Assembly: GCA_022564295.1 (NCBI GenBank)
Contig: JADFLR010000002.1
Coordinates: 124,001-188,000, forward strand
Source of the DNA: Bacteroidota bacterium
GTDB lineage: Bacteria > Bacteroidota > Ignavibacteria > Ignavibacteriales > Ignavibacteriaceae
Direction: 5' to 3'
DNA: 64,000 nt
Part shown: positions 1-64,000 of the stretch, in pieces
How the letters are laid out: the number at the start of each line of letters is the position of its first letter
Position numbering within the stretch: position 1 is the first letter of the stretch
Position numbers and translations under genes: made by a program
Notes under the pieces: generated by a model
The model's input: the letters and a program-made list of their open reading frames with translations, nothing else
Database searches by the model: none
Told to the model about the DNA's origin: nothing

Positions 1-1267
1 TACTTCCGTGATCGGTTGTAACAACAATTTTAACATTTTTCATTTTTGCAATCGCTCTAAAAGTTCCAAGCAAAGAAGAATGAGTAAACCAACTGTTAGT
101 TAATGAACGGTAGGCAGCTTCCTCAGGAGCAATTTCTTTAAGCAAAGCGGAATCAGAACGACCATGAGCAATCATATCTAAAAAGTTTACCACAACAGCC
201 ATTAGATTCAGATCCCGGTATGAAATTATGTTCTGCTCAAAATTCCTTCCTACATCAGGATCAATAATTTTTATATACTTCAGATCCTTTTTCAACTTAA
301 TTTTTTTTCTATCGAGCAGTAACTGAAGAAGCTCTTTTTCATATTTATTCATACTTCTTTCGTCATCATCTTTACCCTGCCAAAGTTCGGGGTAGTACTT
401 TTCTATTTCACTTGGAAACAATCCACTAAACAGAGAATTTCTTGCATAAGGTGTAGCAGTTGGAAGGATAGAATAATAATAATCCTTTTCAATATTGAAA
501 AGATCAATAAGATGTTTTTCCATTACCAACCATTGATCGAGGCGTAAACAATCGAGGACAAAATAAAATACTGTTACATTTTCATCAGCTAAATGGTTTA
601 GGACATATTTATCAGTGATCTCGGTGGTTAATGTCGGTGTATCAATATCGCCTTGTGAATTGATCCAATGAGTGTAATTTTTTTCAACAAATTTTGAAAA
701 CTCTTTGTTTGCTTCTTTCCTTTGATCAAACAATGTTTGCTTCAATCCAATTTCTGCATGCTTATCAAGTTCGAGATCCCAATCAACAAGCTTACGGTAA
801 ATATCAATCCACTCTGCGTAATCAAGCTTACCCATAAGTGCTTGTGAGATTTGGTTGAAATCCTGCAGGTAATCTTTGGCTGCATATTCCCCTGTAATTT
901 TTTTTCCTTCCAATATTTTTTTGCACACAAGCAATACCTGGCTCGGATTTACAGGTTTGGTCAGGTAATCGGTTATCTTACCGCCAATGGCTTCATCCAT
1001 AAGAGATTCTTCCTCGCTCTTTGTTATCATAACAACGGGAATATTCGGATTGATAGTTTTAATCTGGCTTAATGTTTCGAGACCGCCCATACCTGCCATC
1101 ATTTCATCTAAAAAAATCAGATCATAATTTTTTTCTTTAACAGAAGAAATTGCATCCTCGCCGTTTGTAGCGGTATCAACTTCATATCCTTTTTCTGATA
1201 AAAAAATTATATGGGATTTCAGAAGTTCTATTTCATCATCAACCCAAAGAAGTTTATTTGATTCCAT
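1..1267 (-). CDS. porX: PorX, T9SS response regulator with PglZ domain (partial)
   Basis: The gene starts at ATG 1265-1267 and is still open at the left edge, so 422 codons are visible and the C-terminus is missing. Residues 1-120 form a receiver domain with the acidic pair D10/D11, phospho-acceptor D54 in FLDEMM, and the conserved Lys in LTKPVNP. After a helical linker comes an alkaline-phosphatase-like PglZ domain: FYFVLDCLRLDQW carries the metal-binding Asp and the visible end reads TTDHGS, the family's DHG metal site. PorX is the regulator that activates type IX secretion with the sensor PorY in Porphyromonas and relatives. It lies 207 bp downstream of sprA on the same strand. PorY is not in the window. 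The family call is firm; the regulatory targets here are inferred. Confidence 0.93.
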   Translation of the reverse strand, partial: MESNKLLWVDDEIELLKSHIIFLSEKGYEVDTATNGEDAISSVKEKNYDLIFLDEMMAGMGGLETLSQIKTINPNIPVVMITKSEEESLMDEAIGGKITDYLTKPVNPSQVLLVCKKILEGKKITGEYAAKDYLQDFNQISQALMGKLDYAEWIDIYRKLVDWDLELDKHAEIGLKQTLFDQRKEANKEFSKFVEKNYTHWINSQGDIDTPTLTTEITDKYVLNHLADENVTVFYFVLDCLRLDQWLVMEKHLIDLFNIEKDYYYSILPTATPYARNSLFSGLFPSEIEKYYPELWQGKDDDERSMNKYEKELLQLLLDRKKIKLKKDLKYIKIIDPDVGRNFEQNIISYRDLNLMAVVVNFLDMIAHGRSDSALLKEIAPEEAAYRSLTNSWFTHSSLLGTFRAIAKMKNVKIVVTTDHGS

Positions 1268-1474
1268 AATCACTCAATTTTTTAATTTACATTAATTTCT
1301 ATATACTAATTTTCAAAACTTATAATTAAAAGAAAAGTAAAAATAAACTGGACTGAGTTAAAAACATACTCCTTGCAATCAGTCAAAAAATTTTTACCGT
1401 ATTTATGAAAACAAATTAACAATTAGCGTTCTTTTAAATTGTCTTCTAATAATCATCATGCTTAAAAAAATCAC

Positions 1475-4400
1475 TTATTGAATTACAATATTTACATCCA
1501 GCCCGGCTTCGTTTGTTGTAGTCGGTGGAATTCTTGCTGCACCTTCGGGTTCTACTGTAGATCGTTTAAAGAAAATTGAGAGAGTTACTTTTGAACTTAT
1601 AGTATATCTTATTCGTGGTTCAATCGTGGTTCGTGTGGTGCCGTCCTGCGGAATTCCAACTTCATTAAAATTATTCATTTCATACCTTACAACAGAGTTT
1701 TGTGTTAATGTGTACGCCAGAGTAAACTCAATATCATTTTTCAAAGATAAGCCGAATAATGGAAGTTCGAAACCCGATTTAGAATAACTTGCAGTGAAAC
1801 CAATATCTTTTGAGAACGATTCAGTAATATTTGTAGTGGTTATACCTAAATTGAAACTGCTTCTTGTAGAATACTTAATGTTTCCGGATAAGTTACCGCC
1901 CCACAATTTCCCAAAGGTCATATTTAGACCAACGAGCGGAGTAAAACCATAATCAATTTTTTGTGTTTGTATTTCTTCTTTCCTGTCACTAGTAAGCTTC
2001 CAGCCTTCAGTATAGCTGGAATTGTAAGAATGCTCCAGAGATACTCTTTCGGTAAATGCTTTAAAGATTGGGAATTTTTCCAAACCATCCCAGGTTATTC
2101 GCCAGTTTGCTCGCGGCATATATTTAGCAACTTCTGAAAAAAATGGGGAAGTTCTTGCCCATGCTAATGTTTCAAATCCCTCTATAAATGCATTCGATAA
2201 ACTCTTTCTCGGATCCTCAGCATTAGGATTATACAACTCATTAACTTTTTTAATTCCCGTATTGAAAAATGGCAGAGGCAGACTAAGGAAAGATCTATTT
2301 AAATTCCCTGTTGATGTGATATTAGAAATAAACAAATTGCCTTCAGCATCTCTTGTTAAAGTTGTATTTTTATTCACACCCCAGCCCACTTTCCAGCTCA
2401 CATTAATTTTCGCTCCTTCCCATAAAGGGCGCGAAGTTTTAAAGTCGAAAGTATTTTTATCCGAAAATCTATCACCGATATTTGTGTTGGGCTCATTTGC
2501 TCGTGGACCTACATCCTGGCTTAAACCTACCATGAAAGCTCTTGACGGCCCATTCAAAGGATTGAATGAAATTCCCCAGAAATTTGAAAAACCGGTACCC
2601 GTACTCAACAAACCAGATTTAGACAAGCTGTTACTATTTGTAAAGTTAAATGTGAAATTATCATAATCAAAAAACAATGCTTTAATTGTAAGTTTTAACA
2701 ATGTGAAAGCCCTTGATAAAACTGGTGGTTTTTGGTCGGAACTAACAACCAAAGAATCTAAATTGGCATCCGTACTATCAATTTTATTTCCATCATTATC
2801 ACCGAAATCTTCAAGTCCTTTATTTCGTCCTCTCGTAAGATTATTTGTTTGATTATTATCATTTTTACCTGGAGTTCCAAAGAGTGGTTCAGTAAGAGAT
2901 TTCCATCTCAATATTAAACCTGCACTACTCCTACTCGAAAAACCTGCACTTCTACCAAGGATATCCTGTCTAAGATCATTATCCCATCTATAATTAACTG
3001 AATAACCAGCGGTAATTGTAAAGTACCTGTTTATATTCCAAAGCGAAGGTAATCTTGGATTTAACCTAATATCGAATGATTGTTGATAAAGAAAATCTTT
3101 ACCAAATCCTGCTCCACCAAAAATATCACTCCAAATCTCATCTTCAGTCCGGTCCTGATCATTATTATCAACTAGAAGATAAGCTAATGATGAATTGATA
3201 TTAACATTGTAAGTTGTGCTTATATTAAGTAATCCACCGTCAGTCAGTCTCCACGCAAAGTTAAATCCTCTTGTAGCAGTGAAGTCACGCGAAACAACTT
3301 CGTTTGGCTGAATGTTACCGGTTGCACGTGTTGTCCTGCTATTACGGTTCCGTTTTGCTGTTACATTTACCGAAAAGTTTTGAGGAGTAAAATAAATTTT
3401 CGAATCTCTATAATCTTTGAATAATGCAAACAGCCATCCGATGACCGGGAATTTTGATGGTTGTATATATAAATCGGGGCTGAACGAAATACCGTAATTC
3501 ATGTTCACATTCCATAACCAGTTATTACTTTGCTGAATGGTTGGGCTGCGTCTAAAAGAATTGTTATAACTAACTCCGAACGAAAGTGCGTTAAATGAAT
3601 CTCTGATGTACCAAAGATTAGTTGGAATAACCAGTTTAATATTTGATGCTGAAACTGTGTTGGAAACGTTTAATGTTTGCGTTTCTGAAATAAATTCATC
3701 TGGGGTTTTTTGTTGTATGTTTTCCAAAGTATCGGGCGGAGCAATACCCAATTGTTTGGCAGCTTCATCAACCCTAACATCTGTACCAGGAATGTATAAT
3801 GGTTTACCAATTGATTCAGTATGCGAATAAATTATTTTAAGATTACTCTGTGGCATATTGAACGGCACTAGTTTAAGCACATTTAAATTCGTAGACACTG
3901 TCCAATTCACGTTCTCAGCTCTGGATCCAAACCGATCCGATAGTTTATGGAAATAAGGATTCGTCTCACGTAGATTAGCATTAACAGTCATTAAGTCAGC
4001 AATTTTTAGTGAGGCGGAGATACCGTACGCCCAGCCGGGTGTATCTTCAGCACCAATAACTCTAAGTTCATTAACCCATACTTCACCCGAGAGCGGACCG
4101 GGATTAAAACCATTATCAAGATTAACTATTCCAACGGTTAAAAACTTTACGGATATTAATGTGGGATTTCCTTTCAGTTGATAGAAATGATCGGGTTTCC
4201 CGAGAACAGGTTTTTTAACGACCTGGCTTGATGAATCTCTGGCTAACTGTTTAATTGCTGTTAATTCATCAAATTTAATTGAAATACTATTCCAACCGTT
4301 ACCGACCGGCTGACGATACTCATAATAGTTGTTTGTGTCTGTACCAAACCTAAAGAAAACTTCCGATGAGAACTCTCCGGTTTCAGGGTCGTTATACGCA

Positions 4401-7400
4401 ATGGATGTGGGATTATTATCCTCATCTCCATGTATAAAAAGTTTCATTTCATTGTAGTTAAAAACATCGAGAGGGCGGAATAAATATTTTATGGCTTCAC
4501 GCGATTCACCATCTTCTAAATCGGTTAGTATTAAATTTAATGACTGTTCATTTTTAAAAATTTCTTCATCAGGTCTTGTTCTGTCTCTCTCGCGAAATAC
4601 ACCGGGAGGACTTGTGTAATCAGAGTTTTCTTCCTGACTTACAACTGATATAGAAAGAACTGAATCTTCTGGATCAGGTTTTTGCCATTGGCTTCCTACA
4701 AGGTTAAACTCAGTTATTTGAACATGTATCTCTTCCGATACTCCTGCAAAAAAGAATCTGATTGTTTCAACATTTGATAAACCTGCATTACCAAAATTTA
4801 ACAATGTGTCTTTAAGCGGAATACGATATAAATACCAACCCGCAGGAGTAAATCCGCCACCGGAAATAAACGGATTATTCGCGGCAACAGTATCGAGTTT
4901 GATCTCATATCGGAAATAACTGTTAACAAGATCCACATTTCCATTCCGGTTCAAATCTTCAGTATCCGGTAATCGACCAACGTCAGTAAGAACAGCATTT
5001 CCTTCAGTACCATTTATTTTATAATAATTCATAGGATCAATACTTGAAGTTTGAGAGAGAACAAAATTATCTCCCGAAGGATCAGCCCTGTCGCGTGCAT
5101 CAGGAAAGTTAGCTCGTTCCTGTGCATCAAATAAAGTATCCAATCCTGTATCTTCACCTTCATCAATAGCATCGTTAAAGTTTTTATCTTCAGTGTTTAA
5201 TCTGTTATCGGGTATTACGTCCTCACTAATTAATCCTAGATCCAGGAACAAACTTGCATTTTCAGGAGCATTCTGAATTCGCATCCAGAATTCCACAAAT
5301 TCTATATTCTGTTCAATCAGGTTATTAGCCGTAGATGAGAGAAGTCGCTGTGTACCTCCCCATCGCTTGTCGGGAGAAATGCCATCAGCCGGGTCCCAGT
5401 TAAATGTACCGATTGAATCCGGTAAATAAACAAAATCGAGGACTGTAATTTGCTGATCTGATCTCCCCACCTGTCTATTTCCGCCAAATATTTCATCTAC
5501 AGTAACGATAGCTGGTGTTATGTTGTACCAGAAACTTTTCGCTTTATAGTTCATCATCTGACTTTTGGCTAATCCTTCCAAACCCGGAACGAGATCCGGT
5601 GGACTTAAATCTTTCCATCCCGTATAACCAATACCAATTGGGATCGTTTTCTTTGCTCCTTCAAAGTCATCGATATAAGCAATACTTTTACCTTCATCCG
5701 ATGCTATTGTACTTTTCTTTGTATTCGGATCGGGACTCATATATGCATATTCGCCATTAAAATTAAAAGTTGACATTTCTCTCGTAGAGATGAAAGTATC
5801 CATTAGTTTTGTTAGAAAAGGAAGTTCGCCGGAAGTTTTGAAATCAGCACCTATTATGGTATTACTTAGCGGTTCTTCACCAATTCTCACTTTATCACTA
5901 AGGGTCTGCTGATTAAGATTCATTACTGTAAAGCCCAGTGTAGTCTTATCAGAAAAATCATATATACCACGAGCACCAAGCAACGTTTTTGATGCAAGCT
6001 GGAAAAGATCATTCTGCTCATAAGTGATTCTTAAATCTGCTCCAGGCACCAGAGCCGCATCATTTCGTATCGTAAGCTGCCCGATTGTGTAATCAACCAC
6101 ATAATCAACACCAGCAGTTAATTCTCTTCCATCGAGAAGTACGCGCACAGAATTTTCAACAACATTAAATCCAAGTTGATAGGTAGCTGTAACATCACCG
6201 GTTTGTTTTCCAGTCATCAGCCATTTATCGCTTATCTTATCCTGCCTTGCAAATGTTTTTGTTGTATCATAAATCAATTGATATCTAAAATCTTCTAAAC
6301 CTTCAGGAATGCTGCTACCAAAAGGTTCAAGCCACGGAAAAACTATTTCGCCCGTTTCAGGAAAAATTGTAAAACCGGGTCTCCAGTCAAAAACATCATC
6401 AGGATTAGGGTTTCCACCTTCGCCCTGCTGATCCAACCCAAAAGCATTTAGTAATTTAATATTTCCGCCTTCGGTTTGTAATTCATCTGTTGGTTCCTGT
6501 CCAACCACTTCATACTTTATTCTGAAATCAAAACCTTGTTTTTTAATGTTTCTGCTTCCGGTGGGATAGATATTTTTCAATTTTAATTGCCATGCATCTG
6601 CAAACTGAGGTTGAAGGTTCCTCGGCTTAACTAATTTTAATACAATAAATGTATCTTGCGTTGCAGCGATAAATTCACCATACGTTACATTTGCACTTCC
6701 TTGCTTAAATGAGATTGCAATAACATCCTGATCTTGGATTGAAGTTTTAAAGGAAATAAAACCTGTTTCAGAATGCAGATTATAATCCAACCCCTGAGTT
6801 AATAACTGAAACCGTCCCGTTTCCTCTTTTCCTAATATGGGATTATCAATCGCTTCTCTTAAAGAATCAGGGTATTTACTCTCATTTGCTTGAAGAGGCT
6901 GAAGATCAATATATGCATTAGCAAATCTTTCCTTGGATTTATCGGATGTTATAACATTAATGGATTTCCAAACTTCTATCTCATTTACAAATAAGATGTT
7001 ATTTACCTGTGCGGGAATTTCGAAAAAGTAGTTTGTAAAAAGTGCACTGTCAGCGTAATCTGAATGAATAAAATAATGGTTCTCTGAATAATCATAAGCC
7101 CTTTTTTGGTATTCCTGAGAAGTTGCTCCCCCGGAAACCGAAACTTCTTTTGTCTCACCCTTTTTCTGGCTGGCAATTGCAGTTAGACGGAATGGACCAA
7201 GTTTAAATTTTGTTTTTATTCCAAATAATGCTTCTGCACCACCGATAAGCGGAGCGGTTTGCATCGATACGTTTCCCGCTTCAATGCTCTGGATTATTTC
7301 ATCTTCATAACCTGTATATTTAATCTTAAGCTGATTTTCAAACTGGAAAGTTCTTTCTGTATTCCAGTCAGCTGAGATATTAAGTTTATCACCAATAGTA

Positions 7401-8317
7401 CCATTTACATTTATCTGAACCTGTTGTTTAAAATCAGGTTCATTCCTCGTATTGCCGAGTCTTGATGCAGTAACGCCTTCTGTAGTTTCATTCCTCCATG
7501 CACCATGAATTTGTACGGCACCGCCAATTTTCAAACTAATCTTTGGTTCACCAAAAATACTTAACACTCCAACTTTTGGCAGTGGTATTTCAAAATCGGT
7601 TAAGCTTGTTATTAGTTCGCCTAGGCCCAGTTTTGAGCTTCGAAGATCGTATTTATAGCCGAGTTCTTCCCAGTTTTTACGTTCATTAATTGCGAGTTTT
7701 GCTTCAACATAATCTTCAATAGGTATTTTCAAAAGAATTTTTGTATCCCGCCCCGAAATTTTTTCACGTATTTCAACAATCTTTCCGGTTGAATCAATGT
7801 TTACTGTTCGCTGAACAAACATTACGGAGGGAGTAACAAAAAACTTAGATTGCTTTTTCTCATCAAGCTGAACGTAAGGTACATCTTCCCTTGTATAACG
7901 AAAGTATTCCACACGGTTCGTTGAATCTATTTCTCTCCAATCAACTTTTATAGTATCGGTGGCGAATGTAGAATCAATATTAAGAGTTGAATCGCTGCTG
8001 AATGTTGAATCACTTCCAACTATGGTCGAATCAAGAAAGGAAGATTTTTCTTCGCCGGAATCAGGCGGAAAGATAATATTATCTAGTTGGCTAATGGCAT
8101 GGTCTGAATCATTTTCCGGTTCGGATATGATCAGTTCTGCAGGTTGAGTATTTACTCGATTAATTTCCGGGTTGTTTGCTGCATATAACATATCCAGCCA
8201 CATCGCTCTATTGATCTGGGAATGATACGCAGGGCTGATACCAAGGTTTATTCCCGCATAGAATACAACCATTGCAAACATCGATATGCGGGATAATTCC
8301 CGGATAAGATTTACCAT
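1475..8317 (-). CDS. sprA: SprA/Sov, T9SS outer-membrane translocon
   Basis: This 2280-residue protein begins with a basic, hydrophobic export segment (about residues 1-28) and a Ser/Asp/Thr-rich linker (about 85-125). The rest alternates aromatic residues in the manner of an outer-membrane barrel. Length, single-gene organisation and segments such as IAYIDDFEGAKKTIPIG and the C-terminal strands ending VNIVIQ fit SprA (Flavobacterium) and Sov (Porphyromonas), the very large barrel through which T9SS substrates cross the outer membrane. A short acidic Asp/Asn-rich stretch near residues 1035-1060 resembles a calcium-binding loop. porX lies downstream. There is no internal stop or frameshift. 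The upstream 268 bp contain no gene and probably the promoter. Confidence 0.95.
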   Translation of the reverse strand: MVNLIRELSRISMFAMVVFYAGINLGISPAYHSQINRAMWLDMLYAANNPEINRVNTQPAELIISEPENDSDHAISQLDNIIFPPDSGEEKSSFLDSTIVGSDSTFSSDSTLNIDSTFATDTIKVDWREIDSTNRVEYFRYTREDVPYVQLDEKKQSKFFVTPSVMFVQRTVNIDSTGKIVEIREKISGRDTKILLKIPIEDYVEAKLAINERKNWEELGYKYDLRSSKLGLGELITSLTDFEIPLPKVGVLSIFGEPKISLKIGGAVQIHGAWRNETTEGVTASRLGNTRNEPDFKQQVQINVNGTIGDKLNISADWNTERTFQFENQLKIKYTGYEDEIIQSIEAGNVSMQTAPLIGGAEALFGIKTKFKLGPFRLTAIASQKKGETKEVSVSGGATSQEYQKRAYDYSENHYFIHSDYADSALFTNYFFEIPAQVNNILFVNEIEVWKSINVITSDKSKERFANAYIDLQPLQANESKYPDSLREAIDNPILGKEETGRFQLLTQGLDYNLHSETGFISFKTSIQDQDVIAISFKQGSANVTYGEFIAATQDTFIVLKLVKPRNLQPQFADAWQLKLKNIYPTGSRNIKKQGFDFRIKYEVVGQEPTDELQTEGGNIKLLNAFGLDQQGEGGNPNPDDVFDWRPGFTIFPETGEIVFPWLEPFGSSIPEGLEDFRYQLIYDTTKTFARQDKISDKWLMTGKQTGDVTATYQLGFNVVENSVRVLLDGRELTAGVDYVVDYTIGQLTIRNDAALVPGADLRITYEQNDLFQLASKTLLGARGIYDFSDKTTLGFTVMNLNQQTLSDKVRIGEEPLSNTIIGADFKTSGELPFLTKLMDTFISTREMSTFNFNGEYAYMSPDPNTKKSTIASDEGKSIAYIDDFEGAKKTIPIGIGYTGWKDLSPPDLVPGLEGLAKSQMMNYKAKSFWYNITPAIVTVDEIFGGNRQVGRSDQQITVLDFVYLPDSIGTFNWDPADGISPDKRWGGTQRLLSSTANNLIEQNIEFVEFWMRIQNAPENASLFLDLGLISEDVIPDNRLNTEDKNFNDAIDEGEDTGLDTLFDAQERANFPDARDRADPSGDNFVLSQTSSIDPMNYYKINGTEGNAVLTDVGRLPDTEDLNRNGNVDLVNSYFRYEIKLDTVAANNPFISGGGFTPAGWYLYRIPLKDTLLNFGNAGLSNVETIRFFFAGVSEEIHVQITEFNLVGSQWQKPDPEDSVLSISVVSQEENSDYTSPPGVFRERDRTRPDEEIFKNEQSLNLILTDLEDGESREAIKYLFRPLDVFNYNEMKLFIHGDEDNNPTSIAYNDPETGEFSSEVFFRFGTDTNNYYEYRQPVGNGWNSISIKFDELTAIKQLARDSSSQVVKKPVLGKPDHFYQLKGNPTLISVKFLTVGIVNLDNGFNPGPLSGEVWVNELRVIGAEDTPGWAYGISASLKIADLMTVNANLRETNPYFHKLSDRFGSRAENVNWTVSTNLNVLKLVPFNMPQSNLKIIYSHTESIGKPLYIPGTDVRVDEAAKQLGIAPPDTLENIQQKTPDEFISETQTLNVSNTVSASNIKLVIPTNLWYIRDSFNALSFGVSYNNSFRRSPTIQQSNNWLWNVNMNYGISFSPDLYIQPSKFPVIGWLFALFKDYRDSKIYFTPQNFSVNVTAKRNRNSRTTRATGNIQPNEVVSRDFTATRGFNFAWRLTDGGLLNISTTYNVNINSSLAYLLVDNNDQDRTEDEIWSDIFGGAGFGKDFLYQQSFDIRLNPRLPSLWNINRYFTITAGYSVNYRWDNDLRQDILGRSAGFSSRSSAGLILRWKSLTEPLFGTPGKNDNNQTNNLTRGRNKGLEDFGDNDGNKIDSTDANLDSLVVSSDQKPPVLSRAFTLLKLTIKALFFDYDNFTFNFTNSNSLSKSGLLSTGTGFSNFWGISFNPLNGPSRAFMVGLSQDVGPRANEPNTNIGDRFSDKNTFDFKTSRPLWEGAKINVSWKVGWGVNKNTTLTRDAEGNLFISNITSTGNLNRSFLSLPLPFFNTGIKKVNELYNPNAEDPRKSLSNAFIEGFETLAWARTSPFFSEVAKYMPRANWRITWDGLEKFPIFKAFTERVSLEHSYNSSYTEGWKLTSDRKEEIQTQKIDYGFTPLVGLNMTFGKLWGGNLSGNIKYSTRSSFNLGITTTNITESFSKDIGFTASYSKSGFELPLFGLSLKNDIEFTLAYTLTQNSVVRYEMNNFNEVGIPQDGTTRTTIEPRIRYTISSKVTLSIFFKRSTVEPEGAARIPPTTTNEAGLDVNIVIQ

Positions 8318-8584
8318 TTTATGTTTAATATAATTCCCTAAAGGAATGTTTCACATTACTAGAATTTTAGAAAAGTAATAATCTCTCGATAGGAACTCCT
8401 TATAATTTATTTTTTAGTGAAAAAATTTAGATAATAATTCTTTTATTTTCAACAAGTGTACCATACAATTATTTATAATACAGCCTAAAATTAAAGGATA
8501 ATGGAGCAGGAATGAAGGTAATTTTTTTTCACTACTGTAATAGTGTACTCTAATTATATTGCCCCGAATAATTTATTATCATTG

Positions 8585-9091
8585 TTACAATTTAGCTAAC
8601 CTATAAATCAACTCCCTGAACTGCGGAAATGTTTTTATCAGTTCATCTCTTTTGCCTAATTCAAAATCGTTAAAATCAAAACCCGGCGCTACTGTACATC
8701 CAATTAATGCAAATGATTTTTTTTCTGATAATTCTGCTGCAAACCACGAATTATGTTTAATAACAGTTTGAAGAGATTCCCCTTTTTCAATGTTTCTGCC
8801 CAATAATATTTTGTTGAGATTTCCACCTTCATCAATCACATATACAACTATACTTGAACCATCATAAAAATGCCATTGCTCATCAGATCTTAATCTGTGA
8901 AAGTTTGAAACTTGATTCCCTTCCAGCAAGAAATATATTGATGTAGAAAAATTTCGTGATGATTTATATCTCATTGGCAGATTCTCTGGTAATATTATTT
9001 CACCTGCACGATAAATCTCTTTGTAATAACCTCCTTCGGGATGGGGTTTTAGTTGTAGTTTTTCTATGTATTGTTTTACTTTCTGATTCAT
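8585..9091 (-). CDS. Cupin_5 (DUF985) family protein
   Basis: The 168-residue protein starts with a short helix and then the family signature HPEGGYYKEIYRA (about 17-29). STSIYFLLEG and the HRLRSDEQWHFYDGS block supply the cupin metal-site His/Glu residues, and ALIGCTVAPGFDFNDFELG closes the fold. This is the DUF985/Cupin_5 family, a small beta-barrel group of unsettled enzymatic role; some members are annotated as sugar-modifying. It appears to be a single gene. A 9-bp-stem hairpin lies 33 bp upstream of its start. The family call is confident, the function is open. Confidence 0.88.
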   Translation of the reverse strand: MNQKVKQYIEKLQLKPHPEGGYYKEIYRAGEIILPENLPMRYKSSRNFSTSIYFLLEGNQVSNFHRLRSDEQWHFYDGSSIVVYVIDEGGNLNKILLGRNIEKGESLQTVIKHNSWFAAELSEKKSFALIGCTVAPGFDFNDFELGKRDELIKTFPQFRELIYRLAKL

Positions 9092-9123
9092 TTAAGCGTT
9101 GAGAATATTTATATGGAATGTAG

Positions 9124-9145
9124 TTTTACCTGTTAGCAGGTAAAA
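9124..9145. other. perfect 9-bp hairpin upstream of the cupin gene
   Basis: ttttacctg and caggtaaaa form a perfect inverted repeat separated by ttag. It lies between the small protein gene ending at 9297 and the cupin gene starting at 9091. No T-run follows on the minus strand, so a simple intrinsic terminator is unlikely. It could be an operator or a 5' UTR hairpin. The function is unknown. Confidence 0.45.
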
Positions 9146-9296
9146 TAAGTAAAAGATCAAATGATTTGAATTGAAGTTTCTCAGACGGAACTTAGTGAAA
9201 TAGAGATTAATTATATTCAATAAAAAATTTATCCATCCGTTAAAAAAACCAGAGTCCGTAACTGGAAATATTTCATTAAGTAATTTCGCAATCACA

Positions 9297-9527
9297 TCAT
9301 TGATATACGGCTATAATTTTTTTTTCTAATTGTAAGGGTAGCTTTATAGGAATAAACCATTGGGAAGGATAAATGTAAGATTCTCCACTCTCATCAATTA
9401 TATGTAATTCATTTTCTAATTTGTTATTATTTTCTGCCGATACTAGATAAATTTTATATATTTCAAGAGAAGCCGGATACACGGAATTATTTACACAGAC
9501 AACAAATACATCCTTTTTTGCTTTCAT
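9297..9527 (-). CDS. small conserved protein with SH3-like look
   Basis: A 76-residue protein with the pattern FVVCVNN..ASLE..KIY, then IDESGESYIYPSQWFIPI and a LP..LEK tail. I recognise this as a common small conserved hypothetical that typically reads IDESGEDYLYP and is short enough to be a single beta-barrel domain. It has no signal peptide, no membrane segment and no assigned function. Its ATG is 6 bp downstream of the stop of a decayed gene at 9534-9762, so the two were probably co-transcribed; in other genomes I recall a similar pairing. Confidence 0.75.
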   Translation of the reverse strand: MKAKKDVFVVCVNNSVYPASLEIYKIYLVSAENNNKLENELHIIDESGESYIYPSQWFIPIKLPLQLEKKIIAVYQ

Positions 9528-9533
9528 GGTTCT

Positions 9534-9762
9534 TCAATTATATTTCTTAATTTTTAATTCTTTCCTTCAAATTCCGTGGCACTCATACCAATGAATTTCT
9601 ACATCTATGATTTTACCATCAAGCAAACGAATTGTTGAAGTTCCTTTTTTTTCTCCAGTTCTGACCACCGTAAATCTTAATTAATCTATGCAATTCTCTA
9701 ATACTCTCTCCAGAGGCAATTATGCTAATATTAGTAATTTCACTGATAACTGCAAAGTGCAT
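9534..9762 (-). pseudogene. decayed gene upstream of the 76-residue protein
   Basis: Reading minus from ATG 9762, the frame encodes RELHRLIKIYGGQNWRKK and then breaks at an A8 run (9645-9652). Removing one A restores a frame encoding GTSTIRLLDGKIIDVEIHW and then YECHGI, followed by TGA where GGA (Gly) would be expected, then RKELKIKKYN and a stop at 9534-9536. The DG..DVE.HWYE.HGI.RKE.KIK pattern is that of a conserved small protein family I recognise but cannot name with certainty (DUF6883-like). One frameshift plus one nonsense change indicates a pseudogene; the homopolymer indel alone could be a sequencing error. Confidence 0.6.
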
Positions 9763-9900
9763 TTATTGATCCAGAATTGTACCATTCTATATTTAAGATA
9801 ATCATAAAACGATTAAAAAATAAATAGAACAGGTCTAAAATGTATGTATTCTCGCTTGTCATTTTTTCTAATTCACTAGGAAAAATAGGAATATTATATA

Positions 9901-10067
9901 TTATGATACTGAAGTTACGCAAAATCGTAAAACTGCATTTCATGCTCGCGAAAGCGGGCACCCACTATGCAAAAATAAACGAAAAAATGGATTCCCACTT
10001 TCGTGGGAATGACAAACCTGGATCTTTTTTCTGTTAAAGGTGTTTTTGCGTAACTTCAGTTATGATA
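9901..10067. mobile_element. MITE-like element, 16-bp TIRs and 8-bp target duplication
   Basis: Perfect terminal inverted repeats ctgaagttacgcaaaa (9909-9924) and ttttgcgtaacttcag (10044-10059) bound a 151-bp core. The core is flanked directly by the 8-bp direct repeat ttatgata (9901-9908 and 10060-10067). Inside are two hairpins: gctcgc-gaaa-gcgggc (9944-9959) and attcccac-tttc-gtgggaat (9991-10010). No transposase is encoded, so this is a non-autonomous element mobilised in trans. The 8-bp duplication restricts the possible parent IS families, but I cannot assign one. It sits between the decayed gene and the M28 peptidase gene. Confidence 0.8.
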
Positions 10068-10167
10068 CAATAATTATTAATTTTTAGAATACAATTTAAA
10101 AAGAGAACTATTTTCGATAACATTCAATCTTAGAACTTGTGTAAAATAATATTAAGGAACGCACCAG

Positions 10168-11562
10168 ATGAAAAGATATTTTATTATTCTCACTTTACCA
10201 TCACTATTATTTACTACACTAACGGCTCAACCAATAACCGATTCACTAAAAATAATACAGTACAAAGAAGTTGCTCAGCAAATCGTATCATCCGCACTTA
10301 AAGAAAGGAAAGGATATGAAGCACTTAAAAATTTTTGCAGAATTGGTCCACGATTAAGCGGCTCAAGAAATTCATTGATTGCAATTAACTGGGCAAAAAA
10401 TAAAATGATTGAGCTGGGATTTGATTCTGTTTGGCTGCAGCCGGTTATGGTTCCGCATTGGGAAAGAGGAACTATTCAAAAAGCTATGATAATGAATTCT
10501 AAAAAGTTTAACGGAACGGAATTAAATATTCTTGCCCTGGGTGGAAGCATCGGCACACCAACTGAAGGAATTGCAGCAAATGTGATTGAAGTGAAATCCT
10601 TTGCTGAATTGGAGAAAAGGAAAGATGAAGCAAAGGGTAAAATTATTTTTTTCAGCAGAGCGGTTGATCAGTCTCTTTTAAATACTTTCAGAGGTTACGG
10701 CAGCGCAGTTGATCAAAGAGTTTACGGTGCTATTGAGGGAGCAAAGTACGATGCAGTTGGTGTTATTGTTAGATCAGTCACAACAAAATATGATAACGTA
10801 CCTCATACAGGTGTAATGCTGTATGTAGATAGTTTACCCGGGATTCCCGGTGTTACAGTGGGTTATGAGGATGCAGACCTTCTAAGCGAAGCACTAAAGG
10901 AAGACCCTAATTTACAACTTGCATTACAATTAAACTGTAAAACCCTTCCTGACGCAAAATCATACAATGTAATTGGAGAAATTAGGGGAAGTGAATTTCC
11001 GGATGAGATAATTGTTGTTGGCGCGCACTTGGATAGCTGGGATGTTGGAGACGGTGCGCACGATGACGGAGCAGGTTGTATGCAGACAATCGAAGTGGTT
11101 GATCTTTTTAAACGGTTAAACATTAAACCAAAACGAACAATACGGGTAGTACTGTTTATTAACGAAGAGAACGGTTCGAGGGGAGCAAAAGAGTATGGAG
11201 TTTACGCTGAATCATCAGAGCAAATTCATCTTGCAGCAATTGAATCCGACAGAGGTGCTTTCAATCCAGTAGGGTTTAATGTCGATACTGATTCAACAAA
11301 ACTAATTGAAAAAATTGAATCGTGGTTACCATATTTGAAGTTAGCCGGAATTAGCTGGGTAAGAAAAGGCGGAAGCGGTGCGGATATATCAAAAATAATA
11401 AATGCAAAACTTCTGATTGGTTATGTCCCGGATAATCAAAGATATTTTGATATTCATCATTCTTCAAGCGATGTATTTGAAGAAGTTCATCCGCGCGAGT
11501 TTGAACTCGGCACGGCAGCTATGGCGATTCTTGTGTATTTGTTGAGCGAAGAAGGGTTGTAA
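10168..11562 (+). CDS. secreted M28 zinc peptidase, carboxypeptidase Q-like
   Basis: The 464-residue protein has a signal peptide (about 1-20, ending TLTAQP), a protease-associated-like region (about 130-230) and an M28 catalytic domain. The di-zinc and catalytic residues are all visible: H287 and D289 in HLDSWDVGDG, D299/D300 in HDDGAG, E333/E334 in NEENGSRG, D361 in ESDRG and H430/H431 in DIHHSSSD. The architecture matches plasma glutamate carboxypeptidase/carboxypeptidase Q. It probably degrades peptides in the periplasm or outside the cell. It is a single gene on the plus strand with an aaggaacgcaccag leader before the ATG. The substrate is not predictable. Confidence 0.9.
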   Translation: MKRYFIILTLPSLLFTTLTAQPITDSLKIIQYKEVAQQIVSSALKERKGYEALKNFCRIGPRLSGSRNSLIAINWAKNKMIELGFDSVWLQPVMVPHWERGTIQKAMIMNSKKFNGTELNILALGGSIGTPTEGIAANVIEVKSFAELEKRKDEAKGKIIFFSRAVDQSLLNTFRGYGSAVDQRVYGAIEGAKYDAVGVIVRSVTTKYDNVPHTGVMLYVDSLPGIPGVTVGYEDADLLSEALKEDPNLQLALQLNCKTLPDAKSYNVIGEIRGSEFPDEIIVVGAHLDSWDVGDGAHDDGAGCMQTIEVVDLFKRLNIKPKRTIRVVLFINEENGSRGAKEYGVYAESSEQIHLAAIESDRGAFNPVGFNVDTDSTKLIEKIESWLPYLKLAGISWVRKGGSGADISKIINAKLLIGYVPDNQRYFDIHHSSSDVFEEVHPREFELGTAAMAILVYLLSEEGL

Positions 11563-11745
11563 CAGTGAAGTTTGTCATTGGCATTCGATGTATGCGTAAC
11601 AATAACAGATCTGAAAGGTTTTAATTGTTAAATTGTTTTATTGTTGAATTGTTAAATGATATCAAAACTAAGAATCTTATTTATTTCCATTTCATATTCG
11701 TGACCAATAACTATTTTGAATGAACGGATGATTGACTAATGATAA

Positions 11746-12159
11746 TTAAACCAACCGTATTTTTAATCCCGCTTTTTTAGCTGCAGCTAATTGCTTTTGA
11801 TCGGATGAGACAAAAAGATCAGGTTGAGCAACTAATGCACAAGCAATATGTAACGCATCCATCGCTCTGAGAGCATATTTTTCTAATAGTTGGATAGAAT
11901 GATTAACGACTTGAGGCGTTAAGTTATAAAAGTCTGCCTCTTCAAGATCATATATCAATGATTCTTTTATTTTTTCATATTGTCTTTTGTTCAATTGCTT
12001 TTCACGTCTTAAACGATTCAGTGCAGAAATGATTTCCGGTAAACAAATAATACTTACAGATAGTACATCGGTTTGTCGGCACATTTTTTCCACATCATCG
12101 CTGCCCTCTTCATCAATATAGCGTTTTGCAAGTGCTGTAGAATCAAAAAAGACTTTCAT
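11746..12159 (-). CDS. vapC: PIN-domain toxin, VapC type
   Basis: The 137-residue protein has the PIN-domain acidic set D6 (FFDSTA), E42 (LPEII), D101 (RAMDALH) and D120 (VSSDQKQ), so a Mg-dependent ribonuclease active site seems intact. Its ATG overlaps the stop of the upstream antitoxin gene by 4 bp, the usual order for a VapBC-like pair. The RNA target cannot be read from sequence. Confidence 0.88.
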   Translation of the reverse strand: MKVFFDSTALAKRYIDEEGSDDVEKMCRQTDVLSVSIICLPEIISALNRLRREKQLNKRQYEKIKESLIYDLEEADFYNLTPQVVNHSIQLLEKYALRAMDALHIACALVAQPDLFVSSDQKQLAAAKKAGLKIRLV

Positions 12160-12389
12160 TTGGTAGATTTTTTTCTGTCCTCCAAAATAGTTCTGCTTAA
12201 TACAGTCCCCTTAATGGCCAATCGTAAAGCGGGATTTTTCCAGGAATATTTTGTATCAACATCAATAGCTGGTTTTATTTCAGCTATTGTCTTTCCGTGC
12301 CTTTTTATTATTACTATCTCACCATTCTCTACAGCATCAAAGTAATACTTGGCGTTGTTACGTAATTGTGTGAATGTTGCTGTTTGCAT
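12156..12389 (-). CDS. Phd/YefM-family antitoxin
   Basis: I chose the ATG at 12389 because GGAGAG lies 8-9 nt upstream; an earlier in-frame start at 12467 would add a membrane-like leader foreign to the family. The 77-residue product MQTATFTQLRNNAKYYFDAV shows the Phd fold start, then GEIVIIKRHGKTIAEIKPA, the DNA-binding domain signature. The C-terminal tail (about 45-77) would be the toxin-wrapping segment. It overlaps the PIN toxin gene by 4 bp. A perfect palindrome just upstream is a likely autoregulatory operator. Confidence 0.85.
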   Translation of the reverse strand: MQTATFTQLRNNAKYYFDAVENGEIVIIKRHGKTIAEIKPAIDVDTKYSWKNPALRLAIKGTVLSRTILEDRKKSTK

Positions 12390-12410
12390 TTTACTACTCT
12401 CCATTTTTAT

Positions 12411-12430
12411 TATGTACACTAATGTACATA
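12411..12430. promoter_or_regulatory. palindromic operator of the toxin-antitoxin operon
   Basis: tatgtaca-ctaa-tgtacata is a perfect 8-bp inverted repeat, 22 bp upstream of the antitoxin ATG at 12389. Phd/VapB antitoxins repress their own operons by binding such palindromes. Placement and symmetry are seen; binding is inferred. Confidence 0.65.
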
Positions 12431-12469
12431 TTAAAAGCCATATAATCAAGTCTCTCTGTTGGCGCAATT

Positions 12470-12911
12470 GCTAACTTGCTATTTTTTGATTGATTGATTT
12501 GGTGATTATGTGATTGAAAAAGAGTAAGACATATTCTATTGAAAATGATAAATTAGAAAACTTTTAACAAAGACGAATGGCTGATAACGTTTCTGATGAA
12601 AGCGAAGCGGAATGCCCCAATGACTACAAATGACAATTATTCCCCTATTAACACCTGATATTTCACATTTGACAAATGATATATCACCCCTGCCCTATTT
12701 TTTACTCCAATTGAAATTTGGATAGTCACTAAAGAAAAATACTGGCTGCGAATGCGCGAATGATTAGTGAAATTTATGGCTTAAACAAATTTATAATTCC
12801 ACAATGACAAATGACCATTGACTAATATCCTTCCTCGCCGACAGAAAAGCCAAATGACCAATGACCTAATGACTATTGACGTTTAACATTTCACGTTTGA
12901 CGTTTCACATT
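12470..12911. repeat. gene-free stretch with degenerate tgac/ttgac/cattt repeats
   Basis: No convincing gene. From about 12785 to 12925 the sequence is built from near-repeats of the words atgacaaatgac, aatgaccaatgac, tttgacgtttcac and catttcacatttgac. Similar word-like repeats occur near 11620-11660 (attgttgaattgttaaa) and 16520-16615 (attcaacaattaa, atcaatccatcaatc). They look like slippage-derived simple repeats. Confidence 0.5.
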
Positions 12912-14201
12912 TCACATTTGACATTCAGCCAATATCAATTCCGCTGCAACTCTCCCACTTTTTACAGCACTCTCTATTGTTGATGGTAAGCCGGTATCGG
13001 TCCAATCGCCTGCAAGAAATAAATTTGCAATTTTTGTTTTAGATGATGGTCTTATATAATTATTTTTATTTGATGGGACAAATGTTGCTCTTTTTTCTTT
13101 TAATACTTTATAATGAAGAATATCTGATTCCTCAAGCTCAGTGTATTTTATGAGTTCGTTAATACACATATTATAAATTTCTTCCGCCGGTTTATCAATC
13201 AAATAATCCGCATCACTTATTACAAGATTTATATGATTTCCTTTATTAAATATCCAATGAACCGGGGAATCAATTAATCCGTAAAACTGTTCTTTCATTG
13301 TATTATTTTTTAACCAAATGTGAATGTTCAGAATTGATGAATATTCAAATTCAATTTTTTCATCCCAAAAAAGTTCAGAAAATATATTATTAAAGGCATA
13401 AAACGGAATTGCTGATATCACATAATCAAAATCTTTATAGACTTCTTCTGCTGTTTTAATCCCAACAATTTTATTATCAGAAATTATAAACTCTTTAACG
13501 GAGGATGATAATTTTATTTTTCCACCATTTGATTCAATATATTTTTTCGCATTTTTCACATAAGCATCACTTAAACCATTTTTTGGTAAAATAATAGTTG
13601 AAGCAAAATTTCCGTTAAAAAATATTTTCATCAGAATTTCCCTGAAAATAAAAGCAGATGCTTTATCGATGTTTGTATTCAAAGCACCAATAGCAATAAT
13701 TTCCCATAATGATTTTATTGTAGCATCACTTTGCTTTTCTTCTTTAAGCCAATCTCTTATATTTTTATCCGATAACTTTTGATGAGATATAAAAGGAAGT
13801 TTAATTACAAACCGTATAAGTGATAATCTTTCTGTATAAGTAATTGCTTTAAAATTGAGCAGCGCGAATATTAAGTTGAAAGGATAAATTGATGTAAAGG
13901 ATTTCAATCTTACAAGTTTTCCCGCTTGAGTTAAGAAATTTATGCACAATCTTTTTTGATATATAAAATTTTCTTTTGCACCAATGAGCTTAAGAAAATT
14001 AATCGTATCAGAATAACAGCCCATCAAAATGTGCTGACCATTATCAACAACATCGTTAGATTTCTGCTCGGTAAAAGAGTAAGCTCTGCCGCCAAGTTTA
14101 GGAGACGATTCGAGAAGTGTTACTTTAATGTTTTGTTTTGTCAGATACGCTGCAGAGGTAAGTCCGGCTATACCTCCCCCGATAACGATACAACTTTCCA
14201 T
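12912..14201 (-). CDS. hpnE: HpnE, hydroxysqualene dehydroxylase
   Basis: The 429-residue flavoprotein has an N-terminal dinucleotide-binding motif VIGGGIAGLTSAAYL, then ESSPKLGGRAYSF, and a C-terminal LFLAGDWTDTGLPSTIESAV that closes the FAD site. The family (amine-oxidase/phytoene-desaturase-like) removes the hydroxyl from hydroxysqualene to give squalene in the HpnCDE route. It is the last gene of the operon, starting 1 nt inside the end of hpnD, directly downstream of hpnC and hpnD. A carotenoid desaturase would be the alternative, but the neighbours make HpnE much more likely. Confidence 0.9.
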   Translation of the reverse strand: MESCIVIGGGIAGLTSAAYLTKQNIKVTLLESSPKLGGRAYSFTEQKSNDVVDNGQHILMGCYSDTINFLKLIGAKENFIYQKRLCINFLTQAGKLVRLKSFTSIYPFNLIFALLNFKAITYTERLSLIRFVIKLPFISHQKLSDKNIRDWLKEEKQSDATIKSLWEIIAIGALNTNIDKASAFIFREILMKIFFNGNFASTIILPKNGLSDAYVKNAKKYIESNGGKIKLSSSVKEFIISDNKIVGIKTAEEVYKDFDYVISAIPFYAFNNIFSELFWDEKIEFEYSSILNIHIWLKNNTMKEQFYGLIDSPVHWIFNKGNHINLVISDADYLIDKPAEEIYNMCINELIKYTELEESDILHYKVLKEKRATFVPSNKNNYIRPSSKTKIANLFLAGDWTDTGLPSTIESAVKSGRVAAELILAECQM

Positions 14202-15043
14202 CAGTAAACTAAGCTATATTTTGCCCAAACTCCCAATGAAATCCAAATCTTTTCTAATTTAGATGCCTTAACATCATTGCTATAAACATCGTAATCAGCA
14301 TCAACAATTTTATCAAGTATTCTGCTATAGATATGCTGCATCGCTCGTGCTGCAAACATCTTACCTTTATCATCAAGGTTGAGGCATTCTGTTGCCTTAT
14401 TAAAATAATATCTGGCACGGTTAACTTCATATCTCATCATCATCTTAAAATTTTCGTTGTAAGTAAGATTTAATAGATCTTTTTCAGAATAGTTAAATCG
14501 TTTGAGGTCTTCTTTGGGTAGATAAATACGGCCTGCCTTGGCATCCTTTTTTATATCGCGCAAAATATTAGTTAGCTGCAATGCAATACCAAGGTTTACA
14601 GCAAAATCTTTTGTGGATTCGTGTTTGTATCCAAAAATTTCAATACACATCAATCCGACTGTTGAAGCAACACGGTAACAATATAACTGAAGATCATCAA
14701 AAGTTAAATATCTATTTCTCTGCAAATCCATTTCCATCCCCTTTAATAATTCGAAGAACGGCTGAATGGGTATATTGAATTTTTTTATTGTTGATGAAAG
14801 TTTATCTAACAGTGGATATTTGGACGTACCGTACAAAGCTTTTTCAAGTTCAACTCTCCATTTATGAAGGTTCTCATATCTAACTTCGTGCGTTTCATTA
14901 CCTTCATCTACGATGTCATCTGTCCTTCGGCAGAAAGCGTAAACAGTATTCATCGCATTTCGTTTTTCTGTGGATAACAGATTGAATGCATAATAAAAGC
15001 TGCTGTTGCTGCCCTTGGATATTTGCTTTGCCTGATCCATCAA
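14201..15043 (-). CDS. hpnD: HpnD, presqualene diphosphate synthase
   Basis: A 280-residue all-helical trans-prenyltransferase of the squalene/phytoene synthase family. The two Asp-rich Mg-diphosphate sites are FCRRTDDIVDEGN (about 39-51) and LQLTNILRDIKKDAKAGRIY (about 157-176). It condenses two farnesyl diphosphates to presqualene diphosphate, which HpnC converts to hydroxysqualene. It lies between hpnC (2 bp upstream) and hpnE (overlapping by 1 nt). Confidence 0.9.
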   Translation of the reverse strand: MMDQAKQISKGSNSSFYYAFNLLSTEKRNAMNTVYAFCRRTDDIVDEGNETHEVRYENLHKWRVELEKALYGTSKYPLLDKLSSTIKKFNIPIQPFFELLKGMEMDLQRNRYLTFDDLQLYCYRVASTVGLMCIEIFGYKHESTKDFAVNLGIALQLTNILRDIKKDAKAGRIYLPKEDLKRFNYSEKDLLNLTYNENFKMMMRYEVNRARYYFNKATECLNLDDKGKMFAARAMQHIYSRILDKIVDADYDVYSNDVKASKLEKIWISLGVWAKYSLVY

Positions 15044-15045
15044 TT

Positions 15046-15903
15046 TTAAATTAACGATTTAAGAAATAGACTTAACATTCTTGTTTTACTTAATTCCGGA
15101 CGATTGTTCAACACATTATAATCCTTCTTCCTTATTTGGTCAAGAATGTCTTCACCGCCTGCAACCGTCCATATAATTTCTACTTTTAACCTTCCATTTA
15201 ATAACGGAAAAAGCTTTTTGCCTTCATCAAATAAAATCTGTATCCGGTCAACATTGTGCTTAACGAGTTGCTTTAATTTATGATTATTTTCTTTATCTTC
15301 AAACATCTTTTCTGTGATTTGTAACATTTCCATTTCATCCTTCGGCAGATATATCCTTCCCTTTTTATAATCAATTGAAACATCCTGCAAAAAGTTTGTT
15401 AATTGTAATGCCGTACATATTTTATCGGAATATTTAATAGCTTCCTCGCTGCGTATATCAAAAAGCTCAAGCGTTAGTCTCCCAATCGGATTCGCAGAAT
15501 ACTTACAGTAATCAATAACTTCCTCAAAATTTTCATACCTGTTTTTAATTACATCCTGCTTGAACGCGTTAATCAGTTTATAAAAATTTTCTGCGGTTAA
15601 ATTCTTTTCGTTTATAGTATTTGCCAGGGCAATTTCATAATCGCTTTCTGCTTTACCGTTAAGAAGCTGCTTCATGCGAAACTCAAAGTTGTTTAATTTA
15701 TCCAATCGTTCACCTTCCGAAAAATTACCTTCATCGGCATAATCATCGGCGGTACGTGCAAACCAGTATATAATTGCAACATGCTTTCTTAAATTTTTTG
15801 CGAGGAGAAACGATACCACCGGAAAATTTTCATAGTGGGATTTAGCGAACTTTAATGATTTGGAATAAGCCCTATTTAAATTTTGATGTTCTGATTCATT
15901 CAT
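15046..15903 (-). CDS. hpnC: HpnC, hydroxysqualene synthase
   Basis: The 285-residue paralogue of HpnD has the first Asp-rich motif WFARTADDYADEGNF and the second LQLTNFLQDVSIDYKKGRIY. Its N-terminal SLKFAKSHYENFPVVSFLL is typical of HpnC, which converts presqualene diphosphate to hydroxysqualene. It is the first gene of the hpnC-hpnD-hpnE operon. No squalene-hopene cyclase or oxidosqualene cyclase is in the window, so the final product (hopanoid, sterol-like or C30 carotenoid) is undetermined. Confidence 0.9.
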   Translation of the reverse strand: MNESEHQNLNRAYSKSLKFAKSHYENFPVVSFLLAKNLRKHVAIIYWFARTADDYADEGNFSEGERLDKLNNFEFRMKQLLNGKAESDYEIALANTINEKNLTAENFYKLINAFKQDVIKNRYENFEEVIDYCKYSANPIGRLTLELFDIRSEEAIKYSDKICTALQLTNFLQDVSIDYKKGRIYLPKDEMEMLQITEKMFEDKENNHKLKQLVKHNVDRIQILFDEGKKLFPLLNGRLKVEIIWTVAGGEDILDQIRKKDYNVLNNRPELSKTRMLSLFLKSLI

Positions 15904-16000
15904 TTATTTATAACATTTGCTCTAAGATTTATTCACAATTTAGTGAATCCTAATGAATGGGGAAAGAACTTTATTAGAAGAGATTTACAGATAAATGGTG

Positions 16001-16084
16001 TGCCCGGAGGGGGACTCGAACCCCCATGGGATTGCTCCCACTAGACCCTGAACCTAGCGTGTCTACCAATTTCACCATCCGGGC
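16001..16084 (-). tRNA. tRNA-Leu (anticodon CAG)
   Basis: The 84-nt class II tRNA pairs GCCCGGA with TCCGGGC in the acceptor stem, followed by discriminator A. The D-arm region reads GGTGAAATTGGTAGAC, the anticodon loop TTCAGGG, the long variable arm GTGGGAGCAATCCCAT and the T-arm GGGGGTTCGAGTCCCCC. The 3' CCA is not encoded directly after the discriminator base. Confidence 0.95.
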
Positions 16085-16311
16085 TATAATAAATCTGATT
16101 TACAAATTACAATGATTTTTTTGAATATCGAATATCGATTAACGATATTAGATCTCTAAAGTAAGTGTTAATCATAACTTCTAAACATCTTAAATCGCTG
16201 TTCGTTAATCACTATTCATTATTTCTACAATTAGAATTAAATTATTAGCCAAAGCCAATTTTACATTACCACCAATTAAGCGGTTAGTTTCTTAAGGATT
16301 TAATTTTCTTT

Positions 16312-16378
16312 GCCTGGTGCGTCCATCGGAAAGTCTACTCCCAAATGGATGCCTTCGGCACAATTTCATCATCCAGGC
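16312..16378 (-). other. tRNA-Leu-like structured element of unknown function
   Basis: On the minus strand GCCTGG and CCAGGC close a 67-nt element containing a short hairpin TGCC-GAA-GGCA and a longer one closed by TCCAT/ATGGA with an inner GGGAG-TAGA-CTTTC helix. Its first 18 nt, GCCTGGATGATGAAATTG, match the 5' end of the nearby tRNA-Leu at 16 positions, but there is no anticodon arm or T-arm. It could be a decayed tRNA, an interspersed repeat or a small structured RNA. The surrounding 15904-16613 holds no protein gene. Confidence 0.45.
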
Positions 16379-16613
16379 AGATTCAACAATGAATTAAGAA
16401 CTTTTAACTCAAAACTCTAATCGAAATTTAATATCATTTTAGTTTAGAGTGAAATGTTTGGCATAAAGCGAAATATAAAAAATGGAACCCATCAAATGTA
16501 AAACTTACGAAGGAAATTATTTTAGCAATTCAACAATTAAGCAAAAAAACAATTAAATGACCAAATGTAAATAAATGACTGATAATTATACCATCAATCC
16601 ATCAATCAAATTA

Positions 16614-18899
16614 TCACCAATCCGTACCGCCTTGTTTATTTTCATTAATTATTTCGCTATCACCAGTATGTATATTACACTGTAGCGGCATGTTTTTAAC
16701 ATTAACAAAATCTATATAAAGTGAATCGCAGTACTGGGTAACACTACGAGTATCCCCCTGCTCCATAGTTGTTTTACAGACAGTAACTTCTTCTATTCCA
16801 GCGGCTAACTCAAAATACGTAACCGGAATGTTAAACTCCTTATAAGCGCCTTCCATAAACATTGCCCAGATTGGCAGAGCAGCTTTTGCACCTTGTCCGT
16901 ACCAATCAGTAAACTTAACTCTGTGATCATCAAACCCAACCCAGACACCCGCAACCAATTCCGGTGTATATCCAACAAACCACGCATCAGAAAAATCCTG
17001 TGTTGTACCGGTTTTACCGGCAGCCGGATACTGGAAATATCGTCTCACACCAGCGCCTGTGCCCGACGAAACTACACCTGCCATCAGATCGACCATAATA
17101 GATGCAGATTCAGGTGAAATAGCCTGCACATATTCTGGCTTAAATTCTTCAATAACAATACCATTATTATCTTCAATTTTTAAAATTGAAATTGGCTCAA
17201 TATGCACTCCTCCATTAGGAAAGGTTCCGTATGCAGAAGTAATTTCAAGTGGAGTTATCTCTGAAGTTCCCAGTGCTATTGCAGGATATGGATCAAGATG
17301 TGAATGAATTCCCATTCGCTGAGCGATCTTAACTACCTGCCTAGGAGGTGCAATGTCGCTTATGGTCATTCTGCCGGTCATTACATTCACAGAGTGTGTA
17401 AGTCCCCAGCGCATGGTCTCATATCCACTGTAGGTCTCTCCGGAATTACCAGGTGACCATCCGTTATAATCAAACTTTTGATTTAGTAATGTGTATGCCG
17501 GGAAGTAACCATTCTCCATCGCAGTAGTATAAATAAACGGTTTGAATGAAGAACCCGGCTGGCGTTTAATTCCTGTTACATGATTTAATCCTCTGCCAAA
17601 CTGCTGATTGGCACCACCGACCATTGCTTTTATGTAACCGGTCTTGGGATCGATAACTACAAAACCAACTTCAATTTTTGTTGCAATAGTTTTAACTGAA
17701 TCGACAAAATAATCATTTGCTTTAAGTTTATTATAAATATTTGCTTTCTCTTCTTTTGTAACGGCAGATTTGTATTCTTTAGAAGTTTTAATTGCAGCAT
17801 CAATTATTTCTGCTAATAAAGGCTTATTCTTGCGCCAACTCCATTTTTCATCGAAAAGTTTTTGATATTCCGCAATATGTTTTGCTGAAACTTCATTCGC
17901 AATTCTTTGCATTCCAAGATTGAGTGAGGTATAAATATTCATTCCATCCCTGTAGAGATCGAAACCATATTTGTTAGAAAATGACCTCATCTGAATTCTA
18001 ATATATTCAAGAAAATACGGTGCTTCGGATTGTAATACAAATCTCTGCCTGGAAGATAGAATAATCGGTTGTTGTTTTAAATCTTCATATTCCTGCTCAC
18101 TCAACATTCCTGTAACTACCATATTATGCATAACCAGGTTTCGTCTGTTAACTGCACTATCATAGTTTTTAAGTGGGTCATAATCACGCGGTGACTTTAG
18201 CAGCGCTATTAATAAAGCCGATTCCGGAAGTGTTAACTCAGTTGCAGATTTATTAAAGTATGCACGGCTTGCAGCTTCAACTCCAAACGAGCTTCTGCCG
18301 AAATAAGATACATTCAGGTATAATTCGATAATCTCGTTTTTGGTAAATCTTTTTTCTATCTGAACAGCAGATATCCACTCTCTTATCTTACGAACTCCTA
18401 TATCAAATTTATCTTCTCTCTTGGTTTTTAATTCATATAGATTTTTAGCAAGCTGCTGTGTTATTGTGCTTGCACCTTCTCTAAAAGAAAAACGCATTAC
18501 ATTTTTTACCATTGCCTGGAAAAACCGAATAAGATCAACTCCCCAGTGATCATAAAATTTTCTGTCTTCGGTGGAAATCAACGCTTGTATTAAGGACGGA
18601 GGAAGGCTATCAATATCAGATTCAATTCTATTTTCGATGAAAAACTTTCCGATTAATTGTCCGTCAGCAGAAAATACTTTTGTTGCAAGCTGTGGTCTCG
18701 GGTTTTCCAATTCTTCAATTGATGGTAGTCCGCTGAAAATATAAATGCTAAAAGTGACAAACAAAACTGAAATAACACCAATTACAATCAGCCAATTAAT
18801 TTTTTTCTTTATTGTTTTACGTATCAATGTTTTGTTTCTGTGTTTTGAATCGAAAAAATATTTCTTCATTTCTTTATCATCTAACTTTCTTTTCGCCAT
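16614..18899 (-). CDS. class A penicillin-binding protein (PBP1A type)
   Basis: The 761-residue protein has a cytoplasmic basic tail, one membrane anchor (about 34-54) and a GT51 transglycosylase domain (about 85-260) with STEDRKFYDHWGVD and EGASTITQQLAKN. The transpeptidase domain has SxxK at S450-K453 (PGSSFKPF), SVN in THSVNVMTG and KTGTT. It polymerises and cross-links peptidoglycan. It starts 1 bp after the stop of lpxH, so both envelope genes are probably co-transcribed. A short Cys-containing tail follows the transpeptidase domain; all catalytic motifs are present. Confidence 0.94.
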   Translation of the reverse strand: MAKRKLDDKEMKKYFFDSKHRNKTLIRKTIKKKINWLIVIGVISVLFVTFSIYIFSGLPSIEELENPRPQLATKVFSADGQLIGKFFIENRIESDIDSLPPSLIQALISTEDRKFYDHWGVDLIRFFQAMVKNVMRFSFREGASTITQQLAKNLYELKTKREDKFDIGVRKIREWISAVQIEKRFTKNEIIELYLNVSYFGRSSFGVEAASRAYFNKSATELTLPESALLIALLKSPRDYDPLKNYDSAVNRRNLVMHNMVVTGMLSEQEYEDLKQQPIILSSRQRFVLQSEAPYFLEYIRIQMRSFSNKYGFDLYRDGMNIYTSLNLGMQRIANEVSAKHIAEYQKLFDEKWSWRKNKPLLAEIIDAAIKTSKEYKSAVTKEEKANIYNKLKANDYFVDSVKTIATKIEVGFVVIDPKTGYIKAMVGGANQQFGRGLNHVTGIKRQPGSSFKPFIYTTAMENGYFPAYTLLNQKFDYNGWSPGNSGETYSGYETMRWGLTHSVNVMTGRMTISDIAPPRQVVKIAQRMGIHSHLDPYPAIALGTSEITPLEITSAYGTFPNGGVHIEPISILKIEDNNGIVIEEFKPEYVQAISPESASIMVDLMAGVVSSGTGAGVRRYFQYPAAGKTGTTQDFSDAWFVGYTPELVAGVWVGFDDHRVKFTDWYGQGAKAALPIWAMFMEGAYKEFNIPVTYFELAAGIEEVTVCKTTMEQGDTRSVTQYCDSLYIDFVNVKNMPLQCNIHTGDSEIINENKQGGTDW

Positions 18900-18900
18900 A

Positions 18901-19626
18901 TCACTTCCAGTCTATTACATCAAATTCGTTTGAATCAAATTTACCATAACAGGGTTTGTCTATCCATGATCCAAGGTTAATATAAACACCGTTATTGTAT
19001 TTTGTAACTACTCTTTCGTGGGAGTGCCCGAAAATTACATAATCAAATCCTTCATCAATTTTTATCTTAGCAGCATCAAACATTCCATTAATCTCGCCGT
19101 AATCTTTTTTCATTGTGTACTTCCTGCTTGATTTACTGGTCTTACTCGCAATAGCAATTCCAATATCAGGATGTAATAATGAATACATTTTCTGGATGAA
19201 TTTGTTCCGTAATATTACTTTTAAAAATTTGTAACCAATATCGTTTTTAACCAGTCCGTCCCCGTGTGCTATGTAAAACCTTTTTCCATTTAATAAAACA
19301 TCAAGCGAACTTTCATACATTATAGCACCGAACTCTTTGGAGAAAAAATCACGATGCAAAAAATCGTGGTTACCGATAAAGTAATGAATTTTAATTTCTT
19401 TCTCGGCAACATCTTGTAATGCTGTAAGTGTTCTGAAGAAACCTTTTTGGTAAACCCGCTTATACTCAAACCAGTAATCGAATAGATCGCCAATAAGAAA
19501 AAGTTCATCGCAATTATCTTCTGCAAATTCTAAAAATTTAACAAGCAATCTTTCCTTTTTATCTTCAATTTCTTTTGTTTGAAGACCGAGGTGCTGGTCG
19601 GAAATAAAAAGATATCGTTTATTCAC
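18901..19626 (-). CDS. lpxH: UDP-2,3-diacylglucosamine diphosphatase (LpxH-like)
   Basis: The 241-residue calcineurin-like phosphoesterase shows the metal motifs in order: SDQHLG, GDLFDYWFE, GNHD, HGDG and GHSHE. The FDYWFE context and length match LpxH, which cleaves UDP-2,3-diacylglucosamine to lipid X in lipid A synthesis at the inner membrane. It lies immediately upstream of the PBP gene. Its presence supports an outer membrane with lipid A. The related LpxG/LpxI classes are unlikely on sequence pattern. Confidence 0.88.
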   Translation of the reverse strand: MNKRYLFISDQHLGLQTKEIEDKKERLLVKFLEFAEDNCDELFLIGDLFDYWFEYKRVYQKGFFRTLTALQDVAEKEIKIHYFIGNHDFLHRDFFSKEFGAIMYESSLDVLLNGKRFYIAHGDGLVKNDIGYKFLKVILRNKFIQKMYSLLHPDIGIAIASKTSKSSRKYTMKKDYGEINGMFDAAKIKIDEGFDYVIFGHSHERVVTKYNNGVYINLGSWIDKPCYGKFDSNEFDVIDWK

Positions 19627-19691
19627 AAATCAAATAATAGTTTAACAATAATGTATAAAATTACAGAATACCTTTTTGAAAAAAAATATAT

Positions 19692-21398
19692 TTAATTTTC
19701 TATCAATTCATTCATTGTCATCAGAAGCCAATCGTTTGGATCCAAAATTATTTCCACCGGTTTTTTATTACTTCGAACAGACAGTTTTACATTCTTTGAA
19801 TCTATACTAAAACGAAAAGTTTCTAATTCCCCATTATTGTATTTAAAAGTAATTCCAAGATGGAAAAAATATTCATCAAATCCATCCTGTACCTGTTCAA
19901 GCGTAATAATTGTCTCAAATTCATCAGCTATTCTCGTACTATTCCATTTGTAATTCAATTCTATTTTTCCAGTTCCGTTTAACCATTGATTAAAAAAATT
20001 TGTTAAATTTACACCGGAAATCGATTCACAAACATTTTTAAAATCTTCTGTTGAAGCATTAGAATATTTAAATTTTTCATAATACTTCCTTAATACGTTA
20101 AAGAATGTGCTATCGCCTAATTCCCAGCGGAGCATATGTAAAACCCAGGCACCCTTATTGTAAATTGTTCCAGTAAATAGAGATGATCCCGGATTTCCCA
20201 ATGCAACTGAAAAGCTACCATGGCTAATATTCAACATAGTTGATCTTAAAGCAGACCTGCCTGATTTAAATTCGTAAAATAAAGCTTCAGAATATGTTGA
20301 GAAACCTTCATTTAACCATATATCATTCCAGGATTTAAGACCAACAGCATTACCCCACCAGTGATGAGCTAATTCGTGAATATAAATATCTAAGAAGAAA
20401 TTTTTTCCTCCTATGATATTTGATGCTACACCTGTAATAGTTTGATGCTCCATTGCTCCCAGTTGCCATAAAAATTCTGCAACACCATATTTTTCTTTAA
20501 TAAATGGATATTCACCAAAAGTTTCTGCAAAGAAACGTAATATTTCAGGATGCTCCTGAAAATCTTTTTTTGCATCTTCTACATCATCCTGTAAAACATA
20601 ATAATCAATTGCCATTGTATCTTGTTTATCAAGTGAAACATACTTATCGCTAAAATGCTGATAGTTGGATGAGTAAATTGCAATCAAGTAGGTTGAAGTC
20701 GGATAGTTTGTTTTCCAATGGTAAGTGCGTCTCTCACCATCATCCTCAATTCCTATTAGTATTCCGTTAGAAACCGATACCTGAGAAGAATCATTTTTTA
20801 TTCTAATATCCAAAAGCGCTTTATCCGAAGGAAGATCATTGCATGGAAACCAGGAAGATGCATAAGCAGGTTCACTTAAATTATAAACTAAAGAGGTTCC
20901 GTTTATCTTGCCAAAAACAAATCCCTCTAATCCTACTTTTTTTGGTGTGCCGGAATAAGTTACTTTTAATTCAAATGTATCTAAGGGAACGGAATCATCT
21001 AAAATTATTGTTAATAGTTTATCTTCATTAAAATATTCGCTTTCAATTTCGTTTAGCTTTACTTCACTTATATCAAAATTATCATAAAAATTGAGTTCAA
21101 GTTTTTTCAACCCTTCTTCTTTTACAACTCCTATAATTACTGCTGACGCATCCAATTTTTTTTCATCCGGAAAGAGATCAAAGAATAAATCGTAGTGAAG
21201 AATATCAATTTTTCTCTCGTTTTCAGTTCTATAATCTTCAGCATTAAAAATTTTATAGTAATTGTTAAGATGACGCAAATAGAATTGCTTCTTCCAACCA
21301 GAATGAACTATATCATTATTATTAATGACAATTAATGCGGTAACAGTAAACGGAAGAATAAAAATAATAGTATAATACAGCGAATTTTTGATCCTCAT
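19692..21398 (-). CDS. M1 family aminopeptidase, membrane-anchored or exported
   Basis: The 568-residue protein has an N-terminal hydrophobic segment (about 6-26) that anchors or exports it. A beta-rich M1 domain is followed by the substrate motif GAMEHQT (GAMEN variant) and the gluzincin site H341-E342-x-x-H345 in HELAHHWWGN, with the second Glu in NEGFSTYSE. The C-terminal helical part of larger M1 enzymes is shortened, as in many bacterial exported members. It removes N-terminal residues from peptides. It is transcribed divergently from glgC, with a 136-bp shared upstream region. Confidence 0.9.
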   Translation of the reverse strand: MRIKNSLYYTIIFILPFTVTALIVINNNDIVHSGWKKQFYLRHLNNYYKIFNAEDYRTENERKIDILHYDLFFDLFPDEKKLDASAVIIGVVKEEGLKKLELNFYDNFDISEVKLNEIESEYFNEDKLLTIILDDSVPLDTFELKVTYSGTPKKVGLEGFVFGKINGTSLVYNLSEPAYASSWFPCNDLPSDKALLDIRIKNDSSQVSVSNGILIGIEDDGERRTYHWKTNYPTSTYLIAIYSSNYQHFSDKYVSLDKQDTMAIDYYVLQDDVEDAKKDFQEHPEILRFFAETFGEYPFIKEKYGVAEFLWQLGAMEHQTITGVASNIIGGKNFFLDIYIHELAHHWWGNAVGLKSWNDIWLNEGFSTYSEALFYEFKSGRSALRSTMLNISHGSFSVALGNPGSSLFTGTIYNKGAWVLHMLRWELGDSTFFNVLRKYYEKFKYSNASTEDFKNVCESISGVNLTNFFNQWLNGTGKIELNYKWNSTRIADEFETIITLEQVQDGFDEYFFHLGITFKYNNGELETFRFSIDSKNVKLSVRSNKKPVEIILDPNDWLLMTMNELIEN

Positions 21399-21534
21399 TT
21401 TAATCTTTCAATTAAAATTTCTATTAATAAAATGAAATATTAACTAATTATTAAGTATTATAAATAACAATTTAATTAATTGCCAAACAAACTATATTTA
21501 TTTATTTTCGGAATAATAATAAAAAGGATTATGT

Positions 21535-22776
21535 ATGCCTTTCCCCGGTTCTTCAATTTTAAGAGAAACAGTAGTAATGGTCCTGGCTGGCGGTCAGGGA
21601 GAGCGGCTGTATCCACTTACCAAAGTGAGAAGCAAACCATCGGTTCCATTCGGTGGTAAATACAGGATAATTGATTTTGCTTTATCCAATTGTCTCAACT
21701 CAGGCTTAAGAAGAATATACGTACTAACCCAGTATAAATCCGATTCGTTAAATCAACACTTGTTTGAAGCGTGGAGTATTTTTAATCCTGAATTAGGTGA
21801 ATTCATTTATTCGGTTCCGCCCCAAAGAAAAATGAACAACGATTGGTACCTTGGAACTGCAAACGCCATATATCAGAACAAAAATTTATTTTCCAACGAT
21901 AACAAAGCTCGATGGGTATTAATACTCGGAGGTGATCATATTTACAAAATGGATTACATGCGTTTATTACAATACCATCTTGTAAAGATGGCTGACCTCT
22001 CAATTGCTTGTATAGAAGTACCTCAATCAGAAGCAGACAGATTTGGTATAGTGGAAGTTGACGCGGATTACAGGGTTAAATCTTTCATTGAAAAACCTGT
22101 AAACCCATCTGAAATTCCTGATAAACCTGGTTACTCATTTGTGAACATGGGGATTTATGTATTCAATGCAAATGTGCTGCGCGATGTGATTACTGAAATG
22201 GAAGGAAAGAATTTGAAACCATACGATTTTGGAAAAGATGTTATTCCATATATGGTTAAAAACAACCGCCCTGTTTATGCTTATAAGTTTGAGGACGAAA
22301 ATAAAAAAGAGACCCCATACTGGCGCGACATAGGAACGTTAGATAGTTATTTTGCCACAAGTATGGATTTGATCAGTATCTCGCCTGAATTTAATCTTTA
22401 TGATTCGAACTGGCCAATTCGTACTTATCAATATCAGCTTCCTCCTGCAAAAACTCTTTCTCACGAAGGAGAAAGGGTTGGAAGAAATTTAAATTCACTT
22501 ATTTGTGATGGTTCTATTATTTCAGGTGGACTTGTTGAGAGGTCTATCCTAGGTGCCAATGTTAAAATCAATAGTTTTGCTTATGTAACCGATTCAATAA
22601 TTATGTATAACTGTAACGTAGGAAGACATGCAAGAATACGCAGAGCTATCATCGATAAGAATGTAACAATACCGGAAGGATATGAAATAGGGTTTGATCC
22701 TGAAAGCGATAAAAAGAAATTTACCGTTTCTGAATCTGGCATTGTTGTAATTGAAAAAAACGCTATCCTCTCCTAA
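21535..22776 (+). CDS. glgC: glucose-1-phosphate adenylyltransferase
   Basis: The 413-residue protein has the nucleotidyltransferase signature LAGGQGERLYPLT, then RSKPSVPFGGKYRIIDF, GGDHIYKMDY, the sugar-phosphate site SFIEKP and a C-terminal left-handed beta-helix (about 300-413). It makes ADP-glucose for glycogen synthesis. No other glycogen gene is nearby. The ATG follows an aaaaagg sequence. Allosteric sites cannot be judged here. Confidence 0.95.
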   Translation: MPFPGSSILRETVVMVLAGGQGERLYPLTKVRSKPSVPFGGKYRIIDFALSNCLNSGLRRIYVLTQYKSDSLNQHLFEAWSIFNPELGEFIYSVPPQRKMNNDWYLGTANAIYQNKNLFSNDNKARWVLILGGDHIYKMDYMRLLQYHLVKMADLSIACIEVPQSEADRFGIVEVDADYRVKSFIEKPVNPSEIPDKPGYSFVNMGIYVFNANVLRDVITEMEGKNLKPYDFGKDVIPYMVKNNRPVYAYKFEDENKKETPYWRDIGTLDSYFATSMDLISISPEFNLYDSNWPIRTYQYQLPPAKTLSHEGERVGRNLNSLICDGSIISGGLVERSILGANVKINSFAYVTDSIIMYNCNVGRHARIRRAIIDKNVTIPEGYEIGFDPESDKKKFTVSESGIVVIEKNAILS

Positions 22777-22882
22777 TATTTTTTTTCAGTTTAGCTTCTT
22801 TATTTTGATCTTGTGTTTTATTAATAAAGATTATAATGTACAGACACATCTGAATATATATATTTAAATTAATTAATGCATA

Positions 22883-24700
22883 GTGAACACTGATTTAATA
22901 AATAAATTAAAAACCCTCCCAACTCGCCCAGGTGTTTATCAGTTTAAAAATGAAAAAGACAAAGTAATTTATGTGGGGAAAGCCAGAAATTTAAGAAACC
23001 GTGTGCGAAGTTACTTCCACGGAAGTGCTACAAATGCTAAAACAATGGCATTAGTAAAAAGAATTAAAGATGTTGAACTTGTAATAACAGATTCAGAGAT
23101 TGAAGCTTTGGTGCTGGAAAACAATCTTATTAAAGAACTAAAACCACGCTACAATATTGATCTTAAAGATGATAAGTCATTCCCTTTCATAAAAGTAACA
23201 AACGAACCATACCCGCAAGTTTATTCAACACGCAAGGTTATTCAGGATGGTTCAAAATATTTTGGACCATATACAAGTGTGAAAAGTATGAAATCCGCTC
23301 TTCGTATGATAAAGCAGATTTTTAAGATAAGAAGCTGCAAGTATGATATTAACAAGGTAACTATCGCAAAGAAAAAGTATAAGCTTTGTCTTGATTATCA
23401 CATAAATAAATGCGACGGACCTTGTGAAGGTTTAATTTCCCAAACCGAATACAATGAGATGGTTCAGGAAGTTATAAAACTTCTTAGAGGTAAAACCGAT
23501 GATTTGATAAAAGAACTTGAGACAAAAATGCAAAAAGCTTCTTCCGGTCTTGATTTTGAAAAAGCTGGGGAGATAAGAGATAAAGTTGAACAGTTAAAAA
23601 CAATTTCATCAAAACAAAAAATAGTAAGTAACGATTTTATCGATAGAGACGTAATTTCGGTTGCGTATGAAGGCAATGATTCCGCCTGCTCGATTTTTAA
23701 CATACGCAGCGGAAAACTTGTAGGTAAAAAACAATTACGACTTAGCTTAAAAGGTGCAGAAGAGTTGCCGGAGATTTACAATTCAATTGTGAAATTTTAT
23801 TACGGCGAACATACTGAAATCCCAAAAGATATTTTATTTGAAACCGAACCGCTTGATTCCGACCTGCTAAAAGAATGGTTGAATTTGCGAGCCGAGAAAA
23901 AAGTAAAATTTGTTATTCCGCAACGAGGGAATCTGCGTTCACTCGTTAAGATGTGTAAGCAGAATGCAATACTTCAACTAAAAGAGATTCAAATTCAAAA
24001 GATGAAAAGAGAAGGACACGTTCCTTTTGCTGTTGCCGCACTTCAAAGAGATTTAAGATTAAATAAACTCCCCAAAAAAATTGAGTGTTTCGATGTTTCC
24101 AATTTACAAGGAACAGATTCAGTTGCAAGCATGGTTGTTTTTGTTGATGGCAAACCGAAAAAAAGTTTGTACAGAAAATTTATTATTCAGGATGTTGAAG
24201 GTCCCGATGACTTCGCAAGTATGCAGGAGGTGATCAGAAGAAGATACACCCGCGTATTAAAGAATGAAGAACCCTTGCCCGATTTAATAATGGTAGACGG
24301 TGGGAAGGGTCAGCTTTCGAGTGCAGTGGAAGTTTTAAATGGTCTCGGTTTAAAACAAATTCGTATAATCGGACTAGCAAAACGCCTAGAGGAAGTGTTT
24401 TTTCCACGGAAATCCGAGGCAGAGTCAATCCCGAAAACATCATCAGGATTAAAATTATTACAGCAAATTCGTGATGAAGCCCACCGGTTTGCAATTACTT
24501 TTCATCGCAAACGAAGAAATAAAAGGACTTTTACTTCCGAGTTAACAGGAATAAAAGGCATTGGTCCTGCCACGGCACAGATGTTGATTAAACAGTTGGG
24601 AAGTGTGTCAGCAATCAAAAAAGAATCGTTAGAAAAAATTGGTGCTGTTATTGGTAATAAGAAAGCAGAAATAATTTTTAAATATTTTCAAAGAGTATAG
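22883..24700 (+). CDS. uvrC: UvrABC excision nuclease subunit C
   Basis: The 605-residue protein starts at GTG 22883 with the GIY-YIG nuclease domain (RPGVYQFKN...VIYVGKARNLRNRVRSYF). A Cys-rich insert, a UVR motif (about 205-235, FEKAGEIRDKVEQL), an RNase-H-like endonuclease domain beginning ECFDVSNLQG with GGKGQL, and a C-terminal HhH pair (LTGIKGIGPATAQMLIK) follow. UvrC makes the 3' and 5' incisions in nucleotide-excision repair. It lies 106 bp after glgC. All domains are complete. Confidence 0.95.
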   Translation: MNTDLINKLKTLPTRPGVYQFKNEKDKVIYVGKARNLRNRVRSYFHGSATNAKTMALVKRIKDVELVITDSEIEALVLENNLIKELKPRYNIDLKDDKSFPFIKVTNEPYPQVYSTRKVIQDGSKYFGPYTSVKSMKSALRMIKQIFKIRSCKYDINKVTIAKKKYKLCLDYHINKCDGPCEGLISQTEYNEMVQEVIKLLRGKTDDLIKELETKMQKASSGLDFEKAGEIRDKVEQLKTISSKQKIVSNDFIDRDVISVAYEGNDSACSIFNIRSGKLVGKKQLRLSLKGAEELPEIYNSIVKFYYGEHTEIPKDILFETEPLDSDLLKEWLNLRAEKKVKFVIPQRGNLRSLVKMCKQNAILQLKEIQIQKMKREGHVPFAVAALQRDLRLNKLPKKIECFDVSNLQGTDSVASMVVFVDGKPKKSLYRKFIIQDVEGPDDFASMQEVIRRRYTRVLKNEEPLPDLIMVDGGKGQLSSAVEVLNGLGLKQIRIIGLAKRLEEVFFPRKSEAESIPKTSSGLKLLQQIRDEAHRFAITFHRKRRNKRTFTSELTGIKGIGPATAQMLIKQLGSVSAIKKESLEKIGAVIGNKKAEIIFKYFQRV

Positions 24701-24906
24701 AATCAATGAGAACTTCTATAACCACATTATCATTAATATATTAAATTCTTAACGGAAATAATTATAATGAAGTCCAAAATAATGTTCCACTTGCAAACTG
24801 CACAATCAATCAGTTATTAATAATCGACTTCAAAAACGTACGTGATACGTTTTACATTTCAAAAGATCACATTATCGAGATCAATCTTGCAACGCATCAG
24901 GGTATT

Positions 24907-25587
24907 GTGAGATTCAGAGAAGGTGAAACAAAAGTATTCCCTCTTTCCGGCGGCACTAAAAATATTTCCGAAGGCATCGAAACAAGAGAGGGACTATTCG
25001 CACTCCATTGGAAAAGCAAAATACAATACTCAACACAGTTCGATAGTACCGTAATGCTTTACTGGATGAGCTTTAACAGCGGGATTGGTATGCATGCACT
25101 AAGGACAAAGGGTTACTACAGGCATTTGGGGAAGAAGAATGTATCACACGGTTGCGTAAGAGTTTCCCGCGAAGATGCAAAAGAAATGTTTGATATTTTG
25201 GAAAGAGGAACGCCTGTATTAGTACATAAAGGTGAGAATGCAGTAACTGTTGCTTTTGGCGATACTGTGAAAAATTATAATTATTATTCTTTTAATGAAA
25301 TGAGAAAGCTGCTGCCCGAAAGGTACCGTGCTATTTACAATGGAAGATATTTCATCGATAATAAGGAAAAAATAATTATTGATGAAAATAATGTAAGCGC
25401 TTCAGGACTCCCAATTGGAAATGTTGAAAATATTCCAACTAAACAAATTGTTTTTTCAACGTTGGTTAATGTTGATAATGAAATAGCTGAGGAAGATAAT
25501 TTAGATATTATTTTGTCAGGCAATTTAGAAAAGAATGTAAAATTGTCAGTCCACCCTTTTCTTGATTCACTTTACGTACAAAAATAA
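24907..25587 (+). CDS. L,D-transpeptidase (YkuD family), N-terminus interrupted
   Basis: The catalytic motif SHGCVRVSREDAKEM contains the nucleophile Cys, and GMHALRTKGYYRHLGKKN precedes it, marking a YkuD L,D-transpeptidase that makes 3-3 peptidoglycan cross-links or attaches lipoproteins. The first standard start, GTG 24907, cuts the domain's opening strands: in-frame codons before it encode YISKDHIIEINLATHQGI, which belongs to the fold. That frame stays open back to TAA 24742-24744 with no ATG, GTG or TTG. Before the stop, ATG 24706 opens a 12-codon in-frame piece. So either a nonsense mutation interrupts the gene, or translation begins at a rare codon such as ATT 24745. Confidence 0.75.
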   Translation: MRFREGETKVFPLSGGTKNISEGIETREGLFALHWKSKIQYSTQFDSTVMLYWMSFNSGIGMHALRTKGYYRHLGKKNVSHGCVRVSREDAKEMFDILERGTPVLVHKGENAVTVAFGDTVKNYNYYSFNEMRKLLPERYRAIYNGRYFIDNKEKIIIDENNVSASGLPIGNVENIPTKQIVFSTLVNVDNEIAEEDNLDIILSGNLEKNVKLSVHPFLDSLYVQK

Positions 25588-25748
25588 ATTCGGGTTTATT
25601 CTCTGAAGTTGGGTAAAACATTCTCTCATTTTTTTGAACTTCGCCTCTCCGCTCCAATTAAAACCATATAATACTAATAATATAATTTTGGCGATATGTA
25701 TTCTCATTTATATATTGATTTAGTACATTTTTTAAATTTGGAGAAACA

Positions 25749-26225
25749 ATGAAAATTATAATATTCTTATCATTTCTTCCGATATTTATTTTCGCTCAGA
25801 CAAAATCACTTAATCTTGGCGGTAACAATATTGAACTTGGTATGGATGAAGAATCTGTATATGAATTACTCGGACCAAAATTTAGATTAGACGTTGATGA
25901 ATATGACAATTTATTTATATCCGATAATTCTTCGGATCTTACTATTGGCATTATTAATTTTGAAAACGGAAGAGTAAATAAAATTGTAAAGGATTGGGGG
26001 ACCGGGCACAAAAATAATGTTGCTGGTGTATTTAAGACTTTGTGGAATATTTTCAGGCAATTCGGCGAAGAGACTGCATTGTTGAAAGCAATGCCTACAG
26101 AAACATACACACCTACCGGTGAAGAATATAGTTTACAGTTTTATATCAATGAATACAGGTACGTCGATATAAAAATTTTTCACAGCATTTATATTTATGA
26201 AGTTCTCGCAGAACCGGAAATATAG
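25749..26225 (+). CDS. exported protein of unknown function
   Basis: The 158-residue protein has a clear signal peptide (about 1-17, ending FIFAQT) and a small mixed alpha/beta body starting LNLGGNNIELGMDEESVYEL, a pattern reminiscent of short SmpA/OmlA-like or BLIP-like domains in which a GM...V..LLG motif follows a strand. The similarity is too weak to claim. GGAGAAACA precedes the ATG. It is convergent with the PorV/PorQ-like gene at 26249. It appears to be periplasmic or secreted. Confidence 0.75.
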   Translation: MKIIIFLSFLPIFIFAQTKSLNLGGNNIELGMDEESVYELLGPKFRLDVDEYDNLFISDNSSDLTIGIINFENGRVNKIVKDWGTGHKNNVAGVFKTLWNIFRQFGEETALLKAMPTETYTPTGEEYSLQFYINEYRYVDIKIFHSIYIYEVLAEPEI

Positions 26226-26248
26226 CTGCTGAGAAGAATCAAGTTTAA

Positions 26249-27145
26249 CTAAAATTTAAATTGTAGCGAAAACAGATTTGCATTACCCAAATCGAATGAG
26301 AAAGGCCTATAAGTATAATCAAATCTTAAACTGCCCCACATCAAACCAATACCTCCTGTAAAACTTTTTGCTTCGTAACCGGATTGATAACCAACACGTA
26401 AAGCAAATATCTCATCATAAATTATATCACCGCCTAAGTTAAAGTGAATATCGTCTGTATCGAGATATTTCTGAAATTCAGCAACGGCAATAAAATCAAG
26501 CTTAGCAGATTCAACACCAAATTTATATGCAGACCCTAATCTAAAATCTGTTGGCAGTTGAGTTTCTTCGTTACGCAGCGCATTCATCGAACCGATATTT
26601 TTGATTACTGTGGATACTGATAATCCTTTAAACGGAGTTTCATAATTTAAACCGAAATCAAAACCCAATCCGTTTGCTTCATCGCTTAACAATCCTTCGT
26701 ACAAATATTTAATTGTTGTGCCGAACGAAAGTTTATCCCACACATAAAATCCTGTGGATAAACTGCCGAAAAAATAATTTGCATCAAATTTTGAATCAGG
26801 TTCGCCGGGTCGGGTTCTTATTTCAATATCGCTGATGCTCGTATAATTTAATCCGATCGCCCAAGGCAATCCGAACATCTTCCATTTAATACCAAACAGT
26901 TCGCTGTTCACATCTTGAATCCAACTGCTGTGCATAATTAAAACTTCATTTTTTTCTATCAATGCTAATCTTGAAGGGTTATAATAAAGTGCGGAAAGAT
27001 CATTGGAAGCTGAAGCGCCTGCATCACCCATTGCAATGTTACGAGCACCATACCCGAATTTTAAAAATGATAATCCTGTGTTGCCGGCAGATTGTGCAAA
27101 AACTAATGTTGAAGTAAAAATAAATAATAAAAGAAATTTCTTCAT
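26249..27145 (-). CDS. PorV/PorQ-family outer-membrane barrel
   Basis: The 298-residue protein has a signal peptide (about 1-17) and the family start GLSFLKFGYGARNIAMGDAG, then SALYYNPSRLA and beta strands ending in LFSLQFKF with a terminal Phe. PorV and PorQ are FadL-like barrels that carry or modify T9SS substrates at the outer membrane; this group also includes many paralogues of unknown role. It is the last gene of the run and lies 8 bp after the sister barrel at 27154-28155. Confidence 0.82.
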   Translation of the reverse strand: MKKFLLLFIFTSTLVFAQSAGNTGLSFLKFGYGARNIAMGDAGASASNDLSALYYNPSRLALIEKNEVLIMHSSWIQDVNSELFGIKWKMFGLPWAIGLNYTSISDIEIRTRPGEPDSKFDANYFFGSLSTGFYVWDKLSFGTTIKYLYEGLLSDEANGLGFDFGLNYETPFKGLSVSTVIKNIGSMNALRNEETQLPTDFRLGSAYKFGVESAKLDFIAVAEFQKYLDTDDIHFNLGGDIIYDEIFALRVGYQSGYEAKSFTGGIGLMWGSLRFDYTYRPFSFDLGNANLFSLQFKF

Positions 27146-27153
27146 TCTATAAA

Positions 27154-28155
27154 CTAAAAATTAAATGTTAAACCAATTATATGTCTGTCAGTACTTGAAT
27201 ATTGTTCGATTATAAAAGCGTAATCAACACCTACTATAAAATTACCAAAGGATTTATAAAAAGAGAATCCAAGCACCGGTTTTATCGGCCAATCAGTGTT
27301 ATTAAGATTAAACTGATCAATACCACCCCTTAAATAAAGCCCTTCGTAAATGTTGTACTCAACTCCGGCGCGTAAGATGTTTGTTTCAGCACTGCTGTTT
27401 TCATATTCAAGTGAAGCAAGTATGCCAACTTTTTTGTTAAGATAACTTACACCAAGTTTTCTAAGGTTAGGGAATTTATCTTCGGTAATAACACCATCTC
27501 TTTCATAAACCGGCGAAGTATCCCACTTATATTTACTGTTAATATCAATAATAGCAATAGCAACCGTAAACTGACCATTAACTTTATACACTGCACCTAT
27601 ATCCACACCAAAGCTAGTTGTGTTAATTTCTTCGAAGAGTTTGTAGTAATAAAATTTTGCCGTAATACCGATAGATAATTTTTGGGAGAAACGGTTTGCA
27701 AATGCAAGATAAAATTGATTTTCAGATGTTGAAAGCTCTCCGGTCGGCAAGCCATTGTTGTCTCTTCCATCAATATTACTAACGCCAGCGTTTATTACAC
27801 CTATACTCACTCCCGCACTATTTCTCGGTTTTGGATTTTCAACCAATGAATCTTTTTTAGAATAAAAATCGAACCGGCGCGTGTAACTTAAAAAATTAAG
27901 ATTACGATCAATCGAAAGAAAAGAATATCCTGTTAGGACGGAATTATTCTCTTGGAAAACGGTAACTGCCGGATTGTAATATGAAACAAGTTCACCTGTA
28001 ATAACTGCCGACATTGCATTGCCCATTCCCATTCCACGTGCGCCAAAACCCATCCTGCTAAATGCACCAGCGCGTGCAGCTATCTCACTAAACTGCGGTT
28101 GTGCAATTATAATTGTACTTGTTAATAATATTATAGCAATGATTATTTTTTTCAA
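27154..28155 (-). CDS. PorV/PorQ-like outer-membrane barrel (second paralogue)
   Basis: The 333-residue protein has a signal peptide (about 1-18) and the same N-terminal hallmark, FSRMGFGARGMGMGNAMSA with SYYNPAV, followed by about a dozen amphipathic strands ending in IIGLTFNF. It is paralogous to the next gene and lies 8 bp downstream of the propeller protein at 28164. The pair may form a secretion-associated complex dedicated to the neighbouring sorted protein; this is inferred. Confidence 0.8.
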   Translation of the reverse strand: MKKIIIAIILLTSTIIIAQPQFSEIAARAGAFSRMGFGARGMGMGNAMSAVITGELVSYYNPAVTVFQENNSVLTGYSFLSIDRNLNFLSYTRRFDFYSKKDSLVENPKPRNSAGVSIGVINAGVSNIDGRDNNGLPTGELSTSENQFYLAFANRFSQKLSIGITAKFYYYKLFEEINTTSFGVDIGAVYKVNGQFTVAIAIIDINSKYKWDTSPVYERDGVITEDKFPNLRKLGVSYLNKKVGILASLEYENSSAETNILRAGVEYNIYEGLYLRGGIDQFNLNNTDWPIKPVLGFSFYKSFGNFIVGVDYAFIIEQYSSTDRHIIGLTFNF

Positions 28156-28163
28156 GATTGCCT

Positions 28164-29714
28164 TTACTGCATCACAATAATTTTTCCAAAAAGAGGAGTG
28201 TCAGAATCAACATCAATCCTGTACAAATAAACCCCATTGGGTACAGTGTTTCCGATATCATCTTTCCCATCCCAAAAATCCGGTGCTCCCTCCAGATCCT
28301 TTTCTCTTGGAGCATTTTGAATGATGGTTCTTACATAATTCATCCCGAAATCGTAAATCCTGATTGTAACTGAAGCATCTTTACCGCCCGTGCTGTACTT
28401 AATTTTTAATTGTTCTTGCCTTGGTGAAAAAGGATTTGGATAGACATAAGTTTCATCGGGTGCTTTTAATGGCTGCGATGCAAAATAAATTTTCCACGTT
28501 CCGTTCCATAAAATTATTTCATCTAGGCGAGCCAATCCATCATTTGTCCCTAACCAAACTGTATTATCCTCGGTATCAGCACTGTAATAAACAGAAGTAT
28601 TTAAAGATACATTTGAAATTTCATCAACAATAGAGTTTGGAAGTATCCAGCTATTACCCTGGTTTGTCGATCTGAAAGCACCGTTATCAGTTGCAGCAAT
28701 TATATCAAAGCTTTTAAACCCAAAGTTGTGGGTTCTTTCGTCACGCAAAAAAGTTATCCACGAAGCGCCGCCGTTATCGGAAGAACTAACTCCATAATAT
28801 TCACTGGGTTCTTCCGCTTTCCATGTGGCTGCCCAAATGGTGTTTGTAACTTCGTTAAATCCGAGTGCAGTAATAAAATTACCGCTAATTGGATCATCCT
28901 GGTTTTGATGATTGAATTTAACCCAGCTAATTCCGTTATCAGTAGATTTATTAATTCCGTCAGCCGTACCAACATAAAGCGTTGTATCATCAGTGGAAAT
29001 AACAGAGAAAACCCGGTGATTTAAATTACCGACGGCACAAAAGCTGCCCGGAACCGGGGAAAGACAAAAATCCAAAGTATCATCAGGACTAATGGAATTA
29101 AGGGCATCCGGTGGAAGAACAACTCTCTGCCAGCTTTCTCCTTTATCGGTACTTTTTCTTAGCCCGCCTGCGAACGAAGTAATCCATACTGTACCTGGTG
29201 TGAATGCAATATCGAATGTCAAGTTTTGTTCTGTAACTGTTACAGGCAACGCTGGAATAATGTTAATTCCGTATTCTACAGTTGTATCTGCAGCAGCATC
29301 TATTGGCTGCGGAACAGACGTCCACGTTATTCCATTATTTGTGGTGTATTTTAACCCGGTACCCGCAGGTACATCACCGGCAATTCCCTCAGCTGTTCGT
29401 GCTGTTGCAGCCCAGAATGTACCGTTGTCATATCCGATTGCTGAAATGTTATCATCGCCAAAAGGATTAGTACCAAAAAAGTTTGTCCAGTTCTCTCCCC
29501 TATCAAACGATACGCTAACTCCTCTGCTCGTTCCAAGCCAAACCGTATCCCCGATTGCAATTATATCAAGTATGCTGTTGCTTAATGGATTGCTGTTATT
29601 AATTTTTGATGTTGATTTTCTTTCCTCTGTAAGATGATAACCATCCGGCGTAATCTGTGCAAGAAGATTGCCTGTAGTAAATAATAATAATGTTGTTAAT
29701 AATTTCAGTTTCAT
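28164..29714 (-). CDS. secreted beta-propeller protein with T9SS-like C-terminal domain
   Basis: The 516-residue protein has a signal peptide (about 1-19) and repeated BNR/Asp-box-like blades: VSFDRGENWTNF, YTTNNGITWTS, KSTDKGESWQR, KSTDNGISWVKF and RSTNQGNSWIL. Its tail (about 425-516) begins YVYPNPFSP and runs through IRIYDFGMNYVRTI, WDGKDDIGN and PNGVYLYRI to LFGKIIVMQ, a FlgD-Ig/type A sorting-domain pattern. It is probably a T9SS substrate displayed on the cell surface. Its gene follows the lipoprotein gene without a gap and precedes two PorV/PorQ-like genes. Ligand or enzymatic role is unknown. Confidence 0.82.
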   Translation of the reverse strand: MKLKLLTTLLLFTTGNLLAQITPDGYHLTEERKSTSKINNSNPLSNSILDIIAIGDTVWLGTSRGVSVSFDRGENWTNFFGTNPFGDDNISAIGYDNGTFWAATARTAEGIAGDVPAGTGLKYTTNNGITWTSVPQPIDAAADTTVEYGINIIPALPVTVTEQNLTFDIAFTPGTVWITSFAGGLRKSTDKGESWQRVVLPPDALNSISPDDTLDFCLSPVPGSFCAVGNLNHRVFSVISTDDTTLYVGTADGINKSTDNGISWVKFNHQNQDDPISGNFITALGFNEVTNTIWAATWKAEEPSEYYGVSSSDNGGASWITFLRDERTHNFGFKSFDIIAATDNGAFRSTNQGNSWILPNSIVDEISNVSLNTSVYYSADTEDNTVWLGTNDGLARLDEIILWNGTWKIYFASQPLKAPDETYVYPNPFSPRQEQLKIKYSTGGKDASVTIRIYDFGMNYVRTIIQNAPREKDLEGAPDFWDGKDDIGNTVPNGVYLYRIDVDSDTPLFGKIIVMQ

Positions 29715-30508
29715 TATTGGATCAGTACAAAATGATCAATAATGTTACTTGATTTTCCACCGCGGTCTTTTGCCTGAAATTCAAAACGATAAGTGCCTTT
29801 ATCATTTGTCTCGTCAATCTGAATTAACCGGGAATAAATTCCGTCACCGGCAAAAAGATCACCGTGATCATCAATATTTCCATCATCAAATAACTCAAGT
29901 TCGTTGTCGTTTGTACTACCGTCTGGTTTATAAACAATAAAGTAAACTTTTATTATATCATTTTGACCGTTTGGATCGCTGGCTTCTACCGAAGTGGAAA
30001 TAACTGTTGGTGCAATTACCACAACCGTATCGGGTTCAATAATTGTGTTTGCAATTATAGGAGGTAGATTATCTTGCCCGTTATTGAATTTAAAACTTGC
30101 CAGGGCAACCTGCTGCAAAGTTTCATCAGCACTCTTTACATAATATTTTATATTATAAACTCCATTAGGGTAAAACTCACTAAGCGGAAACTTATTAGCA
30201 AACCTGTTGTCCCCGCTTGTAACATCGCCGGTTGATGGATCGCCATTATCGAATAATTGAAAAGGTGATGAGTTTAACTTTGATTGGTCCGAAGCAATTA
30301 TATCGCAGAATACATCACTTACTTCGCTTGATGAGGTAAAATTCATCCGGATAGTTATTAATGAATCATCTGCACGAAACTCTATACTATCAGTAGGACT
30401 TACCAAAGAAACTTGATAATTATTTTGGACCGCATCAATAAAGTTATCGAAAGTTTGTTCACATCCGAGAATTATAATGGGGAGTAACAATAGAACTATT
30501 TTTCGCAT
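29714..30508 (-). CDS. lipoprotein with Ig-like repeats
   Basis: I chose ATG 30508 over TTG 30514. A lipoprotein signal peptide ends in the lipobox IILGC, so the mature Cys is at about residue 17. Two Ig/choice-anchor-like repeats follow, each with a DGN..-GD..-GD..Y/F turn: LFDNGDPSTGDVTSGDNRF (about 85-105) and LFDDGNIDDHGDLFAGDGIY (about 205-225). Such pairs occur in surface-layer or cell-wall-interacting lipoproteins of T9SS bacteria. It overlaps the next gene by 1 nt. The role is unknown. Confidence 0.78.
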   Translation of the reverse strand: MRKIVLLLLPIIILGCEQTFDNFIDAVQNNYQVSLVSPTDSIEFRADDSLITIRMNFTSSSEVSDVFCDIIASDQSKLNSSPFQLFDNGDPSTGDVTSGDNRFANKFPLSEFYPNGVYNIKYYVKSADETLQQVALASFKFNNGQDNLPPIIANTIIEPDTVVVIAPTVISTSVEASDPNGQNDIIKVYFIVYKPDGSTNDNELELFDDGNIDDHGDLFAGDGIYSRLIQIDETNDKGTYRFEFQAKDRGGKSSNIIDHFVLIQ

Positions 30509-30569
30509 GAACAAATATTATTTTTAGTCAATCGTCTTAAAAGGTAAAAATTAATATACTGGAATTATA

Positions 30570-31577
30570 TCAAGGCAAAGTTAACATAATTGGTGCAGGA
30601 GAAAAAGAAATAACAAAAATCAATAACGATAGATATCCTAAAAACATTCTTCCTTCACTTAGCGGAACGGGATCCGGGACCGGCGGATGCTTCAATCTTA
30701 TTATAAAATAAAGTATCAACGACCAAAAAAGCCATCCACCCCAGCCAATACCTAAGCCTAATTCTAAAGCACCGTCAACAATTCCAACCAATCCTACAAC
30801 AAATAAAATCAAAAATGCAATTACGGAAACTTTGTAAGAATTTTCCTCTCCAAACATTGTGTAGGCGATATGCCCTCCATCAAGCTGCCCAACGGGAATC
30901 ATATTCATAGAAGTAATGAGTAATCCAAACCAACCCGCACACAGAAATGGATAATGATATATCTCCGTCATCGGCGGAAAATATTTTGAATGATCGGTGA
31001 AGATTGCTTTAAGCGAAGTAAAAAGTATTGAATCACCAAAGACTAATGATAAACCATTTTTTCCAAACTCCGGCTCAAAATAATCGGGATGAATTGATAA
31101 AATGTAATCAATCCCAGGTACGTTTATAAAACCATAAATTAAAATCACAAGGCAAACTGCAAAACCTGATAATGGTCCTGCAATTCCAATATCAAACATT
31201 GCTTTTCGAGAATAAATTCTTTGCCGTGTTCTTATAACCGCACCCATTGTTCCAAAATTTATTAGATAAGAAATTGGAGGGAATGGAATGTAATATGGCA
31301 GAGTTGCACTTATACTGTGGTATCTTGCAGCAAAGTAATGCCCGAATTCATGAAAAGAAATTATTACCATAATTGAAATGGAATAAGGTAAACCCTTCAG
31401 CAAAGTTTCAATTTCGTACGGTCCAAGCCGTCCCGTTGTCCATTCCACACCGGCAATTGTTGTGGTAATAAATGTTACAATAAATAAACCAATGTGAAGA
31501 AGATAATTATCTTTCTTTTTTTCTTTTAATTTTGGTCTGAACGATGATTTGAAAAAATCGATAAAAGATTCGGGCAT
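30570..31577 (-). CDS. M50 site-2 protease family, membrane-embedded
   Basis: The 335-residue polytopic membrane protein has the zinc site H76-E77-x-x-H80 in SFHEFGHYFAARY and the third-ligand motif at D233 in GQLDGGHIAYTMF. About six hydrophobic helices surround them, with the HEFGH and LDGGH motifs inside the membrane. It belongs to the group related to plant EGY proteases rather than RseP, since no PDZ domain is visible. It would cleave a membrane anchor or transcription factor; the substrate is unknown. It lies 3 bp after the barrel gene at 31581. Confidence 0.88.
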   Translation of the reverse strand: MPESFIDFFKSSFRPKLKEKKKDNYLLHIGLFIVTFITTTIAGVEWTTGRLGPYEIETLLKGLPYSISIMVIISFHEFGHYFAARYHSISATLPYYIPFPPISYLINFGTMGAVIRTRQRIYSRKAMFDIGIAGPLSGFAVCLVILIYGFINVPGIDYILSIHPDYFEPEFGKNGLSLVFGDSILFTSLKAIFTDHSKYFPPMTEIYHYPFLCAGWFGLLITSMNMIPVGQLDGGHIAYTMFGEENSYKVSVIAFLILFVVGLVGIVDGALELGLGIGWGGWLFWSLILYFIIRLKHPPVPDPVPLSEGRMFLGYLSLLIFVISFSPAPIMLTLP

Positions 31578-31580
31578 AAA

Positions 31581-32411
31581 TTATAAACCCAGATTAAAAC
31601 CAATGTTTAAATAATTTTCTGTTAAATCGAATAATTCCCCGTGAATGCTTTTGCCGGAAATATAAGATATTAAAATACTGAACCCTCTTGAAAGAGGCGA
31701 ACCGAACTTCACACCTAATTTTGCAATGTTATTTCCGAAGTATGTATCATTAATTCCGTTTAATTTAAAATCGTATGCAACAAATGGAGTGATTGATCCA
31801 TTGCTAAATGGTAAAATGTAGTAATCAAATCCGAACTGGTATATTCCTTTATTAATGATTTCCGGAATGATGTGAAAAATATAGGTGAGTCCTAAATAAA
31901 CTCTAAAACCCGAGATACGATAGTATGGAAAAAATTCAATAAATTCTTTACTAAACGTAAAGGGATCGAGTCCGTTAACCCATTGGCTGCTATGTTCATC
32001 GTACCTTCCGTCAACAAAATGAGCGCTTAGATGACTGAACCGAATGCGCAAACCGCATTCTTTGAGACTATCGTGTTTATTAAAACCGGCATTTATTCCA
32101 AAAAAGAAATCGATAGTTTCAACGGGGAATTTAAAGTTATCGTTGCTTCTCAACCTTGTAAAAGTAAAAAGATCTACACCGAAAGAAATTGTTTCTTCAC
32201 CAGATTTCAATCGCAAAATATCTCTCGATGTTCCGATATCCAACCTTAACCAGTCTTCACCAAGTGCAAACATAAACCCGTTTCGCGGCTCAAGAAGATT
32301 TGAAGTGAATGGCGGAATGTTCAACTCTGCAGGGAACCATTCTTTAGTCTGTTGCGAATAAAGATTAACTGAGAAAACAAGTATTATGGCTATCGATAAG
32401 ATCTTTATCAA
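31581..32411 (-). CDS. DUF1207-like outer-membrane protein
   Basis: The 276-residue protein has a signal peptide (about 1-19), then WFPAELNIPPFTSNLLEPR, which resembles the start of DUF1207 proteins, and amphipathic strands ending LNIGFNLGL. It is predicted to be a small outer-membrane barrel. Its ATG overlaps the end of the radical SAM gene by 4 bp. The family assignment is from memory of the pattern; the function is unknown. Confidence 0.68.
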   Translation of the reverse strand: MIKILSIAIILVFSVNLYSQQTKEWFPAELNIPPFTSNLLEPRNGFMFALGEDWLRLDIGTSRDILRLKSGEETISFGVDLFTFTRLRSNDNFKFPVETIDFFFGINAGFNKHDSLKECGLRIRFSHLSAHFVDGRYDEHSSQWVNGLDPFTFSKEFIEFFPYYRISGFRVYLGLTYIFHIIPEIINKGIYQFGFDYYILPFSNGSITPFVAYDFKLNGINDTYFGNNIAKLGVKFGSPLSRGFSILISYISGKSIHGELFDLTENYLNIGFNLGL

Positions 32412-33403
32412 TAATTTTTTTCCAGCTTAGATATTTTCTTCTGCAATTTCTGTTTTATCAACTTGTTATATCCATATTTGAATTTTGATGTTAAACTTGC
32501 AACCGCATAAAGGTTTGTCGGGAAAGCAAACGATGGTTCAAAATAGCAATTAACTGTGCAGCCCTGGCAAAAATCGAATCGTCCCTCCATCTTTTGATAG
32601 TATTTATACTTTTCAGAATTTCTTATTTCTTTGATTGATTTGTCAATCGGTATTCTCTCATTTCCAAAATGATAACATGGAAGAATTATTTCGTTGTACG
32701 GTGAAATGACAACAACCCTTGATACTGCTTTGCAAGAAGGGTTGTTTATATCGTTTCCTCCATCACGGCGTAATTTCATAAAACCTTTATTTAAATAGAT
32801 GTTCATCTTGCCGTTGCAATATTCATCAACATAATCAACGGCTTTTTCATTCAATCCGGGATTTCCAAAATATGAGAACACCGGATTAACCAAAAGGACC
32901 AAATCATACTTCTGTGCAATTGCGTGCATCTGCGGCAATTTCTTGTATGTGACATTTGTTACTGTAAAAAGAATATCAGGATACTCACCTAAAGATTTTG
33001 CGATTTCAATACTTTTAATAACCGATTTGTAACAATCAACTTTTCTTATCCTGTTATGTTCTTCCTCATCAGGCGAATCTAAAGAGAAATGAAGAAGATC
33101 AATCTTACCGGCTAATTTTTCTGAGAACTTCGGATAGAGAAGCGCGTTTGTTGTAATGCTGGTTTGCATCTTCAGCCCTTTGGCAAACTCTGCCATCAAA
33201 TGGATTTCCTTATGAAGCAGCGGCTCACCTCCTGTAAGATCAATAAACTTTACTCCCTGCTTTACCAATTGATTTACGTTTGATTTAAAATCAGTTAAAG
33301 TTGCATAAGGTGTATCTTTAAACTGAGCGTGGTTACCAAAATGGCAAAACTCGCAGTATGCATTGCAGCGATATGTTACATAATAATTACAAAGGAGAAG
33401 CAT
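32408..33403 (-). CDS. radical SAM protein with SPASM-like C-terminus
   Basis: The 331-residue protein has the [4Fe-4S] triad C13, C17, C20 in YRCNAYCEFC and the SAM-binding GGEPLLH motif. A C-terminal Cys cluster includes PCYHF and FCQGCTVNCYFE, a SPASM-like auxiliary cluster. It is probably an anaerobic-type cofactor or peptide-modifying enzyme. It sits between a glycosyltransferase and an outer-membrane protein, so a role in modifying an envelope product is possible. The substrate is unknown. It starts 1 nt inside the glycosyltransferase stop. Confidence 0.85.
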   Translation of the reverse strand: MLLLCNYYVTYRCNAYCEFCHFGNHAQFKDTPYATLTDFKSNVNQLVKQGVKFIDLTGGEPLLHKEIHLMAEFAKGLKMQTSITTNALLYPKFSEKLAGKIDLLHFSLDSPDEEEHNRIRKVDCYKSVIKSIEIAKSLGEYPDILFTVTNVTYKKLPQMHAIAQKYDLVLLVNPVFSYFGNPGLNEKAVDYVDEYCNGKMNIYLNKGFMKLRRDGGNDINNPSCKAVSRVVVISPYNEIILPCYHFGNERIPIDKSIKEIRNSEKYKYYQKMEGRFDFCQGCTVNCYFEPSFAFPTNLYAVASLTSKFKYGYNKLIKQKLQKKISKLEKNY

Positions 33404-34494
33404 TAATATTCTCTACCCTTCCACTTTACTTTACGACTTGTTAAAACTATAAAAGGAAGTACAAGCACATAAAGAATGTAATAAATCTGATAAACGAAAA
33501 AATATTTTAAGTTTTTTGTAATCCCCATTTTATGGTGAATAGGATAAAGCACGAAGAAATCAATTGCTATTTTAAAGAAAATTAAATATAGCCAGACGGA
33601 AGAATAAAATAAAGGGGTGAGAACGATAGACAAGTTTGCAAGATATCCCCAAAACATGATGAAAAACCCGTGAACAGGAACACCTAACCCTCCAACCGCC
33701 CAGCGTTTTTTTTGACTATAAAGACTTTTTAAATCAGGACATGGAATGGAAGTTACTAATGCATCCTTCTCTAAAGGAAAAAGTATTTTATATTTTTTTA
33801 ATTTATAGATAGCTCTTAACAAGGTAAAATCTTCGGTAACACTGAATGGGAGTGCTTCATAACCACCAATTTCATCGTAAGCTTTTTTTCGGAAGGACAT
33901 GTTATTTCCGATACAGCTAATAGGTATTCCAAGATTAATTGTACCGCCACCCACAAGAAGCAGATACATAAAATCGATTGCTTGCATTCCACCAAAAGAG
34001 TTAGTTGCCAACTGTGTTGTGTAGCTGTCAACCATTCCGACATCATCCTGATAGAATGATGTAATTGTCTTTATCCAAAATGGGTTTACAACACAATCAG
34101 CATCCGTTGTTAAAATAATTTGCCCATTTGCTTCTCTTATTGCTGTAGCTAAAGCATTAACCTTGCCAACCATTTTACCTTTCGGATCATCAGGAATTAT
34201 TTTGCGAAAGTTCTCTCTTTCAGAAATGAATTCATCAACTATCGCTCCCGTTTTATCTGTTGATCTATCATCAACGATCAATACCTCTAACTTACCTTCC
34301 TGATATTCAAGCTTGCCAAGAGAATTAAGACAGCGTTTAATATTATTTTCTTCATCTCTTGCCGCTACAATAACTGTTGCTGTTGGAAGATCCTCATCTC
34401 TTAAACGAGGAAACTTCTTCTTCGCACCGATTACAAAAATTACTGATTGAATAAAATATGCAATTAGAATTATCGTTAATATTAATTCAGGCAT
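33403..34494 (-). CDS. membrane glycosyltransferase family 2
   Basis: The 363-residue protein has an N-terminal membrane helix, GT-A nucleotide motifs VAARDEENN, VDDRSTDKT and TTDADC, and the processive signature QKKRWAVGG. Two to three C-terminal membrane helices follow. Architecture resembles polymerising or sugar-lipid GT2 enzymes (BcsA/HAS-like in the QxxRW motif but much shorter). It overlaps the NodB-like gene by 13 bp, and a deacetylase next to a GT2 suggests a shared polysaccharide product. The sugar is not predictable. Confidence 0.88.
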   Translation of the reverse strand: MPELILTIILIAYFIQSVIFVIGAKKKFPRLRDEDLPTATVIVAARDEENNIKRCLNSLGKLEYQEGKLEVLIVDDRSTDKTGAIVDEFISERENFRKIIPDDPKGKMVGKVNALATAIREANGQIILTTDADCVVNPFWIKTITSFYQDDVGMVDSYTTQLATNSFGGMQAIDFMYLLLVGGGTINLGIPISCIGNNMSFRKKAYDEIGGYEALPFSVTEDFTLLRAIYKLKKYKILFPLEKDALVTSIPCPDLKSLYSQKKRWAVGGLGVPVHGFFIMFWGYLANLSIVLTPLFYSSVWLYLIFFKIAIDFFVLYPIHHKMGITKNLKYFFVYQIYYILYVLVLPFIVLTSRKVKWKGREY

Positions 34495-35117
34495 TCTTCA
34501 GGTACTCCAAATTCAAAACCTTTTGCCGCTGCCGTGTCTGCAATGTATTTAATGGAATCAATTATAAAATCATTTGTTTTATTGCTGTCATGCAAAACAA
34601 TTATCGAATTATTCTGCAAATAATTGTCAACGCTAAATTTAACTCTTTTAATATCATTATTATAATCGTATGTAAGTAAATTCCACATCACACACCTCAA
34701 ATCTGCTTCATTCATTATTTTTTTTGTTTTGAAATTAATCCTTCCGAAAGGTGGTCGAAAATATTTAATATTGCAGCTATAATCGTTTTTCATTAATGAA
34801 TTTAAACTGTTAATTTCTTCCAATGATTCCTTAGAGCTTAAACTTGTTAAAGTCCTGTGATAATAAGTATGATTACCAATAGTGTGTCCTTCATTTAAAA
34901 TTTTATTTACCAATTCTTTGTAACGTTCTAAATTTTCCCCAACACAAAAATGGAGTGCCTTGATTTTTAATTTGTTAAGAGTGTATAATATTTTTTCCGT
35001 TGTTCCAGGATTCGGTCCATCGTCAAATGTAAGAAGAATTTTATTGTTTGATGTTTGCCAATAGAAATGCTTGTATATTTTTTTAATTATTAAAGGTGGA
35101 TTGTATAAATATTTCAT
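34482..35117 (-). CDS. polysaccharide deacetylase (NodB homology)
   Basis: The 211-residue protein has the NodB motifs LLTFDDGPNPGTTEKIL (catalytic base and metal Asp), HTIGNHTYYHRTL (metal His pair), YFRPPFGRIN and IIVLHDSN. No signal peptide is obvious, so it may act cytoplasmically or at the inner face. It removes acetyl groups from GlcNAc-type polymers or from glycolipids. It starts 1 nt inside the RtcB stop and overlaps the following glycosyltransferase by 13 bp. Confidence 0.88.
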   Translation of the reverse strand: MKYLYNPPLIIKKIYKHFYWQTSNNKILLTFDDGPNPGTTEKILYTLNKLKIKALHFCVGENLERYKELVNKILNEGHTIGNHTYYHRTLTSLSSKESLEEINSLNSLMKNDYSCNIKYFRPPFGRINFKTKKIMNEADLRCVMWNLLTYDYNNDIKRVKFSVDNYLQNNSIIVLHDSNKTNDFIIDSIKYIADTAAAKGFEFGVPEECLN

Positions 35118-36571
35118 TAACCTTTTATAACTCCAATCGGTCTTATCTTGGCCACTTTGCGGGTTATGCCCTCGTTGTGCATTACGTCAACAACATCCGA
35201 AACATCTTTATATGCGCTAGGCATCTCTTCAGCTATTGTTCTGTATCCTCTTGCCTTAATTACAATTCCCTTTTCGTTTAATTCCTTAATAAGATCTCTT
35301 CCCTTTGCATCCTTGAGAGCTTTTCGTCTGCTCAAATTTCTACCTGCACCATGGCAGCTGCTGCCAAAAGTTTCTTCCATCGCCTTCTCCGTTCCTACTG
35401 CAATGTATGAATATCTTCCCATATCACCTGGAATTAAAACCGGCTGACCAACACTCCTATATTTTGCAGGGATTAAATCACTGCCCGGTGGGAAAGCCCT
35501 AGTAGCACCTTTACGATGAACACACACTTTCTTTTCTTCGTTATCAATTTTATGTTTTTCAATTTTTGCGATGTTATGACAAACATCGTAAACAAGTTTA
35601 AATCCTAATTCGAATTCACTCATATTAAATGTTTCCGTGAATGCCTTTTTAGCAAGATGCATTATAACTTGCCTGTTATTCCATGCAAAGTTTGCTGCAG
35701 CTTGCATTGCAGCAAGATAATCCTGCCCCTCACTTGATTTAATAGGTGCACAGGCAAGTTGTTTATCTGGCAAATTAAAACCATACTTATTACTTGCATC
35801 AAGTATAACTTTCAAATAGTCCTCACACACTTGATAGCCCAATCCGCGTGAGCCGGTATGAATGAGCACAACAACCTGATCTTTAAATAATCCAAAAACC
35901 TCCGCTACTTTGTCATCATAAATTTCTTCAACAACATCAACTTCTAAAAAGTGATTGCCTGAACCCAAAGTGCCCGCTTGATTTGCTCCTCTTTCAAGTG
36001 CTCTTTCGCTAACAATATCGGGATTGGCATTTTTAAGTGTTCCGCTTTCTTCAGTATATTCAATATCACTTTGAGTTGCCATATCGTGTTCGGCAGCCCA
36101 CGCAGAACCTTTTTCGAGCACTTTCAATAAATCTTTTTTTGATAGTTTTTTTATCGCACCTTTTGAACCGACGCCGGTTGGTACTTTTTCAAATAATTTT
36201 GATACGAGATGATCAATTCTTTTTTTGACAGCACTTTCCTCTAAATTTGTAACAACAAGCCGAACACCGCAATTGATATCATATCCAACTCCACCCGGTG
36301 AAATAACTCCTTCTTCCAGGTTGGTTGCTGCTACTCCGCCGATAGGGAATCCGTATCCCCAATGGATATCAGGCATAGCCAGACTGTACTTTTCTATTCC
36401 AGGTAAATGAGCCACATTTACAACTTGTTTTAAAGCATCATCTGTTTTAAAATTTTTGTGTATCATATTTTCGGAGATATATATTCTTCCGGGAACACGC
36501 ATGTTACCTGTTGCGGGTATTTCCCATAAGTTTTCTCTTATCCGGTTCAATTCTATTTCATTTATCATCAT
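35117..36571 (-). CDS. rtcB: RtcB RNA ligase
   Basis: I set the start at ATG 36571, preceded by GAGG at 6 nt; a longer reading from 36601 adds ten residues and is less likely. The 484-residue protein has GGVGYDINCGVRL (metal Cys), LGSGNHFLEVD, VLIHTGSRGLGYQV, CVHRKGATRAFPPG and SSCHGAGRNLSRRKA with the guanylated His. RtcB joins 2',3'-cyclic-phosphate and 5'-OH RNA ends with GTP. It lies 26 bp downstream of archease, its usual cofactor partner. Confidence 0.94.
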   Translation of the reverse strand: MMINEIELNRIRENLWEIPATGNMRVPGRIYISENMIHKNFKTDDALKQVVNVAHLPGIEKYSLAMPDIHWGYGFPIGGVAATNLEEGVISPGGVGYDINCGVRLVVTNLEESAVKKRIDHLVSKLFEKVPTGVGSKGAIKKLSKKDLLKVLEKGSAWAAEHDMATQSDIEYTEESGTLKNANPDIVSERALERGANQAGTLGSGNHFLEVDVVEEIYDDKVAEVFGLFKDQVVVLIHTGSRGLGYQVCEDYLKVILDASNKYGFNLPDKQLACAPIKSSEGQDYLAAMQAAANFAWNNRQVIMHLAKKAFTETFNMSEFELGFKLVYDVCHNIAKIEKHKIDNEEKKVCVHRKGATRAFPPGSDLIPAKYRSVGQPVLIPGDMGRYSYIAVGTEKAMEETFGSSCHGAGRNLSRRKALKDAKGRDLIKELNEKGIVIKARGYRTIAEEMPSAYKDVSDVVDVMHNEGITRKVAKIRPIGVIKG

Positions 36572-36597
36572 AGCACACCTCGCAACATTTATTGTAA

Positions 36598-37026
36598 TCA
36601 AATGTCAAAAACAATAAGAGTATAATATTGATTTTCTCTCTTTTCAATATTCAACAGATGGAATGTAATTGCTTTTATTTCCTGTTTGATTTCAACATCC
36701 TGTGAAACAGGCATTCCTTCTATTTTAGTTGATAAATTCCAGGTATTATTTTTCTGCTTAATTTCTAATTCCAAAACCAAATTACAAAGCCAGTTTCGGG
36801 TAAAGAGATAATAATTTATTTCACTTATAAAATCGACTAGTAATTCTTCTTTTGAAGATGCTGTAAGTCCAAACTTTTTAATTTCTCTTTCACCGTACTT
36901 TGTTTCTTCAACAACCGAGCTCCTCCATGCCTCAACTGATGCTGTAAATAGTTCTTCCAAAGTATCGCCCAAAACTTCACAGGCAATATCTGCCGTATGA
37001 TCTATAAATTTATAATTTGCTGACAT
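36598..37026 (-). CDS. archease, RtcB activator
   Basis: The 142-residue protein has YKFIDHTADIACEV with the metal-binding Asp, LEELFTASVEAW, and a Glu-rich C-terminal strand pair ending TLIVFDI, as in archease. Archease helps RtcB accept GTP and turn over. It is the first gene of the run. The 124 bp to the divergent transporter gene probably contain both promoters. Confidence 0.9.
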   Translation of the reverse strand: MSANYKFIDHTADIACEVLGDTLEELFTASVEAWRSSVVEETKYGEREIKKFGLTASSKEELLVDFISEINYYLFTRNWLCNLVLELEIKQKNNTWNLSTKIEGMPVSQDVEIKQEIKAITFHLLNIEKRENQYYTLIVFDI

Positions 37027-37150
37027 AATATCTCTAATATATAATTCAATTTAACAATCCTTACGTAAAGATAAATATCAATAAATACTAGTAAAATGTT
37101 AAATAAATTCATGTTTCCATATATTTCTCATTCAATTTTTATTAACATTC

Positions 37151-38008
37151 GTGAAACATTTAACACAGCATCAACAAGGATTGACTGCAGTATTTGTAGC
37201 TGCAATTTTATGGAGCAGCGGAGGATTGATTGTAAAACTTATTACCCTCACACCGATGCAGATTTCATTTTTCAGATGTTCAATAGCAGCATTTACCTTT
37301 GCAGTTATTTTCAGAAAGAAGATACTTCAGTATAACTGTCTCACAGTACTAAATTCATTTTTCTACGCCGGAGTTTTAATCTTCTATGTTATTGCAATGA
37401 AGGAAACAACTGCCGCCAATGCTATATTTCTGCAATCAACAGCACCGATATACGTACTTATTTTCGAACCGATAATTAATAAAACCGGATACGAAAAATC
37501 TAACATCATTACGATAGTCATTTGTTTTTTTGGAATGATACTTTTCTTCTTAGGTGATTTAACTCCCGGACAATTGGAAGGCAACATTTATGGTTTGATG
37601 GCAGGAATTTTATTTGCTGCTTTCTTTTTAGGGATGAAAAAGAATGACAGGAAATATCAGCAAAGCTCAATCTTCCTGGGCAATATTATTGTTGCTCTTA
37701 TCTGTCTTCCATTTATTTTTGCAATAGATGAATTAGCTTTTTCTGATCTATGGATGGTGAGTTTTCTGGGAGTGTTCCAGATCGCAATTGCCTATGCATT
37801 TTTCTCTTTCGGATTAAAAAGAGTTATTGCAGTTGAAGCATCAATAATTTCTATGGTGGAACCAGTGCTCACTCCGTTTTGGGTTTTTATAGGATACGGG
37901 GAAGTGCCTGCCACTACGGCAATAATGGGAGGATTAATTATTATCGTAGTAATATCTGTTCGTACTATTCAAATGGGTAAAGCATTGTTCGGAAGGAAGA
38001 TTACTTAG
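37151..38008 (+). CDS. EamA/DMT-family transporter
   Basis: The 285-residue protein starts at GTG and has about ten hydrophobic helices in two EamA repeats; the first begins VAAILWSSGGLIVKL, the second after GLMAGILFAAFFLG. The conserved MVEPVLTPFWVF sits in the second repeat. It exports or imports a small metabolite; the substrate cannot be read. It is divergent from archease and convergent with pdxH. Confidence 0.85.
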   Translation: MKHLTQHQQGLTAVFVAAILWSSGGLIVKLITLTPMQISFFRCSIAAFTFAVIFRKKILQYNCLTVLNSFFYAGVLIFYVIAMKETTAANAIFLQSTAPIYVLIFEPIINKTGYEKSNIITIVICFFGMILFFLGDLTPGQLEGNIYGLMAGILFAAFFLGMKKNDRKYQQSSIFLGNIIVALICLPFIFAIDELAFSDLWMVSFLGVFQIAIAYAFFSFGLKRVIAVEASIISMVEPVLTPFWVFIGYGEVPATTAIMGGLIIIVVISVRTIQMGKALFGRKIT

Positions 38009-38044
38009 TTTAAGTTAAATAAAATTTATGGAGGATTAAAAATT

Positions 38045-38689
38045 TTAAGGCGCCAAGCGAAAAATTTTCCATTCATCGTTTTCTTTTTTGTAACAAATTC
38101 TGTCGTGCAAACGGTTTTCTCTCCCCTGCCAAAATTCAAAATAATTTGGAATTAATCTGTAACCACCCCAAAAATCAGGCAAAGGAATTTCTTCATTACC
38201 AAATTTTTCTTTTAACTCATCAAATTTGTTTTCTAAAAATTCACGGTTTTGTATAACAGTACTTTGCGCAGAAACCCACGCGCCAATCTGGCTTTCACTA
38301 AGGCGTGAAGAAAAATATTCCTTCGATGTTTCTCTGCTTATTTTTTCGATTCTGCCTTCAATTCTTATTTGCCTTCTTAGTTCATCCCAAAAGAAGGTTA
38401 ATGCTGCCTTGGGATTCTCTTTCAGGTCTTTTCCCTTTCGGCTTTCATAATTTGTGTAAAAGACGAAACCGCTATCATCAATTTCTTTCAACAATACAAT
38501 TCTTGCAGATGGATTACCATTAACATCTGCTGTGGAAAGCATCATAGCGGTTGGTTCGTTTAAGTTGGAATTGAGAACACTTTCGTACCATTTAATAAAC
38601 TGAATGAATGGGTTTTTATTAACCGATGTTTCATTCAACTCATTATTTTGATTGTACTTTTTTCCATTATCTACATTTGTAGAATTCAT
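38045..38689 (-). CDS. pdxH: pyridoxamine 5'-phosphate oxidase
   Basis: I take ATG 38689 rather than TTG 38701. The 214-residue protein has the FMN-binding PSARIVLLKEID, SRKGKDLKENPKAALTFFW, the family hallmark GAWVSAQST, and the C-terminal signature FWQGRENRLHDR. It oxidises pyridoxamine or pyridoxine phosphate to pyridoxal 5'-phosphate. It is a single gene with full-length catalytic motifs. Confidence 0.93.
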   Translation of the reverse strand: MNSTNVDNGKKYNQNNELNETSVNKNPFIQFIKWYESVLNSNLNEPTAMMLSTADVNGNPSARIVLLKEIDDSGFVFYTNYESRKGKDLKENPKAALTFFWDELRRQIRIEGRIEKISRETSKEYFSSRLSESQIGAWVSAQSTVIQNREFLENKFDELKEKFGNEEIPLPDFWGGYRLIPNYFEFWQGRENRLHDRICYKKENDEWKIFRLAP

Positions 38690-38903
38690 AAGTTTTATCA
38701 ATTGAAAAGTTTTAACACTGTTATTAAAAACAACAATTTGTTATAGCAAATATAAATAAAACTCTAAAAAGGTGAGGAATGAAAATGAGATACATAATTG
38801 CGGGAAATAAAAAAATACTTTACGCTGCTAATAATTTTAAGATAATTTATATCAAAAATAATTTTTGCTTTGTATATACTGAGATTAAGGCAACTAATGT
38901 TAT

Positions 38904-39458
38904 TTAAACACTTTTCTTCGGGTTAAATTTAACTTCATTAATTTTTTCTCCTTCATCATACGTTGTAATAGATAATAAAGTACCTTCCCAACTGTATCTA
39001 TACCAGGTCCCGGTTTTATTACCATTTAAGAATGTACCTGTCTCTTTTATACTACCGTTGGAATAATACCATTCCCATTTGCCGTGTGGATTATCATAAT
39101 TAAAATTACCTATGGATTCCAATTGTCCGTTCGGATAATAATATTTCCACTCGCCTATGTTTCTATTATCTTCAATACTACCATATACTGATACAATTCC
39201 CTCAATAGATGACAATCTGAACTCACCGTTTTTCATTCCGTTCACAACATCATATTCTAACACCTTGTTTTGAAGTGTATCAATAACTCTACCGGTGTAA
39301 GGATCATCATGCCCGACCTTATAGATAAGACCATCAACTTTTATCTCGATATGCTGATCTGAATAATAATGGTTGCAGGCAGCCGTAAAAAACAGCGAAG
39401 AAATAATAACTAATTTTAGAAATAGTTTACGCACAGCAATATAACTATAATGCTTCAT
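38904..39458 (-). CDS. MORN-repeat lipoprotein
   Basis: The 184-residue protein has an N-terminal signal peptide with lipobox FTAAC (Cys about 28) followed by MORN_2-type repeats: GEWKYYYPNGQLESIGNF, GKWEWYYSNGSIKETGTF and GTWYRYSWEGTLLSITTY. These repeats are common in Bacteroidota surface or periplasmic proteins, with no settled function. It is monocistronic. A 417-bp gene-free stretch lies upstream. Confidence 0.8.
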   Translation of the reverse strand: MKHYSYIAVRKLFLKLVIISSLFFTAACNHYYSDQHIEIKVDGLIYKVGHDDPYTGRVIDTLQNKVLEYDVVNGMKNGEFRLSSIEGIVSVYGSIEDNRNIGEWKYYYPNGQLESIGNFNYDNPHGKWEWYYSNGSIKETGTFLNGNKTGTWYRYSWEGTLLSITTYDEGEKINEVKFNPKKSV

Positions 39459-39874
39459 TCAGTAACTCCGGTTCAGCCCTCTTATGAGGAGTTAGTGTAA
39501 AGAATAATTTATTATTACATAGCCAGCACTATGCAAAAAAGATTATAAGGGTATAGAAATAGTAATTAAGCCCTCGATACTCAGAACACTAATATATAAT
39601 AATTTAAGAAAAAGTAAAGTGAAAAGTGGAATTCCGAGTATAATCTAACAGCCAATTTCCATACCAGCCCTAATAGTTCAGTTTTACGCATTTTTTAGCA
39701 ATTATCTTACAAAAATGTTCTAATATGAAAATATCTTAAAGAATATGAATTTATAAATGAGACAGTTTGGTGCATTAGATTGTATAAGTGACTAACTCAA
39801 TAACTATTTTTAATAAAAAACGATATTGTTATCAATAATAAATTTAATTAATTTTGGATTGTCTTCTCGCAACT
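39459..39874. other. gene-free AT-rich stretch
   Basis: No open reading frame with coding character and no tRNA seen in this 416-bp stretch. It should contain the promoter of the MORN lipoprotein on the minus strand and of tRNA-Gly on the plus strand. No clear -7/-33 Bacteroidota motif could be picked with confidence. Confidence 0.5.
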
Positions 39875-39947
39875 GCGGGCGTAACTCAGTTGGTAGAGTG
39901 TCAGCTTCCCAAGCTGAATGTCGCGGGTTCGAATCCCGTCGCCCGCT
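39875..39947 (+). tRNA. tRNA-Gly (anticodon CCC)
   Basis: GCGGGCG pairs with CGCCCGC in the acceptor stem, followed by discriminator T. The anticodon stem is TCAGC/GCTGA around loop TTCCCAA, giving anticodon CCC. The T-arm is GCGGG-TTCGAAT-CCCGT. Length 73 nt; CCA is not encoded. Confidence 0.94.
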
Positions 39948-40248
39948 CTGAAATGATTTATCAATGAAAAGAGACTCACCTGCCTGCCGTAATTAAATAA
40001 AATCGGGTCACCTCTGCCCGAAAAATAATATCTAACACCTTTGCTAAAAACATACATAAATTTCAAAATCCATTCTATTTAATTACTTATCCAAATTAAT
40101 GTATAAAGAAAACAGAAAAATCTGATTTTTGTTATTTGATAATTTTTACATGGAAAATGAAATGCTATAACAGGCTTATAGTAGTTACAAAGTTGGTTTG
40201 TTTTTATTTATAAAATGTAAGATATTTGGGACTCAAAATTTTGGAATT

Positions 40249-40323
40249 GGGAGCTTAGCTCAGTTGGTTCAGAGCACCTGCCTTACAAGCAGGGGGTCAT
40301 AGGTTCGAATCCTATAGCTCCCA
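40249..40323 (+). tRNA. tRNA-Val (anticodon TAC)
   Basis: GGGAGCT pairs with AGCTCCC, followed by discriminator A. The anticodon arm CCTGC-CTTACAA-GCAGG gives anticodon TAC. The T-arm is ATAGG-TTCGAAT-CCTAT. It lies 301 bp after tRNA-Gly, a gap that holds no gene. Confidence 0.95.
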
Positions 40324-40377
40324 CAATTTAGTGATTATTTACTACTACTCGCATTTACATCCTTCCAATTATCAAAA

Positions 40378-41103
40378 TTAAAGATAATAACTCTTGCTTG
40401 AATACTGCGTTAGAAGGGATAAGAGTTTACTCTTAATAATGGGAAATAACGTCTCTCTAAAAGGAAGGTCCAAATCGGTTTTGCAAATAAACACAGCAGG
40501 ATTAACTAAACTTCCATACTTGTAAATTAAATTTAATCCCAACTCTGTAATTGCTGATTCGTTATGCATGATACTGATTTGTGTTAATAGCTTTGTTTTT
40601 AATGACCTGACAGGTTTGTTATTCGAATCGAACAAGGAGCTTTGATATTCAATTAAAAGTAACTGCAAATTTCCATAATCGGGTATAATTAAATATCCTT
40701 CCTCTTTGTACGAGGGTTCGGGTTTAATTGACTCAATACGAATATTACAATGCACAAACTCATATATTGCCTGACCCTCTGTCATCAATGATTCAACAAG
40801 TGGTTTTGCCCATTTTATAATATCAGACGTATCTTCATTTTCACCGGATCCATTTAAAATATTTATCCCTGCTTTTTTTACTGATGATGTTTTTATATTT
40901 GAAGCCGGAACAGATATAAGTGGATGCTTCGACAGAAGTGAATTTAACAAATTATTAATCTGATTAAGCTGAGCAAAGGTAGGATATAACTTATTTTTAC
41001 GGAAAAGTTCCGAATAGTTTTTTAACTGCGCAAGTATCTTATATTGATTTAACTCTTTATCTTCAACAGGAGATAAATAGCTTTCTAAGTTTAATTCAAG
41101 CAT
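40378..41103 (-). CDS. hypothetical protein at the end of the flagellar/signalling run
   Basis: The 241-residue protein is not recognised. It has no signal peptide or membrane helix. The first half is helical with LNQINNLLNSLLSKHP; the second contains EEGYLIIPDYGNLQLLLIEY and ends in Leu/Ser-rich helices. It lies 179 bp downstream of the His-less kinase gene on the same strand, so it may be read from its own promoter. It might be a partner of the kinase; that is a guess from position. Confidence 0.6.
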   Translation of the reverse strand: MLELNLESYLSPVEDKELNQYKILAQLKNYSELFRKNKLYPTFAQLNQINNLLNSLLSKHPLISVPASNIKTSSVKKAGINILNGSGENEDTSDIIKWAKPLVESLMTEGQAIYEFVHCNIRIESIKPEPSYKEEGYLIIPDYGNLQLLLIEYQSSLFDSNNKPVRSLKTKLLTQISIMHNESAITELGLNLIYKYGSLVNPAVFICKTDLDLPFRETLFPIIKSKLLSLLTQYSSKSYYL

Positions 41104-41282
41104 TTATTACCCTCAATAGTGTGCGATTGAAATTTCAATAATTATACCATTCGATTATTACTCTTTTTTACAGTAAAATGTGTGTAATTGAATTTCAAAA
41201 TGGGAATAAGTTATAATTTTGGAACATAGTTATACAGAAATAATAGATTACTGATTGAAGAAATGATATAATTAACAACAGC

Positions 41283-43070
41283 TTATTCTTCTATTAGTGG
41301 AAAACTTAAAGTTATTTTAGTTCCTTTCCCTTTCTTACTTTCTATGTTAAATCTGCCACCCATAAGTTTGGTATAGTTGGATGCTATAGTTAGCCCTAAG
41401 CCGGCACCTTCAGCAATGCCTACATCATCTTCTTGAATGTTGAACGGCTCTAAAAGTTGATTCAATTCTTCTTCCGACATCCCTTTACCAGTATCTAAAA
41501 TGATTATATTCGCATAGGTATTTTTCTTTTGAATCTCCAGCAAAATTTTACCCTTTGATGAATACTTTAGCGCATTATCAAGCAACAGGTAAATCACCCG
41601 TTCTATTTTCACCCAATCGGCATTAATGATTAATTTTTCTGGTGAAAGTTTAAGTTCAAAATCAAGTTTCTTTTGTTCTACTTCTTCTTTTATTTTGTAA
41701 TAAGCAAGACGAATTACTTCGTTGCAATCTAATCTAACTTTTCTTAAGATAACATCACCTGCTTCAATCCGTGCGACCTCGGTAACATTATCAAATAAAT
41801 TCGAAACTCTCTTTAATACATCCTTTGTAGAATTTATTAATTCTATAACCGAGTCATAATCTTCCTCTTTCAAATATTCGTCAATCAGATTAGAATAAGC
41901 AATAAGAGAGTTGTATGGAGTCCTTATTTCGATAGCCATATTTACCAGGAATGATGTCTTTAATTTATTTAAATATGTTTCCTGTTTGTAACTTTGTTTA
42001 AGTTGTTTTTCATATTTCAGTAGATCGGTTATATCACGCATATTAACTATATAATAGTTTTCTTCTCCTAATAATTTGCTCTTACAAATTACTTTACCTC
42101 CATAATGAACAGATTTTTTTCTGCTGATGGTATATTCAAAGTAAGCCGTTCGTTTAACCGTTGATGTAATAATTAATTTATGAAGGAGATTAAGGAAATC
42201 GGAATTAAAAATACTATTGATATCCTGGTTTAATGCTGTACGCTTCTGCAGTCCGAATGCTCTAATGAAATTTGAGTTTGCATCTCCTAATACAATTATG
42301 TCTCCTTTTTCCCGAAGAATAGCAATAAGACCGGGAATATTATCCATAACAGCTTCGGCTAATTTACCCACCTTTTTAGAAGCAATATTCTCTCTCATTA
42401 ATTTTGTTATATCGCTACCAAATAAAATAAAACTCTTTATTCTGTTATTGTCATCACGAATCGGAATAAGTATTAGTCTTAAATAATTCTCCCTATCAGT
42501 AGTGATTTTAATATCTTGCTGCCAATATTTACCATCAAATAATGATGCTCTAAATTTTTTGTTATAATTTGAAGCTAAATATTTATCGCCAATATCGGAT
42601 AGTTTTTTTCCTCGAAGTGTTTCGAAATTATTATGTAAATAATTATTTGCAGTTTCAGTAAAGAAAAGAATAGTGCCCGAACCATCTGCAATTATTAAAA
42701 ACAATTGGTTTTGGTTAATTGAATTTAACACCTCATCAATATTTATCCGTACTCCACCTTCAGAAAGAATGGGAAAAAGCTCTATGGAATAAAGTGGATT
42801 ATTACCCTTTACTATCGGTTTTAAAACAACATTTAATTTATTGTTGGTTGAAAGATCGGTTACTTTGTAAGAACTCTGAATAGCTGGGTTATGTTTTGGT
42901 GAAGATTGGAATAATTTTAATAAATCCGAAAGTAGTGGACTAAATTTTAACCCTTCAATATTTTTAGCAGATTTGGATGCATTAATATTAATGGACTCCG
43001 TATTTGAATACAGAATTCTTCCAATTTTATCTACAATAAGTAGAATAAAAGCCGTTGGCTTTAAACCCAT
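41283..43070 (-). CDS. PAS-domain sensor kinase lacking the phosphoacceptor His
   Basis: The 595-residue protein has three PAS-like segments (about 1-110, 130-245, 250-360) and no membrane helix. A DHp helix (about 370-435) and a complete HATPase domain follow, with N-box LLLDNALKYS, G1 DTGKGM and G2 GAGLGLTIA. In the H-box, where NMSHEIRTPLN is usual, it reads NMAIEIRTPYN: residue 380 is Ile (ATC), not His. It therefore cannot autophosphorylate in the normal way although its ATPase site looks intact. The response regulator at 43815 carries a DHp-like helix with His and no ATPase. It could phosphorylate that protein in trans, act as a phosphatase, or be a binding scaffold. Confidence 0.88.
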   Translation of the reverse strand: MGLKPTAFILLIVDKIGRILYSNTESININASKSAKNIEGLKFSPLLSDLLKLFQSSPKHNPAIQSSYKVTDLSTNNKLNVVLKPIVKGNNPLYSIELFPILSEGGVRINIDEVLNSINQNQLFLIIADGSGTILFFTETANNYLHNNFETLRGKKLSDIGDKYLASNYNKKFRASLFDGKYWQQDIKITTDRENYLRLILIPIRDDNNRIKSFILFGSDITKLMRENIASKKVGKLAEAVMDNIPGLIAILREKGDIIVLGDANSNFIRAFGLQKRTALNQDINSIFNSDFLNLLHKLIITSTVKRTAYFEYTISRKKSVHYGGKVICKSKLLGEENYYIVNMRDITDLLKYEKQLKQSYKQETYLNKLKTSFLVNMAIEIRTPYNSLIAYSNLIDEYLKEEDYDSVIELINSTKDVLKRVSNLFDNVTEVARIEAGDVILRKVRLDCNEVIRLAYYKIKEEVEQKKLDFELKLSPEKLIINADWVKIERVIYLLLDNALKYSSKGKILLEIQKKNTYANIIILDTGKGMSEEELNQLLEPFNIQEDDVGIAEGAGLGLTIASNYTKLMGGRFNIESKKGKGTKITLSFPLIEE

Positions 43071-43093
43071 TTAAATCACTTGTTAAAATATTC

Positions 43094-43765
43094 CTAACCG
43101 GTTACTTTGATACTAATAAGAGTAACTAACTGTTCAAGATAATCCTTTGAATCGAAATTATCAATTCTAGGTAATTGTGTCAGTTTGCTAATAAAAGTTA
43201 GGAAAATTTTATTTATATAGTCAAATAATTCCTCCAATTCTTTTTGAATATCTGTAAGAAGATTATTAATAAATAATTTGTCGGATTGCTTCAACTCGGT
43301 ATCAAATCGAAGAGAGCGATAACGTTCAAATAAAGTATCAAGAGAAGTTAAATCAGCATTACTGAGATCGGTTATTCCAGCAGCATGGGTAATATTGCTT
43401 TTAAATTTTGCCAGATATGCACGACTTTTACCATCAAAAAAAGATTGAGTGGAAATATCATATACAAAATTTTCTAAGTTGGATAATTCTAATAAATCAA
43501 TTACGGTTGATATTTCGTAGTTTGCAAATTTAAGAGTAAGTGAAATGTTTTTCTTGCTTTCAAATTTTAGATTGATCAGTTTCCAATTAATTTTGGAAAG
43601 GAATTCCAGTGCTGGAGATAAATCTTTTGAATCGGAAATGCTGAATTGAGTATGTCCAATTATTTTATCAGAATCTCCGAAACCTTTAAATTTACCTGCT
43701 TTCCTGTAATCTGACCCGGGCTCAATATTTCTAATTCTATTAAGCATTGTAATACCTAATCTCAT
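43094..43765 (-). CDS. hypothetical protein between regulator and kinase
   Basis: The 223-residue cytoplasmic protein has a beta-rich N-terminal half (LINLKFESKKNISLTLKFAN) and a helical C-terminus with ELEELFDYINKIFLTFISKL. No known family is evident. It lies 49 bp after the response regulator and 23 bp before the kinase gene, so it is probably co-transcribed with both. It may be an adaptor or sensor for the pair, inferred only from position. Confidence 0.62.
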   Translation of the reverse strand: MRLGITMLNRIRNIEPGSDYRKAGKFKGFGDSDKIIGHTQFSISDSKDLSPALEFLSKINWKLINLKFESKKNISLTLKFANYEISTVIDLLELSNLENFVYDISTQSFFDGKSRAYLAKFKSNITHAAGITDLSNADLTSLDTLFERYRSLRFDTELKQSDKLFINNLLTDIQKELEELFDYINKIFLTFISKLTQLPRIDNFDSKDYLEQLVTLISIKVTG

Positions 43766-43814
43766 TATCGAAAAATATTTTGTAAAGTTAAAGTTGAAAG
43801 GAAAAGTTTAGAAT

Positions 43815-44513
43815 TTAATCTAATTTTAACATTTTTATATCCGAACTGTAATCTTCCATTTCCGGATGTTCAAGTTTATTTAGTTCGGTAATGAGCACTT
43901 TCATTTTTTCTACTGAAAGCTTGATAATTGAAAGTTCATCATTTAGGAGGGTTAAATCTTTTTTAGATAATTTATCTTGTAAACTTTTTAAAGAGAATGT
44001 AAAACTATTTAATGGGTTGCTCAATTTATGACCGATGGTGCAAGCCATTTCAACCAACGCCTTATCGTGTTCTATCTTTTTTATTTCATTCTGCAGTTTA
44101 ACAACTCTTATCCCTGTGCGAACACGTGCAAGCAGTTCTTCGTTCTCTGTAGGTTTAACTAAAAAATCATCGGCACCTGAATCTAAACCTTCAACACGAT
44201 CGGCTAAAGATATTTTGGCAGTAAAAAGAATGAAATAAATCAGTTTAAACTTATCATTATTCTTTACTGTTTTACAAAGTTCAAGACCGTTTAATACTGG
44301 CATGTTCCAATCAGCAATAATTACTTTCGGCATTACCTTTTCAATAATATCCAGAGCTTCTTTACCATTAACCGCGGTGTAAGCTTCAAAATTATTTTTT
44401 TTCAGAAGTTTTTCTACAATCAGACTTGTATATTTATCATCTTCAACAATTAGTACTCTATCTACTTCAGCATTGCCTACTTCACTCTGTTTTTTTTCCT
44501 GATTATTTATCAT
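43815..44513 (-). CDS. response regulator with a DHp-like helix but no ATPase
   Basis: Residues about 18-135 are a receiver domain with EDD, phospho-acceptor D68 in ADWNMP and KPT. The C-terminal helix has the H-box-like TIGHKLSNPLNSFTF with H162, then a second helix KMKVLITELNKLE, but the protein ends at 232 without a HATPase domain. Such REC-DHp proteins are usually phosphorylated by a partner's ATPase. It lies 57 bp downstream of motB and upstream of the His-less kinase. The helix identification is from motif, not from structure. Confidence 0.85.
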   Translation of the reverse strand: MINNQEKKQSEVGNAEVDRVLIVEDDKYTSLIVEKLLKKNNFEAYTAVNGKEALDIIEKVMPKVIIADWNMPVLNGLELCKTVKNNDKFKLIYFILFTAKISLADRVEGLDSGADDFLVKPTENEELLARVRTGIRVVKLQNEIKKIEHDKALVEMACTIGHKLSNPLNSFTFSLKSLQDKLSKKDLTLLNDELSIIKLSVEKMKVLITELNKLEHPEMEDYSSDIKMLKLD

Positions 44514-44570
44514 CTTTTTTAATTTATATAACCATTAACTGTCAATTATAATAATAAAAATAATTATTTG

Positions 44571-45380
44571 CTATTTCAACTTATTTATATCAGGCAATGA
44601 GCGGGTATCTACTTCAACGTTTTTGTACTTAATAATTATGCTGATTCTTCTATTTATTGCGCTCAACGGATTATTTTTATCCTTTAATATCCTGTCGGCA
44701 TATCCTCTAATCTCTTCAAAACGCTCTTCAGGCAATCCACCTTTAAATAATGCACGCCGGGCAGAATTGGCTCTTTCGGTACTTAATTCAAAATTTGAAT
44801 AACCGGCACCGTGGCCTGTAAATGGTCGTGAATCGGTATGACCTTCCACAACAATTTTATTTGGTAATTTTGCAAGTTTATTACCTATTTGTTGTAAAAA
44901 TAATTCTGCTTTTTTCTTAAGAGTTAAATTTCCAATATCAAAAAAGAGATCGTTTTCATTGTCAATCAATTCAATTCTCAAACCTTCTTTTACCATTGTT
45001 ATTTCTATTTGGTCTAATAATTCCGAAAATTCTGGATCTTGCTTTAGCTCGCTAATCATATCCGCACCTAATTGCTTAAGCCGTTTCTTCTCTTCTTCTT
45101 TCGTTTCTTTTGCATCGACTGTATTCGGATTTATTATATTTTTATTTCTTCCATCTAAAAACTGGCTGGATTTGTTGGAAAATCCGATAGGATCTTTAAA
45201 GTAACTTGCAACTGCTTCAAGCACTTCCTGGTCCTGCCCCATAATCCAAAGTACAATAAATAAAGCCATCATAGCGATAGCAAAATCAGCAAAAGCTACC
45301 TTCCAGGCACCACCATGAGCGCGATGACGCTTTATTATTTTTTTGATTATTATCGGTTGTTGTTCCTTGTCTTCAGCCAT
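44571..45380 (-). CDS. motB: flagellar stator protein MotB (copy A)
   Basis: The 269-residue protein has a short basic cytoplasmic tail, one membrane helix with the ion-binding Asp in KVAFADFAIAMMALFIVLWI, and a C-terminal OmpA/Pal peptidoglycan-binding domain (VVEGHTDSRPF, STERANSARRAL, NRRISIII). It anchors the stator to peptidoglycan. Its start overlaps the motA stop by 1 nt. The HGGAWKVAFADF pattern resembles proton-type MotB. Confidence 0.93.
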   Translation of the reverse strand: MAEDKEQQPIIIKKIIKRHRAHGGAWKVAFADFAIAMMALFIVLWIMGQDQEVLEAVASYFKDPIGFSNKSSQFLDGRNKNIINPNTVDAKETKEEEKKRLKQLGADMISELKQDPEFSELLDQIEITMVKEGLRIELIDNENDLFFDIGNLTLKKKAELFLQQIGNKLAKLPNKIVVEGHTDSRPFTGHGAGYSNFELSTERANSARRALFKGGLPEERFEEIRGYADRILKDKNNPLSAINRRISIIIKYKNVEVDTRSLPDINKLK

Positions 45381-46237
45381 TATTCTGTTTTACCTCTCAT
45401 ATAATTTTCGAGTTCAGAAAAAGTGGGTCGTTCATCAGAGAATATTGTCCTACGTGCAATTTCTACTGCAATTATCGGGGGGTTACCCTTAGCGAATGCA
45501 ACGATAGATGCTTTAATTGTTTCCAAATATCTCATTTCATCTTCTAATCCTAGTTCAAGATTAGTTGCTAACGGATTGATAAAACCATAAGCCATTAGCA
45601 CACCTAAAAAAGTACCTACAAGAGCAGCGGCAACGTGACGACCAACAACTTCTGCACCTTCGTTTATTGATGACATCGTAATAATTATACCTAATACTGC
45701 AGCAACAATTCCTAACCCCGGCATTGCATCTCCAATCTTAGATATTGTTTCCGAAATGGGTCTTGCTTCAATTTCAAAGGTTTCAATTTCAGTATCAATC
45801 AGGTTTTCCAGTTCGTGTGGAGGAATGCCGCCTGAAAGCATAACCTTCATTGTATCGGTAAACATGTTTTTAGCTGTTTCATTTTCGATGAACTTTTTAT
45901 TTTGTGATAGTATATCACTTTCATCAGGATTTTCGACATGCTTTTCAATTGCCAATAATCCATCTCTTTGCGCGACTAAAAAGAGATCATTAAATGATTT
46001 TAACAGCTCAAGATAGTCTTGTTTAGAATAGTGCGCAGGTTTAATGGCTTTCGATAGGGATGCTATCATTTTTTTTAATAAAGATAGAGGAGCCATGATT
46101 AGCACACTACCAATTGCCACACCTATTATTATAAGAAACTCCGCCCATTGAAGCAGGATTAAAACTTCGCCACCAGCGATAGTGAATCCAACCAATATTG
46201 AAACGATAACAACGAAAAATCCAATTATTACATACAT
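45380..46237 (-). CDS. motA: flagellar stator protein MotA (copy A)
   Basis: The 285-residue protein has four membrane helices with MotA signatures IGDAMPGLGIVAAVLGII and VGTFLGVLMAYGFINP, and ends with IEVARRTIFSDERPTF. It forms the ion channel with the adjacent MotB. TM3 has Ala-Ala (VAAV), as in proton-driven MotA, where copy B has Gly-Thr. It lies 1 bp after the REC-HPt gene. Confidence 0.93.
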   Translation of the reverse strand: MYVIIGFFVVIVSILVGFTIAGGEVLILLQWAEFLIIIGVAIGSVLIMAPLSLLKKMIASLSKAIKPAHYSKQDYLELLKSFNDLFLVAQRDGLLAIEKHVENPDESDILSQNKKFIENETAKNMFTDTMKVMLSGGIPPHELENLIDTEIETFEIEARPISETISKIGDAMPGLGIVAAVLGIIITMSSINEGAEVVGRHVAAALVGTFLGVLMAYGFINPLATNLELGLEDEMRYLETIKASIVAFAKGNPPIIAVEIARRTIFSDERPTFSELENYMRGKTE

Positions 46238-46238
46238 A

Positions 46239-46961
46239 TTATTTTTCCCAAACTACTAACGCATTTTCAATATCTTTTACAATGGCAAAAACCTGATTGT
46301 ATTTTATTTTAATTATTTTCCAGTTAATTTCATTTTCATTTAATAACGATTCTATCTCCGAAGTAATTTTTTGCAACTGCGGATAACCAATTGATTGCCC
46401 GACGGTTTTAGCATTATGGGCAAATTGTCTTAAAGTTGCCTCCTCCTTTTTTTGAAGAGCTGCATTTAAAGAATATTTTTCTTTCTTAAAATTTTCCACA
46501 AACAATTTTCTTAATTGTTCTGCTAATTCTTCATCATCCTCTAAATTATTTATAGCATTATTGTTCAATTCAAGTGTAAGCGATTTGCCAAGAATGTTTT
46601 CAACCGCGCTTATCAGTAAATCCTTCTTCAATGGTTTTGCCAATACACGTTCTGCTCCTGCTTCTATTGCAGAAAAAACATTTGTTTTAGCGGTATTCCC
46701 GCTTATAACAATTACCGGAATATTTTTTAATTCATCTAAGAGTTTAACTACCTGCAGCATTTTTATACCATCAAAGTTAGGCATTAGTAAATCGAGTAAT
46801 ATTAAATCGGGTTTAACTTCTATTGCTTTTTTTATTCCCTCTAAACCATTAATACTTGTTATAATTTTAACGCCGTATGATTTAAAGTATCCCCTAAGTA
46901 ACTTCAGAATTATATCCGAGTCATCTACTACAAGAATTTTTATTTTGCTTTTGGAATTCAT
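46239..46961 (-). CDS. response regulator fused to an HPt domain
   Basis: Residues 1-125 are a receiver with D13/D14, D57 in LLDLLMP and KP at 109-110. Residues about 140-240 are an HPt domain with H182 in RQFAHNAKTVGQSIGYPQL. It can shuttle phosphate from a receiver to a His or back. Together with the His-less kinase and the REC-DHp protein it may form a branched relay near the stator genes. It starts 5 bp after the csrA stop. Confidence 0.88.
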   Translation of the reverse strand: MNSKSKIKILVVDDSDIILKLLRGYFKSYGVKIITSINGLEGIKKAIEVKPDLILLDLLMPNFDGIKMLQVVKLLDELKNIPVIVISGNTAKTNVFSAIEAGAERVLAKPLKKDLLISAVENILGKSLTLELNNNAINNLEDDEELAEQLRKLFVENFKKEKYSLNAALQKKEEATLRQFAHNAKTVGQSIGYPQLQKITSEIESLLNENEINWKIIKIKYNQVFAIVKDIENALVVWEK

Positions 46962-46966
46962 ATTTG

Positions 46967-47203
46967 TTATTTAAGTTTATTAACCTTTAGTCTGGAAATA
47001 TCAATAATCGTTTGTGTACTTTTATGAATTGCTTCTTTAGTTTCCTGTTTAATTTTATCGAATAATTCTGCTCTTAGTATTATAACATTTTGCGGTGCAT
47101 CAATTCCTAATTTTACCTGTCCATCGCTCGAAGCGAGAATTTTAATTCTTATATCCGAATTAAGAACTATTTCCTCATCAATTTTTCGAGTTAATATCAG
47201 CAT
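46967..47203 (-). CDS. csrA: CsrA translational regulator
   Basis: The 78-residue protein matches CsrA: MLILTRKIDEEIVLN, IRIKILASSDGQVKLGIDAP and an Arg-containing helix NVIILRAELF. CsrA binds GGA motifs in mRNA leaders, classically of flagellin. It starts 11 bp after fliW; FliW binds and inhibits CsrA. The tail beyond residue 60 is longer than in E. coli and resembles FliW-dependent CsrA. Confidence 0.95.
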   Translation of the reverse strand: MLILTRKIDEEIVLNSDIRIKILASSDGQVKLGIDAPQNVIILRAELFDKIKQETKEAIHKSTQTIIDISRLKVNKLK

Positions 47204-47214
47204 AGTTTATCCGC

Positions 47215-47598
47215 TTATTCCTCAATAAATAATTTATAGGAAAGCGGATATTTATCATCATCCAATACTGTTTGAAAACCTTCTTTACTATCATGGTTTA
47301 TATATACCGGAGCTTTTAAGTTTACTGTTATATTTTCAGGATCTTTATCTAACTTAACAATCCCAAATGCTTCGGTTTCCGGTTGTTCCGTATACTCTGG
47401 GTCAATAAGCCGTATGCCAAATAGCGGAAAAACAATGTCCGGTTTATCTACAGAAGTTAACCAGTAAAAAATGTCATCATCCATTTTTATTAGAAGGTAT
47501 TCTTTCAGATTCTCAAAGCCCAGAATACCATCGGGAAATTTGATGACGAGCTTTTCATCATATTCAAGCTCACCAAATTGTAAAGTATTTATTTTCAT
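47215..47598 (-). CDS. fliW: flagellar assembly factor FliW
   Basis: The 127-residue protein has the FliW pattern IKFPDGILGFENLKEYLLI and FYWLTSVDKPDIVFPL, then NLKAPVYINHDS. It sequesters CsrA in competition with flagellin, coupling filament secretion to translation. It lies between motB (3 bp) and csrA (11 bp). Confidence 0.95.
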   Translation of the reverse strand: MKINTLQFGELEYDEKLVIKFPDGILGFENLKEYLLIKMDDDIFYWLTSVDKPDIVFPLFGIRLIDPEYTEQPETEAFGIVKLDKDPENITVNLKAPVYINHDSKEGFQTVLDDDKYPLSYKLFIEE

Positions 47599-47601
47599 GA
47601 T

Positions 47602-48420
47602 TTACTTTTCGTTTAATATTACTATATCAACTCTTCTGTTTACGCTTCTGCCTTCCAGGGTGCTGTTGGAATCAATTGGCTTATATTCAGCATATCCAAC
47701 AATTGAAACTCTGTCCGGAGAAAGTTTTTCTTGAGAAATCAAATAATAGGCAATATTTAATGCACGGTTTACAGATAAATGCCAATTAGAAGGAAACTGT
47801 TTGGAACTTATTGGTACGTTATCTGTATGACCTTCAACTCTAATATCGTTAGGAATTTTTTTTAGAATACCAGCAAGTCGCTTAAGTACAGATGGTGATC
47901 CTTGTGATAGATCTGATTTACCCGAAGTAAACAAAAGCTTGTCTAAAATATGAATTACAATTCCTCGTTTGTTTTCTTCAAACGTAATTGAATTGCTACT
48001 ATTATACTCCTCAACAAAGCTTCTTAAATCAGCTTTCAATTGTTCAATAGGTTCCATAATATTTGAAAGATTTACTTCTTCCAAACCTATTACTACCCCC
48101 TTATCGCCAAAAAAATTTCCTAATGCTGCACTCATTTCCTTATACTTTAATATATCTACATTCGATATTGCGTAGAGAATAATAAAAAGACCCAACAGCA
48201 AGGTTATTAAATCAGCATAGGTTAAAAGGTATCTGTCTTTTGCAGAATCATCTCTGTAAATATCTTCTTCTAACCTAAAGCGAGCAGAACGTTTTTCTGG
48301 CTGCTTTGAGGGAGTATACTGTTCAATCTTGCCCGCACTACCGAAGGGATTTCGCCCCTCTGTATAGCCAGCACTCCTTCCAGGGAAATCTCCATCATAT
48401 TTTTTTCTTCTAAGTGACAT
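47602..48420 (-). CDS. motB: flagellar stator protein MotB (copy B), unusual start
   Basis: The 272-residue reading from ATG 48420 has a membrane helix with the ion-site Asp in RYLLTYADLITLLLGLFIIL and a C-terminal OmpA domain (VEGHTDNVPI, RALNIAYYLI, NRRVDIVI). The first 50 codons overlap the motA end in another frame (151 nt) and encode a Gly/Arg/Lys-rich tail unlike the family. No ATG, GTG or TTG occurs between 48420 and the helix, so the start is either inside motA or at a rare codon such as ATT about 12 codons before the helix. The TYADLITLLL pattern is of the Bacillus/Pom type. Confidence 0.9.
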   Translation of the reverse strand: MSLRRKKYDGDFPGRSAGYTEGRNPFGSAGKIEQYTPSKQPEKRSARFRLEEDIYRDDSAKDRYLLTYADLITLLLGLFIILYAISNVDILKYKEMSAALGNFFGDKGVVIGLEEVNLSNIMEPIEQLKADLRSFVEEYNSSNSITFEENKRGIVIHILDKLLFTSGKSDLSQGSPSVLKRLAGILKKIPNDIRVEGHTDNVPISSKQFPSNWHLSVNRALNIAYYLISQEKLSPDRVSIVGYAEYKPIDSNSTLEGRSVNRRVDIVILNEK

Positions 48421-49055
48421 TTTTTTAATCTATCTGCAATTGGAAACCATAATAAATTTGCGCTGAAAACTCCCCACATTGTTGCTATGAAAGCCGTTGA
48501 AATATTCCTAATTAATAAATTGGGTTCACCACCGGCATTTGCCAGGGTTATAATTAAAGCCATCACCGTTCCTAATATTCCCATTGTAGGCGCATACCCG
48601 CCCATCTTAGTAAAAACTGCTATGTTTGAGTCGTGCCTTTCTTTCATTGCTTTCAATTCGAGCCATGCAAAATTTTCAATAGATTCTGCATCGCTTCCGT
48701 CTATTGCATATCCAACCAGCTTTTTAGGAAACACATAATCCATTCTTTTCAATTCCTTATCTAAAGAAAGCAATCCTTCTCTTCTCGATATAACTGACAT
48801 GTTAACAAAGCTGTCTCTAAGTTTTTCCAGATCATATTGGCGCGGAAAGTATGCAATCTTTATCAGTTTCCAGATATCTTTGAACTTTTCAAATCCAAAA
48901 CCGATTATGGTTGCGGCAAATGTTCCGCCAAACACAATAATTATTGGTGCAAGAAGAAAGAGTGCTTTAACAGTTCCTCCTTCAAATATAAACACACCAA
49001 AAACAGAAATTAAGCCAAGTATTAAACCATAAATAGTTCCAGCTTTTTTTATCAT
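48270..49055 (-). CDS. motA: flagellar stator protein MotA (copy B)
   Basis: The 261-residue protein has four membrane helices, GGYAPTMGILGTVMALIITL, FIATMWGVFSANLLWFPIA and the C-terminal EGVLAIQRGEIPSVVRARL expected of MotA. The GILGT signature in TM3 resembles PomA/MotP-type stators. Its start overlaps the flgL end by 4 bp and its end lies 151 nt inside motB copy B. Confidence 0.93.
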   Translation of the reverse strand: MIKKAGTIYGLILGLISVFGVFIFEGGTVKALFLLAPIIIVFGGTFAATIIGFGFEKFKDIWKLIKIAYFPRQYDLEKLRDSFVNMSVISRREGLLSLDKELKRMDYVFPKKLVGYAIDGSDAESIENFAWLELKAMKERHDSNIAVFTKMGGYAPTMGILGTVMALIITLANAGGEPNLLIRNISTAFIATMWGVFSANLLWFPIADRLKKCHLEEKNMMEISLEGVLAIQRGEIPSVVRARLNSILPQSSQKNVLLALG

Positions 49056-50308
49056 ATATAATCCAAAAGAGATTTTGGTAAAACCATTGACGAAATTTTA
49101 TAACTTAGCTGCAGGATGTAATCCTGATTTTGCAATTCTAAAATCGCTTTTGCAATATCTACATCTTGTTCATCGGATATTAATCCGGTAAGAACAAATT
49201 GCTGGTTGCTTAATACATCTTTTGTATCCTGAAGTTTATTTATGATATTCCCTGCATTTGCTAATTTGTTAAGAATATGCTTATTAAAATTTGTCACTCT
49301 TGCAACTTCTTCATCTGTAGGAAGTTCACCATTTTCCAGTTTGTTTTTAATAGTTAAAAGAGTGTTAAAAATATCTACCTTCTGGTTTGCAGAGAAACTT
49401 AGGCTTGTTGAATTAGCACTTTCTTTAATTTTAGAAGGATCGAAAATAAACTGAATATTTTGTGACGGTGCTTCTATAATAATAGTAGAAGCCGGTTTAC
49501 CATTTATTGTATTCATTTCACCTGTTAACGGATCGAATACAATTTGATGAGAAGCAGGTGGAGATAAAAAAACAGAACTTCCACCGCTATCCTGAATATC
49601 GTAACTTAATTTATAAGTGTTGTCTGCTGTTTTAGTATAACTTGCAATAAATGTAAATTCAGTACCATCAGCGCTATAAACGCTTGTTTGATTAGTCTGT
49701 ACATCTCCGATTGATGCACCAGAATCGAGATTACCCGATTGCTTCACTATCGTTCCGAAGATTTCTGCGCCGGTCATATTAATTTTTTGAATAATATTTC
49801 TTGATATTTGAATATTCTGCTTTCCCGAAATATCACTTACTTTAATTTCGATTGCACTGCCATCAGCATTATAGCCAAATGGTGAAGTTGAATAATCAGT
49901 TCCGGCAAACAAATACTTACCGTTAAATTTTTGATTAGCTGAATTTAATATTGCATCAAGTGCAGCATCAATCTGATCAGCGAATGTTTGCAAATTATCT
50001 GCGACTACAGCGTTATTGGCATTAGCCAAAGTTGTAAGAACATTTGCAGTGCTTGTTTGAATAGTTTCCATAGAGGTGACAGTAACATCAAAAAAAGATA
50101 GACCTTCAAAAATATTTTTAGAATACCTTTCTGAAGTTCGTAACTGATTTTGAAGTCTTATTAGTTTACCTGTTCCCTCCGGTGAATCAGATGGCTTCTG
50201 TATTTTTCTCAGTGTAGAAATTTGTGATTGAATTGTCGCCAATGCTTCCCGGTTCCGCCCAACATTAAAAAGATAATTATTGAATATTGTTAAATCTGTA
50301 ATTCTCAT
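49052..50308 (-). CDS. flgL: flagellar hook-filament junction protein FlgL
   Basis: The 418-residue protein has a helical N-terminus MRITDLTIFNNYLFNVGRNR with KPSDSPEGTGKLIRL and a C-terminal helix EQDVDIAKAILELQNQDYIL, both flagellin-like. The middle (about 150-320) is beta-rich. It joins the hook to the filament (HAP3). It lies 3 bp after flgK. Confidence 0.93.
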   Translation of the reverse strand: MRITDLTIFNNYLFNVGRNREALATIQSQISTLRKIQKPSDSPEGTGKLIRLQNQLRTSERYSKNIFEGLSFFDVTVTSMETIQTSTANVLTTLANANNAVVADNLQTFADQIDAALDAILNSANQKFNGKYLFAGTDYSTSPFGYNADGSAIEIKVSDISGKQNIQISRNIIQKINMTGAEIFGTIVKQSGNLDSGASIGDVQTNQTSVYSADGTEFTFIASYTKTADNTYKLSYDIQDSGGSSVFLSPPASHQIVFDPLTGEMNTINGKPASTIIIEAPSQNIQFIFDPSKIKESANSTSLSFSANQKVDIFNTLLTIKNKLENGELPTDEEVARVTNFNKHILNKLANAGNIINKLQDTKDVLSNQQFVLTGLISDEQDVDIAKAILELQNQDYILQLSYKISSMVLPKSLLDYI

Positions 50309-50311
50309 TTT

Positions 50312-51667
50312 CTATACCATATTTAATAAAGTTTGTAACATTTCATCAGCCACAGAAATCAATTTAGCAGATGCTTCATACGAGCGCTGGAACTTTATAA
50401 TATTCGCCATTTCTTCATCAAGTGAAACGCCTGAGTATGATGCACGCTGCTGTTTTAGCTGCTGCAGCACCAATTCTGTTGATGTAGATAAGCTATCGGA
50501 TGTTGCTTTTTCATTTCCAACTTTACTGATTAACGAAGAGTAGCTCTCCACAATTGTATTTCCGTTTAGCAACGGCTGGTTATTTATATCTGCAATCTGC
50601 ACCGCAATATCCCCGTTGCCTGAAGTTCCATCTGCTGATACTGCTATTTTATTGGGGTCATCAAGTATTTCGTTATTTACGCGTAGAACACCGTTTTTAT
50701 AATTACTGAAAAAGTCTATTCCTGTTACCGGCGGATCGTTAATTGTATATCCTGTGGAATGTACTTGGTTTACAGAATTAAATAATACATTTATTATATT
50801 ATCAACCTGTTCTAAATAATCCGGAATCTTATTTGAATACACATCTGAAAGTGCTCCAAGTTCACCGCCTTTTATCTGCTGCAAATCGTGATTCTGTAAA
50901 GTTGTTAGATTAAGTTTTCCATTAGAAGCAGTAATTTTAAATTCAATTGATTGCACAAGATCAACTGCAAGTATTCCACCAATTGAAATATTTGCCGACC
51001 CATTGGAATCAAAGAAAACCTGTGCATCAACAATGGTTGTTACTTCATCAATCATTGCATCTCTGCTGTCCAACAAATCATTTGGTTGGAAACCTGCATG
51101 CACCTGCTGCGCAATCTTTACATTTAACTCATTTATATTCGAAAGCAAACCATTTAAAGTATCTATTTTATTTTTGAATTCATCAAACACTTCCTTTTTT
51201 GTTGTTTCAAGATTTCGATGAATCGTTTCTACTCGCGTTGACATATTTTCTGCTTTTGCTATTACATTTTCTCTTAAAGCATAAGAATTTGGTGCAACGG
51301 CTAATTCACCCCAAGAATTAAAAAATGAAGTTATCGATTCCGATAACCCAAATTCAGTCGGTTCGGTAAATATCTGTTCAACTCTTCCTAATAAAATAGA
51401 TTGTTTATCGAAAAAAGAACTTTCTTGTGTACTTACTCTAAGCTGATTCTCGATAAAATTATTTCTCACACGTTGAATAGTGTCCATGTTAATTCCGGCT
51501 CCCCAAATAAATCCAGCCATCTTATCAGGAAATGCCGTTGAGATGTTTAAAACCTGTCTTGAATAATCTTTGTTACCGGCGTTTGCAATGTTGTGAGCTG
51601 TTACATCCAATGCTTTACGATAAACATCCAGCGAACGACTTGATATGTTAAAAATCCTGCTTAGCAT
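50312..51667 (-). CDS. flgK: flagellar hook-associated protein FlgK
   Basis: I chose ATG 51667, just after the flgN stop; TTG 51685 would add six residues. The 451-residue protein has the N-terminal helix SRSLDVYRKALDVTAHNIAN with AGNKDYSRQ and the C-terminal GVSLDEEMANIIKFQRSYEA, both typical of FlgK (HAP1). It is the first hook-filament adaptor and binds FlgN in export. Confidence 0.92.
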   Translation of the reverse strand: MLSRIFNISSRSLDVYRKALDVTAHNIANAGNKDYSRQVLNISTAFPDKMAGFIWGAGINMDTIQRVRNNFIENQLRVSTQESSFFDKQSILLGRVEQIFTEPTEFGLSESITSFFNSWGELAVAPNSYALRENVIAKAENMSTRVETIHRNLETTKKEVFDEFKNKIDTLNGLLSNINELNVKIAQQVHAGFQPNDLLDSRDAMIDEVTTIVDAQVFFDSNGSANISIGGILAVDLVQSIEFKITASNGKLNLTTLQNHDLQQIKGGELGALSDVYSNKIPDYLEQVDNIINVLFNSVNQVHSTGYTINDPPVTGIDFFSNYKNGVLRVNNEILDDPNKIAVSADGTSGNGDIAVQIADINNQPLLNGNTIVESYSSLISKVGNEKATSDSLSTSTELVLQQLKQQRASYSGVSLDEEMANIIKFQRSYEASAKLISVADEMLQTLLNMV

Positions 51668-51668
51668 T

Positions 51669-52124
51669 TCATACTCTTCTATCAAATAATGAATTGTTTC
51701 TTTCGCTGAATATTGCAGTAACTATTTCATTCAGCAAATTCCTTGAATGAGTTATAAGATATTTATTTTGCTTATTGACTTTTATTATTTCGTTTGTAGT
51801 TTTTTTTATGATGTTACGCAATTTTAAAATATCATTCTGCTGCTGTTCGTTCAGATCAGCAGCATTTGTTAATAGATAATCATCAATCTTCGCTGAAGGA
51901 GATTCCATTGAATTTTCAGAATAAAAATTATTTAAAAAATCGATACGCACTTTTTCGGTATTATTAATTGCTGAAAGCAGCTTTTCTTCTTCCGAAGTAC
52001 TATTTTCAATTTCTAAAACATCATTAGAAACAATTGCTTTTTGCTTTTTTAGTATAGTATTTAATAAAGCATTCAGGTTTTCTGCCTGATGTTTTAGCAA
52101 TTCTAGGAGTTTATTGTTTTCCAT
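51669..52124 (-). CDS. flgN: FlgN-like export chaperone
   Basis: The 151-residue all-helical protein has a charged coiled-coil body and LLELLKHQAENLNALLNTIL at its start. No single diagnostic motif is seen, but size, helicity and place just upstream of flgK identify it as FlgN, which escorts FlgK and FlgL to the export gate. It lies 3 bp after the flgJ-like gene. Confidence 0.78.
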   Translation of the reverse strand: MENNKLLELLKHQAENLNALLNTILKKQKAIVSNDVLEIENSTSEEEKLLSAINNTEKVRIDFLNNFYSENSMESPSAKIDDYLLTNAADLNEQQQNDILKLRNIIKKTTNEIIKVNKQNKYLITHSRNLLNEIVTAIFSERNNSLFDRRV

Positions 52125-52127
52125 TTA

Positions 52128-52946
52128 TTAACCGTTAAAATATTTCAAGTAACCCAAAACTCTGCTGATATAGTTTTTAGTTTCAAGGAATGGTGGAACT
52201 CCATTGTGTTTTTCCACATTTCCGGGTCCAGCATTGTAACCTGCTAAAGCAAGATTTATATCCCCACTATATTGTCGAAGCAAACTAGCTAAATATTTAG
52301 TCCCGCCAAGTATATTTTCCTTCGGATTCCAAACATTTTTAACACCTAATTGATTTGCAGTTGCATCCATTAATTGCATTAATCCTTTTGCATTTGCTTT
52401 TGACAGAGCTTTTTCTTTTCCTGCGGATTCGGTGAGAATGACAGATTTTATTAGATTTTTATCAATCTGAAATTTATCTGCTGCTTCGTTAATAAACTTA
52501 TCATACTTTTGAAGCCGTTTGAGTGATGATTCAGAGGGATTTATTGAGGGTAATTGAAACTCTTTTGTGTTTATTTTTAATTTTTTAAGATTGTTAAACT
52601 TCTCAGGTTTAATCATTGGCGGGATTGAATTTATGCTCTCGCCAGTTAGCTTTTTATACAATAATTTTGATATTCCCAACCCTTTACCGTGCGCAATATA
52701 AGAAGCTAATTCAGATTCAAAAATTGTATCAAAATAATCTCCACCCAGGCTATTCTCTCCGAACATTCCTCCTGATGTTTTATTCATACTTTTTAACATC
52801 ATAGAAGTAAGCAAGCTTTCAAATCCTTTTGTTGCTTCGGCTAATCTTCTTTTTTGCTCGGGCGAATATCTGTTCTTTAACTGATTAGCCTGCTCAATTG
52901 TAAAATGCTTTCCCGGGTGAGTAGTTTTTAATTGAAATACACTCAT
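52128..52946 (-). CDS. flgJ: FlgJ-like rod protein fused to SLT transglycosylase
   Basis: Residues about 25-105 are the rod-binding domain (TKGFESLLTSMMLKSM, SLGGDYFDTIFESELA, GKGLG). Residues about 150-270 are a lytic transglycosylase (SLT/GH23) with catalytic Glu in SVILTESAGKEKALSK, then GLMQLMDATANQLG and LALAGYNAGPGNVEKHNG. Enterobacterial FlgJ instead carries a GH73 glucosaminidase-type domain. It opens peptidoglycan for the rod. No signal peptide, as expected for a rod protein exported by the flagellar apparatus. It lies between flgN and flgI. Confidence 0.9.
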   Translation of the reverse strand: MSVFQLKTTHPGKHFTIEQANQLKNRYSPEQKRRLAEATKGFESLLTSMMLKSMNKTSGGMFGENSLGGDYFDTIFESELASYIAHGKGLGISKLLYKKLTGESINSIPPMIKPEKFNNLKKLKINTKEFQLPSINPSESSLKRLQKYDKFINEAADKFQIDKNLIKSVILTESAGKEKALSKANAKGLMQLMDATANQLGVKNVWNPKENILGGTKYLASLLRQYSGDINLALAGYNAGPGNVEKHNGVPPFLETKNYISRVLGYLKYFNG

Positions 52947-52948
52947 TT

Positions 52949-54037
52949 TTATAATATCACTAATTCGCCAACAAGAGCGTTTGCTTCTTTAAGTGCCTGA
53001 AAAATGGCAATAATATCTCTTGGAGATACCTTTAATGAATTTAAAGCTAACGCAACTTCCTGAACATTTGTCGCACCAGAAATTGCAATTGTGGTTGTTG
53101 AATCAACTGTAGCAGTTGGAACCAGGTTATTAAATATTGCGGTTGTTCCATTTGAAAAAGCACCTGGCTGCGAAATGATTGGGTAAGATCTGATAATAAT
53201 GCTCAAACTTCCATACGATATTGTACAGGGTTTTATAATCACGTTTTCACCTGCAACTATAGTTCCTGTTCTTTCATTAATAACAACTTTTGCAGTATTA
53301 TCAGTTTCTACATTAATTGATTCCAACTCCGAAACAAACCCCACAATATCCTGCTGTTTATCTGCTGGTATCTGTACTTTGATTTCCGAAGCATCAATTG
53401 CAATTGCTGTTTTATCACCAAATTGCGAATTAATTGCGTTTGAAATATTAAAAGCTGTGGTCATATCGGGACTTCTGAGTAATATGCTCAATTCATTACC
53501 ACCGATTATATTTAAGTTTAATGATTTTTGAAGTACCCCTCCATCGGGAACTCTACCGGCTAATGCATGATTTTTTGCAACTCTTCCTCCCGTTGGTGTT
53601 CTGAAATCATATCCGCCAACTGAGATGGGACCTTGTGCAAAAGCATAAACCTGCCCATCCATTCCTGAGAGTGGAGTCATCAAAAGTACACCGCCCAATA
53701 AACTTGAAGCATCTCCCATTGAAGATACATTAACATCAAATTTAGCCCCCGGTTTGAAATAAGGATTAAGAGTGGCGGTAACCATAACTGCAGCAACATT
53801 ACGTGTCCTCAAATCTGTTTGTGGTACAGTTATGCCAAATCTTCTTAACATACTTGTTACAGATTGCACAGTAAATTTTGTGCGATAAGTATCACCTGTT
53901 CCTGCTAAACCAACAAGTAAACCGTAGCCGATTATTTGCTGTGAATTTTCACCTAATAAATATGAAACATCTTTTATCCTTTGCCCGAAAGTGCAAAAAG
54001 AAAAAGTCAGCAAAATTACCAGAGAAATCTTCTTCAT
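52949..54037 (-). CDS. flgI: flagellar P-ring protein FlgI
   Basis: The 362-residue protein has a signal peptide (about 1-18), IGYGLLVGLAGTGD, RNVAAVMVTATLNPYFKPG, and the conserved GGVLLMTPL and GGYDF regions. FlgI forms the periplasmic P-ring around the rod. It lies 9 bp downstream of flgH and 2 bp upstream of flgJ. Together with FlgH it indicates a Gram-negative envelope. Confidence 0.94.
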   Translation of the reverse strand: MKKISLVILLTFSFCTFGQRIKDVSYLLGENSQQIIGYGLLVGLAGTGDTYRTKFTVQSVTSMLRRFGITVPQTDLRTRNVAAVMVTATLNPYFKPGAKFDVNVSSMGDASSLLGGVLLMTPLSGMDGQVYAFAQGPISVGGYDFRTPTGGRVAKNHALAGRVPDGGVLQKSLNLNIIGGNELSILLRSPDMTTAFNISNAINSQFGDKTAIAIDASEIKVQIPADKQQDIVGFVSELESINVETDNTAKVVINERTGTIVAGENVIIKPCTISYGSLSIIIRSYPIISQPGAFSNGTTAIFNNLVPTATVDSTTTIAISGATNVQEVALALNSLKVSPRDIIAIFQALKEANALVGELVIL

Positions 54038-54046
54038 ACTTTTCTC

Positions 54047-54622
54047 CTAAAATAGCCAATGAAACAGTTTTGTTAACCAACCGGGACTTTGAGAGTCGGC
54101 TATTCTTCCGCTACCTTCTATTCTTATTTCCGCCTCTGAAATATTATACGACAGTACGGAGTTGTTGGGATCTATATCGGTTGTTCTAACAATACCTCTA
54201 ATAAAGATGGTCTGTTCCTCACCGTTTATAACAATTTTTCTGCTTCCCTTAATAAGCAAGTTGCCATTTTCTAAAACCGAATCTATGGTAGCACTTATTT
54301 TTGTGCGCATCATGCCCGATGTTTTCGTAGATCCGGAACCCCTGAAATCATTTGTTACACCAAAAGAAACATCCGTTCCGGGCAGTTCAGAACCTGCAAT
54401 ATTTCCACCGGCGTTAAATCCAATATCACTCGATCTTCCTGTGGTTGTTTGCGCATTATTGGAAGCTTGCGAAAACTCAATTACAACTATTGTAATCGCA
54501 TCACCTACCCGGCTTGCTTTCTGGTCGGAAAAAAGAGAAACGAAAGCATTTTGCCGCATATCCTGTGCAATAACAATATTGGTAAAAAATATTGTCATCA
54601 ACATTATTATCAATTTTTTCAT
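54047..54622 (-). CDS. flgH: flagellar L-ring protein FlgH without lipobox
   Basis: The 191-residue protein has a signal peptide (about 1-19, ending NIVIAQD), FSDQKASRVGDAITIVVIE, GSTKTSGMMRTKISATIDSV, and the ISGxR-type strand NGEEQTIFIRGIVR with the D-D-I region RTTDIDPNNSVLSY. The canonical FlgH lipobox Cys is absent: no Cys occurs near the signal-peptide end. The ring may be inserted without a lipid anchor. It lies between flgA and flgI. Confidence 0.93.
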   Translation of the reverse strand: MKKLIIMLMTIFFTNIVIAQDMRQNAFVSLFSDQKASRVGDAITIVVIEFSQASNNAQTTTGRSSDIGFNAGGNIAGSELPGTDVSFGVTNDFRGSGSTKTSGMMRTKISATIDSVLENGNLLIKGSRKIVINGEEQTIFIRGIVRTTDIDPNNSVLSYNISEAEIRIEGSGRIADSQSPGWLTKLFHWLF

Positions 54623-54625
54623 AAT

Positions 54626-55273
54626 TCACTCATTTATTAAAACGTTATTAATATCAATCACTTTTGCTTTGAACCTTTTATTGTCTGCAGTAACAATATT
54701 TATTATATCTCCTGCACTGCCTTCCTGTTTACTGAAGGCATCAAATTGTATCATCACATTACCCTGCACAATGCTTGCTTTTATTTTATCTCCAACTTTA
54801 ATCAAAGGAATTTTTTCAACATCATTTTTAGTTAGGATTTCTCCTTCATTCAGATTTTTTTTACTTCGGTATGAACTTATCGATTCAATATCAGTAAAAG
54901 GTTTAGCGTGTTTGCCTGCAATATTTTGCAATGATGTTTCAAAATCTGATTTTGCCAAATCTTCTTTTCTTTTAATATCTCTTACAGTTACCAAAACATT
55001 TTTGTACAATTTTAATTTGACGGTAATATAAGATTGAGCTGTCCGATTGTTCTTTACAATATGTACCGGAACATAGGCAAGGTTTCCGCTAAGTTTTAAA
55101 TCTTTTCCATTCAATATCTTAATAGAAGAATAGTTTGATGGTATTTTTAATATCTCATATTCATATTTCTCATAACCTTTCAGATGGATGCTCAGATAAT
55201 CAGCAAGGTCATCCCGAATATCTGAACCAGAAGAGTTAAATAAGAATAATATTGAAAGCAGTAATACTAACAT
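54626..55273 (-). CDS. flgA: flagellar P-ring assembly chaperone FlgA
   Basis: The 215-residue protein has a signal peptide and a SAF domain in the second half: VTVRDIKRKEDLAKSDFET, RSKKNLNEGEILTKNDVEKI and VGDKIKASIVQGNVMIQFDA. FlgA chaperones P-ring assembly. It lies 3 bp after flgG and 3 bp before flgH. Confidence 0.9.
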   Translation of the reverse strand: MLVLLLSILFLFNSSGSDIRDDLADYLSIHLKGYEKYEYEILKIPSNYSSIKILNGKDLKLSGNLAYVPVHIVKNNRTAQSYITVKLKLYKNVLVTVRDIKRKEDLAKSDFETSLQNIAGKHAKPFTDIESISSYRSKKNLNEGEILTKNDVEKIPLIKVGDKIKASIVQGNVMIQFDAFSKQEGSAGDIINIVTADNKRFKAKVIDINNVLINE

Positions 55274-55276
55274 TAT

Positions 55277-56077
55277 CTATCCCCTTTTAAGATTATTTGC
55301 CATCGCCATCATTTCCTCCACAGTTTTTACAACTTTGGAGTTTATTTCATAAGCCCGCTGTGCAGTTATCATTGCAATCATCTCTTCAACAATATCAACA
55401 TTCGATGATTCAATATAACCCTGATGTATTTCACCAAACCCTGTCTCGCCCGGCGTTCCTATAAGCGGCTGCCCCGATGCCTGGGTTTCTACAAAGATAT
55501 TATCACCTATTGCTTTTAACCCTGCTGGGTTAATGAATCTTACAAGTTCGATATCGCCAACAGTAAAACTATCGCCGCCCGGTTCATTACTTTCAATGGT
55601 ACCGTTTCTACTTACAGTAAAACCAAGAGTATCTTCATTGAATGAAATTTGTGGTTCAAGAAGGTAGCCGCCGGCTGAAACTAACTGCCCGTCGCCGTTT
55701 AATTTAAATGTGCCATCTCTCGTATAAACAATTGAGCCATCGCTTTTTTGTAATTGAAAAAATCCGTCACCAGTAATTGCTAAATCGAACTGATTATTTG
55801 ATTGAATAATATCTCCCTGCTGGAATATTTTAATATTAGAAGAAGGTTTTACACCAATTCCCACTTGAATATATTTATTAGATACATCCATAATTCCGGG
55901 TTCGGTTGTGGTTAATGGATTCGTAGAAACTTGTTGGTACATCAAATCCTGAAATTCAGGTTTATTCTTTTTAAATCCGTTTGTGTTAACGTTTGCTATG
56001 TTATTAGCAATTACCTCTATATTAAGCTGTTGTGCGTACATCCCCGATGCTGCGGTTCTCAGTGCTCTGTTTGGCAT
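55277..56077 (-). CDS. flgG: flagellar distal rod protein FlgG
   Basis: The 266-residue protein has the N-terminal motif ALRTAASGMYAQQLNIEVIA with NNIANVNTNGFKK, the core GDGFFQLQKSDGSIVYTRDG, and the C-terminal VDIVEEMIAMITAQRAYEIN with SK. This is the standard FlgG distal rod. It lies 3 bp before flgA and 16 bp after flgF. Confidence 0.95.
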   Translation of the reverse strand: MPNRALRTAASGMYAQQLNIEVIANNIANVNTNGFKKNKPEFQDLMYQQVSTNPLTTTEPGIMDVSNKYIQVGIGVKPSSNIKIFQQGDIIQSNNQFDLAITGDGFFQLQKSDGSIVYTRDGTFKLNGDGQLVSAGGYLLEPQISFNEDTLGFTVSRNGTIESNEPGGDSFTVGDIELVRFINPAGLKAIGDNIFVETQASGQPLIGTPGETGFGEIHQGYIESSNVDIVEEMIAMITAQRAYEINSKVVKTVEEMMAMANNLKRG

Positions 56078-56093
56078 AGTTATTCTCCTTTAT

Positions 56094-56801
56094 TTATACT
56101 CTTCCAATTTCATTTGCTTTTTCCAAAGATTTATCCAAAAAGTTTATCATCTTGTAAGATGATTGATAATCTATATTAGTTTTAATCATTTCTTCCATCT
56201 CTACAATGGGGTTTACATTTGAGTCTTCTAAATATCCCTGCATTATCTGGTAGGAATCTTCATCAACAGGAATAAAATCACCTGTAATAGATAAAAAATT
56301 CATGTTGCTGTATCTCCTTAATGATAAAGGATCATCGCTCTGCATTATCAATAGATTATCAACTAACTGCTCACCCACATAAATTTCACCGTTACGTAAG
56401 ACTCTCAGTTCTTTATTTTCATCAAACAGAAAATCATTTAAATTAATTGGTCCTTTTATGCCCATTAGTTTATTACCATTATCGTTAACAATAAATCCAT
56501 CATCAGAAACAGTGAAATTCCCATTCCTTGTAAGATAAGTTGAGCTAGGAGTTTCCACAACAAAAAACCCTGAACCTGAAATTGCAAAATCAAGCGGGCT
56601 TGAAGTTTTTGTAAGACTGCCTTGCCTGAAATCAGTAAATTGTACCATCTGAGAGTTACCTGCACTTATCATCATCTCTTCAAAAGGTATCTCTCTTTTA
56701 TAACCGGTTGTATTTATGTTTGCAAGATTGTTAGCAATGTTGCTCATTCTTCGGAAGCCATTATTTAGACTTCTCGCGGCATAATAAATTCCTTTTATCA
56801 T
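56094..56801 (-). CDS. flgF: flagellar rod protein FlgF
   Basis: The 235-residue rod/hook family protein has NGFRRMSNIANNLANINTTG and YKRE at the N-terminus, SGSGFFVVETPSSTYLTRNG in the core and VNPIVEMEEMIKTNIDYQSS at the C-terminus. Its short length and position next to flgG fit FlgF, the proximal rod-distal rod junction. It lies 64 bp after the unknown membrane protein. Confidence 0.88.
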   Translation of the reverse strand: MIKGIYYAARSLNNGFRRMSNIANNLANINTTGYKREIPFEEMMISAGNSQMVQFTDFRQGSLTKTSSPLDFAISGSGFFVVETPSSTYLTRNGNFTVSDDGFIVNDNGNKLMGIKGPINLNDFLFDENKELRVLRNGEIYVGEQLVDNLLIMQSDDPLSLRRYSNMNFLSITGDFIPVDEDSYQIMQGYLEDSNVNPIVEMEEMIKTNIDYQSSYKMINFLDKSLEKANEIGRV

Positions 56802-56865
56802 TTAAGTCTCCTTTCTAATTATGAAATATTCTACACATATTTTTGTTATTCAATTTCTGTTTGTA

Positions 56866-57558
56866 TTAAATACTATATGCTTTATCCATTTCGATAGATT
56901 TAATTTTAGAAGCCAATAACAATTCACCTTTAGATATTTTCAGTCTTTTGGCTGTCTTAGAAATATTATTATCAAATTCATTTAACAGTTTTCCAGTTGG
57001 TCTATCTTTGGGGCTGTAAACCTTTTTTCTTCCACTTATAAAATTGCTGCGTATGTTTTTTTCATTATTACTTAATAATTTTGTATAAAGTGATTTTCTT
57101 AGTTCACATAATTCTTTGTCTTCATTAAAAAGGGGTTCTTCATTCCTAATCATTTCAATTTTCATCTTTAAAAGATGGTAATCATCATCAGCTTTAATTT
57201 CTTTCCGCGTAAATCGTCTGGACAAAATGATAAGTAATAATGTAATTGCAACAGCGATAAAAACTAATAGCCCTAAATCCATATTACTAAACACCTTTGG
57301 TTTGCTTACGTATTTGCGCTCAAGAATTTTTGAAGTGCTGATCTTAATCTTATCGCTGCTTTGCTGAGAAGAATACAACCATAGTTGTTTTTGCCTCGCT
57401 GCTTCCATCTGCCCTGTTACAATTTCTTTAATATTTATAATACTACTTTCATCGTTGTACTGTGAAGCAAATAGTGTATCGCTTTCACTGCCTGCATAAA
57501 TAAAGCTTGAATTGATAAATAGAAAAACTATAAAAATTATTTTTACTTTAATTACCAT
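56866..57558 (-). CDS. single-pass membrane protein of unknown function in the flagellar run
   Basis: The 230-residue protein has a signal-like hydrophobic N-terminus (about 4-20), a periplasmic part (about 25-90), a membrane helix DLGLLVFIAVAITLLLIILS (about 94-113) and a cytoplasmic tail. The tail ends in SKTAKRLKISKGELLLASKI, a short helix-turn-like motif seen in several flagella-linked membrane proteins. It overlaps the pseudokinase gene by 11 bp. It might couple the pseudokinase to the basal body; that is inferred from the overlap. Confidence 0.65.
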   Translation of the reverse strand: MVIKVKIIFIVFLFINSSFIYAGSESDTLFASQYNDESSIINIKEIVTGQMEAARQKQLWLYSSQQSSDKIKISTSKILERKYVSKPKVFSNMDLGLLVFIAVAITLLLIILSRRFTRKEIKADDDYHLLKMKIEMIRNEEPLFNEDKELCELRKSLYTKLLSNNEKNIRSNFISGRKKVYSPKDRPTGKLLNEFDNNISKTAKRLKISKGELLLASKIKSIEMDKAYSI

Positions 57559-58846
57559 TTCCTCTCCTTTGAACAGGAAAATTCAATACTATTGTTGAGC
57601 CGGTATCAGGATTGCTGTTTGTTTGGTAGCTGCCTTCATGTTTTTCCATTATACTTCTTATTATTCCTATGCTTAAGTCCTCATCTACTTCTAAATTCTT
57701 AGAGTCGAGGGTGTTGAGATAACCGGTAAAAACAACTCTTAAGGAAATAAAATTATTACTGTACTTTGTTTGCAGCAATATTCCACCATCATTTACATCA
57801 GCGGATAGAATTATTGCAAAAATGTTTGTTAAAAGTTGGTAGATATAATCCCTGTTACTAATAACCATAGGAACATCTCTTTGAAGATCTAATATAATTT
57901 CATAATTCTTATTACAAATCGAAGATTCAATTATCTTATAATATTCTTTTAATAGTGCATTTATGTTTATTGGTTTAAGTGATACGCTTTCATCTTCACG
58001 TCGAGAAAATTTCATCAGGTTGGAAATAACTTTAGTTACCTGGTCAATCTGTTCTTTAATTATCCTAATCGATTGCTGGTTAGAAATATTATTTTCTAAT
58101 GCAAGCATATCGGTATAACTTAATATTACCTGCATTGGATTTAATATTTCTTCCACAGCTCCAATTGCCATTTCACCGACTGCTAAAAGACGGTTATCGT
58201 TTAACATTTTTGACTGATACAACTGGAGTTCTTTAGTAGCCTCTTTTGCCTGAAGTTTATGCAGAATCGATTCAATTTTTAAGAGTGCAATAATAAGAGA
58301 GGACTGTACAATATTATAGTTGGTGTCATCGTTTATAAAAACATCCGACAAAGCTGTTAGAAGCAAAATACCTTTTCTTTTATTCCTTTGAAATATTGGA
58401 ATTATAATTAATTTTGTTAGGTTACCGTTTACCGTATAAGTTACCAGTTCAGTAAACTTTGAACTTGTATTGTTCTCAAAAATCCAGTCAATGGAACCTT
58501 CGTTATTTAAGTGCGTTATAAAAGAAATTATATTGCCGTTATTATTAGTACCGATTGGATTTAATTGGTTTTTTGTTTTATTAAAGAAAAAAAGCTGCGC
58601 ATTACTTACTTCTAGATTCTGCTTTAAGAATCCGCTAAGTTCTTCCGTAGTTTTTATTATAGTATCAGTCTTTTCAACAGCTTTTTGAAATGCAATTATA
58701 TTGTTTAAATCATTTGTATACGCATCCCGATTGAAATTGTGATTATCCTCCGGATAAGCTAGTCGTACCTTTTCTTGATTATTGCCATTATGCAAAGTGC
58801 CAAGAAACGGTCTGTACTCAATTTCAGTGTCTTTAACTATTCTCAT
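57548..58846 (-). CDS. histidine-kinase-like pseudokinase with GAF-like domain
   Basis: The 432-residue protein has a GAF-like N-terminal region (about 50-190) and a kinase-like C-terminus. The H-box reads GEMAIGAVEEILNPMQVI where GxMAAGVAHEINNPL is usual, so residue 232 is Glu (GAA) in place of His. In the ATPase the N-box reads QLLTNIFAIILSA with the Mg-binding Asn replaced by Ile, and the DxGxG motif is replaced by VVFTGYLNTL. Neither phosphotransfer nor ATP turnover is expected. It may be a sensor scaffold like FlrB-type proteins in polar flagella. It lies between the HDOD gene and the membrane protein. Confidence 0.85.
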   Translation of the reverse strand: MRIVKDTEIEYRPFLGTLHNGNNQEKVRLAYPEDNHNFNRDAYTNDLNNIIAFQKAVEKTDTIIKTTEELSGFLKQNLEVSNAQLFFFNKTKNQLNPIGTNNNGNIISFITHLNNEGSIDWIFENNTSSKFTELVTYTVNGNLTKLIIIPIFQRNKRKGILLLTALSDVFINDDTNYNIVQSSLIIALLKIESILHKLQAKEATKELQLYQSKMLNDNRLLAVGEMAIGAVEEILNPMQVILSYTDMLALENNISNQQSIRIIKEQIDQVTKVISNLMKFSRREDESVSLKPININALLKEYYKIIESSICNKNYEIILDLQRDVPMVISNRDYIYQLLTNIFAIILSADVNDGGILLQTKYSNNFISLRVVFTGYLNTLDSKNLEVDEDLSIGIIRSIMEKHEGSYQTNSNPDTGSTIVLNFPVQRRGNGN

Positions 58847-58894
58847 ATTAATAATCGGAATTAATGTTATAAAACTTTGTTTGGTAAATAATAT

Positions 58895-59761
58895 CTATAA
58901 ATAGGTTCCGCTTTTAGTGTTTTCTTTATTCATGATCTCGCGCAATACATCCAGATATACAAACGGAAGCCGTCCATCAAATTCACCCTCATTTAACCTT
59001 AGTATTGAAATACACTCCCCATCTAATTCCAAATCTTTATCCCAAAAATTGTTACTCATTCCAATTCCGTTTATCATAAAATCAGATAAATGGATTATAG
59101 AAGAAGCAATTATTCCTTCACCGGCAGAAGATGGTAAGTGATGGAATTCAACCGCCTCTGAAATTATTTCCGGCAAATTCCATTTATCTATCAATATCTT
59201 TCCTATCTCCGAATGATTTAAGCCAAGTGTAATTTCCTCAGCTTTTTGAACAGGGAAGCCATCTTGTTTAACCAACAGTTTTAATTCATCGAATTCTTCG
59301 GGAAAGAAATACCTGATCACTAAAATACCAATGTCGTGTAAAAGCCCTGCAGTAAAAACTTCTTCAGGGTTTCTATAATCCAGATCTTCTGCAATTGCTT
59401 TTGCTGTATTTGCTACAAGTATAGAATGCCTCCAAAAATATTTTCTGTACCATTCATTTATATCATGCGATTTTAACAAATTATTTTTTTCTGTTTCAGC
59501 TACTATGCTCTTTATCTTCTCTAATCCAAGCATAATAATTGCACGCTCAATGTTGTAAATTCTTTTTGGTATTATGTTAAGTTTAGAGTTTGCTATGCTT
59601 AGAACTTTTGCTAGGAGCCCATGGTCTCTTTGAATAATCTTCGCAAGACTTCCAAAGTTTGCATTAGGATTTTTTAATAAGAATAATATTTCACTTATCA
59701 TTTCCGGATCAGCAGGCATACTATCAATCTGTTTTATCAAGGCGATTGTTTTTTCTTTCAT
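58895..59761 (-). CDS. HDOD-domain protein
   Basis: I use ATG 59761; a GTG at 59791 would overlap fliA by 17 nt and add ten residues. The 288-residue protein has the HDOD domain with IIQRDHGLLAKVLSIANSKL near the N-terminus and RHSILVANTAKAIAEDLDY plus LLHDIGILVIRYFFP, the HD-like pair. HDOD proteins are usually non-catalytic regulators in motility and c-di-GMP signalling. It follows fliA and precedes the pseudokinase. Confidence 0.88.
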   Translation of the reverse strand: MKEKTIALIKQIDSMPADPEMISEILFLLKNPNANFGSLAKIIQRDHGLLAKVLSIANSKLNIIPKRIYNIERAIIMLGLEKIKSIVAETEKNNLLKSHDINEWYRKYFWRHSILVANTAKAIAEDLDYRNPEEVFTAGLLHDIGILVIRYFFPEEFDELKLLVKQDGFPVQKAEEITLGLNHSEIGKILIDKWNLPEIISEAVEFHHLPSSAGEGIIASSIIHLSDFMINGIGMSNNFWDKDLELDGECISILRLNEGEFDGRLPFVYLDVLREIMNKENTKSGTYL

Positions 59762-59774
59762 ACCATAATTATTT

Positions 59775-60413
59775 TTAACCTTGACGTTCACTAAGCACCT
59801 GTAAATTTTCTTTTAAAACTTTTACAACCTGTGAATGTATTTGTGAAATCCTGGATACGGTTATATTTAATATTTTTGCTATCTCTTTGTAAGTGAGACT
59901 TTCATAGTAGTACAATGTTATAACCAATCTTGCTTTTTCCGGCAGTTTTTTTATTGCCTGTATCAGGAATTCTTTTTCGTCATTTTTTGCTGTTGTATCT
60001 TCCGGCGATTCTTCCTCGTTTGGAATTGTTTCATATAATAAATATCCATCTTCCTGATCGACAGGCTGATTTAAAGATACATTTGTATAATAAGGTTTAT
60101 TTCCGTCTCCGTATGCTAATGCTCTTGGTTTAATCTGAATCTTTCTTAATTCATCAATAATTTTTCCTCTAATTCTTTGGATGGCATAGGTTTCAAATTT
60201 TGTCCCGTATTCAGGATCGTATCGATCAATTGCTTCACTTAATCCTTCAATCCCAAATTGGAAAAAATCGCCTGTATTCATTATATCTAATTTTGCGAAC
60301 TTAGATTTTTTTATTACGTAATGAACTAGGTCAGTATACTGCTTAATAATATTCTTCTTCAAATCAGAATTTGGATTGTTTTTATATTCTTTCCACATTT
60401 CTGAATTATTCAT
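59775..60413 (-). CDS. fliA: flagellar sigma factor FliA/WhiG type, short region 3
   Basis: The 212-residue protein has region 2 (DFFQFGIEGLSEAIDRYDPE, KFETYAIQRIRGKIIDELRK) and region 4 (LPEKARLVITLYYYESLTYK and ISQIHSQVVK). Between DELRK and the VSLNQP strand there are only about 25 residues, whereas FliA has about 60 there (region 3). Sigma-28 directs late flagellar genes. It precedes the HDOD gene. No FlgM anti-sigma gene is seen in the window. Confidence 0.88.
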   Translation of the reverse strand: MNNSEMWKEYKNNPNSDLKKNIIKQYTDLVHYVIKKSKFAKLDIMNTGDFFQFGIEGLSEAIDRYDPEYGTKFETYAIQRIRGKIIDELRKIQIKPRALAYGDGNKPYYTNVSLNQPVDQEDGYLLYETIPNEEESPEDTTAKNDEKEFLIQAIKKLPEKARLVITLYYYESLTYKEIAKILNITVSRISQIHSQVVKVLKENLQVLSERQG

Positions 60414-60424
60414 TTTTTACATCT

Positions 60425-60640
60425 TTATTTATTCTGAGATGATTTGTTTCCATTTTGAAATTTGTTTTGGTTTATGGCTTTAATAAAAATCAACGCTACT
60501 GCGCTTATTAATATTGAAGATAGAATAAACACTATCAGTGATCTGATTAATACATCAAGTAACGGCATTCCTCTTTGAACGAAAAAAATAATGGAAAGAG
60601 AAAATAACAGTAACCCTATTCGATAAATTATTTTATTCAT
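60425..60640 (-). CDS. small membrane protein, two helices
   Basis: The 71-residue protein has two hydrophobic helices, IGLLLFSLSIIFFV and VLIRSLIVFILSSILISAVA, and a polar Asn/Gln/Lys tail. It lies between flhG and fliA, 11 bp upstream of fliA. Small membrane proteins at this position are common in flagellar operons of several phyla but I know no function. Confidence 0.65.
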   Translation of the reverse strand: MNKIIYRIGLLLFSLSIIFFVQRGMPLLDVLIRSLIVFILSSILISAVALIFIKAINQNKFQNGNKSSQNK

Positions 60641-60746
60641 TTTACCTTAATAGAAATAGTAATTGAGAAAAGACAAAGATTATACCACCGATAAAAGATA
60701 AAAAGACGTTAAAATGGTTAATTATCAGGCATTTTTGATATGATAA

Positions 60747-61580
60747 TTAGTACGGCTGCGGAATATTAGCCACTTGGATGAATTCAGATAAAGCAACAGA
60801 AATTTTTGAAATCTGACGATAAACAATAGAGTTTGAATTTTCTTTCATTAAAAGTTTTTGGGAGGTGATTGATTTGTAAACTAAGGAATCAAAATTTACA
60901 TATCCCAACAAATTTAATTTTTCATTTAAAAAATGTTCAGAAGCAGTACTGATATTATTAAAAGTTATTCTGCTTTCTTCTTCATCCGAACACTTATTAA
61001 TTATTACAAATTTATTAATGTCACAGTTATGTTTGTTTAACATTTTTACAATTACATAAGCATCCATTACTGCAGTTGGCTCCGGAGATGTTATAAGCAC
61101 AATTAAATCCGAATTCAACAAAATCTCCATTTGCTGAACATCATTAATTTGTCCCGTATCAATAAAAATGAAATCGTAGTTAACCGATATTTTTTTCAAC
61201 TCATTTATTAGCGATTCAATTTTTCTTTTTATAAAACCTTTCATTTCTATCGCTCCGGAATTACCGGGCAGCAGAAAAAGATTATTATCAACCTTAGTAA
61301 TAATATTGTTTATTAAACTCCTGCCTTCAAAATAATCTTTTATGTTTTTAGGCGGAAGTATATTTAAAAGAATGTGTGCATTTGCAAAATTCAAATCAAG
61401 ATCTGCATATAAAACTTTCTTGCCCTTGCTGCTAAGAGAATAAGCCATGTTTAATGAAAGCACACTTTTACCTGCCCCTCCTTTACCGGATGTAAATGCA
61501 ACCAGGTTTCCAGCAGATTCCTGCCTGTTTAACTTATTAAGATCATTTAGTTCAACAATTCTTTTTAACTGCCCAATCAC
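60747..61580 (-). CDS. flhG: FlhG (MinD-like ATPase)
   Basis: The 277-residue protein has the deviant Walker A TSGKGGAGKSVLSLNMA, the DLDLNFANAHILL block and switch Asp in DFIFIDTGQIND. FlhG antagonises FlhF GTPase and controls flagellar number and placement. It starts 1 nt inside the FlhF stop. The N-terminus carries an FlhF-activating DQA-like stretch in degenerate form (LNDLNKLNRQ). Confidence 0.92.
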   Translation of the reverse strand: MIGQLKRIVELNDLNKLNRQESAGNLVAFTSGKGGAGKSVLSLNMAYSLSSKGKKVLYADLDLNFANAHILLNILPPKNIKDYFEGRSLINNIITKVDNNLFLLPGNSGAIEMKGFIKRKIESLINELKKISVNYDFIFIDTGQINDVQQMEILLNSDLIVLITSPEPTAVMDAYVIVKMLNKHNCDINKFVIINKCSDEEESRITFNNISTASEHFLNEKLNLLGYVNFDSLVYKSITSQKLLMKENSNSIVYRQISKISVALSEFIQVANIPQPY

Positions 61581-62710
61581 TAAAGCACCTTTCCAGTGTA
61601 AATTAATTTTGCCATATAACCCGCATCAGCAGAGATGATATCATCAGGTATAACCTGCCCATTTGTTAAAAATATGGATGGTACATTTATTTTAGTTATT
61701 AAGTTCAGTAAATTTCCGAACGCAACACCCTCATCAATTTTTGAAAAGATTACTGAATCATAATTAAATATTGTGAATTTATCTGCTATATCAAGTAATG
61801 TTTTTGTGGAAGAGGTTGCACTCATTACAAGATAGGTCTCATCGACATTAGCGTTAGTTAAAAATTCCTTAGCCTTCGTAAGAAATTCATCATTCTTCTG
61901 ACTTCTTCCTGCGGTATCAATGAACACAACGTCTTTGCTGCTGAATTGTTTCATTATTTCATTCAGATCTTTTGGTTCATAAGCCACGAGCATATCAATA
62001 TTGCTTACATCAGAAAAAACCTTTAATTGATCTAATGCTCCGATTCTATAAGTATCGATGGAAATTAATCCTACATCCAGATTGTGAAGAATTTTTGATA
62101 TGATAGCTAACTTAGCGATGCATGTTGTTTTCCCAACACCTGTTGGACCAACAAGGGAAACTACTTTTGGATTTAAACCTTTTGAAACATTAAATTCTTT
62201 CGTTGGTATCATAGATGCGATGCTCGAAATTATATGATTATCGAGATTACTTGTATAAATTATCTTACCGTATTTTTTTAGTTGTAAGATTATCTTTTTA
62301 ATAATCAGCTTTTCAATTTCTTCTTCTTCAAGTTTTTTAATTGTTTTTTCTACAATCGATTTGAAAGACTGCGGTGTTTCAATTTCTGCATCTGTTTTCT
62401 CTCTCAATTTCCGCACCCCAATCTGGTCTTCAATTTCAGTGGAGTTTTTAAATACTTTGTTTGAGATTTTTTGAAGTTCTTCTTCAAAACTTTTATAGAT
62501 TTCTTCTTTTTTTGCTTCTGTATGATTTGATGTTTCATGGTATGTGACAACATCCTCAATACCGGCAGTCAATTCAAACATTTTTTGACCGGGATAGCCA
62601 CTCTCTCTTATTACACGTGTACTAAGTATGAGTGCTTCATCCCCCATTTCGTTTTTCATTTGCTCGGTTGCGCTTTTAAGAGTTGGAGCGATGTATTTTT
62701 TAACTTGCAT
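61580..62710 (-). CDS. flhF: FlhF SRP-like GTPase
   Basis: The 376-residue protein has a basic N-terminus VKKYIAPTLKSATEQMKNEM with GDEALILSTR, then the SRP-GTPase NG domain: VGPTGVGKTTCIAKLA, DTYRIGALDQLKVF, DTAGRSQKN and the TKINVPSIFLTNGQVIPDDI closing loop. FlhF positions the first flagellar ring components, often at the pole. It overlaps flhA by 11 bp and is followed by flhG. Confidence 0.93.
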   Translation of the reverse strand: MQVKKYIAPTLKSATEQMKNEMGDEALILSTRVIRESGYPGQKMFELTAGIEDVVTYHETSNHTEAKKEEIYKSFEEELQKISNKVFKNSTEIEDQIGVRKLREKTDAEIETPQSFKSIVEKTIKKLEEEEIEKLIIKKIILQLKKYGKIIYTSNLDNHIISSIASMIPTKEFNVSKGLNPKVVSLVGPTGVGKTTCIAKLAIISKILHNLDVGLISIDTYRIGALDQLKVFSDVSNIDMLVAYEPKDLNEIMKQFSSKDVVFIDTAGRSQKNDEFLTKAKEFLTNANVDETYLVMSATSSTKTLLDIADKFTIFNYDSVIFSKIDEGVAFGNLLNLITKINVPSIFLTNGQVIPDDIISADAGYMAKLIYTGKVL

Positions 62711-64000
62711 ATTCTACCTTAACATTATCTATGAATTCTATTTCTAGGTTAGAAGGAAGTTCGGAAAAAGATAAAAATATTAATTCAGGAAAAGAGGAAT
62801 GAATTAAACGAAACAAGTAAGGTCTGATTGTTGCCGAAGTTATTATTATTGGCTGATAACCAACCATCTTAAATTTTTCCAATGTTTTTTCTAATTGCAA
62901 TTTCAAATCATTAAGCAGTTCAGGGCTTAACCCTAATGTTTGCACAGCTTCTTTCTGGTTTTGTAACGCTTCGGTTATATAAGATTCTAGCTCTTCGCCT
63001 ATAGCTGCTGCATGAATTATATTATTTTCATCTTTATAGAGCGCAGCAAACGTATCTCCAATTGCATGACGCACATATTCGGTTAGTACATCAACATTTT
63101 TTGTTACTTTGGAGTAATCAATTAAAGCTTCCAAAATTTGAACAAGGTCTTTAATCGGAATGAGTTCTTCAAGTAGATTTTGTAAAACTTTCTGTATTGT
63201 ACCAAGTGATAAAACATCCGGGTTAATATCATCAATAACAGCTGGATAATCTTTCTTCAGATTTTCCAATAGTTGTTTAACTGACTGGCGGGATAGGATT
63301 TTCTCAAAATTATGTTTTAACGTTTCCTGCAAATGCGTTGATAGAACGGAGATACCATCAACTACGGTAAATCCAAGTATTTCGGCTTTTTCTTTTTCCG
63401 TTTTTGGAATCCAGTAGCTTGGTAAATTAAATGCAGGATCTTTTGTAGGTATTCCATCAAGTGTTTCTGTTGTCTCTACTCCCGGATTCATTGCCAGGAA
63501 CCTATCAGTATGAATATCAAAAGTTGCGGCGATAATACCTTTTATTTTTATTATGTAGTTGTTCGGTTCAAGCTGTAAATTATCGCGTACACGCACAGGC
63601 GGAATTAAAACACCGTATTCCAACGCAATGTATTTTCTTGTTGATGCAATTTTCTGAAAAAGATTTCCACCCTGACTTTCATCCACCATACTTATTAAGC
63701 CGTAGCCAATTTCAATTTCAATTGGATCTACCTGCAGGTATTGTTCTATCTTCTCCTCACCTGGTTCTTCCGGTGTTTCATCTTCATCGACCCGAAGTAG
63801 TTGCTCATCTTTTGCACGCTTAACATAAAATGAACTTACGCCTAATATTAATCCAATGGCAAGAAATGGAATTGTCGGCATGCCAGGCAAAAAACCAAAC
63901 AAAATTGCTACAACACCTACAATACCTAAAACCCTAAAATTCTTCAGCAACTGGTTTTTCATTTGTATATCGAGCGAAATGCCTGAACCGCTGCGCGTTA
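62700..64000 (-). CDS. flhA: FlhA export-gate protein (5' part outside the window)
   Basis: The reading continues to the right edge: the codons before ATG 63962 encode TRSGSGISLDIQ, the typical FlhA stretch before its last membrane helices. So the gene is 5'-truncated by the window and ATG 63962 is internal. Visible are the last helices (VLGIVGVVAILFGFLPGMPT, IPFLAIGLILG) and the cytoplasmic domain with ISMVDESQGG, ALEYGVLIPPVRVRDN and YVRHAIGDTF. FlhA forms the export gate ring that receives chaperone-substrate complexes. flhF follows with an 11-bp overlap. Confidence 0.95.
   Translation of the reverse strand, partial: TRSGSGISLDIQMKNQLLKNFRVLGIVGVVAILFGFLPGMPTIPFLAIGLILGVSSFYVKRAKDEQLLRVDEDETPEEPGEEKIEQYLQVDPIEIEIGYGLISMVDESQGGNLFQKIASTRKYIALEYGVLIPPVRVRDNLQLEPNNYIIKIKGIIAATFDIHTDRFLAMNPGVETTETLDGIPTKDPAFNLPSYWIPKTEKEKAEILGFTVVDGISVLSTHLQETLKHNFEKILSRQSVKQLLENLKKDYPAVIDDINPDVLSLGTIQKVLQNLLEELIPIKDLVQILEALIDYSKVTKNVDVLTEYVRHAIGDTFAALYKDENNIIHAAAIGEELESYITEALQNQKEAVQTLGLSPELLNDLKLQLEKTLEKFKMVGYQPIIITSATIRPYLFRLIHSSFPELIFLSFSELPSNLEIEFIDNVKVEYAS

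What the first reader, a model, noticed from the sequence alone, without database searches (positions are those of the whole stretch)
26249..30508. Four-gene T9SS-type surface module: lipoprotein, sorted propeller, two PorV/PorQ-like barrels
Seen: gapless genes for a lipoprotein with Ig-like turns, a propeller with a sorting tail and two paralogous barrels. Inference: a dedicated display apparatus in which the barrels receive the propeller at the outer membrane, separate from core PorV. The M50 protease 55 bp upstream could regulate it.
Basis: partly seen in the sequence, partly recalled or inferred. Interest (0 to 1): 0.5.

Follow-up and report, generated by a model that had tools for sequence, protein, structure and literature searches.

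The report
Ancient propeller-and-barrel surface operon

Summary
On the minus strand lie a lipoprotein (LIPO), a propeller with a type-A-like sorting tail (PROP) and two PorV-family barrels (B2, B1), nearly gapless. B1 and B2 are each one clade, apart from PorV and PorQ. The own genome has canonical PorU, PorV, PorQ and PorZ elsewhere, so the module is additional. Foldseek's first PDB match for PROP is PorZ. PROP's tail lacks a motif glycine in 171 of 172 homologues; 23 of 23 other tails in the fetched loci have it. Twenty genomes without PorU keep PROP and Sov; of eight such loci checked, seven keep B2, five B1, none a full LIPO. Best explanation: a PorZ/PorQ-like surface complex, PROP exported through Sov and docked uncleaved on B1/B2. 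Export, docking and function are inferred, not shown. Eight literature searches listed no description. New variant of a known kind.

The parts
29714..30514 (-). LIPO: lipoprotein with two Ig/Fn3-like domains (ATG at 30508)
   Evidence: Cys invariant 30/30; model pLDDT 89.4; tandem Ig/Fn3 matches; 43 of 57 homologues have at least 2 acidic residues at +1..+6 after the Cys
28164..29714 (-). PROP: leader, one propeller (probably seven-bladed), C-terminal type-A-like sorting domain
   Evidence: first Foldseek match PorZ 5m11; seven-bladed propellers Z 24-25
28164..28457 (-). C-terminal domain of PROP (about residues 420-516), with DFGMN where other tails have a motif with glycine in fourth place
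27154..28155 (-). B2: PorV-family outer-membrane barrel, own clade
26249..27145 (-). B1: PorV/PorQ-family outer-membrane barrel, own clade
   Evidence: (PorV 6h3i E 2.1e-6)
30570..31577 (-). M50 site-2-type protease, frequent but not constant neighbour upstream
   Evidence: PF02163 71.9 bits, cut-off 27.2

Best explanation
The four genes encode one outer-membrane complex that works like the PorZ-PorQ part of the type IX attachment machinery but is a separate, parallel set. PROP is exported by Sec, crosses the outer membrane through Sov by its C-terminal domain, and is then taken up and kept by its own PorV-family barrels B1 and/or B2, with the tail not cleaved and used as a docking domain. LIPO is a lipid-anchored, probably surface-exposed partner linked to PorU-dependent work. 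Shown here: gene content, order, conservation, separate ancestry of the barrels, predicted folds of PROP and LIPO, the distinct tail, and retention of PROP with Sov where PorU is lost. Inferred: export route, docking, uncleaved tail, LIPO's place. What the propeller binds is unknown; a surface glycan or LPS, as reported for PorZ, is the leading guess.
For: Complete order in 51 of 58 order loci, 19 of 20 class loci and 20 of 40 phylum loci, with overlapping LIPO and PROP in 45 of 56. Of 59 genomes, 58 have LIPO and PROP. B1 and B2 are single clades with 100/97 and 100/99 support, outside PorV and PorQ. Canonical PorU and PorV (C20), PorQ (C5, 271.5 bits, cut-off 220) and PorZ (C28, 392.7 bits, cut-off 260) lie elsewhere. 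Foldseek's first PDB hit for PROP is PorZ, E 4.2e-15. The tail keeps PNPF, PNGVY and the C-terminal Lys but has the motif glycine in 1 of 172 homologues against 23 of 23 other tails (170 and 22 distinct sequences). Two other PorV-family genes of this genome sit 34 and 43 bp behind genes for proteins with such tails, and a duplicated LIPO-PROP in G040 is flanked by two PorV-family-like barrels (94.4 and 87.5 bits, cut-off 90). The 20 PorU-less, PROP-bearing genomes all keep Sov; one of them (G461) has just three PorV-family matches: PorV, B2 and B1.
Against: No interaction, localisation or expression data. PROP misses the PorZ (18.7 against 260 bits) and TIGR04183 (20.3 against 23) cut-offs. 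The PorZ match is weak in geometry (TM 0.43/0.31, rmsd 17.5) and other propellers follow closely; VIA-align ranks GH74 propellers highest. PROP is absent from about 114 of 269 genomes over the PorU cut-off (by subtraction; only up to 3 and 2 candidates per genome were scored), so it is not a general part of the system. Eight PorU-less genomes keep Sov but lack PROP. Some phylum loci lack B1 or carry B2 upstream, and two extra PROP copies (L090, L251) have no PorV-family barrel among the neighbours tested, so the pairing is not rigid.
Confidence: 0.6

Rival explanations
1. PROP is ordinary T9SS cargo carried by PorV and processed by PorU; the barrels are unrelated transporters that merely share the operon.
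For: Tail is type-A-like; canonical PorV and PorU are present; PROP's tail keeps most general motifs; extra PROP copies without a barrel among the neighbours tested exist.
Against: Conserved order over the phylum; tail lacks the motif glycine in 171 of 172; PROP is kept in 20 genomes that have no PorU over the cut-off.
Confidence: 0.2
2. The module assists outer-membrane or surface-lipoprotein biogenesis, like the Bacteroidota BAM dome, which combines a FadL-like barrel (BamG) with surface lipoproteins, one of them Ig plus propeller (BamI).
For: Similar parts list in PMC12578637 (passages read); LIPO has two or more acidic residues after its Cys in 43 of 57 homologues; deep vertical conservation; M50 neighbour.
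Against: B1 is PorV/PorQ family (161 bits), against 14.7 bits to FadL/Toluene_X (cut-off 29.7); PROP carries a sorting tail; none of the window genes next to the module that were scanned is BamA-like.
Confidence: 0.1
3. A FadL-like uptake or sensing system in which the propeller binds a glycan or lipid at the surface and the barrels take it in, with export of PROP through T9SS only as delivery.
For: PorV is described as a FadL homologue (PMC12578637 passage); GH74-type propeller folds rank high.
Against: No transporter or enzyme gene belongs to the conserved four; no catalytic residues were tested; the propeller's strongly conserved residues may be structural.
Confidence: 0.1

Closest known systems
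PorZ-PorQ of the P. gingivalis attachment complex
   Same: Propeller protein ending in a type-A tail; Foldseek's first match for PROP is PorZ; PorV-family barrel partner; PorZ's tail is reported to be retained and bound to PorQ (PMC10202324, passages)
   Different: One propeller domain in the model and 516 aa, against 748 residues in the PorZ entry; own genome has canonical PorZ and PorQ elsewhere; two dedicated barrels plus a lipoprotein in one operon
PorU-PorV (sortase and shuttle)
   Same: Adjacent genes for a tail-bearing protein and a PorV-family barrel
   Different: PROP matches PorU only in the tail; B1 and B2 are separate clades from PorV
Type B substrate with cognate PorP/SprF shuttle (PMC12618676: abstract, introduction and discussion read)
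   Same: Exported protein followed directly by its presumed barrel partner
   Different: Tail is type-A-like and barrels are PorV-family; that paper's abstract states that type A tails are all recognised by PorV
Bacteroidota BAM with BamG-BamK (PMC12578637, passages)
   Same: FadL-fold barrel, propeller, Ig domain, surface lipoprotein
   Different: BamG is bound to BamA; B1 scores far higher as PorV/PorQ family than as FadL

Membership tests
PorV/PorQ family (NF033709) | B1 over the curated cut-off of 90 bits | tested here: met
   161.2 bits
PorV/PorQ family (NF033709) | B2 over the curated cut-off of 90 bits | tested here: not met
   67.4 bits, E 1.5e-18 over nearly the whole length; the tree places it with a PorV2-like paralogue
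PorV equivalog (NF033710) | Over 250 bits | tested here: not met
   B1 72, B2 31 bits; the genome's PorV scores 268.7
PorQ equivalog (NF033711) | Over 220 bits | tested here: not met
   B1 102.3, B2 37.8; the genome's PorQ scores 271.5
PorZ equivalog (NF052228) | Over 260 bits | tested here: not met
   PROP 18.7 bits, tail only; separate PorZ 392.7 bits
Type A sorting domain (TIGR04183) | Over 23 bits | tested here: not met
   PROP 20.3 bits, E 4.1e-4, nearly the whole model matched: marginal
Type A sorting domain (TIGR04183) | Conserved C-terminal lysine and PNPF / PNGVY stretches | tested here: met
   K511, N427, P428, N493, G494 and Y496 invariant in 30 of 30
Type A sorting domain (TIGR04183) | Glycine in the D..G stretch shared by the other tails seen here | tested here: not met
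   1 of 172 PROPs against 23 of 23 other tails
T9SS substrate | Sov-dependent surface export | not testable with these tools
   Needs a mutant; Sov is present in 40 of 40 genomes checked
Type B / SprF pair | CHU_C (PF13585) tail and PorP_SprF (PF11751) barrel over cut-off | tested here: not met
   PROP 13.9 (27); B1 22.1 (22.3, marginal)
FadL/Toluene_X (PF03349), as BamG | Over gathering score | tested here: not met
   B1 14.7 against 29.7

The most novel reading that the evidence does not exclude
This is a third, sortase-independent docking class of the type IX system: a tail variant without the motif glycine, read by its own pair of PorV-family barrels, which was already assembled before the classes that carry it split and which can outlive the PorU sortase. 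It would contradict the rule that all type A tails go through PorV.
Probability: 0.3. Interest if true: 0.75.

Novelty: new variant of a known kind. Interest (0 to 1): 0.55.

Why it matters
If the reading is right, the type IX system has cognate tail-and-barrel pairs for type-A-like tails as well as type B, and an attachment complex that does not need the PorU sortase. It gives a direct test of the proposal in PMC10202324 that cognate PorV-like barrels protect tails such as PorZ's from cleavage. It also gives a likely place to genes that score only as generic or sub-threshold families and that recur in at least 175 of the 392 genomes of the phylum examined (my count).

Tried and rejected
Rejected: B1 as the genome's PorQ (a better PorQ lies on C5); PROP as the genome's PorZ (on C28); recent duplication of the barrels; loss of the whole T9SS in PorU-less genomes (Sov kept in all 28 examined). 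PROP against PDB sequences gave weak hits: sensor propellers, BNR proteins, the PorU tail, FlgD and a few others. VIA-align's 50 rows do not include PorZ, which is inconclusive. The promoter/terminator scan found no more than shuffles (47 against 43.3; 5 against 7.3). Literature: searches listed no paper that, by title or start of abstract, describes this module; most subscription papers are not held, so absence from print is not shown. The own genome was not screened for all tail-bearing proteins: the glycine comparison rests on 23 tails (22 distinct) that happened to lie in 20 fetched loci, found with a profile made from PROP tails.

Limits and rows dropped. In one search, L049 (second half of G018's split locus) is one of the 58 and counts as without PROP; L034, L048, L058, L062 and L074 are cut by contig ends. 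G001 (L031) has B2 matched over 118 of 333 residues, M50 over part, and no B1 orthologue, unexplained. G026 has no orthologue of any of the four at 87% completeness. The 60 class and phylum loci were chosen by me from the listed matches; 40 of them come from 39 phylum genomes. In one search incomplete genes were left out (56 LIPO-PROP pairs counted). In one search deep barrels and the long paralogues were trimmed to a barrel-sized part first, and some rows have long branches. Searches scored at most about 3 and 2 candidates per genome, so an absence there is not proof; for two PorU-less genomes (G461, G230) I checked 18 kb around PorV and found no PorU, while G251 has it there. The numbers 175 PROP-bearing, 155 of them with PorU, and 20 without are my own counts from the tables (one search counted the 108 phylum-only names on my list).
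Full report
WHAT IS THERE. The window holds four minus-strand genes, in the order of transcription LIPO (29714-30514), PROP (28164-29714), B2 (27154-28155), B1 (26249-27145); LIPO and PROP share one base and the other two gaps are 8 bp. Upstream, on the same strand, follow M50, DUF1207, a radical SAM protein, then a glycosyltransferase-like, a deacetylase-like and an RtcB-like gene (these last three labels are mine from reading, from no family call). The records that match PROP best are mostly MAGs filed under Ignavibacteriales, Ignavibacteriaceae, Ignavibacterium, Melioribacteraceae and the like, so the window is most likely from that order.

WHAT THE PROTEINS ARE. B1 is a PorV/PorQ-family barrel (161 bits, cut-off 90), neither PorV nor PorQ by the equivalog models; B2 matches the same family at 67 bits, under the cut-off. 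PROP's model is confident (pLDDT 89.5, pTM 0.83): one propeller and a C-terminal sandwich. Foldseek's first PDB hit is PorZ of P. gingivalis, E 4.2e-15, though with TM-scores of only 0.43 and 0.31; the VIA second look lists GH74 enzymes first (Z 24.6-26.8, several spanning the tail region) and single seven-bladed propellers at Z 24-25, so seven blades are likely but were not counted directly. LIPO's model shows two Ig/Fn3-like domains. Its lipobox cysteine is invariant in 30 of 30, and 43 of 57 homologues have two or more acidic residues in the first six positions after it, the criterion PMC12578637 uses for surface lipoproteins in Bacteroidota (passages); its use in this order is an extrapolation.

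CONSERVATION. In 59 genomes of the order, LIPO matches in 58 (weakest E 2.3e-15; G040 has two) and PROP in 58 at E 1.7e-92 or better (G028's is split over two contigs). B1 orthologues (E 2.5e-63 or better) stand clear of paralogues (9.6e-30 or weaker) in 57 of 59, with G001 and G026 lacking one. Of 58 loci fetched, 48 show M50>LIPO>PROP>B2>B1 and 3 more the four genes without M50; five others and L049 are pieces cut by contig ends, and G001 is the exception. LIPO and PROP overlap in 45 of 56. The PROP profile then found full-length relatives far outside the order: by my count of the table, 175 of 392 genomes of the phylum at E under 1e-40 (14 same family including the own genome, 28 same order, 25 same class, 108 same phylum only). 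Loci that I chose from class and phylum keep the order: 19 of 20 and 20 of 40 with all four genes; of the other phylum loci, 4 have B2 upstream and 16 lack one or more parts, some at contig ends. In a tree of 80 barrels, B1 (28 rows) and B2 (33) are each one clade (100/97 and 100/99) and PorV (9) a third. The simplest reading is that the operon was put together once, early, from two already different barrels. Some rows have long branches.

SEPARATE FROM THE CORE MACHINERY. The own genome has PorU (C20, 953 bits) next to PorV (268.7 bits), PorQ on C5 (271.5 bits), PorZ on C28 (392.7 bits), and Sov in this same window at 1475-8317. Of its other PorV-family genes, two (on C27 and C10) lie 34 and 43 bp behind genes for proteins of about 1,080 aa with a sorting tail; the remaining ones examined (C11, C8, C56, C42, C43, and PorQ) have no tail gene directly beside them within the stretches scanned. 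In G040 a second LIPO-PROP pair is flanked by two 566-aa proteins that match the PorV family (94.4 and 87.5 bits, cut-off 90); other extra PROP copies (L090, L251) have no PorV-family match among the neighbours tested. Pairing of tail protein and barrel is thus recurrent but not universal.

THE TAIL. Where 23 other tails found in the fetched loci have a glycine (D-V-L-G-N, T-L-S-G-K and the like), PROP has methionine or another residue: glycine in 1 of 172 PROPs, in 23 of 23 others; these are 170 and 22 distinct tail sequences, many closely related. Three deep rows look misaligned there. Tails of six PorZ proteins fetched also show a glycine in that stretch by eye. PMC11285876 (passages) reports one glycine as the only conserved residue of a tail motif, a change to arginine there hindering secretion and one to proline having no significant effect; that it is this position is my assumption. 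[quoted passage not shown] A tail that differs there, next to its own barrels, fits a dedicated reader.

GENOMES WITHOUT PorU. In the same 392 genomes PorU is over its cut-off in 269. Twenty PROP-bearing genomes have none: G230, G245, G266, G274, G295, G313, G331, G334, G337, G384, G390, G414, G417, G425, G430, G435, G441, G455, G461, G472. All twenty keep Sov, as do the eight PorU-less genomes without PROP that I included and twelve others (40 of 40). In 18 kb around PorV, G461 and G230 show no PorU beyond short tail-like matches, whereas G251 of the same family has it. The twenty keep a strong PorV-family match (E 6.6e-97 or better), which in the four of them put in the tree falls with PorV, and have 3 to 7 PorV-family matches, against 8 to 11 in six PorU-bearing genomes of family f39; the eight without PROP have 2 to 4. 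In G461 the three are PorV, B2 and B1. I looked at eight of the twenty loci. In six of family f39 (L236, L237, L238, L240, L241, L242) no lipoprotein gene was found directly upstream; in two of f49 (L233, L239) only a shorter one; five PorU-bearing f39 loci (L232, L252-L255) all have LIPO. One genus (g149) has both states. B2 follows PROP in seven of the eight (L241's contig ends after PROP) and B1 in five; B1 was not detected beside B2 in the f49 loci. So PROP and B2 outlive PorU, while the full LIPO goes with it. Against this: PROP is absent in about 114 of the 269 genomes with PorU (by subtraction), and Sov survives in eight genomes with neither, so PROP is neither needed for, nor the sole reason for, a remaining Sov. 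In G461 a 1081-aa protein beside PorV has a weak tail match (17.4 bits), so other cargo may remain.

HOW IT MOST LIKELY WORKS. Sec exports all four (N-terminal leaders; Q20 of PROP is invariant, in line with the Q rule of PMC5837995, whose passages give Ignavibacterium album a Q-value of 77%). B1 and B2 fold in the outer membrane. PROP passes Sov by its tail and is held by B1/B2 as PorZ is by PorQ. Each step after Sec is inference. The M50 protease is often next door but is not constant, and nothing ties it to regulation.

NOVELTY. Close in kind to PorZ-PorQ and to type B/SprF pairs, but failing the membership tests for each. PMC12618676 (abstract, introduction, discussion) states that type A tails are all recognised by PorV; a dedicated PorV-family pair for a type-A-like tail would be new. 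None of eight literature searches listed a paper on it; that is a limited library, and most hits were seen as listings only.

Noticed in passing
window 1475-8317 (-): Sov/SprA translocon gene of the type IX system lies in the same window, about 18 kb from the module (one search match, ORF). In G207 and G186 the two are hundreds of kb apart or more, so the closeness is not general.
   Followed up: partly
window 30570-35117 (-): M50, DUF1207, radical SAM, glycosyltransferase-like and deacetylase-like genes are also kept in order upstream of the module in many order loci; the radical SAM gene is missing in many of family f2.
   Followed up: partly
G000 C27 and C10 (L289, L290): Two further gene pairs of a roughly 1,080-aa protein with a sorting tail directly in front of a PorV-family barrel.
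   Followed up: no
L236, L237, L238, L240, L241, L242 against L232, L252-L255: Loss of the lipoprotein gene goes with loss of PorU within one family.
   Followed up: partly
L089 (G040 C6): Duplicate LIPO-PROP flanked by two 566-aa PorV-family-like proteins with long extra C-terminal parts.
   Followed up: partly
L031 (G001): B2 matched over only 118 of 333 residues, M50 only in part, and no B1 orthologue in a single-contig assembly of 80% completeness; real decay or misassembly not decided.
   Followed up: no
window 25749-26225 (+): A 158-aa exported-looking protein with no convincing family match, found beside the module only in three relatives (L032, L036, L064).
   Followed up: no
28 genomes without PorU, families f39 and f49: Sov and a PorV-family protein without the PorU sortase: a reduced type IX system.
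   Followed up: partly
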